This document shows positions 1-64,000 of a DNA stretch of 64,000 bases, piece after piece. The notes beneath the pieces were generated by a model. It saw only the letters and a list, made by a program, of their open reading frames with translations, did not search any database and had not been told where the DNA came from. Every line of letters begins with the position of its first letter. Position 1 is the stretch's first letter. Position numbers and translations under genes: made by a program. Source of the DNA: a bacterium (lineage in GTDB: Bacteria; Zhuqueibacterota; Zhuqueibacteria; Residuimicrobiales; Oceaniaggregativiventaceae); assembly GCA_029565675.1 (NCBI GenBank), contig JAKQNP010000008.1:310001-374000 (forward strand), in the 5' to 3' direction.

Positions 1-276
1 ATGGTTAAAACCAGCGGCGCTTCCCATTTGTCGCCGCGCGGCTTGGGATGGGTGGTCAAGCAAGGGACCTCATGGGTTGGCGGTGATCTTTTCCCGGATG
101 GCGGTTACGGCCATACCGGTTATACCGGCACATCGCTGTGGATCGATCCCACGAGCGAAACAGCTGTCATCGTTCTGACCAATCGCGTCCATCCGCAGGA
201 TGATGGATCTGTGGATTGGCTGCGATCATCGATTGCGAATATTGTTGCCGCAGCGATTGTACCATTCGATTTTTAA
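1..276 (+). CDS. C-terminal fragment of a beta-lactamase-family serine hydrolase
   Basis: Only the last ~91 codons are inside the window; the gene begins upstream, so the ATG at base 1 need not be its start. The motif HTGYTGTS, followed by a hydrophobic strand and VIVLTNRVHP, is the usual C-terminal arrangement of class C beta-lactamase / penicillin-binding-protein-4*-like hydrolases, where H-x-G stands in for the KTG box. The catalytic SxxK and YxN motifs would lie upstream and cannot be seen. It could be an esterase, a D-aminopeptidase or a cell-wall hydrolase. The next gene starts 61 bases downstream. Confidence 0.7.
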   Translation: MVKTSGASHLSPRGLGWVVKQGTSWVGGDLFPDGGYGHTGYTGTSLWIDPTSETAVIVLTNRVHPQDDGSVDWLRSSIANIVAAAIVPFDF

Positions 277-337
277 TGAACCATCCCAGCAGCAGCCCTA
301 ATTCGCACCGCTTTGCGCAAGCAATGGAAAGAGCAAA

Positions 338-718
338 ATGAAAAAGAACAACAAAGAAATCCATGTTGTCGGCGATCGCGTGCTCATCGTGCCGGATATG
401 GGAGAAGATCGCACCAATGTTGGCCTCTATCTGCCGAAATGGGCGCTTGAAAAAGAGACTGTGCAAGGCGGCCGAATCGTGGAGGTTGGTCCAGGAACGC
501 CTTTGCCGGCGCCGACCGACATCGAAGAAGAACCCTGGAAAGAAAAAAAACACGACAAGAACTATATTCCGCTGCAAGCGAAAATCGGCGACTATGTTCT
601 GTTCTTGCGCAAAGCTGCCATTGAAATCCGTCTGGATGACCATCCCTTTCTGATTTGTCCCCAGGCGGCGCTGTTGGTTGTCATACGCGAATTGGCGAGC
701 GTGCAAGATAACTTTTAA
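338..718 (+). CDS. Divergent GroES/Cpn10-family protein
   Basis: 126 residues, against about 95 for housekeeping GroES. The Cpn10 fold is recognisable: GDRVLIVPD at the start, GRIVEVGPG in the middle and GDYVLFLRKAAIEI near the end. The mobile loop that binds GroEL (normally with a GGIVLP core) reads NVGLYLP. A charged insertion (EEEPWKEKKHDKNY) of about 12-15 residues sits in the roof region, and the C-terminus is extended. This extended type is, from memory, common in Bacteroidota and relatives as a second GroES-like protein away from groEL; no groEL is here. The start at 338 follows a GGAAAGAG ribosome site. Whether it works with GroEL is unknown. Confidence 0.75.
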   Translation: MKKNNKEIHVVGDRVLIVPDMGEDRTNVGLYLPKWALEKETVQGGRIVEVGPGTPLPAPTDIEEEPWKEKKHDKNYIPLQAKIGDYVLFLRKAAIEIRLDDHPFLICPQAALLVVIRELASVQDNF

Positions 719-781
719 TGATTTTGTATCGGTTATCGCTTGATTCGCGATTGTGATGAGGTGAAAGCGACCTGCCTGTTG

Positions 782-837
782 CCTGTCTGTGGATCAAGTC
801 ACTAAAGGGTGCCGGCAGTGTTTCGTCATCAGACAGG
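782..837. repeat. 8-bp inverted repeat upstream of the PdxJ-like gene
   Basis: CCTGTCTG (782-789) is the exact reverse complement of CAGACAGG (830-837), with 40 bases between. It lies about 110 bases before the PdxJ-like start, in the 230-base gap after the GroES-like gene. There is no T-run, so it is not an obvious terminator. It may be an mRNA leader structure or chance. Confidence 0.25.
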
Positions 838-948
838 AAACCTTTGTAAAGATCAATTGTCTTTGCAACTCGACACGAGATTTATTGGGTGCCGAGCAAA
901 TCCAAACGCCCGGCTGATCAAGGATTGAATCAAATAAAAGGATTGCGG

Positions 949-1662
949 ATGGCGAGAATATGTCTTTGTCTAAACGAGGTAGCCAGGTTGCGCGCCATGA
1001 ATCGCGGCAAGGAGCCCGATCCGGTGGCCGTGGCGATCGCAGCGGAAATTGCCGGTGTCGATGGAATTGTCGTGCATCTGAAGGAAGATCGCTCCGATAT
1101 TGTTGATCGCGATATTACCATCCTGAAAGAGGTTGTGCAAACGCATCTGAACGTGGCGATACCCCTGCAGCAAGACTTGGTCAAACGCACCATTCAGCTG
1201 CTGCCGGATATGGTGACTCTGTGTGCGCCCGCTGTCGAAGAGCCTGGTGCGCAAGAAACCCTGAATGTTGCCGAGCATTTGGAGTATCTTGAGGATGTGG
1301 TTTCAGAATTGCGGGCCAACACCATTGTCGTCTCTGCATTTATCGAGCCGGATACTCATCAACTCAAAGCAGCCGCAAGAGCCGGCGTCGACTATGTGCA
1401 GATCAGCACCAACCGGTTGGCTCAGGTTCAGGATCTAGCTGTTTTGCATGACCAGATTGAGCTGATCCGGTCTATCGCCATTGCGGCCAACAAGTTGGGG
1501 CTGGGTGTCTCAGCAGGTCGAGCGCTCACGTTTCAGACCATCCATGATTTGATCGAAATTCCCTATATCGAAGAGTACAATATTGGTAGAGCCGCAATTG
1601 CACGGGCCATCCTTTTGGGCATCGATCGCACCATCAAAGCTCTCAAATCGATCAAAGCCTGA
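949..1662 (+). CDS. PdxJ-like protein with substituted active site
   Basis: 237 residues, the normal length of pyridoxine 5'-phosphate synthase (PdxJ), and homologous from end to end: R19, GKEPDPV, AGVDGIVVHLKEDR, SAG and NIG are in the expected places. Aligned from memory with E. coli PdxJ, key residues differ: the N-terminal N-x-D-H becomes C7-L-N9-E10, Arg47 becomes K45, His52 becomes D50, catalytic Glu72 becomes A70, catalytic His193 becomes R191, and the GH of the phosphate site becomes G213-R214. Only His45 (H43) remains of the catalytic trio. A normal PdxJ reaction is therefore unlikely; a ligand-binding or changed-function paralogue is inferred. ATG 949, after AAAAGGAT, is preferred over the GTG 60 bases upstream because the family starts here. 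The HD gene follows after 47 bases. Confidence 0.8.
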   Translation: MARICLCLNEVARLRAMNRGKEPDPVAVAIAAEIAGVDGIVVHLKEDRSDIVDRDITILKEVVQTHLNVAIPLQQDLVKRTIQLLPDMVTLCAPAVEEPGAQETLNVAEHLEYLEDVVSELRANTIVVSAFIEPDTHQLKAAARAGVDYVQISTNRLAQVQDLAVLHDQIELIRSIAIAANKLGLGVSAGRALTFQTIHDLIEIPYIEEYNIGRAAIARAILLGIDRTIKALKSIKA

Positions 1663-1709
1663 ACCAAGAGTGACGGTCTTTGCCGAATTTTCGCCAGAGG
1701 AGATTGTTT

Positions 1710-2246
1710 ATGCAAGAGGAACTGATTGCCCGAGTTCCCGAGTTTGTTTCGATCAAAGACCAAAAGATGCGGCAAAAAGCGATTGCCTGTTGGCTGGAAG
1801 CCATGGCAATTGGGGGATGGGAAATCGATGATCTCGAAAAAATTCCATTTACGCTGCTGATCCCCAACACGCGCATCAGTTTTCTCGCCCATACCCGCGC
1901 TGTCACTCAGGTTGCTCTGCGCTCAGCGCAGGTCCTGCAGGACTTTTATGCCCGCGAATACACAATCGATTGGGATGCACTGACCGCTGGCGCTTTGTTG
2001 CACGATATTGGCAAGTTGCTCGAATATGAGCGTGTAAAAGGCGAGGTTGTTAAAAGCGAAAGCGGCAAATTGCTGCGCCATCCTTTTAGCGGCGCCGGTT
2101 TGGCTGTCAAGAATGAATTGCCGGATAAAGTCGTGCACATCGTGGCAACCCACGCCAAAGAAGGTGATTCCGGGTATCGCTGTCCCGAAGCGGTTATTGT
2201 CCATCATGCTGATTTTATGAATTTTGAACCGCTCAAGTCTCTTTAG
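1710..2246 (+). CDS. HD-domain (HDIG) phosphohydrolase family protein
   Basis: 178 residues. The metal-binding HD pattern is complete: H61, H98-D99 in LLHDIGK, H124 in RHPFSG, H148 in ATHAKEG and HHADF near the end. HD proteins of this size are metal-dependent phosphohydrolases acting on nucleotides or related phosphates; the substrate cannot be told. There is no receiver or other partner domain, and no signal peptide, so it is cytoplasmic. ATG 1710 is chosen because AGAGGAG lies 7 bases upstream; an in-frame TTG at 1680 is less likely. It sits between the PdxJ-like gene (47 bases) and tryptophanase (73 bases), probably in one transcript. Confidence 0.8.
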   Translation: MQEELIARVPEFVSIKDQKMRQKAIACWLEAMAIGGWEIDDLEKIPFTLLIPNTRISFLAHTRAVTQVALRSAQVLQDFYAREYTIDWDALTAGALLHDIGKLLEYERVKGEVVKSESGKLLRHPFSGAGLAVKNELPDKVVHIVATHAKEGDSGYRCPEAVIVHHADFMNFEPLKSL

Positions 2247-2319
2247 CTTTTAGCGCGGCGTCGATATCCTTCAGGTCCCCATGTACATCCCATAATCGAA
2301 AGCCCAAAGAGGGGTAGAA

Positions 2320-3696
2320 ATGGAATTTCCAGCTGAACCGTTTCGCATCAAGGTTGTCGAAAAAATCCAAAAAACCACTCGCGAGGAGCGCGTCGAACTC
2401 TTGCAACAGGCAGGCCTCAATCTTTTCAATTTGCCTGCGGAAAAGATTTATATCGATTTGCTGACCGACAGTGGCACTTCAGCCATGAGTGACAACCAAT
2501 GGGCAGGCATGATGGTGGGAGATGAATCCTATGCCGGCTGTAAAAATTTTTTTAATTTTGCAAGAGCGGTTCGCGACATTGTCGGTTTTTCCCATATCAT
2601 CCCAACTCATCAGGGCCGATCGGCCGAAAATCTGCTTTTCTCTGTGATTCTCAAAAAAGGCGATCTGGTGCCCAACAATACCCACTTCGACACCACTCGC
2701 GCCAATGTTCTGCACAATGAGGCAATTCCCCTAGATCTGGTGATCGATGAAGGACACGATCCAAATCTGGATCACCCCTTCAAAGGCAATATGGATGTTG
2801 ATAAACTCGAAAGATTGATCGCTGATAAAGGCAAAAAACGTATACCCCTGATCATGATGACGGTGACCAACAACAGCGGCGGTGGGCAGCCGGTCTCTAT
2901 GGCCAACCTTCGCCAAGTGCATCGGGTGGCGAAAAAGCATCGAATTCCTTTTTTTCTGGATGCCTGCCGGTTTGCAGAGAATTGTTTTTTCATCAAAGAA
3001 CGCGAGCCTGAATTCGCCAGCAAGAGTATTCCATCGATCGCTCGCGAAATGTTCTCCTATGCCGATGGCTGCACGATGAGCGCCAAGAAAGATGGACTGG
3101 TCAATATCGGTGGCTTTTTGGCGATGAACGACGACACTTGCTATCGCGCAGCAACCAATTTGCTGATCTTGTTGGAAGGTTTTCCCACCTATGGCGGACT
3201 GGCTGGACGCGATCTGGAAGCGATAGCGCGGGGATTACAGGAAGTTCTGGAAGAGGATTACCTCGCTTATCGCATCGGTCAGGTTCGTTACCTCGGCGAG
3301 TTGTTGAGCCGAAGCGGGGTGCCGATACTAAAACCGATCGGCGGCCATGCAGTCTATCTCAATGCCAGAGAATTTCTTCCGCATCTGCCACAGGCGCAAT
3401 TTCCTGCGCAAGCGTTGGCGGTTGCACTTTATCGCGAAGCCGGGATTCGAACGGTAGAGATCGGCAGTTTGATGTTCGGTGAAACCGATCCCAAAACCGG
3501 CAAAGAGAGCTATCCGGAGCTTGAATTGGTGCGGTTGGCCATTCCGCGAAGGGTCTATACCTCAATGCACATGCAATATGTGGCTGAATCGATCGCACAG
3601 CTTTATCGCCAACGCCAGTCGATCAAAGGTCTGCTGCTGGTGTATCAAGCGCCGCTCTTGCGCCATTTTACCGCCAGATTGTCGGAGGTGGAGTGA
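2320..3696 (+). CDS. tnaA: Tryptophanase (tryptophan indole-lyase)
   Basis: 458 residues, full length for the beta-eliminating lyase family (PLP fold type I). The PLP lysine is K257 in SAKKDG. DLLTDSGTSAMSD, IPTHQGR and HFDTTR are present. The two close relatives, tyrosine phenol-lyase and tryptophanase, differ at known substrate positions. Here the C-terminal part reads TVEIG, with isoleucine where tyrosine phenol-lyase has its arginine, and LRHFTARL, with H449 where that enzyme has phenylalanine. Both match tryptophanase, so the expected reaction is L-tryptophan to indole, pyruvate and ammonia. The stop overlaps the start of the HAD gene by 4 bases (GTGA), implying translational coupling. 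No TnaC-like leader peptide is visible in the 73-base upstream gap. Confidence 0.9.
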   Translation: MEFPAEPFRIKVVEKIQKTTREERVELLQQAGLNLFNLPAEKIYIDLLTDSGTSAMSDNQWAGMMVGDESYAGCKNFFNFARAVRDIVGFSHIIPTHQGRSAENLLFSVILKKGDLVPNNTHFDTTRANVLHNEAIPLDLVIDEGHDPNLDHPFKGNMDVDKLERLIADKGKKRIPLIMMTVTNNSGGGQPVSMANLRQVHRVAKKHRIPFFLDACRFAENCFFIKEREPEFASKSIPSIAREMFSYADGCTMSAKKDGLVNIGGFLAMNDDTCYRAATNLLILLEGFPTYGGLAGRDLEAIARGLQEVLEEDYLAYRIGQVRYLGELLSRSGVPILKPIGGHAVYLNAREFLPHLPQAQFPAQALAVALYREAGIRTVEIGSLMFGETDPKTGKESYPELELVRLAIPRRVYTSMHMQYVAESIAQLYRQRQSIKGLLLVYQAPLLRHFTARLSEVE

Positions 3697-4349
3697 AAAA
3701 AGCGCTTTTGTTTGATTGCGATGGTGTGGTCGCAACTACCTTTCCCTTTCATTTTGCCGCTTGGTGTGCGGTAATGCCGCCAGAGATCGAGATCGCGGAG
3801 GGGGTGGTCAAAAGGAATGAAGGCGCTCCCGCCTTTCGGATCGCCCAGGAGATCTATCGGGCAAACCATCTCGGCCTCGATGAAGCGCAAGCGCGGTTGT
3901 TTGCCGAGGCGAAAAACCGCTATTTTCGTCAGCATCATTCAGCTTCGATCTATCCGGAAATCGAACCCTTGCTCGACATCGCTGAAGCGATGTCGTGCCG
4001 CCATGGGTTGGTAACGGGCACCGTGCTGGAGAACCTCCGCAGTTTTATGCCGGAGGAACTTTTACAGCGGTTCCACTGTTTGGTTAAAGACAAGGATGTG
4101 GAACAGGGAAAACCGCATCCGCAGCCCTATCTGACCGCAGCCAATCGTTTGCAAATACCGGCAGCCGACTGTCTGGTGGTGGAAAATGCACCCCTGGGTA
4201 TCCAGAGCGCTTTGGCGGCACAAATGACCTGCGTCGCTTTGACCACCACCTTGCCGGCTGAAGAGTTGACGGGCGCCCATTTTATTTTTGCCGATCATGG
4301 TGAACTTTTAGCCCGCTTGCCAGATCTGCTCGCCGGTGCTGCCATCTGA
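3693..4349 (+). CDS. HAD-superfamily hydrolase, beta-phosphoglucomutase-like
   Basis: 218 residues. HAD motif I is FDCDGVV (D8, D10), motif II is in LVTGTV, motif III is the lysine of GKPHPQPYL, and motif IV is VVENAPLGI. A helical cap domain lies between residues 15 and 85. This is the subfamily of beta-phosphoglucomutase and phosphoglycolate phosphatase; the substrate is not predictable. The start is GTG overlapping the tryptophanase stop, with GGAGGTG just upstream. It is probably the last gene of the 949-4349 transcript. Confidence 0.85.
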   Translation: MKKALLFDCDGVVATTFPFHFAAWCAVMPPEIEIAEGVVKRNEGAPAFRIAQEIYRANHLGLDEAQARLFAEAKNRYFRQHHSASIYPEIEPLLDIAEAMSCRHGLVTGTVLENLRSFMPEELLQRFHCLVKDKDVEQGKPHPQPYLTAANRLQIPAADCLVVENAPLGIQSALAAQMTCVALTTTLPAEELTGAHFIFADHGELLARLPDLLAGAAI

Positions 4350-4502
4350 TCGCTGTAGCGGTGAAAAAAGTCTTGCTTGTTGCAATCGAGTTGCATAAAT
4401 TTTTAAAACAAGTTTTTGGAGAGCTGTGGGCATAATTTTTGTTACTCATTTTCACACCTCGATTTTCCCAATCACGGGGTGAAAAATGCCCGGCCTCCTC
4501 TG

Positions 4503-4539
4503 AAACCGAGTTGGAGATTATTGGGCTCGGTTTTTTTTT
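4503..4539 (+). terminator. Probable rho-independent terminator
   Basis: AAACCGAG (4503-4510) pairs with CTCGGTTT (4526-4533), with a 15-base loop, and a run of nine T spans 4531-4539. It lies 150 bases after the HAD gene and 90 bases before the next start. The large loop makes it weaker than a classic terminator. Confidence 0.45.
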
Positions 4540-4628
4540 GTGCTTGCCTGGTGAGAGGCTCCACCAAAGATAAAACGCGGGCAATGGCAATCGAGGCGGG
4601 CGGAACGCTTTTGCACAGGATAAAGAAA

Positions 4629-5834
4629 ATGAAACAAATGGCTTTGCCGGTTTTGGCCAGGGCAGTTGTCGGTTTTGGGCTTTTGTTATTTGCCTGCGCT
4701 GAGCGCGAGATGCCGCTGCAAAATTTTACAGCAGGAGCGCCGGTGCTGAGCGATTTGTCTATGCCGCAAATCTTCAATCCCAACCGCTACCACCCGATCA
4801 CCGTGCGCGTCGAACATCCCGCCGGCCCCAGGGCGGTCCATTCGGTCAAGTGCCGGGTTTTGCGCACCGCCGATGGTGTGGAAACAATGAATTTTTCACT
4901 GTATGACGACGGGGCAGCCGAACAGCCCCAGGACGGCGATGTGGTCGCTTTTGACGGGATTTTCAGCCAACAGCTTTTTTGGGACCAAAGCGTCGATTCA
5001 GAGCAACTGTATCGCTTTGTTTTTCAAGCGACTGATTCGGATGATTTGTCAAGTGATCCGCTCGAACAAACAGCGCGAACCGCTCGTCGTTCCGCACCGA
5101 TTCTGTTGGCCGTCACTTTGCCCGAAATGTTGCCGAGCGGTTTTGCCGGGCAGAAGTTATTGACCGCCGCCGTGGCCGATTCCAACGGCATTCAGGATGT
5201 GCAAAAGGTTGTGGTCAAGGGGTTGCTGCAAGAGGTGCAGGCGTTTTCCTGGACACTTAACGATCGCGGCGTTTTGGGCGATCTGACTGCGGGCGATGGT
5301 TTGTTCTCCCTCGCTGTTGACCGCAGCGCCGGCGCCGGATTGCAAGGCCCTTACCAGCTGCAGGTCGTTGCCGAAGATTTATCTGCTGCCCAGAGCCAAA
5401 TTTATGAAACCCAAATGTTGATCGAAAACCATCCGCCGACGATTTCAGAGGCTGTGGCGCCGGACTCGGTGCTTCGTCCCGCCCCCGGCATTTTCGATGT
5501 CTATCTCGTTACCGTCAAGGTGGATGATCCGCAAACCTTGGCTGATATCCAAACCGTTAAATTCAAATGGGTCAAACCGGACGGCAGTTATGCCAGCAGC
5601 GGCCCCTATTTCGAAATGTTTGACAACGGGCTGCCCTATGATCTGTCCCGCTGGGGGCAGGGCTATCGCGGCGACCAACTGGCAGGGGATGGGATTTTTT
5701 CAACGGTGGTGATTTTTGGCGCCCGCCCGGAGGATGAGCAGCCATTGCTGGGCAATTATACTCTGACCTTTCAAGCCGAAGATAAAGTAGGTCAATTGAG
5801 CAATGTCCTGAACGCGATAATCAAACTCAAGTGA
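4629..5834 (+). CDS. Secreted lipoprotein with three Ig-like/choice-of-anchor repeats
   Basis: 401 residues from ATG 4629. This start is preferred to upstream in-frame codons because it gives a lipoprotein signal (MKQMALPVLARAVVGFGLLL then FAC, lipidated Cys) and has AGGA at the right distance. The mature part holds three units, each with a strand-rich stretch and a loop of the type DDG/DRG/DNG followed by an AGDGIFS-like motif (AFDGIFS, AGDGLFS, AGDGIFS), as in extracellular bacterial Ig-like domains. No enzyme motif is visible. The stop overlaps the next gene's GTG by 4 bases, so the two are coupled. It likely sits on the cell surface with the following propeller protein. Function unknown. 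Confidence 0.75.
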   Translation: MKQMALPVLARAVVGFGLLLFACAEREMPLQNFTAGAPVLSDLSMPQIFNPNRYHPITVRVEHPAGPRAVHSVKCRVLRTADGVETMNFSLYDDGAAEQPQDGDVVAFDGIFSQQLFWDQSVDSEQLYRFVFQATDSDDLSSDPLEQTARTARRSAPILLAVTLPEMLPSGFAGQKLLTAAVADSNGIQDVQKVVVKGLLQEVQAFSWTLNDRGVLGDLTAGDGLFSLAVDRSAGAGLQGPYQLQVVAEDLSAAQSQIYETQMLIENHPPTISEAVAPDSVLRPAPGIFDVYLVTVKVDDPQTLADIQTVKFKWVKPDGSYASSGPYFEMFDNGLPYDLSRWGQGYRGDQLAGDGIFSTVVIFGARPEDEQPLLGNYTLTFQAEDKVGQLSNVLNAIIKLK

Positions 5835-7279
5835 TGGAACGATCGATGCGAAATCGAATTTCAATACTATGGCTGCTCTGTGGTTTTGCTCTGGTGACCG
5901 CCAAACCGATTCATTTCTACCAGGTGGGAGAAACGACCCCACCCAAGCCAGGTTTGGCCGGCAATGGCATTACCGACATTCGTGCCAACTCAACCCATCT
6001 CTGGTTCGGTACAGGCCACGGCTTGAGCCGAACAGCCAATTCTGGAGATTCTTTTGCGAGCTTTGACCAGAAGCACGGACTAGGCCGAGGCAGCATCTCC
6101 GCTCTATGGGTGTCTGGCGATACAGTCTGGGTTGCCACTGCCGATGATACTCTGACTGCCGTCAGCGACAGTTATCTGGATATGGGAACAGGCTTAAGCG
6201 TATCCGTCGACAATGGACAGACCTGGGAACATTATCCACAGCCGGGTGTCACACCCATACAAAACTTGACTTATGATATTGCCGTTTTCCGCAACACCCT
6301 CTGGATCGTCAGCTGGGGGGGCGGTATATGCAAATCCAGCGATTGGGGAGAGACCTGGCAAGAGGCTGCGCCGGACTCGATGCTGTTCAATCCAGGCGCA
6401 CGGCTCAACCATCGCGGATTTTCTGCTGTGGCCACCGAGGATGCCATTTGGATAGGCACCGCCGAAGGGATCAACCGATCGCGCGACAATGGTTTGACCT
6501 GGGCACATTTTACCCATACCAATCAACAACAGCCGATTTCGGGCAATTTTGTCGTTGCTTTGGCTTATCAAAAAACCGCTGACCGGCGGATTATCTGGGC
6601 GGCGACGTGGAAAGCCGAAGGTGAAAGTGAAACCTATGCAGTATCAAAAAGCGAGGACGACGGTCTGTCCTGGCAGATCACCCTGCAAGACGAAAAAGCC
6701 CACAATTTTGCTTTTGATGATTCGGTGGTCTATGTGGCGGCCGACAACGGCTTGTTCAAGTCGATCGACTATGGTCAGACTTGGTATCGGTTTCCGGAGA
6801 TTATCGACCAGCAGAGCGGCGAGCGCATCTATAGCCGCGACATGTATTCAGCTTTTGCGCGCGACAATGAACTTTGGGCGGGCACGGCTGACGGTCTGGC
6901 GCGCACAATCAACAACGGCTATACCTGGAAAATCTTTCGCGCTTTTAATCCAGCCGGTGTCGATGACCAACCGCGAACTTTTGCCTACCCCAACCCGTTT
7001 TCTCCTTTTCGCCACAATGTTTTGGGTGAAGATGGGTATGTGAGAATCCAATACAACGCGCTGCGCTTTACTCGATCGACCATCCGCATCTATGACTTTG
7101 CCATGGATTTGGTCCGCACCCTGGTGCAAGGCGAACCGGTTGTCGGGCCCGGTGATTTTACCGAGGTGTGGAACGGCCGCAACGACTATGGCGATGCCGT
7201 AGCCAATGGCGTCTACTTTTACAGCGTCGAACTCGAAGGCGACGGGACCTATTGGGGCAAGATCATCATCCTCAACTAG
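5831..7279 (+). CDS. Secreted seven-bladed beta-propeller protein with FlgD-like C-terminal domain
   Basis: 482 residues. An N-terminal signal peptide (RISILWLLCGFALVTA) is followed by about seven propeller blades, most with a pattern of the type LWxGTxxGLxRSxDxGxTW (e.g. WIGTAEGINRSRDNGLTWAH), i.e. Asp-box/two-component-regulator propeller units. The last ~95 residues, beginning YPNPFSP and ending with VANGVYFYSVE and GKIIILN, are a FlgD-like Ig domain of the kind that ends many secreted proteins in T9SS-bearing and related phyla. Translation may start at GTG 5831 (overlapping the previous stop), ATG 5834 or ATG 5846. Two PorV-like genes follow. A surface adhesin or sensor role is possible; no catalytic signature is seen. 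Confidence 0.8.
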   Translation: MMERSMRNRISILWLLCGFALVTAKPIHFYQVGETTPPKPGLAGNGITDIRANSTHLWFGTGHGLSRTANSGDSFASFDQKHGLGRGSISALWVSGDTVWVATADDTLTAVSDSYLDMGTGLSVSVDNGQTWEHYPQPGVTPIQNLTYDIAVFRNTLWIVSWGGGICKSSDWGETWQEAAPDSMLFNPGARLNHRGFSAVATEDAIWIGTAEGINRSRDNGLTWAHFTHTNQQQPISGNFVVALAYQKTADRRIIWAATWKAEGESETYAVSKSEDDGLSWQITLQDEKAHNFAFDDSVVYVAADNGLFKSIDYGQTWYRFPEIIDQQSGERIYSRDMYSAFARDNELWAGTADGLARTINNGYTWKIFRAFNPAGVDDQPRTFAYPNPFSPFRHNVLGEDGYVRIQYNALRFTRSTIRIYDFAMDLVRTLVQGEPVVGPGDFTEVWNGRNDYGDAVANGVYFYSVELEGDGTYWGKIIILN

Positions 7280-7294
7280 TGGAATGGAAAGACT

Positions 7295-8263
7295 ATGAGA
7301 AAAAGTTGGCTCGTCGTGCTGAGTGCGGTGATGATTTCCACGGCTTTTGCCGAAACGGGTGACGGCGGCTATGCAGGAGCATTCCTGCGGATGGGAGTCG
7401 GAGCACGCGCAAAAGCCATGGGTGACGCGCTGACCGCGCTGCCGTCGGGAGCTGCCAGCGGAATCTACAATCCCGCTCTGCTCCCGCATCTGAAAAATCG
7501 CGAAGTTCAGGTCTCCTTTGCTTTTTTACCCCTTGATCGCAATCTCGATTTCGTCGGCTACGCGCAGCCGCTGCATGCCGAATCCGACAGCAGCAGCGAA
7601 CGCCCAATCAGCGCAGGTTTTGCCCTGGCCTGGATTCATGCCGGTGTCGACGAGATCGACGGCCGTGACTTTTCCGGCAATCGAATCGGCACCTTTTCCA
7701 ATTCTGAGCACGCCTTCGTTCTTTCTTTTGCCATTAACCCGTTACCCTGGGTCTCCGTTGGCCTGAATGGCAAAGTCGTTTACAACCGATTTCCCCATCT
7801 GGGACGCGATGATGAAGCTGTCTCTGCTCAGGGTTTCGGCCTTGACATCGGTGCCTTTGCCAATCCCCTGCCTGGCTTGATGGTGGGCGCGGTTTTGCAC
7901 GACAATTTGTCGAAATACACCTGGAACACCGACAAGGTATGGGACAAAGGAACGAGCACAATCGATGAATTTCCCAAAATTTCGCGCTTCGCCGTAGCCT
8001 ATCGCATTCCGCAACAATGGTTGCTTTTGGCGCTCGATGTGGAAGACAGCCAATTGCAGAACCCTCGCTACCACGGGGGCATCGAATTATCTGCAAAAGA
8101 GCTGGGGGCCTTGCGGATGGGTTTGGACGACGACAAGCTTACTTTTGGCCTCGGATTTCAAGTAGACCTGTTCGGCAAGCAAACCCGCCTCGATTATGCA
8201 TTTGTGGCGGGTGGCGCTGCGCCGCATGCTGACCATATTTTTAGCTGGGCTTTTGTGTTTTAA
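7295..8263 (+). CDS. PorV/PorQ-family outer-membrane beta-barrel protein
   Basis: 322 residues with a signal peptide cut after AFA. The start of the mature chain, FLRMGVGARAKAMGDALTAL followed by IYNPALL, is the signature of the PorV/PorQ (UPF0164) family, and the rest alternates like a beta-barrel and ends in an aromatic residue (WAFVF). In type IX secretion PorV carries cargo proteins to the attachment step. Members outside Bacteroidota are numerous and mostly unassigned. The gene lies 15 bases after the propeller gene, which carries a FlgD-like C-terminal domain, so a carrier-cargo pairing is a reasonable inference. Its stop codon lies inside a perfect palindrome. Confidence 0.8.
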   Translation: MRKSWLVVLSAVMISTAFAETGDGGYAGAFLRMGVGARAKAMGDALTALPSGAASGIYNPALLPHLKNREVQVSFAFLPLDRNLDFVGYAQPLHAESDSSSERPISAGFALAWIHAGVDEIDGRDFSGNRIGTFSNSEHAFVLSFAINPLPWVSVGLNGKVVYNRFPHLGRDDEAVSAQGFGLDIGAFANPLPGLMVGAVLHDNLSKYTWNTDKVWDKGTSTIDEFPKISRFAVAYRIPQQWLLLALDVEDSQLQNPRYHGGIELSAKELGALRMGLDDDKLTFGLGFQVDLFGKQTRLDYAFVAGGAAPHADHIFSWAFVF

Positions 8264-8272
8264 ACACAAAAG
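8250..8272. repeat. Perfect 23-base palindrome across a stop codon
   Basis: CTTTTGTGTTT (8250-8260) and AAACACAAAAG (8262-8272) are exact reverse complements around a single T. The TAA stop of the PorV-like gene (8261-8263) is at the centre. With no loop it is a poor terminator; it could be a protein-binding dyad or a weak mRNA 3'-end structure. Confidence 0.35.
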
Positions 8273-8401
8273 TCGACTCCATCGATAACCCGCGGCACAG
8301 GGTGCGGAACAGAAATTTTCTATTTTTGAATGGCTGAATTGAAAAAACAACAGTGTTCGAAAGTTCAGCGTTGAATGGTTACCCGAATCGGAGAGTGCGG
8401 G

Positions 8402-9292
8402 ATGTTAAAAAAGTATTTGATCGCCTTTGTCCTGGTCACGGCCTCTTCGGCGGCAGCCGCGGGCCGATCAGGACTGGCCTTTCTAAAAATTTCCACTGAT
8501 GCCCGTTCGGCTGCCATGGGATCAGCGGCTGTGGCTGGAGGAACCGACGCTGCAACTGTTTTTTGGAATCCCGCCGGATTGGCCTGCTTGACAAAACGGC
8601 AGGCCACCCTTTCCTACAGCCACTGGATTCAAGATATCGACCATTCCGTGGCGGCTTTTGCCATGCCAACCCGTTTCGGCCATTTCGGTTTGAGCGCAAT
8701 TCTGACTGAAGTCCCAGGGCTCGAACGCCGCGATTCGGCGTCAGCAGTTCCGCTGGCGGAATTTTCCGCCCAAGATTTCACGATCGGTTTGGCCTATGCG
8801 CGAAAATTCAGCCACCTCTCATTTGGCATTCAGGCCAAATATCTTTATGAAAAGATACACGTAGAAAGCGCTGACGGCTTTGCGGTCGACATGGGAGTGC
8901 GATATCTGCCGCAAATTGAAGGACTTGCCTTTGCAGCCTCTATGCAAAACTTGGGTTGGATCGACGAACTCAGCAACGAACGCATCGACCTGCCGCGCAT
9001 CGGGCGCGTCGGCGTGACCTACTCGCCAGGTGGGATGAACGGCTTTCGCTGGGCGCTTGCTTTGGATTTCGTTAAAATAGTCGACGAGGAATCTCATGTG
9101 CACGCCGGTGCAGAAGTACAGCTGATGGAAGTGCTTTTCTTGCGGACCGGTTATGGAACTGGCTATGATGAGAAAAGCTGGAGTGCCGGTTTGGGCCTGG
9201 GTTGGGGAGCGGCACGTGTCGATTATGCTTATGTGCCTTTTTCTTCTGATCTGGGCAGCGCCCAACAGTTCAGTTTAACAGTTTTGTTTTAA
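8402..9292 (+). CDS. Second PorV/PorQ-family outer-membrane protein
   Basis: 296 residues from ATG 8402, preceded by GGAGAG; the longer in-frame start at 8375 would put residues before a clear signal peptide (LKKYLIAFVLVTASSAAAA). The mature start reads FLKISTDARSAAMGSAAVA and then VFWNPAGLA, a textbook PorV/PorQ opening, followed by amphipathic strands and a terminal FSLTVLF. It is the fourth gene of the surface cassette and a divergent paralogue of the 7295 gene. The two may serve different cargo. Confidence 0.85.
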   Translation: MLKKYLIAFVLVTASSAAAAGRSGLAFLKISTDARSAAMGSAAVAGGTDAATVFWNPAGLACLTKRQATLSYSHWIQDIDHSVAAFAMPTRFGHFGLSAILTEVPGLERRDSASAVPLAEFSAQDFTIGLAYARKFSHLSFGIQAKYLYEKIHVESADGFAVDMGVRYLPQIEGLAFAASMQNLGWIDELSNERIDLPRIGRVGVTYSPGGMNGFRWALALDFVKIVDEESHVHAGAEVQLMEVLFLRTGYGTGYDEKSWSAGLGLGWGAARVDYAYVPFSSDLGSAQQFSLTVLF

Positions 9293-9453
9293 TCAGATTC
9301 TCACATGCTCTGCTCTGTTTTCACGGCAGGTCGCAAATCAACTGATACGCAAAGTGGCAGGAGAAAATACAGCATAACAGGCCTTCCTGCTCCTGCGGAT
9401 GCTTATCGTTCATCATGCATCGATTTTTGAAATCAAACGAGAGGGTGGAAGAG

Positions 9454-10572
9454 ATGGCCAAGTATCGTATCGCATGGCTGCCTGGCGATGGCGTCGGCAA
9501 TGACGTCATGGAAGCCGCTCGAATTGTTCTCGACAGTCTAAATCTGAACCTTGAATTCGTACATGGTGATATCGGTTGGGAATTTTGGTGCAATGAAGGC
9601 GACCCTCTGCCGGCTCGAACAATCGCTGTATTGAAACAAACCGATTGCGCTCTTTTTGGTGCGATCACCTCCAAGCCCAAAGAGGAGGCTGACAAGGAAC
9701 TGATTCCAGCGCTTCGCGGCAAGGGATTTGCCTATTCCAGTCCGATCGTCCGTTTGCGGCAAGAGTTCGATTTGCACACCAATCTGCGACCTTGCAAAGC
9801 TTATGCCGGCAATCCTCTCAATTACCGCGACGACATCGATATTGTGGTGTTTCGCGAAAATACCGAAGATCTCTACAGCGGAATTGAATTTCACCCTGTA
9901 CCGGATAGCCTGCGCAAGACGCTCGCAACTGAACATCCAAAGATGAAACGTTTTGCCGGCGTCGATTCCGCCGATATGGCCCTGACGCTGCGCATCATCA
10001 CTCGGCCTGCCTCGCAGCGAATCATTCGATCCGCATTTGCCTATGCCAAAGAAAAAGGTTATAAAAACGTAACAGTAGTGGAAAAGCCCAACGTGTTGCG
10101 CGAAACCAGTGGCCTGTTTATCCGTGAAGCCAGAAAAATTGCCCAGGAGTATCCAGGTATCGAGCTGTGGGAAACCAATATCGATGCCATGTGTATGTGG
10201 TTGATCAAGAATCCACAGAATTATGGGGTTTTGGTCACCAGCAATTTGTTCGGCGATATCATTTCAGATCTTTGTGCTCAACTTGTTGGCGGGTTGGGCT
10301 TCAGCGCCAGCGGCAATCTCGGCGATCGCTATGCGGTCTTTGAACCGACGCATGGGTCGGCTCCCAAGTATGCAGGCCTGTATAAAGTCAATCCCATTGC
10401 GATGATTTTGACCGTTAAACTTATGCTCGAGCACCTCGGCGAAGAAGAAGCGGCTGCAAGAGTTGAAAACGCGGTCAAAGCAGTCTTGCAAGAAGGCCTG
10501 GTTCACACTTATGACATGGGAGGTACAGCATCGACTCTGGATATGGCCAAGGCGATCAGCGCAAAACTCTGA
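9454..10572 (+). CDS. Isocitrate/isopropylmalate dehydrogenase family protein, probably isocitrate dehydrogenase
   Basis: 372 residues from ATG 9454, just after GGAAGAG; an in-frame ATG at 9415 is less likely. It is a beta-decarboxylating dehydrogenase. The substrate-loop region is SSPIVRLRQEF then NLRP, the catalytic stretch FRENTEDLYSGIE is of isocitrate type, and the metal site SNLFGDIISD is intact. In the cofactor loop HGSAPKYAG the Lys-Tyr pair is the one found in NADP-dependent E. coli isocitrate dehydrogenase; NAD enzymes usually have Asp-Ile. So NADP-linked isocitrate oxidation is the best guess, though homoisocitrate, isopropylmalate or tartrate cannot be excluded. No leu genes adjoin it; leuCD are about 48 kb away in the window. 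Confidence 0.75.
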   Translation: MAKYRIAWLPGDGVGNDVMEAARIVLDSLNLNLEFVHGDIGWEFWCNEGDPLPARTIAVLKQTDCALFGAITSKPKEEADKELIPALRGKGFAYSSPIVRLRQEFDLHTNLRPCKAYAGNPLNYRDDIDIVVFRENTEDLYSGIEFHPVPDSLRKTLATEHPKMKRFAGVDSADMALTLRIITRPASQRIIRSAFAYAKEKGYKNVTVVEKPNVLRETSGLFIREARKIAQEYPGIELWETNIDAMCMWLIKNPQNYGVLVTSNLFGDIISDLCAQLVGGLGFSASGNLGDRYAVFEPTHGSAPKYAGLYKVNPIAMILTVKLMLEHLGEEEAAARVENAVKAVLQEGLVHTYDMGGTASTLDMAKAISAKL

Positions 10573-10732
10573 TCGCTGTGGCCGCCCGGCACGATCATGG
10601 GATAGACTGTAGAGGCATATCATCAATCCGGGAATGGTGCTCTGCTCACCAATGTGTGCGCGACACCGGTGCCAAAACGATTGTTTGGCGAACTGAAAAG
10701 AGTAATCTTTATTCTCTCACGCGGAGTCGTCT

Positions 10733-12895
10733 TTGAATACGATCAATTTGGTGATCGGACTGCACAACCATCAGCCTGTCGGCAATTTCGATTTTGTTTT
10801 TGAGGAGGCCTATCAACGTGCCTATTTGCCATTTTTGCAGGTGTTGTCAGCGCACCCTGGAGTGAGGACGGTTCAGCACTATTCCGGTATTCTCCTGGAA
10901 TGGATTTTGTCTCATCATCCCGACTTTATCTCTCTCTTGAGTTCAATGGTTTCCCGAGGTCAGATTGAGATCATGACCGGCGGATATTATGAGCCGATTC
11001 TAATCGCGATTTCAGATCCGGATAAAGTCGGACAAATTCGCAAACTCGACCAATTTTTGCGCAAGCATCTCGATTGTAAACCCAGGGGCATATGGCTGGC
11101 AGAACGCGTATGGGAGCCGCAGTTGCCTTTGCCGCTGGTCCAGGCTGGCGTTGAATACACCGTTCTCGATGATTCGCATTTCAAGCATAGCGGGCTATCC
11201 GGTGCCGATCTGCAGGGCTATTTCATCACCGAAGAGCAAGGCGCTCTGCTTAAAGTTTTCCCGATCGATGAAAAGCTGCGCTATTCCATTCCCTTTCAGC
11301 CTCCGGAAGAGACGATTGCTTATCTGCAGTCATTGGCCGACAGTTCCGGCGACCGCATCGCGGTGTTTGCCGATGATGGCGAAAAATTCGGGGTCTGGCC
11401 AAACACCTATCACCAGTGTTATGAAAACGGCTGGCTGGAAAGCTTTTTTTCTCTGCTGGAGGAAAACCGGGAATGGATCCGGGTGCTGACTTTTGCAGAA
11501 ACACTCGACCGCTTCGCGCCCCGAGGCCGGGTGTACTTGCCGACTGCTTCCTACCGGGAGATGATGACCTGGGCTTTGCCGGCTGCAGCTATCCCGGAAT
11601 ACGAAAACATGAAGAGTTGGCTCGAACAAGCGCCGTTCAAAGAGGTCGACCGGTTTTTTCAGGCAGGATTTTGGCGCAATTTTTTTGCCAAATATCCGGA
11701 GGCCAATCAAATGCACAAGCGGATGTTGCAGGTTCGGGATGACTTAAAGAGGTTGGAGAGCGATCCTGCAATGCAGGCGGCTCCTCTCGAGCCGATCCGC
11801 GATCTGGTCTATGCCGCCCAGTGCAACTGTCCCTATTGGCATGGCGTTTTTGGCGGTCTCTATCTGACCAACTTGCGCTACGCAATTTACAACCATTTGA
11901 TCCGCGCCCAGGTCGCTATCGATCGCCTCATCTATGGAAAAGAAGCAATTGCCCATGGGTGGGTCCGAATTGAACAAAAGGATGTGAATTGCGATGGACT
12001 CGAAGAAACCTTTGTCGATACCGATCGCATGCGGCTTTATTTTGCCCCGGCAAAAGGAGGTACCCTCTTCGAATGGGATTTCAAACCCTGCGCCATCAAT
12101 CTTCTCGACACTCTGTCTCGACGTCCGGAAGGCTACCACCATAAATTGTCTGAAGCAGGTGGCCAGCAGGCTGACCAAAGCGCTGACTTTTACACCATTC
12201 ATGAAAATATCCGCAGCCAAGAAAGCGGTCTGCAGGATCTTGTCGACTGCGATTCTTATCAGCGCGTGGCTTTAATCGACCATTTTTTGCATCCCGAAAC
12301 CGATCTCGACGGATTTTCCCGCACAAAATACCGCGAGCAAGGCGATTTTATCGAACAGCCGTATCAGGTGCAGGTGGAAAAGACAGAAACTAGCGCCAGA
12401 TTGATGTTCAGCCGGGAGGGTCAGGTGCAAGTCGACCATGGTAAAGTTCCGATGCATCTGGACAAGACCATCGAGATAAAAGCAGGATCAGATTCTATCG
12501 GATTGACCTATCGCCTCCACAATCGCAATAACCGGTCAATCGAAATATGGTTTGCCGCTGAATTGGCATTCAACCTTCTCGCAGGCGAGGCCGTTGATCG
12601 CTACTATGCTGCTCACCAGGCAGCGATTGACGACCGCTGCTTGCGAAGCCGTGGTTCGATTGCAGATCTTGCCCAATTTTCTTTGGTCGATGAGTGGCTG
12701 GGTTTGCATATCAACCTCGATTTTGCACCGCGGGCGGAGGTCTGGCGTTTTCCGATCGAGACGGTTTCAATGTCAGAATCGGGATTTGAACGTATCTATC
12801 AGGCGTCAGTGGTGGTACCCAATTGGAAAATCTTATTACCGCCGCAGGCATCAAAACAGATGGAGATCCAAATCGAACTGCACAAACTGGAGTAG
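10733..12895 (+). CDS. GH57 family 4-alpha-glucanotransferase / alpha-amylase
   Basis: 720 residues. The N-terminal GH57 barrel opens with IGLHNHQPVGNFD; the nucleophile is E124 in WLAERVWEPQ and the acid/base is D214 in FADDGEKFGVWP, at almost the same numbers as in the Thermococcus litoralis enzyme. The central helical and C-terminal beta-sandwich domains (DUF1925/DUF1926 type) are present. No signal peptide, so cytoplasmic action on glycogen or maltodextrins is expected. The start is TTG at 10733, 6 bases after GCGGAG, and matches the family start. The gene stands alone, with repeat copy A directly after the stop. Confidence 0.9.
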   Translation: MNTINLVIGLHNHQPVGNFDFVFEEAYQRAYLPFLQVLSAHPGVRTVQHYSGILLEWILSHHPDFISLLSSMVSRGQIEIMTGGYYEPILIAISDPDKVGQIRKLDQFLRKHLDCKPRGIWLAERVWEPQLPLPLVQAGVEYTVLDDSHFKHSGLSGADLQGYFITEEQGALLKVFPIDEKLRYSIPFQPPEETIAYLQSLADSSGDRIAVFADDGEKFGVWPNTYHQCYENGWLESFFSLLEENREWIRVLTFAETLDRFAPRGRVYLPTASYREMMTWALPAAAIPEYENMKSWLEQAPFKEVDRFFQAGFWRNFFAKYPEANQMHKRMLQVRDDLKRLESDPAMQAAPLEPIRDLVYAAQCNCPYWHGVFGGLYLTNLRYAIYNHLIRAQVAIDRLIYGKEAIAHGWVRIEQKDVNCDGLEETFVDTDRMRLYFAPAKGGTLFEWDFKPCAINLLDTLSRRPEGYHHKLSEAGGQQADQSADFYTIHENIRSQESGLQDLVDCDSYQRVALIDHFLHPETDLDGFSRTKYREQGDFIEQPYQVQVEKTETSARLMFSREGQVQVDHGKVPMHLDKTIEIKAGSDSIGLTYRLHNRNNRSIEIWFAAELAFNLLAGEAVDRYYAAHQAAIDDRCLRSRGSIADLAQFSLVDEWLGLHINLDFAPRAEVWRFPIETVSMSESGFERIYQASVVVPNWKILLPPQASKQMEIQIELHKLE

Positions 12896-12900
12896 GATGA

Positions 12901-13086
12901 AACCCGGATTCGGTGTTGGCCGAATCAATAAACAGTCCACCTATTGTTTTTTGTGCAGTCGCAATGGCGTCTCGTCGTCAAATGGGATACCGCTGATGCA
13001 GTAGCAGAAACGAACTTTTTCATACTCTGTAGATTGCAATTCAAGTCATTCTCTGTGAGATCAGGTGCTTGGCGCCGACTCGGAGT
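12901..13086. repeat. Dispersed intergenic element, copy A
   Basis: About 186 bases filling the gap between the GH57 gene and the S41 protease gene. It opens with AACCCGGATTCGGTG and closes with a diverged reverse complement (GCGCCGACTCGGAGT). It shares with copies B (30401) and C (62386) the left-end core GATTCGGTGTTG..CGAATCAA and the right-end core CTGTGAGATC (13053-13062), followed by GGTGCTTGGCGCC. The right half is the most diverged of the three and there is extra sequence in the middle. Confidence 0.6.
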
Positions 13087-13125
13087 GAAATTCCTTTTTT
13101 TTGGGTAAAAATGAGAGTCAAAAAG

Positions 13126-14730
13126 ATGAAAACAAAGAGTTCAATTGCTCTGGCCGTGGGGTTGGCTGTGCTGCTGTGGTTGGGGTTGCAGAGAATCGGT
13201 TCCACTCAATCGTCTTCCAGAGACAATATCCGTTCCCAGTTGGACCGTTTTGCCGAAGCTTTTTCTTACGTCAAACAATACTATGTGGAGCCAGTGGAGA
13301 GCGAAAACCTGATCACCGGTGCGATTCAGGGCATGCTCAGCGAGCTGGACCCGCATTCGGTCTATATTCCACAAAAAGAAGTTGAAAAAGTGACGGAAGA
13401 AGTCGAGGGTTATTTCGAAGGAATCGGCATTGAATTTATCGTGCAAAACAAGATTTTAACGGTGGTTTCACCGATCGTCGGCGGGCCATCGGAAGCGGTC
13501 GGATTGCTGCCGGGCGATCAGATCGTGCGGATTGACGGTGAATCTGCCTACGGGATTACCGAGTCTGAAGTGATGAAAAAACTTCGCGGCCCGAAGAACA
13601 GCCAGGTGCAATTGACCATCAGGCGTCCCGGGCAGCCGGAAAATTTCGATGTGGTGATTACCCGCGACAAGATTCCCATTTACAGCATTGTTGCCGCTTT
13701 TATGCTTGATGATGGGGTTACCGGCTATGTTAACCTCAGTCGGTTCGCCAAGTCAACCGCAAAAGAGCTCGATGAAGCGCTCACCAAACTGGAAGCGCAG
13801 GGAATGCGGCGGTTGATTCTCGATCTCCGTTTCAATGTCGGCGGCCTTTTGGATCAAGCGATTGAAGTCGCTGACCGTTTCATCCCGGGTGGTTACCGTT
13901 TGGTCTACACGCGCGGACGGGTTCCTGGATCAAACGAGGAGTTTTATTCCAGCAACCGCAGTGCCTTTCGGTCCTATCCTCTGGTGGTGATGATCAACCA
14001 TGGGTCTGCCAGCGCGTCAGAAATCGTTGCCGGTGCGGTACAGGATCTGGATCGCGGCTTGTTGGTCGGCCAGACCAGTTTTGGCAAAGGATTGGTGCAG
14101 AACCAACGCCTGTTAAGCGATGGTTCTGCCATGCGATTGACGGTTGCCCGCTACTATACCCCAAGCGGTCGTTTGATCCAGCGGCCGTTCGACAGCGGTG
14201 TGATGGATTATTATTTGGAAGCCTATGAAGATGAAGAACAGGCCCAACCTGCAGACAGCACACGAGAGATTTTTCTGACTCTGGCCGGACGAAAGGTCTA
14301 TGGCGGCGGCGGCGTCACGCCGGACACCATTTTAACGGATCTCAAGATCACCCGTTTTACCGGTGAGCTGATTCGTCAGCGCATCTTTTTTGAAATCGGT
14401 TCAGCAGCGGACAGCCGTTTGCTGAGTGCGCTGAAGGATTTTGATTCCTTTTATCAGCAATACGAGGTGGAGGACAATCTGATCGCTCAGATTGCAGACG
14501 CATGCAAAAAACATGATATTCCATATAGCGCCGAGGCTTTGGAAAAAGACCGGGACTATATTGCGACGATGATCAAAGCGGAGATCGCCCGTCATCGTTG
14601 GGGAAGTGAATCCTATTATCAAGTGCGCATACTGGCAGATTCTGAAGTGCGCGCAGCCAATTCTCTATGGCCGTTGGCTGAGCAAATCTACCAACTGCAT
14701 GATTGGCCTGTTCCCCGTGTTAACCGTTAA
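13126..14730 (+). CDS. ctpA: S41 family C-terminal processing peptidase (CtpA type)
   Basis: 534 residues from ATG 13126 (GAGAG 8 bases upstream); ATG 13111 is an alternative giving five more residues. An N-terminal membrane anchor (SIALAVGLAVLLWLGL) places the rest in the periplasm. A PDZ domain (about residues 75-165, with PSEAVGLLPGDQIVRIDG) precedes the S41 core, with GSASASEI carrying the serine and FGKGLVQ carrying the lysine of the Ser-Lys dyad. The ~110 residues after the core are a helical tail. Such enzymes trim or degrade envelope proteins from the C-terminus. The gene sits between repeat copy A and the promoter of the ExbB operon. Confidence 0.9.
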   Translation: MKTKSSIALAVGLAVLLWLGLQRIGSTQSSSRDNIRSQLDRFAEAFSYVKQYYVEPVESENLITGAIQGMLSELDPHSVYIPQKEVEKVTEEVEGYFEGIGIEFIVQNKILTVVSPIVGGPSEAVGLLPGDQIVRIDGESAYGITESEVMKKLRGPKNSQVQLTIRRPGQPENFDVVITRDKIPIYSIVAAFMLDDGVTGYVNLSRFAKSTAKELDEALTKLEAQGMRRLILDLRFNVGGLLDQAIEVADRFIPGGYRLVYTRGRVPGSNEEFYSSNRSAFRSYPLVVMINHGSASASEIVAGAVQDLDRGLLVGQTSFGKGLVQNQRLLSDGSAMRLTVARYYTPSGRLIQRPFDSGVMDYYLEAYEDEEQAQPADSTREIFLTLAGRKVYGGGGVTPDTILTDLKITRFTGELIRQRIFFEIGSAADSRLLSALKDFDSFYQQYEVEDNLIAQIADACKKHDIPYSAEALEKDRDYIATMIKAEIARHRWGSESYYQVRILADSEVRAANSLWPLAEQIYQLHDWPVPRVNR

Positions 14731-14792
14731 ACGGCTGGCCGGGTAAAAAACAAAAAGATGTTGACTTTTAGGACAAAAAATACTAAGTTTTG

Positions 14793-14820
14793 TTGACAAA
14801 GTAAAAATCCTGTCTAATTA
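14793..14820 (+). promoter_or_regulatory. Sigma70-like promoter of the exbB operon
   Basis: TTGACA (14793-14798), 16-base spacer, TAATTA (14815-14820) in an AT-rich stretch. A start near 14827 gives a leader of about 28 bases containing GGAGGAAAG before ATG 14855. A second TTGACT lies upstream at 14761. Confidence 0.5.
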
Positions 14821-14854
14821 AACGTTTACAAACACCTTTGGAGGAAAGACCAGC

Positions 14855-15466
14855 ATGGTTGAGATGTTCATCAACGGTGGCCTCTTTATGTGGCCGATTT
14901 TAATTTTGTTGATTCTCGGATTGGCGATCAGCATCGAGCGTCTGTGGACCTTGACCCGTGCCGGCGTCAACACGCGCAAATTCCTGGATCAAGTAAAAAG
15001 TGCTTTGAAAGAAGGTGGTGTCGAAAAGGCATTGGAAGTCTGTTCAACCACACGTGGGCCGGTGGCCTCCATTTTTCACGCTGGTTTGATGCGGGCGGAT
15101 CGCGGCGTCGAAAGTGTTGAAAAAGCCGTGACCAGTGCCGGTTCAATCGAAATGGCATTTCTGGAAAAGGGTCTGGTTTGGTTGGCGACGATCATCAGTG
15201 TTGCGCCGATGCTCGGATTCACCGGTACGGTTCAGGGCATGATTCAGGCCTTTGATGCCATTGCCGCCGCTAATGACATTTCACCGACCATTGTGGCAAG
15301 CGGTATTTCTGTCGCTTTGTTGACCACCCTTTTTGGCCTTGTGGTGGCCATGATCATCCAGGTTCTGCATAACTTTTTTGTCTCTCGTATCGACAAGCTG
15401 ATCATTGACATGGAAGAGAGCTCCAACGAACTGGTCGACACGCTGGTCGCAAACGAGAAAAAGTAA
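14855..15466 (+). CDS. exbB: MotA/TolQ/ExbB proton channel family protein
   Basis: 203 residues with three membrane segments: one near residues 8-26 (FMWPILILLILGLAISIERL), then a pair in the second half around APMLGFTGTVQGMI and VALLTTLFGLVVAMI. The GFTGTVQGM loop is the ExbB/TolQ hallmark. With ExbD it forms an inner-membrane proton channel that drives TonB. It is the first gene of a four-gene operon with gaps of 18, 45 and 11 bases, ending in the 17043 terminator. Confidence 0.92.
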   Translation: MVEMFINGGLFMWPILILLILGLAISIERLWTLTRAGVNTRKFLDQVKSALKEGGVEKALEVCSTTRGPVASIFHAGLMRADRGVESVEKAVTSAGSIEMAFLEKGLVWLATIISVAPMLGFTGTVQGMIQAFDAIAAANDISPTIVASGISVALLTTLFGLVVAMIIQVLHNFFVSRIDKLIIDMEESSNELVDTLVANEKK

Positions 15467-15484
15467 TCAAGGGAGAAGGCCTTC

Positions 15485-15886
15485 ATGGCGCTAAAGCGAG
15501 ATCGAAAAGTACCTGTCGAGCCACCAACGTCCTCGTTGGCCGACATCGCGTTCCTGCTGTTGGTCTTTTTTCTGGTTACCACCACGGTTGATGTCGATAA
15601 AGGACTCTCTCTTTCCTTGCCTGAGAAAGGCCAGGTCACCGAAGTCCGCAAGAAAAATATCGCCAATTTGTTGATCAATGCGACAGGCCAGGTTATGTTG
15701 AATGAAGAGCCGATCGAATTGAACATGGTGCGAGAGCGGGCCAGGCTGATGATGCAAGAGAATCCTTTGATCATCTTTTCGGTAAAAACCGACCAGAAAA
15801 CCAAATATGATGTTTACATCGATGTGATCGACCAGTTAAAGCAGGCCAACGCAACGCGTATCTCTATTGCTGAACCCGAGTCTTAG
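15485..15886 (+). CDS. exbD: ExbD/TolR family protein, first copy
   Basis: 133 residues. One N-terminal transmembrane helix (IAFLLLVFFLVTTTV), preceded by the conserved SLADIAFLLLVFFLV motif with the essential aspartate, then a periplasmic domain. It partners the ExbB protein encoded just upstream. A second, non-identical ExbD follows, an arrangement frequent in Bacteroidota-like phyla. Confidence 0.9.
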   Translation: MALKRDRKVPVEPPTSSLADIAFLLLVFFLVTTTVDVDKGLSLSLPEKGQVTEVRKKNIANLLINATGQVMLNEEPIELNMVRERARLMMQENPLIIFSVKTDQKTKYDVYIDVIDQLKQANATRISIAEPES

Positions 15887-15931
15887 GAACCAATAAAGTC
15901 TCCTGGGCGTTGAAACAAGTAGGAGTCTACG

Positions 15932-16354
15932 TTGAAATTCGCAAAAAAGTCCAATGTCAGATCGGGCATTCCGACTGCATCACTGCCGGATATCGTGTTT
16001 ATGCTGATCATCTTTTTTATGGTATCAACGGTATTCAAGGAATCATCTGGATTGCCACTCACTCTGCCGGATGCGAAAAAGATAGAAAAACTCCCCGGCA
16101 AGCGAAACGTTGCGGTCATTTGGGCGGATCGGGCCGGCAATATATCGATCGATGATCGTATGGTGGATATTTCGAGCATCCGCAATATCATTTACACAAA
16201 AGCCGCTGACCCTCTACAGCCGTTGAAGCTTGTCTCTCTGCGGGTTGACTATCAAGTCGAGATGGACCGTGTTACCGCAATTCAAGAAGAGTTGCGCTCG
16301 GTCGGCGGTGCGGCTCTGAACGTCAATTATTCAACGCGTACTGCAGCAGATTGA
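15932..16354 (+). CDS. exbD: ExbD/TolR family protein, second copy
   Basis: 140 residues starting at TTG 15932, 6 bases after AGGAG. The motif TASLPDIVFMLIIFFMVST carries the conserved aspartate in the membrane helix, followed by a periplasmic domain. It differs clearly from the first copy, so the complex may contain a mixed ExbD pair. The TonB-family gene follows after 11 bases. Confidence 0.9.
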   Translation: MKFAKKSNVRSGIPTASLPDIVFMLIIFFMVSTVFKESSGLPLTLPDAKKIEKLPGKRNVAVIWADRAGNISIDDRMVDISSIRNIIYTKAADPLQPLKLVSLRVDYQVEMDRVTAIQEELRSVGGAALNVNYSTRTAAD

Positions 16355-16365
16355 GGTGATTGATT

Positions 16366-17016
16366 ATGTTGATCCGACAAATCCCCAAGTACAGTCTGCA
16401 ATACCACTCCAAAAAGGTATTGGAATTGGGGTTGATCCTCGCATTGGGTATCCTGATTCTATTTTTCCAAGCCTTCAAGCGGTTCGATCGCAATATCGAG
16501 AAGGTTGATAAGGTAGATGTGGTTATCAATGTCGATGAAATCCCTCAGACTGAACAAGAACAAAGGGCTCCGGCTCCCCAACGACCGTCGATACCCATTG
16601 AAAGCGAAGACGAGGATATCCCTGAGGATGCCACGATCGAGAGCACAGATATCGATCTGAGCGAACTGCCACCCCCGCCGCCTCCTCCAGAAGAAGAAGT
16701 CGACGAATCCGCCATGGTTTTTATCGCCTATGATGAACCACCACAGCCGATCGGCGGTTTTGAAGCGATCCAAAGAAATCTGCGCTATCCTGAAATCGCC
16801 CGCAAAGCGGGTGTTGAAGGACGTGTCGTGGTCAATGTCTTGATCGATCAAAACGGCAATGTCATCGATACGCGGATTCTCAAATCACTTGGCAACAACG
16901 GTTGCGATGAGGCCGCTATCGCTGCCATCAAATCGGTCAAGTGGAAGCCCGCCAAACAACGCGACAAACCGGTTAAAGTTTGGGTGGGTATTCCTGTGGT
17001 TTTTATGTTGAAGTGA
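16366..17016 (+). CDS. TonB family energy-transducing protein
   Basis: 216 residues from ATG 16366 (AGGTGAT upstream; TTG 16360 is possible). A membrane helix near residues 20-36 (LELGLILALGILILFF) is followed by an acidic and proline-rich linker (ELPPPPPPPEEE) and a TonB C-terminal domain with LRYPEIARKAGVEGRVVV and GCDEAAIAAIKSVKWKPAK. It transmits proton-motive force to TonB-dependent receptors; no receptor gene is in the window. Confidence 0.92.
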   Translation: MLIRQIPKYSLQYHSKKVLELGLILALGILILFFQAFKRFDRNIEKVDKVDVVINVDEIPQTEQEQRAPAPQRPSIPIESEDEDIPEDATIESTDIDLSELPPPPPPPEEEVDESAMVFIAYDEPPQPIGGFEAIQRNLRYPEIARKAGVEGRVVVNVLIDQNGNVIDTRILKSLGNNGCDEAAIAAIKSVKWKPAKQRDKPVKVWVGIPVVFMLK

Positions 17017-17042
17017 GAACTGCGACCGATCGAATTTGTGAG

Positions 17043-17080
17043 AAAGCGGTGAAAGAAGTTTTCACCGCTTTTTCTTTTTT
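17043..17080 (+). terminator. Rho-independent terminator of the exbB-tonB operon
   Basis: AAAGCGGTGAA (17043-17053) pairs perfectly with TTCACCGCTTT (17061-17071) over a 7-base loop and is followed by TTCTTTTTT. It lies 27 bases after the TonB stop. Confidence 0.8.
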
Positions 17081-17115
17081 CCCCCAAAGGGTTTCTTATC
17101 TGCGCGAGTGCTTTC

Positions 17116-17622
17116 ATGAAGCACATTATTCTTCTCGGTCTTGTCATTCCATTTCTTTCCTGTCTAAATCCGTTCGCTCCATCTCTCGACCGCGGAATGG
17201 AAACTGGTTTGGTTCTAACCGAACAGCAATCACCTGAAGAGGTTCTGGAAAACTTTACCTATGCCTATAACTTGAAAGATTCGCTCGTCTATGCCGAATT
17301 GCTGGACAGTTCGTTTGTTTTTGTCTATTTTGACCCCAATCTGGGTACCTCCGGGCGTTTTATCTCCTGGAATCGCGACACGGATCTCAAAACGACCGGC
17401 CGGCTTTTCCGCAATTTTCAAACCATCACCTTGACCTGGAACCATACCATCTATGAAGACCGCGAAGAAGATAGGGCTGAACTCTCGAAAACGCTGAATT
17501 TGAATCTGTTTGGCGAAGGCGGCGATTTTGCCCTGACCGGCAGTGCGATTTTCAATTTTGTCAAAAGTCCTTATGACCATCGCTGGCGCATCTCCCGCTG
17601 GAAGGATGAATCGCATATATAG
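17116..17622 (+). CDS. Small lipoprotein, possibly NTF2-like
   Basis: 168 residues. The short signal MKHIILLGLVIPFLSC ends in a lipobox cysteine. The mature part begins with a helix (SPEEVLENFTYAYNLKDSLVYAELL) and continues with paired strands ending WRISRWKDE, the order of an NTF2/SnoaL-like fold; this is a fold-level guess. It follows the exbB operon terminator on the same strand, with no evident partner. Not recognised further. Confidence 0.65.
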   Translation: MKHIILLGLVIPFLSCLNPFAPSLDRGMETGLVLTEQQSPEEVLENFTYAYNLKDSLVYAELLDSSFVFVYFDPNLGTSGRFISWNRDTDLKTTGRLFRNFQTITLTWNHTIYEDREEDRAELSKTLNLNLFGEGGDFALTGSAIFNFVKSPYDHRWRISRWKDESHI

Positions 17623-17694
17623 GTTCTTTGCCTGATTTTTTCGGCAATACCTGCTGAAATCCTGTGCAAAACAAAGCCGAACAAGCATTATCTG

Positions 17695-17723
17695 TTGTCT
17701 CTTAATTCCTATATTCGTATCTT
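17695..17723 (+). promoter_or_regulatory. Possible promoter of the ECF sigma gene
   Basis: TTGTCT (17695-17700), 17-base spacer, TATCTT (17718-17723), placing the start about 26 bases before ATG 17756. Confidence 0.35.
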
Positions 17724-17755
17724 TAGAAAAAAAGCGCACAAACCTCATATGCCTT

Positions 17756-18343
17756 ATGGATAGTCTTTCTCCAGCACAAAAAGATCTTTTTGAGCAAGTC
17801 GCATTTGAACATATGGATTCTCTCTATTCCACTGCATTGCGCATGACGAGAAATCCACAAGAAGCAGAAGACCTTGTGCAAGAAACTTATATGCGCGCTT
17901 TTCGTTTCTTTGCGCAGTTCCAACCCGGCACCAATTTTAAAGCCTGGATTTTCAAAATCCTCACCAATACTTTTATCAATCGCTATCGAAAAAAAGTCCG
18001 TGCCCCGCAATCCGTCCAATATGACAAAGTTGAATACACCCTTCAAGACAACACCCAGGAATCATCCCCTGTCGAGTTGCCGGACGCCGGCGAAACAGAC
18101 TATAAGAAGCTCTTCGATGATCAAATCGCTGCCGCGCTCACCAAATTGTCGGATGAGTTTCGTATGGTCGTCATGCTGGCAGATGTTGAAGATTTTTCCT
18201 ATAAAGAAATCGCTGACATGCTCGATATCCCTATCGGCACCGTGATGTCTCGCCTTTTTCGCGGTCGACAGTTCCTGCAAAAACAACTCAAGGAATACGC
18301 CAGCAGGGAAGGCTATATTCAGCGAGATCCCGATTCGATCTAG
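17756..18343 (+). CDS. ECF-type RNA polymerase sigma factor
   Basis: 195 residues. Region 2 ([20 protein letters not shown], then [22 protein letters not shown]) and region 4 ([20 protein letters not shown] and [20 protein letters not shown]) are both complete. No anti-sigma gene is adjacent. The following gene encodes DsbD, 84 bases on, so thiol or envelope stress control is possible but not shown. Confidence 0.92.
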
Positions 18344-18427
18344 CATCACTTTTTGCCTTCATCTGTGATTCAACCTTATACCTCTGAATACAAAAGCTCC
18401 TATGGTCGATCTAGAGAGGATCATGCA

Positions 18428-20236
18428 ATGGAAAACCGCTTTGCTGTCATTTTGTTGTTTGCCCTCCTTTCAACAGGTTTTGCCCAATTCGGCAATGATC
18501 CACAAATTTTGCAAATCGAACCCTCTGCTTCAGTCGATCAAGTCGTTCCCGGAATCGATTTCCAAATTTCTGTGGTTGTTCATATTCAAAAGGGTTACCA
18601 CATCAATTCTCACACCCCTGCAGCCGACTTTTTTATCCCGACTCGCCTGGAATTCAAACCACAGTCCGAAGTGGAGATATTGCCGGTCCGCTATCCTGAA
18701 CACAAGCTGGTAAAGTTTTCGTTTTCTGAAGAAAAATTGGCGGTTTATGAAGAGACGATAACCATTGCCGCTGGCATAAGAGTCGCAAGTCGGTTTGTTC
18801 CGGATTCCTTGCGGATCGAAGGAAAACTCGAATATCAGGGGTGTGATGACAAAACTTGCTTCGCCCCTTCTTCAGTTGCCTTTACGCTGATGTTGCCCAT
18901 TGCCGATGACCAAACTCCTGGAGAGGACCCCGGTTTGTCTGGCCTGCACAATAGCGGCGAGTTGCCAGACACTGATTCTGTTTTGACGGCGAATGAGCGC
19001 CGAGCGCAAGATATTTTGTCCCGGGGTTTGCCGTATGCGGTTATGGCCTTTTTTCTGATCGGGCTTGGCCTCAATCTAACCCCGTGTGTTTATCCCATCA
19101 TTCCGTTGACGGTCAGCTATTTCGCCGGACAAAAATCCACCAACCGATTTTCAAGCTTTCTCAATGCCCTGTTCTATCTGTTTGGAATCGCACTTTCATT
19201 TTCGCTGCTTGGATTGCTCTCTGCTCTCGCCGGCAAACAATGGGGATTTTTGTTTACCAGTCCCTGGTTTGTAGTAGCCATTGCCCTGATTATTCTGTCG
19301 ATGGCCGCAAGCCTCTTCGGTGTTTTCGAAGTCTCTGCTCCCAGTTGGCTGCTGAGCCGGGTCGGCGGCACCAAAGGCGGAACTCTGGGTGCGCTCTTTA
19401 TGGGATTAACGGTTGGCGTGGTGATCGCTCCCTGCGCAGCCGGGATGATCATCGGATTGGTCGGCCTGGTGGCGAAGATGGGTCTGGTTGCCCAGGGCAC
19501 ACTGCTCTTTTTTGTTATGGGCATCGGCCTTGGTTTGCCGTATTTGATACTCGGTACCTTTTCCGGTCTGCTGTCCAAACTTCCCCAGTCCGGCATGTGG
19601 ATGATCTGGGTGCGCAAATTGTTCGCTTTTGTTCTGATCGGCGTTGCCATCTATTTTCTCTTGCCACAGCTCGAACGCGTTGCGGATTCTTTTGCATTTG
19701 CCACCGGTTTCCTGGCGCTTTTCAGCGGCTTGTTGCTCGGTTTCCTCGATCGGCAACCCGGCTATACCCGCGGTTTTAAAATCGGCAAGGCTGTGTTTGG
19801 TCTTTTGCTCATGGTTTATGGTCTTTTTGCAGTCGGACAAGCAATTGAAAAGAAAGCGCAAGTTGCACCGACTCAGAGCGCCATCGCCTGGAATGTGGGC
19901 TCGATCGGCTCGATTGAATCGGCCTTGGTTGCTGGAAAACCAACGTTTATTGATTTTTATGCGGATTGGTGTGCTCCATGTAAGGAGTTGGATCAAAAGA
20001 CATTTGCGGATAGTGCGGTAGTTCGGCTGGCCAGACAAATCACCATGATCAAAGTCGATTGCACTCGCTCGACTGAGGAAAGCGAACGGCTGATGAAACA
20101 GTTCCAGGTCAGCGGCATGCCGACATTGGTGTTTATCGACAGAGAGGGGAATGAACTCACCGAATTGCGCGAGATCGGTTTTATCCCTCCTGCGGCAATG
20201 GCTGAAAAATTTACCCGGTTGTTGACTGAACAGTAG
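18428..20236 (+). CDS. dsbD: Protein-disulfide reductase DsbD
   Basis: 602 residues from ATG 18428, after AGAGAGGA. All three modules are present: an N-terminal periplasmic DsbD-alpha domain with the CDDKTC cysteine pair; a CcdA-like eight-helix membrane domain with cysteines in LNLTPCVYP and VIAPCAAGM; and a C-terminal thioredoxin domain with ADWCAPCKE. It carries electrons from cytoplasmic thioredoxin across the inner membrane to periplasmic disulfides. In-frame codons upstream (from 18353) lack a ribosome site and lie before the signal peptide. Confidence 0.93.
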   Translation: MENRFAVILLFALLSTGFAQFGNDPQILQIEPSASVDQVVPGIDFQISVVVHIQKGYHINSHTPAADFFIPTRLEFKPQSEVEILPVRYPEHKLVKFSFSEEKLAVYEETITIAAGIRVASRFVPDSLRIEGKLEYQGCDDKTCFAPSSVAFTLMLPIADDQTPGEDPGLSGLHNSGELPDTDSVLTANERRAQDILSRGLPYAVMAFFLIGLGLNLTPCVYPIIPLTVSYFAGQKSTNRFSSFLNALFYLFGIALSFSLLGLLSALAGKQWGFLFTSPWFVVAIALIILSMAASLFGVFEVSAPSWLLSRVGGTKGGTLGALFMGLTVGVVIAPCAAGMIIGLVGLVAKMGLVAQGTLLFFVMGIGLGLPYLILGTFSGLLSKLPQSGMWMIWVRKLFAFVLIGVAIYFLLPQLERVADSFAFATGFLALFSGLLLGFLDRQPGYTRGFKIGKAVFGLLLMVYGLFAVGQAIEKKAQVAPTQSAIAWNVGSIGSIESALVAGKPTFIDFYADWCAPCKELDQKTFADSAVVRLARQITMIKVDCTRSTEESERLMKQFQVSGMPTLVFIDREGNELTELREIGFIPPAAMAEKFTRLLTEQ

Positions 20237-20306
20237 AACCATCTGGTTGTTTCATCTCAAGCAGCTGGGACAGCTTTGTTTGCAGCGCCTGCCAATTTAA
20301 AAAGTG

Positions 20307-20335
20307 TTGTATTGGATGTGCGATATCGATATATT
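20307..20335 (+). promoter_or_regulatory. Possible promoter of the lipid kinase gene
   Basis: TTGTAT (20307-20312), 17-base spacer, TATATT (20330-20335), in the 192-base gap after dsbD. The leader would be about 87 bases. Confidence 0.4.
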
Positions 20336-20428
20336 TGCTAAAATCCACCATAATTGGCCCCCTGCCGTGGCACTGGGATTCAATCGGAACTTGAACTGCA
20401 GATCGACTTTTTTTGCTGGAACGGTTGA

Positions 20429-21319
20429 GTGGAACTGAAGCGCGTTAAATTTGTCCAGAATCCGAAATCGGGATTTATCAAAAGCCCGATCTTTATTCGC
20501 AAAGTCGTTGAACTGGCTTTGGAAGATGCCCCTTTCGAGTTTGATTTTGTTGAAACTCAATACCGCGGGCATGCGCACCAAATCGCGCTGGAGTGTGTCG
20601 AAGAAGGCTATGATGCAGTGGTGGTGGTTGGCGGCGACGGTACAGCCAACGAGGTGGCCTCTGCTCTGGTCCACACCCCCACAGCTCTGGGGATTATTCC
20701 AACCGGTTCGGGCAATGGCCTTGCGCGCGGTGTGAATATCCCGGTTTCGGTAAGGCGTGCCGCCCGTCTTTTGCTGACCGGCCGCATTCAACAAGTTGAT
20801 GCCGGACGCCTCGAGAACCGCTACTATTTTGTCGTCGCCGGGGTCGGTTTTGATGCTTTGGTGGGAAAGCTTTTCGATGACAGCAGTTTGCGCGGACCGC
20901 TGCCCTATTTTACCATTGGTTTTCGCGAGTTTCTCTTTTATAAACCTGAAGTTTTTATCTTGCGCTTTGACGGCAAACAAGTGGTTGCCCCCGCTCTCTT
21001 GATCGCAGTGGCCAACACCAAGCAATGGGGAAACGGCGCACTCATCGCCCCGCACGCCGAAGTCGATGACGGGTTGCTCGACGTCTGTATCCTCCACCGA
21101 GTCAAACTGCCTTATGCGCTTTACCATTTTCCAAAGCTCTTTACCGGCCAGATCGATAAAATCCGCAAATATGAGCGCTACCAGACAAAAGAAGTCGAGA
21201 TCATCCGTGAAACACCCGGCCCTTTTCACGCTGACGGCGAACCAGGCGAAGGAAAAACCTCGCTCAAATTTTCCATCGAACCACGTGCGCTTAAAATCAT
21301 CACTCCCTCTCATCGGTAA
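20429..21319 (+). CDS. Diacylglycerol kinase / YegS-family lipid kinase
   Basis: 296 residues from GTG 20429. The catalytic core has VVVGGDGTANEVASAL and IIPTGSGNGLARG, the two glycine-rich signatures of the DAGK_cat domain, followed by the C-terminal YegS/LCB5 domain ending in FHADGEPGEG. It phosphorylates diacylglycerol, sphingoid or related lipids; which one is unknown. No signal peptide. The convergent lamin-tail gene ends one base later on the other strand. Confidence 0.88.
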   Translation: MELKRVKFVQNPKSGFIKSPIFIRKVVELALEDAPFEFDFVETQYRGHAHQIALECVEEGYDAVVVVGGDGTANEVASALVHTPTALGIIPTGSGNGLARGVNIPVSVRRAARLLLTGRIQQVDAGRLENRYYFVVAGVGFDALVGKLFDDSSLRGPLPYFTIGFREFLFYKPEVFILRFDGKQVVAPALLIAVANTKQWGNGALIAPHAEVDDGLLDVCILHRVKLPYALYHFPKLFTGQIDKIRKYERYQTKEVEIIRETPGPFHADGEPGEGKTSLKFSIEPRALKIITPSHR

Positions 21320-23977
21320 TCAGAGCTCACCTGCCACAACAACCGTCTGCACCTCCTCCTGCAAAAGCTGCTGATCGCGGTCAAGAACACGCAAGTGAAC
21401 GATATAAATCCCCATCCGGCATTTTTTACCAGTCCAGTCTTTGCCATCCCATAAGACACTTGCGCAATGCGCACTTTCCGCGTGGCTCAGCAGAGAACGG
21501 ATCAACCTTCCGGCTGCATCATAGATTTTTACATCGATCCTCGCAACCGGTTGAGGTATTTGGCACTGAATGACCGTTACATCTTCATACCCATCTCCAT
21601 CAGGCGAAAAGATCTTTGGTGTTATCGCAAGGGCAACCTTCTGCGAAGCGATCGGTGTATAGACACTGTTTTGCCTGCCCAATGTATGGCCGGACAGGTC
21701 AACCGAAGCAGCCCAATTCTCTGCTGCTGCACTGCTGATGAGCGGGGAAATCCGCTCCAACGATCGGCCTTTTAAATCATGGTCAAAATCGACTCTGTCC
21801 ATCATGAAACCGTTGGGGTCGAACAGACAGACCGCGTCCTGGCTGGCGAGTGAAGGAAAACGATCCAAAAGGCAAAACCGGGTCAGGCTGTCAGGCGACG
21901 TGAAATGAACGGGAGAACGGCTTAAAACCAACAGACTTTGACCGGCAAGCGGCAAGAGAGAATCCGCGAACAAAAAGTGTTGACTGGTATCGGCATCGCT
22001 GATCGACCATTGGCTGAGGAGAAATTGCTGCTCAGTGCGATTGACCAATTCAATCGCTTCACTTTGCCGGGCATCGGGATTGTTCAAAACCTCGTTTATG
22101 ACCAGTGGCGTTTGCGAATAGCTGATAAATGCAAAAAGATGTAGGGAATCGTTTTCGCAGATCTCGTCCTCTGCACAGTCAAGGCTGATTGTCGACTGAA
22201 TTTCTCCGGCGATGATGTTTTCCCATCGCAAAGAGAAAATTGCACATTCCTGAGGTTTTAGGTGGCGGCGTATTTCCTCTGCCTGGCTATATAAAGATTT
22301 GGGTGTCTTTGGGGTGACCACTTCGAGAATCAGGCGGAAATGGTCGATGTCCAGCAAACCATTGTTCTCAACAGCGACCTGGATCTCTGCGGTTTCTCCG
22401 GCCATTGGATACGGGCAAATCCATTTTGACAGCTCTTTTCGGATCGCCAGATCGCGGTCCCTGGGACTCGCGCTGTTGTAACGCCCGGGAGTGCTGCCGC
22501 TGATGTCTAGAGAACAGCACCAGTTCTCCGCGATCTCTCCTGATTGTTGCCAGCGGATGCGTTCCAGGGATTGCCCGATCTCACAGCCCATCTTTGCATC
22601 GTATTCTGCACGATCGATGAGATTGCCGGTCTGATCGCGCAATTCGATTGCATCACCTGAATTGTTCAATTCGGGTAAGGTGATGACCATTTGCTGATCG
22701 GTTGGCAACTGCTCGTGCAAGCGCCGGGTCAAAAGTATAAACCCATTTGGTTGTACAATGAAAGCGGGCAACTCAACGCTGCGAACGCGATCCTGGATTG
22801 ACCAATCAGCCAAGTCAACGGGCCAGGGATGTGGATTTGCGAGTTCAATCCACTCCTCGGTCGAACTGCTGGTAAAGGCTTGAATCTCATTGATCACCAA
22901 GTCACTTGGCTGCCCCTCCACTGTGACCGCTAGAGTACTGCGATTGTCGTTGGGATAGGTGTCCATCCCATCCAATTCGATCAACCCTTTTTGCTCTCCT
23001 GGGACAAGGATTAACCGGCTGAATCGGCCGACAAAAGAATCGCCAGGCGATAAAGCTGGACACTCGCACTGATCCAGCCACTCGATTTGATCAGCGGCAG
23101 GATCCATTCGTCTAAATTGCAGCAAACAAGGCTCGCTGCCCTGGTTGCTGAGCAAACGATTCAAATAATCGATCTGCAGAATTTCTCCGCGGTTGTGATC
23201 CGCGGCACGCGGCTGGAACTCTTTAGTTTCAATTGCCAAGTCGGTGTATGATGCTTGACAGGCGTTTCGTTCACCGCGGGTCGCGCCAGCCGGGTGCGGA
23301 CAGGCGAACCAATGGTCAGCCACAAATCCCGCGGACGATGGCTCGAGCCTTTCCAGGGAGCAAGTTGAGTTGATCTCCGGACCAAGACATGAATCAACGG
23401 TGATTTCTCGATGTCGAAGAAGGATAGAGGATTTTCCCCCATGCTCAAGCGGCAACTCATCGCATGGATACCAAGGCACACCTATATGCCTGCAAACGGC
23501 GGAATTAGTGATCCTGGTGGTGGACTGCAAACCGAGGTTGCTGCAGGCACAGAAAAGCTTACAGTTGCCATTTGTTGTCGGATGAGCAGGCAGGATTCTC
23601 AGCTCGACTGTCTCACCTCGCGTATTGGCCAGGCCGTTTTCACCCAGTTGTGCTGCATCGACCACAAAAAGGGGGGGTAGGGGAAGAATGAGGCTGTTAT
23701 AAAGGGAATTGTTTTCGAAGTAGCGGGACGGAAAGATAGTGCCATATTGCCCGGGATGCAAAAGGCTGGTTTCGCCAAATCCATGGATCGGACTGCTCGG
23801 TCCGTCAGACGCCAAGTGCCACCCGGCGAGATCAAGGGTATGCGGCCCGAGAGTAAAGATTTCGACAGATTCCTTGTCGCGCTCTTCGCCATCGGGATTG
23901 AACATAATCTCCGACACCACCACCTGTGCTGCCAGTGGCGCTGCCAGCAAAAAAAACAAACCTAAAATGCGATGCAA
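21320..23977 (-). CDS. Secreted protein with three lamin-tail domains and FlgD-like C-terminus
   Basis: 885 residues with a signal peptide (ILGLFFLLAAPLAA). Three lamin-tail-like units are marked by VVVSEIMFNP, LVINEIQAF and LVINEVLNN, each with an IEL/IEI-x-N core and a closing SLERI motif followed later by GxxN (TPGRYNSA, TLGRQNSV). Between units are CARDB-like Ig strands. The last ~100 residues (PKIFSPDGDGYED, then KIYDAAGRLIRSL and KCRMGIYIVHL) form a FlgD-like domain as in secreted proteins with C-terminal sorting. It lies 14 bases after the BrkB-family gene on the same strand. Lamin-tail proteins often accompany nucleases or adhesins; no nuclease motif is present. Confidence 0.85.
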   Translation of the reverse strand: MHRILGLFFLLAAPLAAQVVVSEIMFNPDGEERDKESVEIFTLGPHTLDLAGWHLASDGPSSPIHGFGETSLLHPGQYGTIFPSRYFENNSLYNSLILPLPPLFVVDAAQLGENGLANTRGETVELRILPAHPTTNGNCKLFCACSNLGLQSTTRITNSAVCRHIGVPWYPCDELPLEHGGKSSILLRHREITVDSCLGPEINSTCSLERLEPSSAGFVADHWFACPHPAGATRGERNACQASYTDLAIETKEFQPRAADHNRGEILQIDYLNRLLSNQGSEPCLLQFRRMDPAADQIEWLDQCECPALSPGDSFVGRFSRLILVPGEQKGLIELDGMDTYPNDNRSTLAVTVEGQPSDLVINEIQAFTSSSTEEWIELANPHPWPVDLADWSIQDRVRSVELPAFIVQPNGFILLTRRLHEQLPTDQQMVITLPELNNSGDAIELRDQTGNLIDRAEYDAKMGCEIGQSLERIRWQQSGEIAENWCCSLDISGSTPGRYNSASPRDRDLAIRKELSKWICPYPMAGETAEIQVAVENNGLLDIDHFRLILEVVTPKTPKSLYSQAEEIRRHLKPQECAIFSLRWENIIAGEIQSTISLDCAEDEICENDSLHLFAFISYSQTPLVINEVLNNPDARQSEAIELVNRTEQQFLLSQWSISDADTSQHFLFADSLLPLAGQSLLVLSRSPVHFTSPDSLTRFCLLDRFPSLASQDAVCLFDPNGFMMDRVDFDHDLKGRSLERISPLISSAAAENWAASVDLSGHTLGRQNSVYTPIASQKVALAITPKIFSPDGDGYEDVTVIQCQIPQPVARIDVKIYDAAGRLIRSLLSHAESAHCASVLWDGKDWTGKKCRMGIYIVHLRVLDRDQQLLQEEVQTVVVAGEL

Positions 23978-23991
23978 AACACACCTGCAGG

Positions 23992-25377
23992 TTAGCCGTC
24001 CAGTTTTTGTTGGCTTGAAGGTGTCATCCTGTTCCGCACCAGGTTTTGAATCGTGGTCTGGCGAAAGCCGGTTTCGAGTTTGCGGTCAACGCGTTGCTGA
24101 AATCGGGCAACTGCTTCGCTGACCGGTTTATCCTGGCAAATCGTGCACTCGGGATCTATCCCCTGTCTGCGCAAGGCCAAAATGATATCGATTGGTTTCA
24201 GTTTGTCGAGACTGATGGCAGGCACAAAACGAGATTTGCTTTCGTCTGTGGCATGCAGGAATGCGAGCTCTTTCAATCGTTCGGTCACCGTTTCGATATA
24301 AGGGGTAGGCACACCGAATTCCTGGCCGAGCTCCTCTGTGGTCGGCGGTTGTTCTCCCCGGTCGAATCGGCTGCTGCAGCGCAGAACGATTTTAAGGGCG
24401 ATATTTTCCAAAAACGATTGGCTATAGAGCTTTTTATCCTCATCGACGGTCAAACGGCTCAAGTTTTGATTGATAAAAGAAATTTCTGCGCTGATTAAAA
24501 TGATCGCCCAATTCATGTACAGCCAGAGCAAAAACATCGGTAAGGTGGCAAGACCCGCATAAACAGCTGCCTTGGGGCCATATTGGTACGAGGTCACGGC
24601 AAATCGGGCAAAGAACCAATTTGAAATTTGCCAAATCGTACCGCCGATGACGGTCGCGACCAGGGCGCTTTTCCATTTGACTTTGGTATTGGGAATAAAG
24701 GTCAGAATAAAGAAAAAGAAAATCCAACTGGCGAGCAGGGGCACAGTTTTGTTAAAGAGAAAACTGAATCCTGGAATGGAGTTTATTTTTTGTACCAAGG
24801 CGATGCTTTGCAACGAAGCGGTCAGACCGATGATGACCACCAAAAGCAGGGGAACCAGAAGAACGACGCTGATATAGTCCGTTATTTTGCGGTGCAAGGG
24901 TCGAGATTTTTTGATCTGCCAGATGTCGTTGAAGGCCCGTTCGATATTGTTGATGATGCTTAAAACCGAAAAGAGCAAAACCAGAACCCCGATCCCGCCG
25001 ATGACGCCGAAATTGATGTTGTTGACAGATTGGATAATTGTCGGTACGATTTTGTCGACAGCGACTTCTCCCAGCGGCTGAAAAAGCTGGTTGAGCGCTG
25101 GTTCCATCTGTTGGGTAAAGCCGAAGGCATTGAGCAAGGCAAAGCTCAATGCCAGCAGGGGGACGATCGACAAGAGGGTGTAATAAACCAGAGCCGAGGC
25201 GCGAGTCAGGAGGCGATCGCGAAAAAACGCGCGAAAGACAAAATAGAACAGTCGGATCTGCAAAACGAGAAACTCGGTCAGGCGGGAAAGCGTGACGTCA
25301 GGGTGATTGATATCCTCGCGCGCCAATTCGAGCAGGCGATCGACAGAATTGCGAATTGATCGCAGAAAAGTCATCAT
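23992..25377 (-). CDS. YihY/BrkB family inner-membrane protein with C-terminal winged-helix-like domain
   Basis: 461 residues. Six membrane segments with the family motifs ASALVYYTLLSIVPLLAL and YGPKAAVYAGLATLPMFLLW. The last ~150 residues are soluble and start with TTEELGQEFGVPTPYIETV, a helix-turn-helix-like stretch, then a region with CTICQDKP. The family was once labelled RNase BN, which is not supported; its function is unclear. It is translationally close to the lamin-tail gene. Confidence 0.85.
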   Translation of the reverse strand: MMTFLRSIRNSVDRLLELAREDINHPDVTLSRLTEFLVLQIRLFYFVFRAFFRDRLLTRASALVYYTLLSIVPLLALSFALLNAFGFTQQMEPALNQLFQPLGEVAVDKIVPTIIQSVNNINFGVIGGIGVLVLLFSVLSIINNIERAFNDIWQIKKSRPLHRKITDYISVVLLVPLLLVVIIGLTASLQSIALVQKINSIPGFSFLFNKTVPLLASWIFFFFILTFIPNTKVKWKSALVATVIGGTIWQISNWFFARFAVTSYQYGPKAAVYAGLATLPMFLLWLYMNWAIILISAEISFINQNLSRLTVDEDKKLYSQSFLENIALKIVLRCSSRFDRGEQPPTTEELGQEFGVPTPYIETVTERLKELAFLHATDESKSRFVPAISLDKLKPIDIILALRRQGIDPECTICQDKPVSEAVARFQQRVDRKLETGFRQTTIQNLVRNRMTPSSQQKLDG

Positions 25378-25557
25378 ATCTCACCAAATTAACGCTAAAA
25401 CCGCAAATAACTGCTTAAAAATAAATAAAAATTCTCTTCATGTCAAGGAGAAAGATTGGTTTTCCCACTTTGCCGATTTGGGCGTTTGTCATCACCTGCT
25501 TGTCCGGGCGGCGCTGATGTTATGGCTGGCTGAATCGATCGGCCGCCGGCGCTCCGA

Positions 25558-27269
<1,712 letters not shown>

Positions 27270-27289
27270 GAGAACGACTCCTATCGCTA

Positions 27290-28222
27290 TCAATGGGCAG
27301 TGCGCACGGCAACTTTTTTCGTTTTTTCGTTTTCCTGCCGGCGGTGCCATTCGTATACAATGGCGCTGGCGATGAAGATCGATGAGTAAGTACCGATGAC
27401 GATGCCGATGATCATGGCGAAGCTGAAATCGCGGATGACTTCGCCGCCGAAGAAATAGAGCACCACGACCACCAACAGAGTGGTCAACGAGGTGATGATC
27501 GTGCGGCTGATCGTTTGGTTGATGCTCGTGTTGATGATCGTATAAAGCGAATCGCGGCGCATAATTTTGAGATTTTCACGGATGCGGTCGTAGATGACGA
27601 TGGTGTCATTCAGAGAATATCCGACAATCGTTAAAAAAGCAGCGATGACGGTAAGGGTGATCTCGAGACCGAGCAAAGAAAAAATACCCAAGGTGATCAA
27701 CACGTCGTGAAAAAGAGCGATGACCGCCCCGACGGCGAATTTGAATTCAAAGCGCCAACTGACATAGATCAAAATGCCCAGCAGCGAGATGAGGATAGCC
27801 AGAATGGCTGAACGGCGCAATTCCCCGCCGATTTTCGGCCCAATTTCGTTAGCCGATAAAATCTCATACGCGTTGTCCGGGTAGTCAGCGCTGATTTGAT
27901 TTTCGATCATCAACGCGCTATCAGATCCTTCTTCCAACTGTTCAGTGCGAATGAGATATTCATTCGCCGATTTCATACCGATCTTTTTTATTTCTGCGTT
28001 TGCCATGTTGATTTTTTGCAGGCTGCTGCGCAGATCGCCGGCAGCAATCGGCTTCTCAAAAGCGAGTTGCAGCGATGTGCCGCCGGTAAAGTCGATGCCG
28101 TATTCGATGCCTTTGTGCAAAAGCATGGATACCAGACCGATCACGATTAAAGCGATCGAAAAAATGGCAGCGTATTTGCGCGCTCCCAGAAAGTCGATAA
28201 AAGTCTCATGGAAAAATTGCAT
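27290..28222 (-). CDS. secF: Protein translocase subunit SecF
   Basis: 310 residues with six membrane segments. GIDFTGGTSLQLAF near the start and VVGYSLNDTIVIYDRIREN are SecF signatures. With SecD it uses proton-motive force to pull preproteins through SecYEG. The start is preceded by GGAGAAAG and lies 37 bases after the secD stop. Confidence 0.95.
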   Translation of the reverse strand: MQFFHETFIDFLGARKYAAIFSIALIVIGLVSMLLHKGIEYGIDFTGGTSLQLAFEKPIAAGDLRSSLQKINMANAEIKKIGMKSANEYLIRTEQLEEGSDSALMIENQISADYPDNAYEILSANEIGPKIGGELRRSAILAILISLLGILIYVSWRFEFKFAVGAVIALFHDVLITLGIFSLLGLEITLTVIAAFLTIVGYSLNDTIVIYDRIRENLKIMRRDSLYTIINTSINQTISRTIITSLTTLLVVVVLYFFGGEVIRDFSFAMIIGIVIGTYSSIFIASAIVYEWHRRQENEKTKKVAVRTAH

Positions 28223-28259
28223 ATCTATTCTTTCTCCTCAAGAGTTTGAGTGGAATCGA

Positions 28260-30314
28260 TCAATAATTGAACACTTTATCCAGATTCATCTTGTTGGGCA
28301 GCAGGTCAAAAATCAGACGCGTAACGACGATGGCGGTGAACATGCTGGCGATAATGCCGATGGACAAGGTCAAGGCAAAGCCACGAATTGCGCCGGTGCC
28401 GAAGCTGTAAAGCGCAATGGCGGTAATCAGCGTGGTGATATTGGCATCGAGAATGGTGCGGAAGGCACGGCCATAACCGTTGTCGATGTAACCGCGTGGG
28501 GTCTTGCCGGTGCGCCGCTCTTCGCGGATGCGCTCGTAGATCAGCACGTTGGCATCCACAGCCATACCGACTGTCAGAATGATGCCGGCAATGCCGGGCA
28601 TGGTCAGCGTGGCCTTGAAACTCGCCATAATGGCAAAAACAAAAATGATATTGAGAAGCAATGCAATATCTGCAACAACTCCCGGCAGACGATAGTAAAT
28701 GATCATAAACAGAACGACCAGCGCCAAACCGATTACCGCGGCATTGGTGCCTTTGGTGATCGAATCCTGTCCCAACGATGGTCCGACGGTGTTTTCGGTG
28801 ATGACATGCACCGGCGCTGGCAGAGCACCGGCGCGCAGAACAAGCGCCAGATCCTGAGCTTCAGCCATGGTACCGATGTTGTCGATTCGCGCACTGCCGC
28901 TGGGGATTTTTTCTTTGATGTTCGGCGCCGACGATACCTTGCCGTCCAGGACGATGGCCAGTTTTTTGCCCACATTCATACCAGTGGTTTTGGCGAACAG
29001 CTTGCTGCCTTCGCTGTTGAGTTCCATGTGCACTTCAGCAGCGCCGACGTTGAGATCATCACTGCCGCTCGAGATGGAGACATTGGCGTTTTTCAACAGA
29101 GCGCCGGTGATCTCGGCTTCTTTTTTGAGCAGATAAAGGGTGCGATAAGTGACATCTCCATAGCTAAAGGTGTCTTTGCCCCATAAAAATTCAGCGTCTG
29201 ACGGAATGACTTCCTGAATGCGGGGATTTTGTAGCCAGCGCTGCACCGCATTGACATTTTGTTGCGGCACCGAGATCACATCGGCATAACGGCCGCCCGT
29301 CGCGCGCAGGAGTGCTGTAAAAGGCTTTTCTTGAAAGGTATTCTGGTCGACCAGAATAGAAGTATCCGCCTCAGTGGCAGTCGTCGTTGTTTGTCCAAAC
29401 ACTTCACTGATAGGGATTTCGGTGTCTGTCGATTTGCTGCCCTCGGCGATTTCGAGCGAATCATCTGCCGGGGTAACCGCAGTTGTGACCTCCATTCCGC
29501 GTATCTCTGCTTTGGCGATACGGTCGATGTCGTTGAGCACCGACTGAATCAGATCAGCATCTTTAACCAGCTTGAATTCGAGCAGTGCGGTGGTGCCGAT
29601 GACATCCTTGGCGCGCTGAATATTGGTGATGCCGGCCAGTTCGATGATGATGCGGTGCGCACCTTGTTTGGTGATCGACGGTTCAGAAACACCAAATTCA
29701 TCGACGCGGTTGCGCAGAACCTGAACAGTGCGGTCAATCGCATCAGCTGCTTCTCGTTCCAACTCGGCCATAATATCCTCGTCAGCCTGGCCTTTGCGGC
29801 CATAATAGCGATTCAAGCGGATATTGCGGCTGGCAAAGTTTTGCTGCAAAGCAACAAAAAAGTCGGTTCCATCCTCGGCCACCATCTGTTTCGTCGCTTT
29901 GACAATGTCATCAAAGCGCTCGTCTTTGTTTTTGGCCAAATCGTTCACCAACTGCGGCAAATCGACCTCATAGACCAAATAGGTACCGCCTTGCAGGTCG
30001 AGACCCCGGCGGATGGCACGGTCTTGCACTTTGTCGATTTTGTTGCTGAGCTGAATCAATTTGGCGCTCTGCTGCAGCGCCACAGTTTGGCTGTCACCGA
30101 TGGTGGTTTGACGAACCAGACTCTCCAAATTTCCCTGGGTAACGCCTGCCATGACGGTGCCAGGATCCAGCCGGGTCAGCGAAACAATCTTTTCGATCAG
30201 TTTCGTCTCTTCTTCCTGAAGATTGTTGAGCTGCACGGTGGGCACCAGTGCAAAAAGCGAGAGCAAGACAAGAACGGCGACCAAGACGACTTTGAACACC
30301 TGATTGCGTTGCAT
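28260..30314 (-). CDS. secD: Protein translocase subunit SecD
   Basis: 684 residues. RRGLDLQGGTYLVYEVDL, VLRNRVDEFGVSEPSI and VLIYERIREE are diagnostic. The first periplasmic domain is longer than in E. coli SecD, with an acidic, threonine-rich insertion around residues 285-320 (TPADDSLEIAEGSKSTDTE), which is common in Bacteroidota-type SecD. It is the first gene of the cluster; repeat copy B lies upstream of it. Confidence 0.95.
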   Translation of the reverse strand: MQRNQVFKVVLVAVLVLLSLFALVPTVQLNNLQEEETKLIEKIVSLTRLDPGTVMAGVTQGNLESLVRQTTIGDSQTVALQQSAKLIQLSNKIDKVQDRAIRRGLDLQGGTYLVYEVDLPQLVNDLAKNKDERFDDIVKATKQMVAEDGTDFFVALQQNFASRNIRLNRYYGRKGQADEDIMAELEREAADAIDRTVQVLRNRVDEFGVSEPSITKQGAHRIIIELAGITNIQRAKDVIGTTALLEFKLVKDADLIQSVLNDIDRIAKAEIRGMEVTTAVTPADDSLEIAEGSKSTDTEIPISEVFGQTTTTATEADTSILVDQNTFQEKPFTALLRATGGRYADVISVPQQNVNAVQRWLQNPRIQEVIPSDAEFLWGKDTFSYGDVTYRTLYLLKKEAEITGALLKNANVSISSGSDDLNVGAAEVHMELNSEGSKLFAKTTGMNVGKKLAIVLDGKVSSAPNIKEKIPSGSARIDNIGTMAEAQDLALVLRAGALPAPVHVITENTVGPSLGQDSITKGTNAAVIGLALVVLFMIIYYRLPGVVADIALLLNIIFVFAIMASFKATLTMPGIAGIILTVGMAVDANVLIYERIREERRTGKTPRGYIDNGYGRAFRTILDANITTLITAIALYSFGTGAIRGFALTLSIGIIASMFTAIVVTRLIFDLLPNKMNLDKVFNY

Positions 30315-30400
30315 ATAACCACTACCTCCACGGAATAAAATTATCTTCGAATATATCTCGCAAATGTAGTAAATATAAAGAAAAAAGTCAATTAAAAGTT

Positions 30401-30548
30401 CACCTCAGATTCGGTGTTGAGCGAATCAAAAAACAGGCAATCTCTTATTCTTGATGCAGTTGCGATTATGACAAGTTTCACCCTTTGTGTACTGCTATCG
30501 AATTGATTTTCTGTGAGATCCGTTGCTTTGCGCCGAATCCGGATTCAC
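30401..30548. repeat. Dispersed intergenic element, copy B
   Basis: About 148 bases in the gap between citF and secD. The left end is CAGATTCGGTGTTGAGCGAATC followed by AAAAAACAG; the right end is CTGTGAGATC (30511-30520), then CGTTGCTTTGCGCCGAATCC. The right half is nearly the same as in copy C (CACCCTTTGTGTACTGC is shared). It is read on the same strand as copies A and C, opposite to the genes on both sides. Confidence 0.65.
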
Positions 30549-30597
30549 CTTAATCTGCACATTCAAGTGTTCTCGAACGGCCGGTTTCCGCCGCAGG

Positions 30598-32148
30598 CTA
30601 GGACCGCACGATGCGTTGACGAACGGCATCGATGATCGAACCGTCCCGAAATTCGATCAACGCCACCACGCGATCCGTGAATTCGGGTTTTTGCGGTATG
30701 CCGGTCATTTGCATCGCCCGATGATGCAATTCGTCGATGGAACAAATCGGCAGCGAACTCTTTTTTACCCGTTCGAGCAAATCGTGGCGCCGCGGATTGA
30801 TTGCGATTCCGTATTCTGTGACCAGCACATCGATCATTTCTCCCGGTGCGGTCACGGTCGTGACGGAGTCAACCACAATCGGCACGCGATTGCGCACAAG
30901 CGGGGCGGTGATGATGGTGACGTTGGCATCCGCCGCATCGGTGAAACCTCCGATACCGTGCAACAACCAGCCGTCAGAGTGGGTGTTGACGTTGACATTG
31001 AATTCCAGATCAACCTCGGTTGCGCCGAGCACCGAAACCTGGACTCGTTGTGCAAAACAGCCTTTGGTGTGATAATTGTAAGAGACAAATGGATTGGTCT
31101 CGATGTGATTCGGGTTCTCGCGCAGCGAGCGTACACCATCGAGATCAAAACTTTGGCCGTCGAGTATATATCTGGTCATCCCACTTTCCAGCATCTCCAC
31201 CATATACTTGGTCGATCCGCCCCGCACAAAATCGGCAACCACCCCCTTGGCGGCCATCATGTCGCTCATGTATTTGACAAAGGCGAGCGACACCCCGCCG
31301 GCACCAGCCTGAAACGAAAAATTGGGTTCGGTCATGATGCCGCTGTCGCGCACGAATTGCGCGGCATATTCAGCAATGAGCAAGCGGGTCGGGCTGCGGG
31401 TAATGCGAGTGGTGCCGGACATGATCTGCGCCGGATCGCCCAGGGAATCCACCTGCACCACAAAGTCGACATGGCCACCCTCAATGCTCCATGGATAACA
31501 AGGAAAGGGCACCAAATTGTCGGTGACGACCACCACTCGATCGGCCCACAGAGAATCTGCCAAAGCGAATCCGAGCGGGCCACATGCGGAGGGTCCGTTG
31601 AGTCCATTCGCATTGCCATGGCTGTCGGCACACGGCGCCGCGATAAAAGCGACGTCGATCTTCAGATCGCCATCCTGGATGGCGCGAAATCGGCCGCCGT
31701 GCGATCGCAGAACCGCGGTTTTTTTCATCTTGCCAAGCGAGCAGGCTCTGCCGACCGGCCCGTTCATCGATCCTTCGACATGCGAAATGACTCCCCGATC
31801 GATATAGTCAACCAATTTTTCATGCACCGGGAACAACGCAGACGGCGCCAACACCAGATCTCTGAGTCCTCTGGTGGCGAGTTTCTCCATCACCAGGTTG
31901 ATCAGCAGGTCGCCGTTGCGAAGATGGTGGTGAAAACCGATGGTCATGCCGTCGCGGATTTCACAGGCATCGATTGCCTTGTCAATGGACGATAAGAGCT
32001 TGTTTTTGTAATCGCTGGCGGCCCGGATCAACGCGCCGGCTTGGCGTCCACCGCCTTTGTCTGCTCCTGCACCACGAAAGGGACGAAGCGCTCTGCCATC
32101 GATTTCTGCAGGCACCATTCGTCCGACTGCATTTTTTATCCAATTCAT
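30598..32148 (-). CDS. citF: Citrate lyase alpha subunit (citrate:acetyl-ACP transferase)
   Basis: 516 residues, the usual size. RDGMTIGFHHHLRNGD at the start, GSMNGPVGRA, AAPCADSHGNANG and GGFTDAADANVTI are CitF signatures. It moves the acyl-carrier thioester from acetyl to citryl before cleavage by CitE. The ribosome site AAGGATGAGG overlaps the stop of a 55-codon ORF just upstream. Enzymes that make and attach the prosthetic group (CitC, CitX, CitG) are not in the window. Confidence 0.93.
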   Translation of the reverse strand: MNWIKNAVGRMVPAEIDGRALRPFRGAGADKGGGRQAGALIRAASDYKNKLLSSIDKAIDACEIRDGMTIGFHHHLRNGDLLINLVMEKLATRGLRDLVLAPSALFPVHEKLVDYIDRGVISHVEGSMNGPVGRACSLGKMKKTAVLRSHGGRFRAIQDGDLKIDVAFIAAPCADSHGNANGLNGPSACGPLGFALADSLWADRVVVVTDNLVPFPCYPWSIEGGHVDFVVQVDSLGDPAQIMSGTTRITRSPTRLLIAEYAAQFVRDSGIMTEPNFSFQAGAGGVSLAFVKYMSDMMAAKGVVADFVRGGSTKYMVEMLESGMTRYILDGQSFDLDGVRSLRENPNHIETNPFVSYNYHTKGCFAQRVQVSVLGATEVDLEFNVNVNTHSDGWLLHGIGGFTDAADANVTIITAPLVRNRVPIVVDSVTTVTAPGEMIDVLVTEYGIAINPRRHDLLERVKKSSLPICSIDELHHRAMQMTGIPQKPEFTDRVVALIEFRDGSIIDAVRQRIVRS

Positions 32149-32154
32149 ATCGCC

Positions 32155-32322
32155 TCATCCTTGTTGCAGGTTTTGTCCGAAAGTTGGAACCTCGACAATT
32201 AACAGGTTACCATGCCCGATGCGCACAGTTCCAGCCCCGTTGTTCCGCTGATAGCTGGACAATGGTGTGGGCCTTGCGAAACTCGGCGTGTCGGCCGTGT
32301 GATCGATCGGTTGTGCAAACAT
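32155..32322 (-). CDS. Possible 55-residue protein between citDE and citF
   Basis: An open frame from ATG 32322 to TGA 32155, placed in the 199-base gap between the fused citDE gene and citF. The predicted peptide begins MFAQPIDHTADTPSFARP and ends with VRIGHGNLLIVEVPTFGQ and a short tail. Its stop lies 6 bases before the citF start and overlaps the citF ribosome site, as in coupled operon genes. Against it: no good ribosome site before its own ATG and no recognised family. It could be a short real protein, a degenerate gene or chance. Confidence 0.35.
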   Translation of the reverse strand: MFAQPIDHTADTPSFARPTPLSSYQRNNGAGTVRIGHGNLLIVEVPTFGQNLQQG

Positions 32323-32347
32323 GCTGATCGCTTCGGTTGTGCAGTTG

Positions 32348-33565
32348 TTATTTTTCTTCTCCCTCGTTCAACAATCCGACCGCCCGCGCCATGGCCAGCA
32401 CTTTTTGCGCGCGCGCGACCACAGGAGCATCGATCATCTTGCTGCCCAGACAGGCCACACCTGAACCTTTTGCGCTTGCTTCTTCAACAGCCTGGATGAT
32501 TAACCGTGACTTTTCGATCTGTTCGACGGTGGGGGTGAAGATCTGATGAATAGGCTGTATCTGCGATGGATGAATCACTCCGCGGCCGTCGAAACCGAGC
32601 TGCAGAGATTCGCGTGTGCTCGCCAGCAAGCCGTCGATATTTTCAACGTCGGCGTAGACTGTATCCAACGCATGCAGACGAGCGGCTTTTGCCGCCAGAA
32701 CGATAAGGCTGCGGGCGACCAGGCTCTCTTTGCCCTCCTGACTGCGTTCGGCGCCGATATCCGCAGTAAAATCTTCGGCTCCAAAACAGAGAGCGCAGTT
32801 GCGCTTCGATGCCAGGGCGATCTCCCGCGCATTCAAAACACCCTGTGCCGTTTCGATCAAAGGCATCAGTTCGATCGGCCTTTCGATGCCATGCTGTTGC
32901 TCGAGTTCCTGGACCAATCGTTCGACCGCCTGCACATCGGCCACTTTTTCGCACTTGGGAATCAACAGGGTGTCAGGTTGTGCGGGTACGATCTGCTGCA
33001 AATCCGTTTCGCCCTCGGACGTGGAAAGCGGATTGATGCGCACGATTCGTTCGCTGCGGCCAAAATCGACCGCCATCAGGGTGTTGCGCACCAGGATGCG
33101 CGCCGCTGCTTTATGCGGTGGAGCGACCGAGTCTTCCAGATCGAGAATAACCGCATCAGCCCGAAAAAGACCGGCATTGAGCGCCAGATCGGGTTGGTTG
33201 CCCGGCAGATACAGCCGCGAGCGGCGCAAACGGGTCGCCTGCTTGGCGGGCAGATCGACAGGCGCAGCCGGCAAAAGACGCTTGTCGATGGCCGGTTGTG
33301 CTGTACGAACCGCCGCTTCGACCCGGGCTTTGATGATATGGTCGAGCGCCCCTTGATCCCTGATGATCAGCTTGCAGTGGTGGATGCTAAAAAAATCCAA
33401 TGCGGTTTCCAGACAGTGCAAAATCTGATCGCCGAACAGCTCTCTGACCGAACTGTTGATCTCGATCACCCGGCCGCCGGATTTCGCGAGATGCAGCTCG
33501 ATGAGACAATCGCTCTTTTCTTCACGCCCGACCGTAATGATTTGCGCTTGTGCGGATTGGGACAT
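32348..33565 (-). CDS. citE: Citrate lyase: CitD acyl-carrier domain fused to CitE beta subunit
   Basis: 405 residues. Residues ~1-90 match the acyl-carrier gamma subunit CitD (VIEINSSVRELFGDQI, then IRDQGALDHIIKARVEAAV). After a ~25-residue linker, residues ~112-400 are CitE (RRSRLYLPGNQPDLA, VILDLEDSV, LMPLIETAQGVLNAREIA, GFDGRGVIHPSQI), which splits citryl-ACP into oxaloacetate and acetyl-ACP. CitD and CitE are usually separate genes. The CitD serine carrying the prosthetic group (Ser14 in Klebsiella, GTLESSD) aligns here with lysine in GREEKSD; a serine is one position later. Whether that serine is used is open. Confidence 0.85.
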   Translation of the reverse strand: MSQSAQAQIITVGREEKSDCLIELHLAKSGGRVIEINSSVRELFGDQILHCLETALDFFSIHHCKLIIRDQGALDHIIKARVEAAVRTAQPAIDKRLLPAAPVDLPAKQATRLRRSRLYLPGNQPDLALNAGLFRADAVILDLEDSVAPPHKAAARILVRNTLMAVDFGRSERIVRINPLSTSEGETDLQQIVPAQPDTLLIPKCEKVADVQAVERLVQELEQQHGIERPIELMPLIETAQGVLNAREIALASKRNCALCFGAEDFTADIGAERSQEGKESLVARSLIVLAAKAARLHALDTVYADVENIDGLLASTRESLQLGFDGRGVIHPSQIQPIHQIFTPTVEQIEKSRLIIQAVEEASAKGSGVACLGSKMIDAPVVARAQKVLAMARAVGLLNEGEEK

Positions 33566-33659
33566 GTAAATTTACCTCATCTATGTTCAAAAACAGGCTC
33601 TTGGGATGGTTTGATCGGCCCTTTAATATCTGCCAGCGAAAAGTTCAACACAACTTAAA

Positions 33660-33688
33660 AGTATACTTAACTTGGAATGAATAATCAA
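33660..33688 (-). promoter_or_regulatory. Sigma70-like promoter of the citrate lyase genes
   Basis: On the minus strand TTGATT (33688-33683), 17-base spacer, TATACT (33665-33660). The start would be near 33653, about 88 bases before the CitD-CitE start codon. It lies in a 374-base divergent gap with no gene. Confidence 0.5.
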
Positions 33689-33745
33689 TAGAAAAAGCTT
33701 TGTTTCGCTGCTGCGCTTTTCATTGGCATAAAAAAATCCCAATCG

Positions 33746-33774
33746 TTGCATTTTTATGTTGATTTTGTTATCAT
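33746..33774 (+). promoter_or_regulatory. Possible promoter of nhaC
   Basis: TTGCAT (33746-33751), 17-base spacer, TATCAT (33769-33774). It lies back to back with the citrate lyase promoter (57 bases apart), which would allow shared control. The leader to ATG 33940 would be about 160 bases. Confidence 0.4.
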
Positions 33775-33939
33775 GTGTTGTCAGCGTCTGCTCAGCGGCA
33801 AACGCAATGATGTGCCGAATTTGCGAGATCTGACAGCGGTGATGCATGGCCTGGAATACACCATCAATCCAGTCTGGTTCGATAGAACTGCCTCAAAACG
33901 GGGCTGATCTCCCAACTATCAGCAAGGAGAAACCGACCA

Positions 33940-35349
33940 ATGGATATCCAAAGCCCTCGATCCGCTGCACTTTGGCAATCGCTCATCCCTGTGGTTTCCT
34001 TGATCTTTTTCCTTGGCATCAATATTTTTCTTTTCGCCGGCAGCCCGCATATTCCGCTGGTCCTCGGCACAGTGGTCGCTTGCATCGTCGGCCTGTTTCT
34101 CGGCTTTTCCTGGCGTCAGATGGAGGAGAGCATTGTACAGGGAATCATGGTCGCCATACAAGCCTGCCTCATCCTGCTGGTGATTGGCATGTTGATCGGT
34201 ACCTGGATCCTCAGCGGTATTGTTCCCTTTATGATCTATTGCGGCCTCAAGCTTTTGGCACCATCGCTGTTTTTGGTCACCACCTGTCTGATCTGTTCTC
34301 TGATCTCTCTGGCAACCGGCTCATCCTGGTCTACTGTGGGGACAGTGGGAGTCGCCTTGATCGGCGTGGGGCAGGGTTTGGGGATACCGCTTCCTATGGT
34401 CGCAGGAGCGATCATCTCCGGCTCTTATCTCGGGGACAAGATATCGCCGCTTTCCGACACCACGAATCTGGCGCCGGCAGTGGTCGGGACAGACATGTTC
34501 AAACATATCCGCCACATGATGTATACCACCATGCCGGCCTATGTTGTTGCTTTGCTGCTCTATGCGCTGCTGGGATTGCTTACCGCGCAAAACCGCGTCG
34601 AGGGCACCGAAATTTACGCCATTATGAGTGCTTTGCAGCAGAACTTCAACCTCAATCCTCTCCTTTTATTGCCGCCGTTGTTGGTGATTTTAATGGTGCT
34701 TTTCCGCATTCCCGCTCTTCCGGCTCTCTTGGGCGGTGCTGTAATTGGCGGCTTGTTTGCGCTCTTCTTGCAAGACACCTCTCTGCAGCAAGTGATGACC
34801 GTTGCACAAAGTGGTTTCGTTTCAACAACCGGGATAGATGCCGTCGACCAACTGCTGACCCGTGGCGGCATGGAAAGTATGCTATCGACTGTTGCCCTGA
34901 TCATCTGTGCGCTCGCCTTTGGCGGCGCCATGGAAGGTACCGGCATGCTCATGGCTATTGGCGGCGCGATTCTGCGTCTGGCACGCAGCATCGGCACGCT
35001 GGTTTTGGCAACCATTCTGACTTGCATTACCATGAATGTTATCGCACCTGACCAGTACCTCTCTATCGTTGTCCCCGGCCGCATGTATCGCGAAGCTTTC
35101 CGTCAGCGCGGCCTTGCCGCTGTCAATCTTTCCCGTTGCCTCGAAGACAGCGGCACCCTCAGTTCTCCGCTGATACCCTGGAACACCTGTGGTGCCTATA
35201 TATGGGCAACTCTGGGAATTTATCCATTTGCCTATCTCCCGTTTGCCTTTTTGAACATCCTCACCCCGCTGGTATCGATTTTCTATGGCTTTACCGGCAT
35301 TACCATTCGCCGACTTGACGACAATGATCCGGAATCAAGACCTGTTTGA
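33940..35349 (+). CDS. nhaC: NhaC family sodium/proton (or carboxylate) antiporter
   Basis: 469 residues with about 11-12 membrane segments. The NhaC core ATGSSWSTVGTVGVALIGVG and SGSYLGDKISPLSDTTNLA is intact. The family exchanges Na+ for H+, and some members (MleN type) exchange malate and lactate. Divergence from the citrate lyase genes suggests a role in the ion or acid balance of citrate use, an inference from position only. The start is preceded by AAGGAGA. Confidence 0.9.
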   Translation: MDIQSPRSAALWQSLIPVVSLIFFLGINIFLFAGSPHIPLVLGTVVACIVGLFLGFSWRQMEESIVQGIMVAIQACLILLVIGMLIGTWILSGIVPFMIYCGLKLLAPSLFLVTTCLICSLISLATGSSWSTVGTVGVALIGVGQGLGIPLPMVAGAIISGSYLGDKISPLSDTTNLAPAVVGTDMFKHIRHMMYTTMPAYVVALLLYALLGLLTAQNRVEGTEIYAIMSALQQNFNLNPLLLLPPLLVILMVLFRIPALPALLGGAVIGGLFALFLQDTSLQQVMTVAQSGFVSTTGIDAVDQLLTRGGMESMLSTVALIICALAFGGAMEGTGMLMAIGGAILRLARSIGTLVLATILTCITMNVIAPDQYLSIVVPGRMYREAFRQRGLAAVNLSRCLEDSGTLSSPLIPWNTCGAYIWATLGIYPFAYLPFAFLNILTPLVSIFYGFTGITIRRLDDNDPESRPV

Positions 35350-35373
35350 AATATCTTTCTTTGCAGAGGTGTT

Positions 35374-35415
35374 AAAAAAAATTACCAGTGTCCCGTCGTC
35401 AGTCGGAACACTGGT
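35374..35415 (-). terminator. Hairpin with TCGTCAG loop; terminator on the minus strand
   Basis: ACCAGTGT (35384-35391) pairs with ACACTGGT (35408-35415), with a further CCG/CGG inside and loop TCGTCAGT. On the minus strand the stem is followed by eight T (35381-35374), making a good terminator for transcripts from uvrA; on the plus strand it follows nhaC by 35 bases but has no T-run. The same stem-loop type occurs at 54402. Confidence 0.6.
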
Positions 35416-35522
35416 TGGGAAACCACTGAAATAGAATCATTTTAACAGGGTGAATGCTGCTGTCCCTATTGCTTATGACGGATGATCGTGATTGCAGGAT
35501 AGAAATAGATGAAGGAGACATT

Positions 35523-35729
35523 ATGAAAGTCAACGAAGGCACTGTTGATCGCATCGGGCGGGTGATTGTCGGTCTGGCGTTGTTGATCGTGGCGCTGCTG
35601 TCTTTACAAGGCGCAGTTGCCTGGATCGTCGGTACCGTGGGAGTGATGTTGTTGATCACCGCAGCCAGCGGTGTTTGCGGTTTGTATGCTTTGCTCAAGA
35701 TCAGCACCGTTAAAACGAGACAAACTTGA
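35523..35729 (+). CDS. Small DUF2892-family membrane protein
   Basis: 68 residues from ATG 35523 with AAGGAG 5 bases upstream. The start MKVNEGTVDRIGRVIVGLAL and two hydrophobic helices are typical of the DUF2892 (YgaP-like inner-membrane) family, often near sulfurtransferases, though none is here. It is embedded in the + strand between nhaC and the end of uvrA. Function unknown. Confidence 0.75.
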   Translation: MKVNEGTVDRIGRVIVGLALLIVALLSLQGAVAWIVGTVGVMLLITAASGVCGLYALLKISTVKTRQT

Positions 35730-35771
35730 GAGCAACCTTCCTCGTCATTTTTTTCAATTCGACTTCCTGGT

Positions 35772-38642
35772 TCAGGAAGATCGGAGCGCGGACGCCGGTG
35801 AAACGTTTGTACGGCTAGCCGCCAACTCCTCTGCCAGATATTTGCCTGTATAGGATACGGAATTCTGCGCGATTTCTTCCGGGCTTCCCTGTGCAACGAT
35901 TTGACCACCCCTTTCGCCGCCATCCGGACCCATGTCGATGACATGATCAGCGGTTTTGATGACGTCGAGATGGTGTTCTATAACGACCACTGTATTGCCG
36001 CGATCGACGAGGCGGTTGAGAACAGTCAACAGCATTTTGATATCTTCAAAGTGCAGTCCGGTGGTGGGTTCGTCCAGAATATAGAGCGTTTTTCCTGTGC
36101 CCCATTTGGAAAGCTCGGTTGCCAGTTTGACGCGCTGGGCTTCACCGCCAGACAGCGTGGTCGCCTGCTGCCCGAGGCGGATATAGCCCAGTCCAACATC
36201 TTGCAGGGTCTTGAGTTTTCTCTGAATAGAAGGGATATTTTGAAAGAGATCGTGCGCCTGCTCGACGGTCAGTTCCAGAATATCGGAGATTGATTTGTTG
36301 CGATATTTGATCTCCAGCGTCTCCCGGTTGTAGCGTTTGCCCTTGCAAGCTTCACAGGTGACATAGACATCAGGTAAAAAATGCATTTCGATCTTGATGA
36401 TGCCGTCACCCTGACAGGCTTCACACCGTCCACCCTTGACGTTGAAGCTGAATCGCCCGGGTTTGTAACCGCGAATTCGCGCCTCGGGCAATTGAGAAAA
36501 GAGATCGCGAATCGGGCTGAAGAGCCCGGTATAGGTGGCAGGATTGGACCGGGGTGTGCGGCCGATCGGCGACTGATCGATATCGATCACCTTGTCGATA
36601 TTTTCCACGCCTTCGATCGCTGCAAAGGGCAGCGGCGTGTCTTTGCTGTGATAAAAGTGGCGGCGCAAAATTGAGTAGAGCGTTTCGTTGATCAAGCTGC
36701 TTTTACCGCTTCCCGAGACGCCGGTGATGCAGATCAATTTGCCGAGTGGCAGGCACAGGTCGACATTTTTCAAGTTGTTGCCGCAGGCCCCGCGCAAGAT
36801 CAGCTGCTGACCATTGCCATTTCTTCGTTGGATTGGTGCTTCAATTCGACGACGGCCTGCGAGGTAATCGCCGGTAATCGATTGCCGGTTGGCGGCTACC
36901 TCCTGAGGGGTGCCCTGCGCAACGATACGGCCTCCGTGCTCGCCGGCGCCGGGGCCAAGATCGAGCAGGTAATCCGCTTCCAGCATTGTTTCCTTGTCAT
37001 GTTCGACCACGATGACGGTGTTGCCCAAATCGCGCAGAGTTTTTAAGGTGTCGATGAGTCGCCGATTGTCGCGCTGATGCAGGCCGATGGATGGTTCGTC
37101 GAGAATATAGAGCACCCCGACCAACTGCGATCCAATTTGGGTCGCCAGGCGAATCCGCTGTGCTTCACCGCCTGCCAAAGTGTCGGCATTGCGATCCAGA
37201 GTGAGATAATCAAGACCCACATTCACCAGAAAGCCGAGGCGTTCACAGATTTCTTTTATGATCTGTTTGCCCACCTGGGCGTCGCGGTGGTTCAATTCGA
37301 GAGATGTGAAAAACTCCAGACATTGGCGGATGGAAAAAGCAGTCACCTGTTGAATCGGTGTGCCGTGGATTTTAACAAACCGTGCTTGCGGTTTGAGCCG
37401 TGCGCCGCCGCACACTTCACACCCCACCGAATTCATAAAGCTCTCGATCCACTCACGGATGTTGTCCGAATCGGTCTGGTGAAAACGGCGTTGCAGGTGA
37501 TTGATGATCCCTTCGAACTTGTTGTGCACCAAACCTTCGTGACTGCCGGTTCGCGATCTGTAGTGAAAGGTCAGCTCCTTGTCGGTGCCATAGAGCAGCG
37601 CTTTTTGGCATTCTGCGGAGAGATCGGCGAACTTGTCCTGCAGCGTGTGACCGAATTGTGCAGCAACTCCTTGAACCATGGTCCGATACCAGCCATCCTC
37701 GAGTTTGCCCCAGGGAACAATCGCACCGTCGACGAGCGCCCGGGCCCGGTCGGGAATGACCAGATCGGGGTCGATCTTCATGGTCACGCCCAGCCCTTTG
37801 CACTCCGGGCAAGCTCCATATGGCGAATTGAAGGAAAATAACCGGGGCTCAAGTTCTTCATATGAAATTCCGCAATCGATGCATGCATAACGTTCGCTGT
37901 ACAGATGCTCGCTCTGTCCAAGGTGATCGATCAGCACAATGCCGGAGGCCAGGTTGAGAGCGGTTTCCACCGAATCGGTCAAGCGGCCTTGAATCTTGGG
38001 TTGCACCACCAGCCGGTCGACGACGATTTCAATATTGTGCTTTTTATTCTTGTCGAGAGCGATGGTTTGATCCAGCTCATAAATTTGTCCGTCCACTCGC
38101 ACCCGAACAAAGCCGTCGCGCTGCGCTTCCTGAAAAATCTCGCGATATTCGCCTTTGCGGCCGCGGATGATCGGCGCCAATATCTGGATTTTGCTGTTTT
38201 CCGGCAGGCTGAGCACCTGGTCGACGATTTGCTGAACGGTCTGACGTTCGACCCGTTTGCCGCAATTCGGGCAATGGGGAACACCGATTCGAGCAAACAG
38301 CAAGCGCAGATAGTCGTAAATCTCGGTCACTGTGCCGACAGTGGAACGCGGATTTTTACCAGCTGAACGCTGTTCGATCGAGATCGCCGGCGACAACCCT
38401 TCAATATAATCGATATCCGGTTTTTCCATCAAGCCGAGGAATTGGCGGGCATAGGCCGACAGAGATTCCACATAGCGCCGCTGCCCTTCGGCATAGATGG
38501 TGTCGAAAGCGAGCGAAGACTTGCCGGATCCCGACAGACCGGTGATGACCACCAATTGATTGCGGGAAAACTCGACATCGATATTTTTTAAATTGTGTTC
38601 GCGGGCACCGCGGAGGATGATTTTTTCTTTCTCGACCATCAC
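35772..38642 (-). CDS. uvrA: UvrABC excinuclease subunit A
   Basis: 956 residues, full length. Two ABC ATPase modules: Walker [20 protein letters not shown] and [15 protein letters not shown], signatures [12 protein letters not shown] and [12 protein letters not shown], and zinc-binding cysteine clusters ([16 protein letters not shown] with [10 protein letters not shown]). UvrA scans DNA for bulky lesions and loads UvrB. The gene stands alone on this strand. Confidence 0.97.
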
Positions 38643-38809
38643 AACTCTTGGTTCAATCCTATGGGAATTTCAGTTTTAAGATCGGCTTTGGGCACAGTTA
38701 GATGACATCGAATTGGAAATATAGCGATATTTTCCCAAACAGTGAATAAAAAATTGCTAGAATCTGTTGCCGAACAACCTCGATAGTGAACGCAGTGCGC
38801 TCTCCTGAC

Positions 38810-38828
38810 TTTGGCGAACAGCGCCAAA
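38810..38828. repeat. Small hairpin in the uvrA upstream gap
   Basis: TTTGGCG (38810-38816) and CGCCAAA (38822-38828) form a 7-bp stem with a 5-base loop. It lies inside a 432-base gene-free gap (38643-39074) that also holds separated inverted matches (ATTGGAAAT near 38712 and ATTTCCAAT near 38827). The gap might contain a decayed element; no coding signal was seen. Confidence 0.3.
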
Positions 38829-38957
38829 TTTCCAATAGATTCAATATGATATTTGCACCACCAGGGCGGCAGGGAGGATGGCTGCAAATGAAATTAAATT
38901 AAAAAGATACTTTCTATTCGGTTCTGTATTAACAGATTCCAGGTCTTTTCTTTTTGA

Positions 38958-38986
38958 TTGACATTGATTGGATAAAACAATAAATT
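38958..38986 (+). promoter_or_regulatory. Sigma70-like promoter of the TPR gene
   Basis: Exact TTGACA (38958-38963), 17-base spacer, TAAATT (38981-38986). The start would be near 38993 with a leader of about 82 bases. Confidence 0.5.
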
Positions 38987-39074
38987 GCAACTAATTTCTG
39001 AATTCAATTCAGCTGCATATTTTCTCAACAATCGGTTGCACGTTAACTTTCGCAAGAGTGGAAAGGATGAAAGC

Positions 39075-39830
39075 ATGAAGAATCTGCTGTTTCTGTTGTT
39101 GTGCAGTGTGGCGATGCTGTTCGCACAAGAGGCCGCTCCTGATTGGATGGCTATCGGTAATGCCGCCTACGAATCCTTCGATGACGCCAAAGCCGTGGCC
39201 AGCTACGAAGCCATAATTGCCGTTGACAGCAACAATTGTGAAGCGCTGTGGAAAGCCTCGCGCAGCCATGTCATCGTCGGGGAACTCGAGGGCAAAGCAG
39301 CGCAGGAAACGCATTATCCGAAGGCCGAAAAATTAGCCCGCCGTGCCGCTGTGCTTTGCCCTGAAAATGTCGATACCCAACTCAATCTGGCTATTGCAGT
39401 TGGACGTCTGGCCATTCTGCGCGGCGGCAAGACCAAAGTCGAATTGTCCAAGGAAGTCAAAGAGCGCGCCGAAAAGGCAATCCAGTTGAATCCCCAAGAG
39501 GATATCGCCTATCACGTCCTGGCACGCTGGAACCGCGAAGTGGCGATCCTGAGTGGCGTGAAAAAGGCTTTGGCTAAAATCATCTATGGCGGACTGCCGC
39601 CTGCCAGCCGTGAAAAAGCTGTGGAGCTTTTTCAACAGGCCATTGCCATCGATCCGAATTATATCATCCATCATTATGAACTGGGTTTGACCTACGAAAC
39701 CCTGGGAAAATGGGCAGAAGCCAAATCTGCCTACGAGCAAGCTCTCCACCTCACAGCGGTTTCACCGCGGGATAAAAAATACCAGGCTGAAGCAAAACAG
39801 CAGCTTGAAAGAGTCATGAAAAAGCTCTAA
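39075..39830 (+). CDS. Secreted tetratricopeptide-repeat protein
   Basis: 251 residues from ATG 39075 (AAAGGATG upstream) with a signal peptide (NLLFLLLCSVAMLFA). TPR helices cover most of the chain: ASYEAIIAVDSNNCEALWKA, then ERAEKAIQLNPQEDIAYHVL, ELFQQAIAIDPNYIIHHYEL and SAYEQALHLTA. The overall plan resembles bacterial proteins annotated as regulator-of-microtubule-dynamics-like TPR proteins. Periplasmic scaffold; partner unknown. Confidence 0.8.
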   Translation: MKNLLFLLLCSVAMLFAQEAAPDWMAIGNAAYESFDDAKAVASYEAIIAVDSNNCEALWKASRSHVIVGELEGKAAQETHYPKAEKLARRAAVLCPENVDTQLNLAIAVGRLAILRGGKTKVELSKEVKERAEKAIQLNPQEDIAYHVLARWNREVAILSGVKKALAKIIYGGLPPASREKAVELFQQAIAIDPNYIIHHYELGLTYETLGKWAEAKSAYEQALHLTAVSPRDKKYQAEAKQQLERVMKKL

Positions 39831-39839
39831 AACGATATG

Positions 39840-39870
39840 GGCCGGCCAGCCTTTGGCCGGCCTCCTTTTT
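39840..39870 (+). terminator. Rho-independent terminator after the TPR gene
   Basis: GGCCGGCCA (39840-39848) pairs with TGGCCGGCC (39854-39862), 5-base loop, then TCCTTTTTT. It begins 10 bases after the stop. Confidence 0.85.
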
Positions 39871-40044
39871 TCCCCGCTGTTGTCTTGCTCTATCCCTACT
39901 CACGACGAGATCGAAAACAATTGTTTTTCCAAACAGCCATGCAACCGTTCGGCTGCCAATCCAGAAGTTACAAAAACCGTCTCGCCAAGCCGCAATGAAA
40001 GCGAAGGTTTGACCGGGAAAAAATCTCGATTGTTGTTCTGGGGG

Positions 40045-40073
40045 TTTACTTTTTCGTTTCGATTTTGTATCTT
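40045..40073 (+). promoter_or_regulatory. Possible promoter of the S9 peptidase gene
   Basis: TTTACT (40045-40050), 17-base spacer, TATCTT (40068-40073). The leader to ATG 40117 would be about 37 bases and contains AGAGGA. Confidence 0.35.
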
Positions 40074-40116
40074 GTAAAATCAAAAAAACAGGCAGATAAC
40101 CAACAGAGGAACGGTA

Positions 40117-42927
40117 ATGAACAAAATGATTCGAAACACCTGTCTGCTGCTGCTCATGGTGACAATTTGGTTGCAGGCTGGCCAGAAAAAACCGCTGGAC
40201 CATACCGTTTATGACGGGTGGAAAAGCATCAAGGCGGAAAAGCTTTCCGTAGACGGAAAATGGGTTTTATATGGCCTCGAACCGCAAGAGGGCGATGGTC
40301 AACTGATTATTCGCAATTTGATGACCGATAGCACAATCGTGGTGGAACGCAGCACTGAGGGTGAAATCGCACGCGATATGCGCTATGCGGTATGCAAGGT
40401 TCAGCCGTTTTTTGCCCAAACGCGCCAGGCCAAGATCGATAAAAAGAAAGAGGACGACATGCCGGCAGATACGCTGGCAATCGTGGATTTGCAGACCGCG
40501 GCAGTGACCAAAATACCCGGCTTGAAGAGCTACAAATTGCCGAAAGAAGGCAGTGGCTGGCTGGCTTACACCATGGCTCTGCAACCTGCAGCACCCGATA
40601 CATCCAAAGCCGCTGCACCGGACAGCGCCAAGCCAGAAGGCAAAAAAAAACCAGATAAAAAGAAACTCAATCTCGTGATTCGCCGCTTGAACGATGGCCG
40701 CGAGTTTTCCTATCCTCGCGTCACTTCTTTCGAATTCAGCAAGGACGGCCGTCGAGTGCTTTTTGCCATTGAAGAGTCGGACAGCCTGCGCACCGCTGGC
40801 GTCTATGTGTTCGACACAGCAGAAGAAAAAGAACACGGCTTGAAACTCGGCAAGGGCAAGTTCAAGATGCTTGCCTGGGACGAGCAGGGCGAGCAGGCTG
40901 CTTTTCTGGCCGATCAGGATACCAGCAAAGTGAGGGAACGGTTTTTTTCGCTCTACTATTGGAAATCCGGCATGGATTCGGCCACAGTCGTCGCCGATAC
41001 GAGCAGTGCCGGTGTCCCGGATCGTTGGATTGTCAGTGAACACGGTGCGGTCCATTTTTCCGACAACGGCGGACGTCTTTTTTTCCGCACTTCGCCCCGA
41101 CCGGTGCTTGAAGATACAACCTTGGTCGAATTCGAGGTCGCCAAGGTCGATGTTTGGAATTGGAAAGATCCCCTGTTGCAGCCGCAGCAGCTCAAAGAGC
41201 GCGAGCAAGAACTGAAGCGCTCTTATCTTGCGGTATTCGATCTCAAGAAACGGCGAATTGTCCAGCTCGGCCGAACGGAAATCCCCGAGATCGTTCTTGC
41301 CGATAAAGGCAATGCAGATATGGCGCTTGGGAAATCGAATCTGCCTTATCGCCGGCTGCGCTCCTGGGAAGGTGCCGAGTATGAGGATGTGTTTCTGGTA
41401 TCTGTTAAAGATGGCGGAACCAGGCCGGTATTGAGCAAATACCGCGGTTCACTCGCTCTTTCGCCGCAAGGCGATTATCTCTTTGGTTTTGATGAAGAGG
41501 CCGGCCATTGGTTCAGCCTCTCGAGCAAAACAGCGGAAAAAGTCTGGTTGAGCCGGAACGTACCGGTTTCCTTTACCAACGAACTCGATGACCATCCCGA
41601 TCTGCCCAGATCGTATGGTCATATGGGCTGGAGCCAGGACGATAAGCACCTTTATCTCTATGATCGTTTTGATATCTGGCAGGTCGATCCGCGCGGCAAA
41701 CAAGCGCCGGTCAATCTTACCGCCGGTTTTGGCCGCGAGCGATTTCGGCAATTGCGGGCTGTCAATCTGGAGAAAGAAAAGCAATTCTTTTCCACTGATC
41801 AGGCTGTGCTGCTCAAGAGCTTTGATGAAAAAGACAAATCCGCAGGATTTTATCGCTTGCGCCTGGATCAGCCCGGCAAACCGCAGGAATTGATCCACGA
41901 GCCCTATTCATTCAGCAATCCGGTCAAGGCTGAAAACGCGGATGTGTTGTTGTTCACCCGCCAATCGTTTGTCGATTTTCCGGACCTTTGGACCAGCAAC
42001 CTCGATTTCCAGGGCCGACACAAAATATCCAACGCCAATCCGCAGCAAGCCGACTATCTGTGGGGTACCGCTGAGCTGGTGCACTGGCGGTCGGATGATG
42101 GTGAACCCTTGGACGGCATTCTTTACAAGCCTGAAGACTTTGATTCGACAAAAAAATATCCGATGATCGTCTATTTTTACGAACGCACCTCGCAAACCTT
42201 GCACTGGTATCAGACGCCGCGGCCGAGCCCATCCACTGTGCGGCCGTCATTTTATGCCAGCCGCGGTTACCTCTTTTTTATTCCGGATATCGTCTATCAG
42301 GACGGCTATCCGGGTGAAAGCGCTTTCAAGTGCATTATGCCCGGGGTAATGAAGCTGATCGAAAAAGGCTTTGTCGATGAAAAGCGCATCGGTATCCAGG
42401 GCCAGAGCTGGGGTGGCTATCAGGTGGCGTATCTGGTCACACGCACCCGACTTTTTGCCGCCGGCATGGCCGGTGCACCGGTCAGCAATATGACCAGCGC
42501 CTACGGCGGCATCCGCTGGGGCAGCGGCCAAAGCCGCATGTTCCAGTACGAACACTCGCAAAGCCGTATCGGCGGCAGTTTGTGGGAAAAGCCTTTGCAA
42601 TATATCACCAATTCGCCGGTTTTTCGCGCTGATGAAGTGCAAACGCCTTTGCTCATGATGCACAACGACAACGACGGTGCTGTGCCCTGGTATCAGGGCA
42701 TCGAGATGTTTGTCGCGCTGCGCCGCCTGGGCAAACCAGTTTGGCTGCTCAATTACAACAGCGAAGAGCACAACCTGATCAAGCGGCAAAATCGCAAGGA
42801 TCTCTCTATCCGCATGCAGCAATTCTTCGATCACTATCTCAAAGGCGATCCGGCACCAGTCTGGCTTCAGGACGGCATCCCGGCGACGATGAAGGGCAAA
42901 ACATGGGGCTATGAATTGACGCAATAG
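40117..42927 (+). CDS. S9 family (prolyl oligopeptidase-type) secreted peptidase
   Basis: 936 residues with a signal peptide (CLLLLMVTIWLQAG). Residues ~30-650 form an eight-bladed-type propeller with a lysine-rich insertion near 175-185; residues ~660-910 are the alpha/beta-hydrolase. The catalytic triad is visible: serine in GIQGQSWGGYQ, aspartate in MMHNDNDGAVPW, histidine in NSEEHNLIKR. Large exported S9 peptidases of this type digest peptides in the periplasm in Bacteroidota-like bacteria. Isolated gene with its own terminator. Confidence 0.92.
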   Translation: MNKMIRNTCLLLLMVTIWLQAGQKKPLDHTVYDGWKSIKAEKLSVDGKWVLYGLEPQEGDGQLIIRNLMTDSTIVVERSTEGEIARDMRYAVCKVQPFFAQTRQAKIDKKKEDDMPADTLAIVDLQTAAVTKIPGLKSYKLPKEGSGWLAYTMALQPAAPDTSKAAAPDSAKPEGKKKPDKKKLNLVIRRLNDGREFSYPRVTSFEFSKDGRRVLFAIEESDSLRTAGVYVFDTAEEKEHGLKLGKGKFKMLAWDEQGEQAAFLADQDTSKVRERFFSLYYWKSGMDSATVVADTSSAGVPDRWIVSEHGAVHFSDNGGRLFFRTSPRPVLEDTTLVEFEVAKVDVWNWKDPLLQPQQLKEREQELKRSYLAVFDLKKRRIVQLGRTEIPEIVLADKGNADMALGKSNLPYRRLRSWEGAEYEDVFLVSVKDGGTRPVLSKYRGSLALSPQGDYLFGFDEEAGHWFSLSSKTAEKVWLSRNVPVSFTNELDDHPDLPRSYGHMGWSQDDKHLYLYDRFDIWQVDPRGKQAPVNLTAGFGRERFRQLRAVNLEKEKQFFSTDQAVLLKSFDEKDKSAGFYRLRLDQPGKPQELIHEPYSFSNPVKAENADVLLFTRQSFVDFPDLWTSNLDFQGRHKISNANPQQADYLWGTAELVHWRSDDGEPLDGILYKPEDFDSTKKYPMIVYFYERTSQTLHWYQTPRPSPSTVRPSFYASRGYLFFIPDIVYQDGYPGESAFKCIMPGVMKLIEKGFVDEKRIGIQGQSWGGYQVAYLVTRTRLFAAGMAGAPVSNMTSAYGGIRWGSGQSRMFQYEHSQSRIGGSLWEKPLQYITNSPVFRADEVQTPLLMMHNDNDGAVPWYQGIEMFVALRRLGKPVWLLNYNSEEHNLIKRQNRKDLSIRMQQFFDHYLKGDPAPVWLQDGIPATMKGKTWGYELTQ

Positions 42928-42948
42928 GTGGCCGGCCTACGGATTTGC

Positions 42949-42989
42949 AGACCTGCCGACAGAGTCGCGTCTGTCGGCAGGTCTTTTTG
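42949..42989 (+). terminator. Strong rho-independent terminator after the S9 gene
   Basis: AGACCTGCCGACAGA (42949-42963) pairs perfectly over 15 bp with 42970-42984, loop GTCGCG, followed by TTTTTGTTT. It lies 21 bases after the stop. Confidence 0.88.
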
Positions 42990-43063
42990 TTTGCAAAGGC
43001 CACCACCCAACTTGTGGTGTTCGTTGAACTTTTTCCCACTACCCACTTGAAGGGGATGGTGAG

Positions 43064-43957
43064 TTGTCTGTGCAGGAATTCTTGCGCATCGGCACCTGCA
43101 GCTGGAAATACGATTCCTGGATCGGCTTGATCTATACCGAAGCCGGCCGGCATAATTATTTGCAGGAATATTCACAACACTATTCAACGGTTGAAATCGA
43201 TCAATGGTTTTGGTCGTTGTTCGACGGCAAGAAACCGGTTCTGCCAAACCCAAAGACCGTACAGGAGTATGTCGATGCAGTTCCCGACCACTTTGAATTC
43301 ACGGTCAAAGTGCCGAACAGCATCACCCTGACTCACTATTACCAGTCGGCAAATGGGCATTCGCTGCAAGCAAATCCCTATTTTTTATCGAATGATCTGT
43401 TTGAAGCTTTTCTTGCGAGCCTGGCTCCGATGCATCAGCAAATCGGTCAGCTGATGTTTCAGTTCGAGTATCTGAACAAACAAAAAATGGCCGATCAGCT
43501 TCTTTTCATGCAAAGATTCGGCGATTTTATTGCGAATTGTCCGGCTGGTTTCCCCTATGCCATAGAGATCAGAAATCCGCACTATTTGAATGAGAAATAT
43601 TTTGCCTATTTGCAGTCGAAAAACCTGGCCCACGTGTTTTTACAAGGTTACTATATGCCCTCCATCGTCAGCGTATTTAATCAACACAAAAGCCATATCG
43701 AGAAAAACGCGATCATCCGATTGCATGGACCAAACCGCAAGCAGATGGAAGAGATGACAGGAAACCAATGGAGCGAAATCGTCGCTCCCAGGGATGCTGA
43801 ACTCTCAGAGATCGCGAGAATGGTGTTGGAAATGATCGAGAAAAAGATTAAAATTTTCTTTAATGTCAACAACCACTATGAGGGATCGGCTCCCAAAACG
43901 ATTGCCAGATTCGAAGCGTTGCTGCAGAAAGCAAATGCACAAGATCGCAAAGGGTGA
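43064..43957 (+). CDS. DUF72 family protein (YecE-like)
   Basis: 297 residues from TTG 43064, after AGGGGATGG; GTG 43070 is possible. The family start RIGTCSWKYDSWIG, the YSTVEIDQWFW stretch, FEFTVKVPNSITLTHYY and AIEIRNPHYL match DUF72, a TIM-barrel family of unknown biochemical role. It heads a series of + strand genes but its distance to the next (108 bases) gives no operon proof. Confidence 0.88.
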   Translation: MSVQEFLRIGTCSWKYDSWIGLIYTEAGRHNYLQEYSQHYSTVEIDQWFWSLFDGKKPVLPNPKTVQEYVDAVPDHFEFTVKVPNSITLTHYYQSANGHSLQANPYFLSNDLFEAFLASLAPMHQQIGQLMFQFEYLNKQKMADQLLFMQRFGDFIANCPAGFPYAIEIRNPHYLNEKYFAYLQSKNLAHVFLQGYYMPSIVSVFNQHKSHIEKNAIIRLHGPNRKQMEEMTGNQWSEIVAPRDAELSEIARMVLEMIEKKIKIFFNVNNHYEGSAPKTIARFEALLQKANAQDRKG

Positions 43958-44065
43958 GACAATAGCCGAACGATTTCTTGACAACCATCTGGATTCTCAT
44001 CAGCAGAAGCCGGTCCCGATAAAAAAACTCCTCACAAAACGTACCACTATTGGGAAGACAACAGT

Positions 44066-45091
44066 ATGACCGGAATTGAAAACTATCGCCGCGCCATCGA
44101 ATTCAAAAAACCAGACACTGTTCCGTGTGACATCGGTGTCGATCTCGATTGGATGCAGGAAAAAGATCCGAAAAAGCGGGCCAGGATCAGAGAGTTGATT
44201 GCGCAGTTCCCCGACGATTTGCTGCGCTGGTTGAACACCGCCCGCAATGCAGTTGAACCTGAATCTCAGGACGGCGTCGTTCGCTGGACCGATGAATGGC
44301 AGACTGGCTGGGTGGATGACGGCTATGGTGCAAAAACCGACCGCCACCCTCTGATCGACGGGTATGAGGCTTTCCCCGGTTCGATCATTCCGGATCCCCA
44401 CGTTGCCGGCCGATTTTCTGCGGTTGACGAAATATTGCAGAATCGCAAGGAACGCTATGTGCAGGCGGCAGTCTGGTTCACTCTTTTTGAACGACTGTGG
44501 ATGCTGCGCGGATTTGAGAACATGCTGATGGATCCCTATGTGAATGAACGGTCATTCTGCATGTTGCGCGATCAGATCGTCGACTACGACCTGGCGATCA
44601 TCGATGCGTGGCTTGCGCGCAGAGCCAACGGGATTTTTTTCTCCGATGACTGGGGAAGCCAGAAGGGCCTGCTCATCCATCCCGACGATTGGCGGAAATT
44701 TTATAAACCATCCTATAAACGCCTGTTCGACCGGGTGCACTCCGGTGGGGCGCATGTCTGGATGCATCTTTGCGGCAATATTACGGCCATCCTCCCCGAC
44801 CTCATCGACATCGGCCTGAATGTATTGAATCCGGTACAGCCGCAAGCGATGGACCTACAGGTGTTGTCGCGAGAATTCGGCGGCAGCCTGTGCTTCTACG
44901 GCGGCATCGATGTGCAGGGCACCTTGATTCACGGCTCAACCGAAGAAGTGAAACAGCAAGTCCGCGATCTTATCGACTTGTTCGGCCGCTTTGACGGCGG
45001 TTATATCGGCGGCACCAGCCATTCGATCATGCCCGAAACGCCTCTCGATAACATCATAGCGATGTATGAAGCTTTTCTTGAATGTCGGTAA
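44066..45091 (+). CDS. Uroporphyrinogen decarboxylase-related (UroD/MtaA-like) protein
   Basis: 341 residues. The UroD-like TIM barrel is seen in GIFFSDDWGSQKGLLIHPDD, the metal-type motif MHLCGNITAILPDLIDIG and FYGGIDVQGTL. The His-x-Cys in HLCGN is typical of the methyltransferase branch (cobamide or other methyl carriers) rather than of haem synthesis, where it is absent. No corrinoid protein gene is adjacent. The cupin gene follows after 28 bases with a strong ribosome site, so the pair is probably co-transcribed. Such clusters are often catabolic; the substrate is unknown. Confidence 0.82.
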   Translation: MTGIENYRRAIEFKKPDTVPCDIGVDLDWMQEKDPKKRARIRELIAQFPDDLLRWLNTARNAVEPESQDGVVRWTDEWQTGWVDDGYGAKTDRHPLIDGYEAFPGSIIPDPHVAGRFSAVDEILQNRKERYVQAAVWFTLFERLWMLRGFENMLMDPYVNERSFCMLRDQIVDYDLAIIDAWLARRANGIFFSDDWGSQKGLLIHPDDWRKFYKPSYKRLFDRVHSGGAHVWMHLCGNITAILPDLIDIGLNVLNPVQPQAMDLQVLSREFGGSLCFYGGIDVQGTLIHGSTEEVKQQVRDLIDLFGRFDGGYIGGTSHSIMPETPLDNIIAMYEAFLECR

Positions 45092-45119
45092 CAACGTTTG
45101 ACCTGCAGGAGGAAAAAAC

Positions 45120-45464
45120 ATGATCGTCGCAAGAAATCTACAGGATGTACCTGTTCTGGAAACCGCGCATAACGTCGATGCCCGCAATGTCTACAACACC
45201 GAGAACGCGGTTGTTACAATCATTACCCTGAAACCCGGGCAAGAATTAAAAAAACACATCACGCCTGTTGATGTGGCATTTTATATTTTACATGGAAAAG
45301 GCATTGTGCAGATCGGCGACGAAAAGATCGAGGTATCCGAGAATACCCTGGTGGAAAGCCCGAAAGACATCCTGCACTGCTTGTTCAACCAGGGAAACGT
45401 GGATTTTGTCTTTATGGTTATCAAAGCCCCTCGTCCGCAGAAAAAGACAGTGTTCGTTGCTTGA
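45120..45464 (+). CDS. Cupin-domain protein
   Basis: 114 residues from ATG 45120, preceded by GCAGGAGG. A single cupin barrel: GQELKKHITPVDVAFYILHG (motif 1, with one histidine instead of H-x-H), then GIVQIGDEKIEV and ESPKDILHCLFNQG (motif 2). Metal binding is possible but not complete by the classic pattern. It sits after the UroD-like gene. Confidence 0.8.
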   Translation: MIVARNLQDVPVLETAHNVDARNVYNTENAVVTIITLKPGQELKKHITPVDVAFYILHGKGIVQIGDEKIEVSENTLVESPKDILHCLFNQGNVDFVFMVIKAPRPQKKTVFVA

Positions 45465-45677
45465 CGCAGTGAGCAGCTCCAATCACAGGCGTACGCTTAT
45501 TTGCCTATTACCACTGAGGTTGATCTGATTGGCAACCTGCATAATCAACTGCAAAAGTTGAACGACTTTACCTTTTCAGATATGGATGGGGAGAAATTTT
45601 TTGTCAGCGGAATTTTACCATCTCTGGCAGTTGCTTTACGCCAGTGTACCGATTTTCACAATTGCGGGGAAATTCCC

Positions 45678-46166
45678 ATGCGACAACATCAAGACTACCT
45701 GATGCGAATGATCGAACAACTGAGCCAGGCTCTTGCTGGTGTTCTGAATCGGTTGCTTAAAGGAGAGAGCGCCCAATCGGCAGCGGTCGATGCGGAGCTC
45801 AATGACATCGCTTCACGGGCAGGAATCGATTTGGAACTTGCACAAGCTATCGGTATGGAAAACCTGCTGGACCTGGTCAGCGCCGGCGGTGCGGTGGACA
45901 ACTGCAGGTGTTGGTTGTTGGCGGAACTCTTGTATCTGAAAGCTCTCCAATCCCAGCAAATCCTCGACTCGAATAAGGCTGTGGAAAATTTTGCTCGTTC
46001 TCTTTTTCTTTACCGCAAGGTCCCAAACGAGGATAAAGACTCGTATGGTTTGCCGGCGCCGGACGCTCGCCGGGAGGAGATCATGGGCAGGATGACCGAA
46101 TTTCCACTCGGCGATCCGGTTGATATTGAAAAAATGCAACAATTGCTCGGATTGCGGAGGCAGTGA
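45678..46166 (+). CDS. DUF6483-like protein
   Basis: 162 residues from ATG 45678. The start MRQHQDYLMRMIEQLSQALA and the later LLAELLYLKALQ resemble, from memory, the DUF6483 family of Clostridia, whose members also begin with a Q/K-D-Y-x-M-R-M-I helix. The frame is open back to TTG 45501, but the extra 59 codons do not look like the family and GCGGGG lies before 45678. Predicted all-helical, cytoplasmic. Function unknown. The methyltransferase gene starts 7 bases on. Confidence 0.6.
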   Translation: MRQHQDYLMRMIEQLSQALAGVLNRLLKGESAQSAAVDAELNDIASRAGIDLELAQAIGMENLLDLVSAGGAVDNCRCWLLAELLYLKALQSQQILDSNKAVENFARSLFLYRKVPNEDKDSYGLPAPDARREEIMGRMTEFPLGDPVDIEKMQQLLGLRRQ

Positions 46167-46173
46167 TAAAAAG

Positions 46174-46734
46174 ATGACCACAGGTGCTCCATCCGAACGG
46201 CGATTCAGCGGAGAGGCTGCCAGGCTCAGATCTGCAGAACGCGTGGCCAGGCTTGAACCCGAACGCGTGGTGGCGTACAGTTTGCAAAACCTTCACATCA
46301 CCAGCGTGCTGGACATCGGCACCGGGACAGGCTTGTTCGCAGAGGCGTTTTCAGCGGCGGGGACAGCGGTTACCGGCATCGATGTCAGGAGTGACTTGCT
46401 GGCAGTTGCACAACAACATCTTCCAGAAGGTCGATTTGTCAATGCTCTGGCCGAATTCTTGCCATTTGATGACAAGTCATTCGATCTGGTTTTCCTGGCG
46501 CATGTGTTGCATGAAGCAGACGACCTTTCGCAGGCTCTGCGTGAGGCTGCCAGAACCGCACGGCGCCGTGTCGTAATCGTTGAATATCCCTATAGGCAGG
46601 AAGAATCGGGGCCACCGTTGGAACACCGTCTGCCGGGCGATCGGATCGAAAGCCTTGCTGCTGCTGTTGGATTGTATGATCGTGTAAAAGCGAGTTTAAC
46701 CCACGTCGATCTCTATGCCTTCAGCGCTTTCTAG
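46174..46734 (+). CDS. Class I SAM-dependent methyltransferase
   Basis: 186 residues from ATG 46174. Motif I is LDIGTGTGLFAEAF, motif II TGIDVRSDLLAVA, and the post-II motif FDLVFLAHVLHEADD. The N-terminus (SERRFSGEAARLRSAERVA) and size are of the small Methyltransf_11/25 type. Substrate unknown. It follows the DUF6483-like gene by 7 bases; the longer in-frame start at 46120 would overlap it. Confidence 0.85.
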   Translation: MTTGAPSERRFSGEAARLRSAERVARLEPERVVAYSLQNLHITSVLDIGTGTGLFAEAFSAAGTAVTGIDVRSDLLAVAQQHLPEGRFVNALAEFLPFDDKSFDLVFLAHVLHEADDLSQALREAARTARRRVVIVEYPYRQEESGPPLEHRLPGDRIESLAAAVGLYDRVKASLTHVDLYAFSAF

Positions 46735-46768
46735 CCTGTTCAGTACAAATTCAAACAGGTAAATTTTT
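46735..46768 (+). terminator. Weak hairpin after the methyltransferase gene
   Basis: CCTGTT (46735-46740) pairs with AACAGG (46754-46759), then TAAATTTTT. A short stem with a long loop; possible terminator. Confidence 0.3.
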
Positions 46769-46915
46769 ACTGTTGCCTGAGCGCGAATCAGAGAGGCGAA
46801 ATTTCAGGAGCTCAACCCGAGAGTGATATGACTCGAGCCGTTCCTGGCTCTGCAATTCGGCGGCATCGGGCCTCTGGTGCGTCTATGGCACACAATCCAA
46901 GCAGAGGAATTCAAT

Positions 46916-48319
46916 ATGAACCGACAGAGATTTCACATCAAACCAGTTGCTGTTCTGCTGCTGTGGTGTTTCGGCATGCTTTTATCGGTTTCTTGCAAGA
47001 AACAGAATAACTCGGATGCGGATGCCACTTTTATCGCCACTCCTGCCGATCTCAAGGCCCGCATCCCGACGCAATTGCACATTACCAATCCCGACTTTAT
47101 CGTCTTTGTGCCCAGGGTAACCGATGAAAGCGTCAACGACACCGGCAACGAGCACTTTCTCGTATTCGACGGCCCGGACGGCTCGCTCATGGCCGTTTGG
47201 ACGCAGAGCTCTGCCGAATCGCAACCTGACCAGCACATTGCCTTCAGCCGCAGCGACGACGAAGGCAAAACCTGGAGCCAGCCGCGCACCATCGCCGGCC
47301 CGCAAAAGCCCGGCGATGGCCACATCGCCAGCTGGGGATATCCGTTGGTCAGTAAAAGCGGTCGTATTTATGTCCTCTATAGTCAGAGTATCGGGGAGTA
47401 CGACACCTTTCCGCATATCACTGGTTGGTTACACGGGATCACCAGCGACGACAACGGCGTCACCTGGTCTGAACCGCAGAATGTGCCGCTGCGGCGCAGC
47501 ACTCGCGACAATCCCGATCCATCTGTTCCTCCCAACATCATCTGTTGGCAAAAACCTCTGCGCCTCGGCAAGGACGGCAAATACCTGGCAGGTGTCAGCC
47601 GCTGGACCAGCTTTTCGGTTACCGAACAACCGACCGAATCTTGGATGTCGGCCGACGCCCGAGTTGAATTCATGCGGTTCGAAAACATCGATGAAAACCC
47701 CGAACCGCAGGAAATCGACATCACCTGGTTCGCTTTTGATGAAGCGGCGCTGGCGGTACCCTATCCCGGCTACCCCGAGATCAGCGCTTGTCAGGAGCCC
47801 TCAATCGTCCAACTTCCCGATGGCCGTCTTTTCTGCGTCATGCGCACGGTTGCCGGCAGTCCCTACTGGAGTGTCAGCGCCGATGCCGGTGAAACCTGGA
47901 CCAAACCCCTGCCGCTCCTGCGGCGGGATGGCGGCGATCCGCTTTTCCACCCTCTATCTCCCTGTCCGATCTACGACGTGGGCGGCAATGAAGCGGGCAG
48001 CGGACGCTATGCGCTTTTTATCCACAACCACGACGGTCATTATCAAGGCTACAAACCGACCGATTCGAGCTTTCACCGCCGGCCGGTTTACATCGTCCGT
48101 GGTGAGTTCAACGCAGGCGCCAACCAGCCGGTCTGGTTTGATGAGCCGGAATTCTTTTTCGATCACAACGGCATCAGCCTGGGCAAACCCGGAACAGCGG
48201 GCCGCCTCGACCTTGCCCTCTATGCCAGCCTGACCGTGCGCAATGGCCTGGCCGTGCTCTGGTACCCGGACCGCAAGTTTTTTCTCCTTGGTCGCATCAT
48301 CACATTGGGCGACGAGTGA
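46916..48319 (+). CDS. Sialidase-superfamily lipoprotein with Asp-box repeats
   Basis: 467 residues from ATG 46916 (AGAGGA upstream). Lipoprotein signal ending LLSVSC. The body is a six-bladed sialidase-like propeller with Asp boxes SRSDDEGKTWS, SDDNGVTWSEP and SADAGETWTKP. Catalytic arginines cannot be checked by eye, so neuraminidase activity is not proven; many members are glycoside-binding or of unknown role. It lies alone, followed by a terminator. Confidence 0.8.
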   Translation: MNRQRFHIKPVAVLLLWCFGMLLSVSCKKQNNSDADATFIATPADLKARIPTQLHITNPDFIVFVPRVTDESVNDTGNEHFLVFDGPDGSLMAVWTQSSAESQPDQHIAFSRSDDEGKTWSQPRTIAGPQKPGDGHIASWGYPLVSKSGRIYVLYSQSIGEYDTFPHITGWLHGITSDDNGVTWSEPQNVPLRRSTRDNPDPSVPPNIICWQKPLRLGKDGKYLAGVSRWTSFSVTEQPTESWMSADARVEFMRFENIDENPEPQEIDITWFAFDEAALAVPYPGYPEISACQEPSIVQLPDGRLFCVMRTVAGSPYWSVSADAGETWTKPLPLLRRDGGDPLFHPLSPCPIYDVGGNEAGSGRYALFIHNHDGHYQGYKPTDSSFHRRPVYIVRGEFNAGANQPVWFDEPEFFFDHNGISLGKPGTAGRLDLALYASLTVRNGLAVLWYPDRKFFLLGRIITLGDE

Positions 48320-48453
48320 AGACACCGGGATAGTCCATACCTGGCTCAAAAGCCGGTTTCCAGTTTTTGATATCAGACAGCTCAATGTCTGTAAGGCTGA
48401 CAATTTCAACCATTCCCGGTTCTTGCTCCCCGGTTGTTTATTTGGCTGGCCGC

Positions 48454-48482
48454 GCCCGCATGGACGAGCGGGCTTTATTTTT
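48454..48482 (+). terminator. Rho-independent terminator after the sialidase-like gene
   Basis: GCCCGC (48454-48459) pairs with GCGGGC (48468-48473) over an 8-base loop and is followed by TTTATTTTT. Confidence 0.6.
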
Positions 48483-48582
48483 AAGTTTGTGGAGAGAGGA
48501 TTGAACCGTCATTCGCCGATTTACGGCCTTTTGGTTCAAGACCTTATTTGTCACAGCGCCGAATTCTTAGGAAAACCAGTGA

Positions 48583-50736
48583 ATGACACATGAGACATCA
48601 TTTATTGAGATAGCAGCAATCCTCGGCCTGGCGACCCTGAGCGGAATCATCGGGCAAAAATTACGACAACCGTTGGTCATCATGTTCCTGGCGACCGGTA
48701 TTCTGGCTGGTCCTTCGGTGCTCGGCATCATCAACAGCTACGAGCAGATCGAACTGTTGGCTCATATGGGCATTGCGCTTTTGTTGTTTATCGTCGGCCT
48801 CAAACTCGATCTAAAGCTGATCCGCACCACCGGCCCGGTCGCTTTGGCGACAGGATTGGGGCAGATCATCTTTACCTCCCTCATCGGTTTTGCGATTGCC
48901 CTTAGCCTGGGCATGTCCGCTCTCAGTGCGGCCTATGTGGCGGTCGCCCTTACTTTTTCGAGCACCATCATTATTGTCAAGCTTTTATCAGATAAAAAAG
49001 AGATCGATTCTCTGCACGGCCAGATCGCCATAGGTTTTCTCATTGTTCAGGATATCGCTGCCATCCTGGCTCTGGTGGGCTTGACCACCCTGGGATCATC
49101 GGTTGCCGGGGATGGACCGGCTTATATCTCCATTCTGATGATGGGCGGAAAGGGATTGGGCTTGTTGGCGGCGGTCGCCATATTGATTAAATATGTGATT
49201 CCAAAACTGACTCAACGTCTCGCATACTCGCTCGAATTGTTGACGCTTTTCGCCATCGCCTGGGCAGTTTTGCTGGGCGCTGTCAGCGAAAGCTTGGGTT
49301 TCAGCAAGGAGGTCGGGGCGTTCCTGGCCGGTATTTCACTGGCGTCGACAGCCTATCGAGATTCAATTGGTGCGCGCCTCACAAGCCTGAGGGATTTTCT
49401 CCTTCTCTTTTTCTTTATCGACCTCGGAGCGCGTCTGGATTGGTCGATGATCGGCTCGCAGTTCGGAGCATCGCTCTTGTTCTCCCTGTTTGTTCTCATC
49501 GGCAATCCGCTGATTGTCATGACGATCATGGGATTGATGGGCTACCGCCGGCGAACGGGATTTCTCGCCGGACTCATGGTTGCGCAAATCAGCGAGTTTT
49601 CTCTTATTGTGGCGGCCCTTGGTTTGAGCCTGGGTCATATCTCGAATGAGACCATGGGGTTGATCACCCTGGTGGGAGTCGTGACGATCTTCATGTCCAC
49701 CTATATGATCCTCTATTCCTACCCGCTTTACCGCATTCTTTCAGGCCCGCTGAAAATATTTGAAAAGCGCAACCCCTATCGGGAAACGAACATCGACACC
49801 CACAAGATACCCGCGACAGTGGATGTGATTCTGGTCGGATTGGGCAACTATGGAAATGGATTGGCGGAGTATCTGTTGCGGCGCAAGAAAACTTTGTTGG
49901 GAGTTGATTTTGATCCTGGCGCGTTGGACAAATGGCGCAAAAGGAGTGTGCCGGTTCTCTATGGAGATATGGCAGATCCGGAGATGAGCGAACAACTGCC
50001 ACTGGATCATGCTCAATGGGTGATCAGCACGATTCGCTCAAAGGATTTGAACCTCGCAATGATGCAAAATCTTAAAAACATACGATTCGACGGCAAAGTG
50101 GCGCTGACAGCGAACAACAAAGATGAAGCTCATGAATATGAAATCGCAGGAGCTCATCTGGTCTTTCGGCCGTTTCTGGATGCCGCAGAGCAGGCAGCCG
50201 ATACGTTGGCTTATGGTATGGACTTTCTGCCAGAGAGCATAGACTGGCCGATGTCTTTTCTGGAAGTGCGTATTCGGTCAGGTTCTTCTATTGCAGGACA
50301 AACCATAAGAGACCTTCCCCTGTCACTGGAAGGAATAGCAATTCTGGCGGTTAGTCGGGGCGGCCAGGTTTACTATGAACCCAAACCGAATTTCATGATT
50401 TTCCCGGCTGACATCCTTCTCCTCGCCGGTCCTCCGGCCGGATTAAAAAAAGCTGAAACCATTCTCAATCAACTCGAATACCAAATAGGCGTACAAGCGG
50501 CCGACCGTTTTGCCATCGCGGAAATTGCGATTGCAGAGGATTCGCATATTTCTGGTCAATCTGTTGCAGATCTGCAATTTCGCCAAAAGTATGGCGTAAC
50601 GCTGGTCGGCATCCGGCGAGGCCAGCAACAGATCACAGCGATTAATCCGTCGGAAAAGTTGCGCGGCGGTGATTGCCTGATCGTTATCGGTAAATCTTCA
50701 GCCGTAAAAGAATTACAAGAATATACACCCTTATAA
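48583..50736 (+). CDS. KefB/CPA2-type monovalent cation:proton antiporter with TrkA domains
   Basis: 717 residues. Residues ~1-385 are a Na+/H+ exchanger membrane domain with GIALLLFIVGLKLDLKLIR and the paired helix KEVGAFLAGISLA. Residues ~405-520 are a TrkA-N/RCK domain (VILVGLGNYGNGLAEYLL, LGVDFDP), followed by two TrkA-C domains (SSIAGQTIRDL and SHISGQSVADL). The plan suggests K+ efflux or K+/H+ exchange gated by nucleotide. The 263-base upstream gap holds only the terminator of the preceding gene. Confidence 0.9.
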   Translation: MTHETSFIEIAAILGLATLSGIIGQKLRQPLVIMFLATGILAGPSVLGIINSYEQIELLAHMGIALLLFIVGLKLDLKLIRTTGPVALATGLGQIIFTSLIGFAIALSLGMSALSAAYVAVALTFSSTIIIVKLLSDKKEIDSLHGQIAIGFLIVQDIAAILALVGLTTLGSSVAGDGPAYISILMMGGKGLGLLAAVAILIKYVIPKLTQRLAYSLELLTLFAIAWAVLLGAVSESLGFSKEVGAFLAGISLASTAYRDSIGARLTSLRDFLLLFFFIDLGARLDWSMIGSQFGASLLFSLFVLIGNPLIVMTIMGLMGYRRRTGFLAGLMVAQISEFSLIVAALGLSLGHISNETMGLITLVGVVTIFMSTYMILYSYPLYRILSGPLKIFEKRNPYRETNIDTHKIPATVDVILVGLGNYGNGLAEYLLRRKKTLLGVDFDPGALDKWRKRSVPVLYGDMADPEMSEQLPLDHAQWVISTIRSKDLNLAMMQNLKNIRFDGKVALTANNKDEAHEYEIAGAHLVFRPFLDAAEQAADTLAYGMDFLPESIDWPMSFLEVRIRSGSSIAGQTIRDLPLSLEGIAILAVSRGGQVYYEPKPNFMIFPADILLLAGPPAGLKKAETILNQLEYQIGVQAADRFAIAEIAIAEDSHISGQSVADLQFRQKYGVTLVGIRRGQQQITAINPSEKLRGGDCLIVIGKSSAVKELQEYTPL

Positions 50737-50814
50737 AAAACTTGAATGAGCGCGGAGTGGAGCATCCTTTTTTTAATCGGCTGGCAACAACTGCCTGCGA
50801 GAAGGAGGTGTCAT

Positions 50815-51384
50815 ATGTTTACCTCGTTTTTTTTGAAAATGTTGAACAAGGAAGCTCTGTCGCTGAAAAACAACGCCCGGGAGATCATTGCCAGTCTGGG
50901 GTTGAAAAAGGGAGATCTTGTTGGAGATTTTGGCTCGGGCGGAGGTTACTTTGCCCTGGAATTTGCCAAAATCGTCGGCCCCACAGGTCAGGTCTATGCT
51001 ATCGATAACCAGCAGAAGAATTTGGACTTTGTAAAGAAACGATCCAGGCGCGAGGCGCTGGACAATGTGGCCTTCATCCAGGCGGAAACGGAGATGAACA
51101 AAATTGCTGAAGGGAGTCTGGATTTGCTCTTTAGCCGAAATGTCATTCATCATCTTTCTGATCCGGCAAAACACCTGCAAAATCTCAAACGATTTCTCAA
51201 GCCGGACGGAAGATTGGCGATCATCGATCACAAGCCCAAGAGGGGTCTCAGTTTTGTTGCGCTGTTCAAGCACCACACTCCCTCCGCTACCATTCTGCAG
51301 GAGACGGAAAAGGCCGGTTACACCCTGATGAAATCTTTCGATTTCTTACCCGAACAGACCTACAACGTCTTTAGAGTCAAATGA
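50815..51384 (+). CDS. Class I SAM-dependent methyltransferase (Methyltransf_11/31 type)
   Basis: 189 residues from ATG 50815, 5-6 bases after AAGGAGGTG. Motif I reads VGDFGSGGGYFALEFAK, followed by VYAIDNQQKNLDFVKK and LLFSRNVIHHLSDP. This UbiE-like small family is often near metal-resistance genes. No substrate clue; a broken methyltransferase gene lies just downstream. Confidence 0.85.
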   Translation: MFTSFFLKMLNKEALSLKNNAREIIASLGLKKGDLVGDFGSGGGYFALEFAKIVGPTGQVYAIDNQQKNLDFVKKRSRREALDNVAFIQAETEMNKIAEGSLDLLFSRNVIHHLSDPAKHLQNLKRFLKPDGRLAIIDHKPKRGLSFVALFKHHTPSATILQETEKAGYTLMKSFDFLPEQTYNVFRVK

Positions 51385-51534
51385 GTTGCCTGCTGTTGTG
51401 TTATCCCGAGCAGCGATCGGCTGGTGGTTGTTGGCAGCGGCGATTGCTTTTTTAATCGCTGAATAAGGTGACAGCGGCTTCGACCGTTTTCAATCCCGAA
51501 TATCAGGTGGTCAAATATCCATCGTTGGGTTTGA

Positions 51535-51741
51535 CCGTGCACAGAAGAGATCGGTTGTACTTCCCCAAGCGCCACTATTCTCGATGTCGGCTGCGGCACC
51601 GGCTATCATGTCGTCGAATTGGCGAAACGAGGATCTGCAGTGACCGGGCTAGATTTGACCGCCTAAATGCTTTCCAGATCCGCTGATGGGGTGAAAACGG
51701 CAAAGCCGAGGCAAAAGAATTACAGGTTCAGGAACGCAGTT
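51535..51741 (+). pseudogene. Remnant of a methyltransferase gene
   Basis: The frame starting at 51535 reads EEIGCTSPSATILDVGCGTG then YHVVELAKRGSAVTGLDLTA, a clear SAM-binding motif I and II, and then hits TAA (51664). The same frame continues with MLSRSADGVKTAK, as intact relatives do (DLTxEML), so the TAA looks like a G-to-T change in a GAA codon. A frameshift follows, after which KAEAKELQVQERS appears in the next frame. There is no start codon or ribosome site before it. The intact gene at 50815 is a different methyltransferase type. Confidence 0.75.
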
Positions 51742-51742
51742 C

Positions 51743-52954
51743 ATGCGCATATGGAAAGAGATGCAGGACAGGTCTAAAACCGGTTCGATGGTTTTGGCTT
51801 TTATCGCTTTTATCGCACTGGGGATGCCTGATGGTTTGCTGGGAGTGGCCTGGCCTTCGGTGCGGACGAGTTTTTTGGTTCCGATGGATGCGGTCGGTTT
51901 GTTGCTCTTGGCATCGATGATCGGCTACATCACCTCAAGTTTTTTGAGCGGTCCTTTGATCGGACGGCTGGGTGTCGGCCGGGTGTTGGCGACAAGCTGT
52001 GCTCTGACCGGGACAGCTCTGGTTGGTTACACTCTGGTTCCTGTCTGGTGGATGGTCGTGGTGCTCGGTGTGGCTGCCGGGCTGGGAGCGGGTGCCATCG
52101 ACTCGGGCCTCAACGCTTATGTTGCGGCGCATTACGGGGAAGGTGTGATGCAGGGCCTGCATGCAAGCTATGGAATCGGGGTGACGATCGGACCGATGAT
52201 CATGACTTTTGCACTGACGACCTTGCAGTCCTGGCAGTTGGGATACCGCGCGGTGGGGGGATTGCAGCTGGCTTTGGCGGTCTGTTTTATCTCGACTCTG
52301 CCGCTGTGGAACCAGAAAGGGACAATTCCCGGCAGCCAGGGGCGCAAGAGGTTGACCGATTATCGAACGCCTTTGACTGAAACCCTGCGACGTCCGAGAG
52401 TGTGGTTGAGCGCCATGCTGTTTTTCGTCTATACAGGTGCAGAGGTCGTCGTGGGAATCTGGGCCTATACGCTGATGACCGAGTCACGCGATATTCAACC
52501 TTCGACAGCAGGAGTGTGGGCAGGCGGATATTGGGCTGCTTTCACGGTGGGGCGGATGACAGCTGGCTTGTATGCCAAACGCGCCGGAGTCAATCGCATG
52601 GTCCTGGGGAGTCTGGTCGCATCATTGCCCGGAGCACTGCTTTTATGGTGGAATCCCGCGGAATCAGCGAATTTGATCGCGCTGGCCTGGATCGGCTTTG
52701 CCATCGCGCCGATTTTTGCCTCGATGACATCCGGAACCAGCCGACGAGTGGGGGTGCCGTATGCCACCAACACCATCGGTATGCAAATGGCTGCGGCCAG
52801 CTTGGGTGCGGCGATGATTCCGAGTTTGGTGGGGATTCTGGCCCGCCGCATTTCGCTGGAAGTCGTTCCCCTTTGCTTGCTCGTGTTGTTGGCAGGGTTG
52901 ATCGGATTGTATGCCGCAGCGATGCGGGGCAGGGTACAAGATTCGGGCGATTAA
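51743..52954 (+). CDS. Major facilitator superfamily transporter
   Basis: 403 residues with 12 predicted membrane helices; loops GPLIGRLGVGRVL and GRMTAGLYAKRAGVNRM are MFS loop 2-3 and 8-9 type. The acidic GMPDGLLGVAWP start resembles sugar or drug transporters of the FucP/YbjJ-like group. Substrate unknown. The start follows directly on the broken methyltransferase. Confidence 0.85.
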   Translation: MRIWKEMQDRSKTGSMVLAFIAFIALGMPDGLLGVAWPSVRTSFLVPMDAVGLLLLASMIGYITSSFLSGPLIGRLGVGRVLATSCALTGTALVGYTLVPVWWMVVVLGVAAGLGAGAIDSGLNAYVAAHYGEGVMQGLHASYGIGVTIGPMIMTFALTTLQSWQLGYRAVGGLQLALAVCFISTLPLWNQKGTIPGSQGRKRLTDYRTPLTETLRRPRVWLSAMLFFVYTGAEVVVGIWAYTLMTESRDIQPSTAGVWAGGYWAAFTVGRMTAGLYAKRAGVNRMVLGSLVASLPGALLLWWNPAESANLIALAWIGFAIAPIFASMTSGTSRRVGVPYATNTIGMQMAAASLGAAMIPSLVGILARRISLEVVPLCLLVLLAGLIGLYAAAMRGRVQDSGD

Positions 52955-53615
52955 CTGAGCCAATTGTTCGGCGATGAAGATCGAATTCGATTTGTTCATT
53001 TTTTTAGTTGATTTTGCTATTGTAAATCTGGAATATCGAGTGCTCTATCGCCAATCAAATAGTCTCCATTTTATTGGAAAAAGAAGAACTGCTTTTAACT
53101 GTTACCGCTGCTGATTCAACAAACAGAGCCGATTTCCCCCAATATGCTTGTTTTTTAATCCGAACAGATTATTTTTGAGTAGTAACGAAAGCCCGAATTT
53201 AGCACGAGTAAGGCAAGTCATAAGGTTTAAACGGTTACCAGGGATTTGCCAGATCTTACAAGCCATCTTTTAAAGCGGGCTTCCTAAACTCGAATACTAT
53301 TATCAATTCCTCCTGTAAAACAGTGTTAATTTGACAATTCAATTTTTGACAATAAAACAGTGCAGCCCAATCGATAGAGAGACGTAGCCTGTAGGGTAAA
53401 AAAATATTTTGTCTCTCTATTCTTATTTTTTCTAGACATGGAGAAGAAGTCATACAGGTCATGATTTAGTTTTGCATTTGCAGAGCTTTTAATGCATACA
53501 GATTATTGAATTTATACAATATGCGATGGATCAGTTACTTCTCTTAATTTGGCACTCCACAATTTTTGCAGCCGTTAGGGGCAACGAAACGGTCGCAATG
53601 TAGAGGATCAAGTAC
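52955..53615. other. AT-rich gene-free stretch
   Basis: About 660 bases, visibly richer in A and T than its surroundings, with no ORF resembling a protein and no RNA gene recognised. Short runs such as TTTTTAGTTGATTTTGCTATTG may hold promoters, but none is convincing. It separates the MFS gene from the accessory-looking region 53660-57980. Confidence 0.6.
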
Positions 53616-53645
53616 TTGATAGAACCACATGATCGGTTCTATCAA
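53616..53645 (+). promoter_or_regulatory. Perfect hairpin just before a ribosome binding site
   Basis: TTGATAGAACC (53616-53626) pairs perfectly over 11 bp with GGTTCTATCAA (53635-53645), loop ACATGATC. The ribosome site AAGGGAG starts at once after the stem, and ATG 53660 follows. It could control translation, protect the mRNA or be an operator dyad. Confidence 0.5.
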
Positions 53646-53659
53646 AGGGAGATTCTGCC

Positions 53660-54391
53660 ATGACTAGCAAATTAAAAGAATTCATTTTCACAATATCCAT
53701 ATGCATGATCGGGCTGTTCTCTGTTTCGAGTCAAGCCGTCTCGCAGGATGCGACAATCTCAGCGGAAAAACCTTCAACTGAATTAAAGCTCCAGGATATT
53801 CGTTTTGGTACCTCGTTCAGTTTGTGTAAATTGCTTGTTGCAGATAATGTATCCAGACCCAGCAGCGATACCTCTGAAATGATGGTTGGCTTCACGTTTG
53901 GAACTTTGCTCGCCGGCGAGGACGGCCGACCTTGGCTGATAGACATAGCACTTCAATTCGGTTCAGCTGATCGATATTTTTATGGTTACTATAATAACGG
54001 AGTTCTATTCAGCCTTGAAGCTTTTGGCGGTATGAATTTTGACCTGGGTGATGGTATACTATTTGTGCATACCCTGTTTGGTTTGAATTTTCTGCATATT
54101 GGCGCATCTGATTCCTATGTACAGCAATTCCAAAATGACATTTATTACTATGGCACAGATGGTCTCTCCAGCTTAATGGCCTCAATTTTTAATTCATGGA
54201 ACCAAGCAAGGCAAGTCTACGTAAAAGGTTTCCCTGGTCATTCCCGACTTGCTCCCGCACTTAACTTCGGTTTAGAAATTCGCATTGGTGAGATCATGGC
54301 GTTGATGTTTGATTATACCCCCCTATATGATAACCGAATCCGCAATGAGTTTCGTTTTGGTTTTGCGTTTATCTTTGACGTTGATAATTAA
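53660..54391 (+). CDS. Secreted, barrel-like protein of unknown function
   Basis: 243 residues with a signal peptide (FTISICMIGLFSVSSQAVS). The mature chain alternates hydrophobic and polar residues with many Tyr, Phe and Gly (RYFYGYYNNGVLFSLEAFGG, then FVHTLFGLNFLHIG) and ends RFGFAFIFDVDN, which suggests an outer-membrane beta-barrel. It is not a PorV-type protein and I do not recognise a family. It is poorer in G and C than the genes around it. Confidence 0.65.
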   Translation: MTSKLKEFIFTISICMIGLFSVSSQAVSQDATISAEKPSTELKLQDIRFGTSFSLCKLLVADNVSRPSSDTSEMMVGFTFGTLLAGEDGRPWLIDIALQFGSADRYFYGYYNNGVLFSLEAFGGMNFDLGDGILFVHTLFGLNFLHIGASDSYVQQFQNDIYYYGTDGLSSLMASIFNSWNQARQVYVKGFPGHSRLAPALNFGLEIRIGEIMALMFDYTPLYDNRIRNEFRFGFAFIFDVDN

Positions 54392-54393
54392 TC

Positions 54394-54444
54394 ATCGCAG
54401 GTCACTCGTGTCCCATCGTCAGGTGGGACACCAGTGATCGCAGG
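54394..54444. repeat. Hairpin with TCGTCAG loop, flanked by 8-base direct repeats
   Basis: TCACT-c-GTGTCCCA (54402-54415) pairs with TGGGACAC-c-AGTGA (54424-54437), loop TCGTCAGG. The stem and loop match the hairpin at 35384 (GTGTCCCGTCGTCAG). ATCGCAGG occurs directly on both sides (54394-54401 and 54437-54444, the second overlapping the stem by one base). It separates the convergent barrel-like gene and the helicase remnant and may be a bidirectional terminator or a very small mobile element. Confidence 0.55.
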
Positions 54445-54616
54445 TATCTTCGCAAACTGACCGATGTCATCTTGCGGATTAGCTTTATAGTATTCAGTCA
54501 AGCCTATTGAATTTGCTCCACGAAAGTTAAGATAGAATTCAAAATCCAGATGCAAAATTCGAGGGTGTACGCAACTCATCTAATCAAGGAATTATGCGGC
54601 AAAGAACTGCAGGGGA

Positions 54617-56320
54617 TTAAGTAGTGTGGTTTAGAACAGAAAAATACATCAACCCCATCAAATTGATTCTGGCATTTAAAATGGCCGACTTGACAGACAT
54701 CTTGGATTGTGAGACAATCGCGGCCAGTGCACCTTCATAATATGCCTTAAATTTACCCGCGACAGATGCATCGAAGGATACAGGTAAAAAATTGGCTTGA
54801 GCGGATAACTCAGCCGCTCTTTTCAAGAGCCAATACTCTGACATGAGCTGAATGTCGCCGCTTCGGGATATGCGGATAATCTTTATCTCATCATGACGGT
54901 TCTTGTCTTCCAATTCCAATACGATGCTCACCAACGCAACAAGATACTCTTCTGTTTCATTGGCCATCTTGGGCAATAGCACCACTTCTCCATTGATCTC
55001 CGGTTGCTGCCAGTAGCTGATCAAAGCATCGATGAGAGGATGGCCCAGGCCGAAGAACTCGATACGCCTCTTGCGCATGGCTAGGTCGCGATCAAAGGTT
55101 CCATTCTCATATCGTGGCAAGATGTTCGGATAATGCGATAAAGCCTTGGGCACCTCGATTTTGTACCCTTCACCATTCGGCAAAATGCTGCCGCCCATTC
55201 TCAAGAAGGCTTTCTGCGAAAACTGCTTCAGGTCCTGGAGCGAAATCTTGTTTTCCAGCGCCTGATAATCGCTCAGGCTAAAGGCATTGAGGTCCTGGGT
55301 CAGCTCCTTCAGGGCATCGCTGGCCTGGCGCGCTTTTTCCATGGCTTCAAAGATTTCCCTCTTGGTGCGCGAATAATCCCGATCGATCAATGCCCGATTG
55401 TAGAGATCCTGATAGTTCGGCGAAGAGCCGATAAAACCGAGAATGTCCGAACGAAAATCTTCTGCCGGCTCGCCGGTATTCTGCTCAATTTTACCGATCT
55501 GGGCAGCAATCTCTTTCAGCTTGCTTTCTAAAATATGATAGATTTGCGCCTCGACCGTATCCTCGGCGACCAGGTTATAAACTTGCACGGTATCGTACTG
55601 GCCAAAGCGGTGCACACGACCGATGCGCTGCTCGACTGCCATGGGATTCCACGGCAGATCGTAATTGAACAGGATATGGGCCACCTGCAGGTTGATACCC
55701 TCTCCACCGGCTGACGTGCTGACGAGGAACTGTGCGCCGTTTTCCGCCCAGATTTTTTCCACGGCTTCCAACTTGTCCGCGAGCGGGCCGCCTTTGATTG
55801 TGACCACTCTGGCTTTGCCATAAATCTGTTCGAGTTCTTCGCGTAAGAACTCAAGCGTTTCCCGATATTGGGTGAAAATAATGAATCGTTCTTCCGGATG
55901 ATCAGCGCGAATGCCGTCTATGGCGCGCAATAACGTATCAAATTTCCGGTCCCGTGTGCCTGGGATGATCTGCAGCAGATCCCGCACTTTTGAAATTTCG
56001 TTGGGTATGTCAGAGGCGGCATAGATGGAGCTTTCATCATCATCCTCGCCTTCGAGCGCCCATTCCGTGGTATCCTCATCCAGTTGATATTTCTTGCTGA
56101 TTTTTTGCCGCATCTGCGCGATATAGGCATCCAGATCGACTTGCCTGGCCGACGGATTGTGAATGCCCAAAATTTCCGCCGCCACCTGCCTCATTTCATC
56201 TTGTACCCGCATGATGTTTTCAGCAATGCCCTCAGCCTGAGGTCTTGAACGCTTTTCCACCTCTAACGTGAAATGCTGCCTGATCAGCAACCAGCAGTCC
56301 AAATCGAATCGCCAACGCAA
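54617..56320 (-). pseudogene. SNF2-type helicase lacking its N-terminal half
   Basis: 567 codons open. Residues ~110-290 are a complete helicase C-terminal (RecA2) domain: EERFIIFTQYRETLEFLREE, then VSTSAGGEGINLQVAHILFN, DLPWNPMAVEQRIGRVHRFG and a VYNLVAEDTVE tail. After it comes a long accessory region ending near TT. The first RecA domain with Walker A and DEAH is absent, and upstream DNA does not code for it. The first ~30 residues look like unrelated sequence. So the gene seems 5'-truncated by a deletion. Large SNF2 proteins with this tail occur in phage-defence loci (DISARM drmD among them); that link is a guess. Confidence 0.7.
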
Positions 56321-56642
56321 TCATCTCTGTGCGATCCTCTTGTTATCTTTTATCCCTCTTTAGCGCAATTTCTATTGATTTTCAGCTCTTGAACAGATAT
56401 TTTACATTTGGCCATCAAAGGCACGTCGTTTCATGCGTCCTCTGCACAAGGCACTGATTTTTTCCTCTTGCTGCATCAGCGCATGTTCACAAGCAGGTGC
56501 TATGGTTCACTGCCAAATATCGGTCACTCCTCCAGAATGCCACCCGCTCTGATAAAAGATTATCAGCCACCGCCCCTGCTTCGATTTTCAGCGTTCTTGT
56601 GATGCAGATTTTAGGGATGTTCTTGACGGGAGGAGTCGGCTG
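56321..56642. other. Gap without a recognised gene
   Basis: 322 bases between the truncated helicase and the duplicated lipoprotein, divergently read. No helicase N-terminal coding is present in any frame. A good ribosome site (GGGAGGAG) lies just before ATG 56643. Otherwise nothing recognised. Confidence 0.5.
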
Positions 56643-57980
56643 ATGAAGACAACACTGGCAAAAATTGTATTTTCTGCAGCTCTGATCCTGCTGTTGGCTC
56701 TTTTGCTGAATTGCCGGGACGATAAAAATCCGGTTGCGCCGAGCGGATTCAACTTCGACCCCAATCAGATCCCCAGATTTGTCCGCGCCAACTATATCGA
56801 CCCAACCCGGATGAAGCGGATCTCCAAATTCCGCTCCGCGATCGGATCAGATTATTCCGACGATTTTGAAAAATGCCGCAACATGAAAAATGCTTTCGAA
56901 CCCCGGAGCGATTGCGATTGGTCGGCACTGGATATTTTTTCACCTCTCGTCGGAAAAATTAAAGAAATTATCCCGGGGGCTAGCGGATCAAAAATCAGCA
57001 TCCAATCGCAAGAATTCCCTGAATTTAGTGTCCATATCTTCAACGTCCGGTTGTCCGACTCGATGGCTGTCGGACAGCCGCTGACTGCTGGAGAGAAAAT
57101 TGGCACCCATTTCGCTGCAGGTGTGCTGTCGGAAATCGCAATCAGCGTCAACACGACCAAGGGGTGGAAGCTGATATCCTACTTCGATGTGATGACCGAT
57201 TCAGTCCTCTCCACCTTTGCCGCCTGCCAGGCTTACAGCCGTCTGACTTTCATCATCAGCAAGGAGGAGCGGGATAGCGACCCGCTCATCTGTAACAACG
57301 GAGCCTTCGCCGGCGAAGGCACGCTGGAAAATTGGCACTCGCTGAACTGCCACTATGACGTCGACGCATGGGGGTGTCCCCGTTTTGTCGATGTCAATTA
57401 CGTCGAGTTCGACCGCATCTGGAAAATCTCGAAATTTCGTTCCGCCGCGGGCCACGACTATTCAGATGATTTTGAGGATTGCCGGAGCATGAAACACTAT
57501 TTTTGGCCGGATGATCAACAAGACTGGGCGACCATACGCCTCTATATTCCGGTTGATGGAGTCGTGTCGTGGCGATTCGAAGAATTTATGGGAACGCAAG
57601 TATGGATTCGATCGGACGAGTACCCCGATTTTCAATTTGGCATTTTTCACATCAGATTGCAGGACTCGACATTGACCGAGGGACGGGTGGTCAAGGCCGG
57701 GGAACTGCTGGGCACCCATTTCGCCTATCTCAATCCCAATTGGTCAAAAACGTTTTCCGATATTGCCGTCAGTGTCGACACCAATCACGGGCGAAAACTG
57801 ATTTCCTATTTCGATGTGATGACGGATGACCTGTTTCAGCGCTATCAGGCACGCGGTCTGGCCAACAGAAGCGATGTGATCATCAGCAAGTCAGAGCGCG
57901 ACACTGCACCTCTTACCTGCTCGGGCGAGTCGTTTATCGCCGGAACGGGCGTGCTCGAAGACTGGGTTACGTTAGAGTAA
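56643..57980 (+). CDS. Lipoprotein of two tandem degenerate M23-like domains
   Basis: 445 residues. Signal and lipobox: LILLLALLLNC. Two units of about 200 residues are clearly duplicated: each begins ISKFRSAxGxDYSDDFExCR, contains a central block with VGQPLTAGEKIGTH or GRVVKAGELLGTH, and ends with LISYFDVMTD and IISKxERDxxPL. The block order (short strands, VGK/GVV, then a V-xx-G-x-x-L/V-x-AG-x-x-(I/L)G motif) is that of the M23/LytM beta-barrel, but the zinc ligands (H-x-H and H-x-x-x-D) are missing. A non-catalytic binding role is inferred from fold only. No partner gene recognised. Confidence 0.7.
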   Translation: MKTTLAKIVFSAALILLLALLLNCRDDKNPVAPSGFNFDPNQIPRFVRANYIDPTRMKRISKFRSAIGSDYSDDFEKCRNMKNAFEPRSDCDWSALDIFSPLVGKIKEIIPGASGSKISIQSQEFPEFSVHIFNVRLSDSMAVGQPLTAGEKIGTHFAAGVLSEIAISVNTTKGWKLISYFDVMTDSVLSTFAACQAYSRLTFIISKEERDSDPLICNNGAFAGEGTLENWHSLNCHYDVDAWGCPRFVDVNYVEFDRIWKISKFRSAAGHDYSDDFEDCRSMKHYFWPDDQQDWATIRLYIPVDGVVSWRFEEFMGTQVWIRSDEYPDFQFGIFHIRLQDSTLTEGRVVKAGELLGTHFAYLNPNWSKTFSDIAVSVDTNHGRKLISYFDVMTDDLFQRYQARGLANRSDVIISKSERDTAPLTCSGESFIAGTGVLEDWVTLE

Positions 57981-58035
57981 CCCATGAAACTCTGGTGCCG
58001 CAAAATTCCGCACTTGTGTAATGAGGATAAATCAC

Positions 58036-58644
58036 TCATACATACGCTGAAAATCTCGCTGGATGTCGCTTTTCGTATTCCGCAATCTGGCTTTCATGGC
58101 GCAGGATATAACCCAGCTGATCGATGCCTTCGAGCAGGCAGGCTTTGTTAAAGGAATCGATGGGAAAGGTTACGACCTCACCGGCAGGCAGGGTCAGCGT
58201 TTGTTCGGCCAAATCGATGGCCACAGTAACTCCTGGATGTTCGTTGAAGTGCCTGATCAGTTTTTGCATCACCGGTGAAGCTACGGGTACCGGCAGCAAG
58301 CCGTTTTTATAGCTGTTGCTGCAAAAGATATCAGCAAAGCGAGTGCTGATAACGGCGTGGAACCCGAATGCCAGCAGCGCCCAGGGTGCATGTTCGCGGC
58401 TGGAACCGCAACCGAAATTATCGCCGGCGACCAGGATGCGGGATTGGCGAGCGAGCTGTTGATTGAGGATAAAATCGGGATTCTCCGATCCGTCGGATTG
58501 ATAGCGCCAGTCGTGGAAGAGATTTTTGCCCAACCCCACCTTGTCGGTGATTTTCAGAAACCGCGCCGGTATGATCTGATCGGTGTCGATGTCCGGCATC
58601 GGCAACGCTACGTAGGGGCTGATCAGGATCTTGAAAGGTTCCAT
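58036..58644 (-). CDS. leuD: 3-isopropylmalate dehydratase small subunit
   Basis: 202 residues from ATG 58644 (AAGGAGA upstream); the longer frame to 58875 overlaps leuC and is not used. DIDTDQIIPARFLK, GDNFGCGSSREHAPWAL and FNKACLLEGIDQLGYIL are LeuD signatures. It forms isopropylmalate isomerase with LeuC in leucine synthesis. It starts 32 bases after leuC ends. Confidence 0.95.
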   Translation of the reverse strand: MEPFKILISPYVALPMPDIDTDQIIPARFLKITDKVGLGKNLFHDWRYQSDGSENPDFILNQQLARQSRILVAGDNFGCGSSREHAPWALLAFGFHAVISTRFADIFCSNSYKNGLLPVPVASPVMQKLIRHFNEHPGVTVAIDLAEQTLTLPAGEVVTFPIDSFNKACLLEGIDQLGYILRHESQIAEYEKRHPARFSAYV

Positions 58645-58676
58645 CTCTGTCTCCTTGGCAAAAAGTGTCCTGCGGC

Positions 58677-60113
58677 TTATAAAAGAGTACGGACGTCGGT
58701 TACCGTGCCGGTCACCGCAGCGGCCGCTGCGGTGATGGGGCTGGCCAGCAGAGTGCGGCCGGCTTTGCCCTGGCGGCCTTCGAAATTGCGGTTGCTGGTG
58801 CTGACCGAGATCTGCCCGGGTTGCAGTTCGTCGCCGTTCATCGCGATGCACATGCTGCAACCGGACTCGCGCCACTCAGCGCCGGCATCGATAAAAATTC
58901 GGTGCAATCCCTCTGCTTCCGCCTGTCGCTTGATCGCTTGTGATCCGGGTACGATCAGCACGCGAACTTGCGGCGCAACTCGGCGACCCCGCAAGATGCG
59001 GGCGGCATCGCGAAGATCAGCCATCCGGCCGTTGGTGCAGCTGCCGATAAAAACAACATCCACCGCTTTGCCGAGCAATCGATCACCCGGAGCGAATTGC
59101 ATGTAGCGCAGCGCTTTGTACAGCGCTTCGCGTTGATCCGTTTCCGACAGAACCTTTGGATCAGGAATGGTGCCATCGACGGGCATGGCCATGGCGGGAT
59201 TGGTGCCAAAAGTGATCATTGGCGCGAGATCGCCGGCGTCGAGTGCGACTTCTTTGTCAAAAACAGCCTCAGGGTCGCTCGGCAGAGTTTGCCATCGCGC
59301 CACCGCCTGCTCAAAAGCACGACCTTTCGGGGCATACGGCCGGCCTTCGAGATAAGCAAAGGTTGTCTCGTCCGGGGCGATCATGCCGGCGCGCGCTCCC
59401 GCTTCGATACTCATGTTGCAAACCGTCATACGACCATCCATGTCGAGAACGCGGATCGCCGACCCTGCATATTCGATCACATGGCCCGTGCCGCCGCTGA
59501 CACCGACTTTGCTGATCAGCGCCAGAATAAGATCCTTTGCCAATACCCCGGATTTGAGGCGACCATCGATGGTGACCCGCATGCTCTTCGCCCGGCTTTG
59601 CAGCAGCGACTGGCTGGCCAGAACATGTTCCACCTCACTGGTGCCGATACCGAACGCCAATGCGCCAAAAGCGCCGTGTGTGGCTGTGTGGCTGTCGCCG
59701 CAGACAATGGTCATGCCCGGTTGTGTCAAGCCCAGCTCTGAACCGATCACATGGACGATTCCCCGCTGCGGCGAGCTGCGGTCGAACAGGGTAATACCGA
59801 ACTGACGGCAGTTTTCTTCCAATTTGCTGATCTGGGCCTCTGCCAAATCATCCGCAATCGGCAGCGAGGGATCAAGAGTCGGGATAGAATGGTCGACCGT
59901 GCCGAACGTCTGTGCCGGACGGCGCACCGCCATCTTTCTCTTCCTCAAACCATCGAATGCCTGTGGCGAGGTGACTTCATGAATCAGGTGCAGATCGATA
60001 TAGAAAACCGCCGGTGACGCCGAAGGATCGCCGATGATATGGTCTTCCCAGATTTTTTCGTACAGCGTTTTGGCATTTTTGCTGTTGTGCTCTTGGCTGC
60101 GGCTGATGCTCAT
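58677..60113 (-). CDS. leuC: 3-isopropylmalate dehydratase large subunit
   Basis: 478 residues, with the 4Fe-4S cysteines in FIGSCTNGR and [10 protein letters not shown], and [20 protein letters not shown] as the aconitase signature. Isomerises 2- to 3-isopropylmalate in leucine synthesis. ilvD ends 47 bases upstream, so ilvD-leuC-leuD is one operon. leuA and leuB are not in the window, unless the 9454 dehydrogenase serves. Confidence 0.96.
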
Positions 60114-60160
60114 CGTTTTCCTTTAGCTCGGTTGTTAGGATGTTGGAATATGGCTTCGGC

Positions 60161-61828
60161 TCAACGCAATACAGCACCGTTGCAGGCCTGGGTGACGTGG
60201 CGGACATAGCGCGCCAGCCAGCCTTTTTCGATTTTCGCTGCAAACGGCGGCAGCGCTTGCAGCCGGTTCCTGATCTCCTCTTCGCTCAGCCGCACATTTA
60301 GCGAGCGGCGGTGGAGATCGATGTCGATCAGGTCGCCGTCTTGCAGAGCGGCGATCGGTCCGCCAGCGGCGGCTTCCGGGCTGACATGTCCGATACAGGC
60401 ACCGCGGGTGCCGCCGGAAAAACGGCCGTCGGTGATCAACGCCACCGATGTACCAAGTCCCATGCCCATGATCGCTGAAGTGGGAGACAACATCTCCGGC
60501 ATACCCGGACCGCCTTTGGGACCTTCGTAGCGGATCACCACGACTTCGCCCGCCTGGATCTCCTGGCGATCAATTCCCTGCAAACACTCCTGTTCGCTGT
60601 TGTAGACCCGCGCCGGGCCGGAAAAACGCCACATCGCCGCCTCGACTGCTCCGGTTTTCACCACCGCACCAAGCGGCGCAAGATTGCCAAAGAGCATTGC
60701 CAAACCGCCATTTGCAGCATGTGGCCTATCCAGCGGCCGAATAACCTCAGAATCGAGAATTTTGCTCGCGGCGATATTCTGCCCCAAAGTTTTTCCTGTT
60801 ACGGTAAGGCGATCGAGGTCGAGCAGTCCCGGTATTTTAGCCACCTCGGCGAGAATGGCCGAGATGCCGCCAGCGCGATCGACATCCTCGATGTGCACCA
60901 TGCGCGATGCCGGCGAAACTTTGCAGAGATAGGGAACCCGTTCGCTTAACTGGTTGAGCTCATGCAGATCGATATGGATACCGGCTTCCTCGGCAATGGC
61001 CAGCGCATGCAGAACCGTGTTGGTCGATCCCCCCATGGCCATATCGAGCACAAACGCATTGGTGAAAGAAGTGGCAGTTAAAAGATCACAGGGCTTGATG
61101 TCGCGTTGCACCAACTCCATAATCCGCGCACCGACCATCTCGGTCAGACGGCGACGCTGCGGATCGACGGCGGGGATGGTGCCATTGCCCGGCAGCGCGA
61201 TACCCAGCGCTTCGCACAGGCAGTTCATGCTGTTGGCAGTGAACATGCCGCTGCAGCTGCCGCAACCCGGACAGCCGTGATCTTCCAACACCTTCAGCTG
61301 TTGGGTGTTGATTTTTCCCGCCTTGATCTGACCGACACCCTCGAAAATGGTGATCAGGTCGATCTTTTCACCGGCAGGTGTTCGACCGGCTTTCATTGGA
61401 CCGCCGGAAAGAAAGATGGTCGGGATGTTCAGACGAACTGCGGCCATCAACATCCCTGGAATGATTTTATCGCAGTTGGGAATGCAGACCAGACCGTCCA
61501 GACAATGGGACTCTGCCACGGTCTCTACACAGTCGGCGATGAGCTCGCGGGAAGCCAGGCTGTAGTTCATCCCTTGATGGCCCATGGCGATACCATCGCA
61601 GATGCCGATGGTGTTGAACTCAAAGGGGACTCCTCCCGCCTGGCGTACCGATTCCTTGACCTGGCGCCCGATCTCCTGCAGATGCATGTGGCCTGGAATC
61701 AGATCCGTATAGGAATTGCAGATGCCGATAAACGGCTTCACCATGTCGCCGTCGGTCAAGCCAATCGCTTTGAGAAGACCGCGATGTGGCGCACGATCGA
61801 TGCCTGTTTTGATTTGATCCGACTTCAT
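60161..61828 (-). CDS. ilvD: Dihydroxy-acid dehydratase
   Basis: 555 residues from ATG 61828 (AGAGGA upstream), the usual length; the open frame continues upstream to 62086 but does not match the family. Iron-sulfur cysteines are in [13 protein letters not shown] and [12 protein letters not shown], with the late motif [18 protein letters not shown]. It makes the keto acids of valine, leucine and isoleucine synthesis. First gene of the operon. Confidence 0.96.
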
Positions 61829-61874
61829 ATCAATTCCTCTGTATATTTTAGCCTTGACAAAATTCAAAGTGCGG

Positions 61875-61933
61875 TATGCCGGACTGCAAAAGGATACGAG
61901 CTCTGTCGGACAAGCGATCGGTGTCGTCCGGCA
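61875..61933 (-). promoter_or_regulatory. Inverted repeat in the ilvD leader
   Basis: ATGCCGGAC (61875-61883) and GTCCGGCAT (61925-61933) are exact reverse complements 41 bases apart, 47 to 105 bases before the ilvD start codon, so they would fall in its mRNA leader. A branched-chain-amino-acid leader peptide or T-box (TGGNACCGCG) was looked for and not found. Confidence 0.3.
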
Positions 61934-62385
61934 TTGCTCGCTGGTAGGAATAAAACGAGGACGGGCGGACAAAACCGCAACAGCGCAAATTTTTGCAGCT
62001 GCAATCGCTCCGCCTGCAGGCCGGCAAATGGGGCATTGCCAACAGCCATCGCTTGTGTGCCCCGTTATGCGCAAGTCGACTCTCATCGACAGCAGGACCA
62101 GTATGTCTGTCGCTGTTACCAGAAATACAAATAAAAAGGTTATTTACGGTAAAAATAAAATAAAAATGACCAAATGCAAGTTATAAAATAAAACAATTGA
62201 TAATATATTGCATTTTTGCTTAAATTATTAATATTTTGATATCGGATTTTGTTTGCTGGCCAATTTGGGCAATTGTTGTCGCTCGAACGAATTGCGGTTT
62301 TTTCAAGTCGAGAGCGGTTTCGGCCAATTCGAAGAAAGAATAATGACAATTGATTTGATTTTGGTTTTATATCTTATTAACATGA

Positions 62386-62529
62386 AACCCAGATTCGTTG
62401 TTAACCGAATCAAAAACCATTCAATTGCAACTTCTTGATGCGGGTTCGAAGAAGGAATTTTTCACCCTTTGTGTACTGCAATCAGATTGATTATCTGTGA
62501 GATCCGGTGCTTCGCACCGAATCCGGGTA
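62386..62529. repeat. Dispersed intergenic element, copy C
   Basis: About 144 bases from AACCCAGATTCGTTG to GCACCGAATCCGGGTA, with terminal inverted repeats of about 13-15 bases. The right end contains a small hairpin, GGTGC-TTC-GCACC. It shares with copy B CACCCTTTGTGTACTGC and with both copies CTGTGAGATC (62495-62504). It lies in the ilvD-metX divergent gap, 85 bases before the metX start, and falls within the longer in-frame ORF that begins at 62497, which argues against that longer start. Confidence 0.65.
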
Positions 62530-62613
62530 AAGGGAACAGCCCGCTTTTTGTGTTTACCGGGTCCCAGAACAAAGATACCATTTTTCGATTCTCATAATCT
62601 GGCGGATGGGTTC

Positions 62614-63783
62614 ATGTCTTCGAGCAATCGCGGGATGAAAGAAAATCAAGGATCAGTCGGCCTGGTGCAGAGGAAAATTTTGGCCTTTGCGGCTCCGCCG
62701 GACGAGATGGTTCTGGAGAGCGGTGCCCGTTTGGGCCCGGTCACCCTGGCCTACGAAACCTGCGGTTGTCTCGACAGCCAACGCAAAAACGCCATTTTGA
62801 TCCTGCATGCGCTTTCGGGTGACGCCCATGTCGCCGGCTACCATACGCCGGACGATCCCAAACCGGGGTGGTGGGATTGGATGGTTGGGCCGGGCAGGCC
62901 ATTCGATACGGATCGCTATTTTATCATCTGCTCCAACGTGATTGGCGGCTGTCAGGGCTCTACCGGGCCGCGTTCGATCAATCCTGCCACCGGCAAGCCC
63001 TATAATCTCGATTTTCCGGTGGTGACCATCGGCGACATGGTCGAAGCGCAACGCCACCTGATCGATGCGCTGGGGATCGATCGGCTGCTTTGTGTGACCG
63101 GTGGTTCAATGGGCGGCATGCAGGCTTTGGAGTGGGCCATCCGCTACCCGTCACGCGTGGCGTCCGCCATTCCCATTGCCACTTCCTGCAGCCTCAGCGC
63201 ACAGGGCATCGCCTTCAATGAGGTCGGGCGCCGCGCCATCACTGCGGACAGCCGGTGGCAGGGCGGCAATTATGGCCCCAATCCGTATGAGATTCCGGCG
63301 GCAGGTCTGGCCGTCGCGCGCATGCTCGCCCACATCACCTACCTCAGCGAACAAGCCATGCAGGCCAAGTTTGGCCGAAGACTGCGCGCCAAAGATCGCT
63401 ATGGGTACGACTTTTCCATCGATTTTGAGGTCGAGAGCTATCTGCACCATCAAGGCGAGAGTTTCGTCCGCCGTTTTGACGCCAACAGTTATTTGTATAT
63501 TTCCAAAGCCATGGATTATTTCGATCTCTATCGACAATACGGATCGCTGGAACAAGCATTTGCTGCAGTGCAAGCCCGTTTTTTGCTTCTTTCATTTACA
63601 TCCGACTGGCTCTTTCCGACGCCGTGTTCAAACGAAATCGCCCAGGCTCTGCTGACGAAGGAAAAAGAGGTGACTTTACGCGAAATTTCTTTGCCGTATG
63701 GGCACGATTCTTTTTTGATCGAAAACGACGAGATGAAACACATCGTTTCCGCTTTTCTGGCGCGTATCTACGCTGCACTATAA
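62614..63783 (+). CDS. metX: Homoserine O-acetyltransferase (MetX)
   Basis: 389 residues from ATG 62614 (GGCGGATGGG upstream; ATG 62635 is an alternative). MetX alpha/beta-hydrolase features: nucleophile in VTGGSMGGMQ, aspartate in SFTSDWLFP, histidine in YGHDSFL, and HALSGDAHVAG near the start. It acetylates (or, in some members, succinylates) homoserine for methionine synthesis. metY or metW is not in the window; the gene is near the right edge. Confidence 0.93.
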   Translation: MSSSNRGMKENQGSVGLVQRKILAFAAPPDEMVLESGARLGPVTLAYETCGCLDSQRKNAILILHALSGDAHVAGYHTPDDPKPGWWDWMVGPGRPFDTDRYFIICSNVIGGCQGSTGPRSINPATGKPYNLDFPVVTIGDMVEAQRHLIDALGIDRLLCVTGGSMGGMQALEWAIRYPSRVASAIPIATSCSLSAQGIAFNEVGRRAITADSRWQGGNYGPNPYEIPAAGLAVARMLAHITYLSEQAMQAKFGRRLRAKDRYGYDFSIDFEVESYLHHQGESFVRRFDANSYLYISKAMDYFDLYRQYGSLEQAFAAVQARFLLLSFTSDWLFPTPCSNEIAQALLTKEKEVTLREISLPYGHDSFLIENDEMKHIVSAFLARIYAAL

Positions 63784-64000
63784 AACCAGCCTTTGAGTTT
63801 GCCTTGAGGTTTGCCGAATGCGGGGTACCGGTGGCGGTGGGGCAGACAGAGCTCGAGTCAGCATTGCATCGTATCCTGGGCAACTCCTTTGATCTGCTCT
63901 CTCTCGATTGGCCTTTGCAAGCTCCATGCCGTCCGGATCGATGATCTCCAACCCTGAATCTGTTCGAGCTGCATTGATCGGCTGAGCGAGCTCAAAGATA
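63784..64000. other. Window end without a confident gene
   Basis: 217 bases. Both strands are open for long parts: the minus strand from the edge to a TAG at 63778-63780, the plus strand from 63784 to a TGA at about 63940. Neither reading matches a family I know, so a gene entering from the right is possible but unproven. Confidence 0.3.

Follow-up and report, generated by a model that had tools for sequence, protein, structure and literature searches.

The textbook examples of enzymes with a phosphoribosyl-dephospho-CoA prosthetic group are citrate lyase and malonate decarboxylase, and why they depend on a bound CoA instead of a free one is an old question. The described system closest to the locus examined here is CitDEF, the ATP-independent citrate lyase of Klebsiella, E. 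coli, and lactic acid bacteria. The citramalate lyase of glutamate-fermenting clostridia is a homologous complex of the CitDEF type with the same type of reaction (PMC4682846). In malonate decarboxylase, the carrier MdcC (PDB 5VIT) is a separate protein modified on Ser25, the tip residue of a loop that joins two antiparallel strands (PMC5534430), and the enzyme that surrounds it is unrelated to CitE. The CitE-like lyases that act on free CoA thioesters lack a carrier domain, and a CitF-type transferase does not generally accompany them.

The 64,000-nucleotide stretch of DNA that we analyzed, here called the window, carries both a carrier domain and a CitF-type transferase, encoded by two genes. 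Compared with CitDEF, the D-E-F order is kept and the parts are recognizably similar, with 45% identity for CitF (to E. coli CitF, over 464 residues), 38% for CitE, and 35% for CitD. Here, however, CitD is fused to CitE, the attachment serine is replaced by Lys or Arg, and CitX, CitG, and a convincing CitC are missing. The clostridial citramalate lyase cluster differs in the same respect, since it has CitC, CitX, and CitG and the window's enzyme is without them. The features of the locus are as follows.

30598..32148, minus strand: citF, alpha subunit (citrate:acetyl-carrier transferase), 516 aa
32348..33565, minus strand: citDE fusion (carrier-like domain plus citrate/citryl-CoA lyase beta domain), 405 aa
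32375..33223, minus strand: CitE (HpcH/HpaI) domain, residues 115-397, from Pfam and alignment
33302..33535, minus strand: PF06857 carrier domain (CitD/MdcC type), residues 11-88, from Pfam and fold match
33512..33514, minus strand: codon for Ser18, the proposed shifted attachment site, from alignment
33515..33517, minus strand: codon for Lys17, aligned with the prosthetic-group serine of E. coli CitD (Ser14)
33575..33578, minus strand: GAGG, likely ribosome-binding site for citDE, from reading the sequence only
33940..35349, plus strand: NhaC-type Na+/H+ antiporter, divergent from citDE

One reading frame for carrier and lyase

The citDE gene begins with an ATG codon, and the GAGG lies about 9 to 12 bases upstream of it. 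Pfam assigned residues 11-88 of the product to the ACP family PF06857 (61.7 bits; cutoff, 25.1) and residues 115-333 to the HpcH_HpaI family PF03328 (196 bits, far over the cutoff). An earlier reading of the sequence alone had described a CitD fused to the N terminus of CitE, and this was confirmed, with the carrier at residues 11-88 and CitE at residues 115-397 of a single 405-aa open reading frame. When scored against the NCBIfam equivalog models, CitDE fell below both cutoffs (55 against 63.5 for citD and 297 against 443 for citE). Both Pfam domains were present in all 31 aligned fused members of our first set, and long fused frames were found in two phyla, which argues that the fusion is not an assembly artefact. 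The same sequence-only reading had proposed that the fusion fixes a 1:1 ratio of carrier to lyase. The ordinary citrate lyase complex already contains its three subunits in equal numbers, and such a ratio is therefore not created by the fusion, the effect of which is that the carrier cannot leave.

The catalytic residues of the lyase domain are intact. In the malyl-CoA lyase of Rhodobacter, the catalytic residues are Arg76, Glu141, Asp168, Asp299, Glu44, Asp45, and Asp42 (PMC3832036). Alignment to that enzyme gave R176, E238, D265, D379, E144, D145, and D142, in the same order, as their equivalents in the window, and all seven were invariant in 31 of 31 fused proteins. A model of full-length CitDE was predicted with a pLDDT of 92 and a pTM of 0.89, and the solved folds nearest to its CitE domain were malyl-CoA lyase and CLYBL, which act on free CoA thioesters. 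These two and citramalyl-CoA lyase share the CitE fold and catalytic residues with the window's protein, and the use of free CoA would be expected here as well. For the carrier domain, a sequence search for a solved homologue found none, but a fold comparison found one. The AF2 model of this domain alone (pLDDT 90) had a single close global match, chain 5vit_C, which is MdcC (TM 0.72/0.71, rmsd 2.2); the other listed hits were at about 0.5. The first two strands of the model are 8-13 and 20-26, and Lys17 sits in the loop that joins them; the corresponding place in MdcC is the Ser25 loop.

The CitF protein passes the NCBIfam citF equivalog model TIGR01584 (568 bits against a cutoff of 501) and matches two solved CitF structures. 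Its gene adjoins citDE in every relative whose contig extends far enough. In the window the two are separated by about 200 bases (32149-32347), and in many relatives, such as L036 and L037, they nearly touch. An NhaC-type antiporter gene also adjoins citDE in four relatives, L035, L036, L037, and L043. One CitF residue, Arg255, is invariant in the fused group (20/20), whereas four ordinary CitFs have Glu or Gly there; the corresponding E. coli CitF residue is 251 (Glu). At Lys140 (E. coli CitF 136), a basic residue is nearly constant in the partners of the fused group when they are compared with the four ordinary CitFs.

Distribution and maturation genes

We looked for the fused gene across two phyla. 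By a count with the carrier model, it was present in 33 of 82 genomes of the window's phylum, always as a long frame. The second phylum, Krumholzibacteriota, was reached through contig L001, the sole locus returned by a single-sequence query. There, 58 of 80 genomes had the carrier domain, which nearly always lay in a fused frame, and the exceptions were a few short open frames, mostly at contig ends. In a CitE-domain tree of 69 rows, the fused proteins formed one group (support, 93) separate from ordinary CitE, although the search was short, the outgroup branches were long, and the root is not firm. The fused group splits into two branches, each with a support of 99 and each containing both phyla, which differ in the residue at the attachment-serine column; we refer to them as the Lys branch, to which the window belongs, and the Arg branch. 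The simplest reading of the tree would be one fusion accompanied by loss of the serine, after which the Lys and Arg branches parted and spread, either by descent or by transfer. The library that we searched, including its coverage of citrate lyase in these phyla, yielded no description of a fused CitD-CitE or of the lost serine.

We then asked whether these genomes encode the enzymes of prosthetic-group synthesis and attachment. CitX (PF03802) and CitG/MdcB (PF01874) each gave no match in the window's genome, in the genomes of 60 relatives, or in 80 Krumholzibacteriota genomes, and E. coli was positive for both as a control. At least 89 of the 140 genomes searched carry the fused gene (31 of the 33 carriers in the first phylum plus 58); the assemblies are drafts and include many metagenome bins, and a search by family model could miss an unrelated modifying enzyme. 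The draft state of the assemblies nevertheless does not explain why CitX and CitG are missing from 140 largely complete genomes in two phyla.

CitC (PF08218), the ligase by which the prosthetic thiol is acetylated, had no match in the window's genome. In relatives, the CitC model gave matches of only 20 to 31 bits, nearly all of them in frames of 150 to 210 aa. We did not count these as CitC, given the low scores, the short frames, and the fact that the model gives similar matches in controls expected to lack CitC, such as Bacillus subtilis and Thermotoga, and we judge them to be related nucleotidyltransferases such as CoaD.

The attachment-serine column

The window's GREEKSD aligned without gaps to GTLESGD of E. 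coli CitD, both in BLASTP and with a profile built from ordinary CitDs. G13 is paired with G10, Lys17 with Ser14, Ser18 with Gly15, and Asp19 with Asp16. The earlier description of a Lys at the Ser14 position followed by a Ser was thereby upheld, as was the CitD alignment in this region. For column counts we used a profile of 11 ordinary CitDs (that of E. coli and those of ten operons or loci on plasmid records), to which 62 fused proteins from the two phyla were aligned. Three of the 62 had been trimmed by the program and were read by eye (L001, Lys; L033 and L079, Arg). The Ser14 column was Ser in 11 of 11 ordinary CitDs and in none of the fused proteins, which had Lys in 30 cases and Arg in 32 (29 and 30, respectively, in the profile-aligned part). 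The position after it was Ser in 10 ordinary CitDs and Gly in 1, and in the fused proteins it was Ser in 44, Gly in 14, and Asn in 3, with one trimmed; KGD, KND, and RGD forms thus exist among the fused homologues. The next residue was Asp throughout (11/11 and 62/62).

The invariant basic residue at the Ser14 column is under strong constraint. Simple decay would leave a mixture of residues, and the constancy of the basic residue argues against it. Elsewhere, the carrier domain is conserved in fused and ordinary proteins alike (D16, S35, G42, D67, G69, A70, A77, and R78), indicating that the domain is under selection and not decaying. Column 80 holds a fixed Glu in 61 of the fused proteins. 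Cys73 (GALDC; E. coli CitD column), which is invariant in the 11 ordinary CitDs, was lost in the fused set alongside Ser14. A Cys occupies the +3 position (Cys20 in the window) in 30 of the 62 fused proteins; it is present in 27 of 30 aligned members of the Arg branch, the other three having Leu, and in 2 of 29 members of the Lys branch, which otherwise have Leu, Val, or Ile.

Two ways of keeping a covalent acyl carrier were weighed against these counts. The sequence-only reading had suggested that the attachment site had moved by one residue to Ser18, with the usual prosthetic group kept. The window does have a serine there, as do most of the fused homologues, but 17 of the 62, all members of the same clade, have Gly or Asn instead, and ordinary CitD also has Ser or Gly at this position. 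The +1 serine therefore varies as it does in ordinary CitD and behaves as the normal neighbor of Ser14, not as a new site. The lack of CitX and CitG in every genome searched is also contrary to a prosthetic group on Ser18, and we consider the shift very improbable. Half of the finding that was to refute the sequence-only reading was borne out: fusions are common in these phyla, but the KS pair is not conserved, and no sign of modification of its serine was seen. We give similarly little credence to a second idea, that Cys20, part of an RSDC motif in the Arg branch, itself binds the acyl group, as a thioester, in a carrier without a swinging arm. The frequency of Cys at +3, in the window as elsewhere, would favor it, but the cysteine is almost absent from the Lys branch and not fixed in the Arg branch, and an acyl group held in this way would be unable to reach two active sites, which are about 60 Å apart in malonate decarboxylase (PMC5534430).

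Acyl-cysteine at Cys20 was accordingly rejected as a general mechanism because the cysteine is not conserved. A lysine-bound cofactor is unlikely because half of the family has Arg at that column. Selenocysteine was likewise dismissed: the in-frame TGA listed for some relatives was, on reading, the ordinary stop at the C terminus.

On the evidence of these sequences, then, the enzyme falls outside the known, prosthetic-group type of citrate lyase, as the defining serine and the maturation genes were looked for and not found. The other possibility offered by the sequence-only reading, that the enzyme works differently, is supported by the sequence evidence: the loss of Ser14, the absence of CitX and CitG, the invariant CitE catalytic residues, the adjoining CitF, the single clade of the fused proteins, and the MdcC-like fold of the carrier.

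Probable use of free CoA, and the choice of substrate

We consider it fairly likely that CitDE and CitF make up a two-gene enzyme of the citrate lyase type that lacks covalent 2'-(5''-phosphoribosyl)-3'-dephospho-CoA and uses free acetyl-CoA and citryl-CoA, with the carrier domain serving as a scaffold. CitF would carry out acyl transfer with free acetyl-CoA, converting citrate and acetyl-CoA to citryl-CoA and acetate. The CitE domain would then cleave free citryl-CoA to oxaloacetate and acetyl-CoA, which would return to CitF, and the fused carrier domain, retained as a scaffold, would keep CitE and CitF together. The unmodified state of the protein, its use of free CoA, citrate as its substrate, and the scaffold role of the carrier are all points that we infer. 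Isolated subunits of ordinary citrate lyase reportedly act on CoA esters. That the parts of CitDE and CitF could use free CoA is supported by analogy, both with the CitE-like lyases and with the malonate decarboxylase subunits MdcD-MdcE, which take free malonyl-CoA (PMC5534430). It is unexpected that a whole carrier domain should be kept without a carrier role, and this counts against the free-CoA explanation.

What Lys17 does in place of the attachment serine is a separate matter. Speculatively, it may bind free CoA at its phosphate end. In malonate decarboxylase with CoA, the 3'-phosphate is solvent exposed where the carrier would be linked at the neighboring 2' position, and in the transferase site the ribose 2'-OH was modeled about 10 Å away from the attachment serine (PMC5534430). 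Given this arrangement, a Lys or Arg in place of the serine could meet the 3'-phosphate, a group that is present on free CoA and not on the prosthetic group. A single substitution at the tether point might in this way have turned a swinging-arm enzyme into a free-cofactor enzyme, with the Lys or Arg gripping the 3'-phosphate and the carrier acting as a CoA-binding module that passes CoA thioesters between CitF and CitE. One hint of such a grip is that a basic residue is found in 62 of 62 proteins even though its identity differs by branch; a further hint is the invariant CitF Arg255 gained in the fused group. We regard this more specific proposal as possible but, on balance, doubtful.

A plainer account has the carrier domain purely structural, with CitE and CitF using free CoA thioesters and the Lys or Arg merely stabilizing the CitE-CitF interface without a cofactor role. 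It differs from the free-CoA enzyme that we favor solely in the role of Lys17. The carrier bridges the two catalytic subunits in malonate decarboxylase (PMC5534430), and the scaffold residues of the domain are conserved here, both in agreement with such an account. We nonetheless think it unlikely: both branches have an invariant basic residue exactly where the attachment serine was, which suggests that this residue has a function at the former cofactor end. The substrate could also be an acid other than citrate, such as citramalate. Citrate and citramalate lyases are homologous (PMC4682846), the window's CitE scores under the citE equivalog cutoff and might thus serve a citrate analogue, and in four Arg-branch relatives citDE adjoins an enzyme of the aconitase/isopropylmalate dehydratase type, accompanied in two of them by malic enzyme. 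The window, however, belongs to the Lys branch; its CitF is closer to that of E. coli than are those of the Arg branch (45% against about 39%) and passes the citF equivalog cutoff, and the window contains no dehydratase or malic enzyme neighbors. A substrate other than citrate seems improbable to us, if not negligibly so.

Judged by these comparisons, the Lys branch is nearer than the Arg branch to ordinary citrate lyase, and the Arg branch may act on citrate, on isocitrate-derived citrate, or on an analogue such as citramalate. The four Arg-branch citDE-citF pairs with the dehydratase lie at 3756-7945 in L045, 3378-7555 in L050, 9514-11282 in L052, and 3963-5753 in L053. Directly upstream of each is a dehydratase of the hacA/LeuCD type with large and small subunits, which are fused in L053, and a MaeB-type malic enzyme is also present in L045 and L050. 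In all four, the dehydratase and citDE-citF look like a small, putative pathway operon.

The enzyme in the window has the build of a citrate lyase, and it probably also works in that manner, with free CoA. When genes of these uncultured phyla are annotated automatically as "citrate lyase," the label implies a cofactor pathway that the phyla lack. A large natural group that retains CitF, CitE, and the carrier fold without the attachment residue or the maturation genes makes the question of bound versus free CoA testable by means of matched enzymes.
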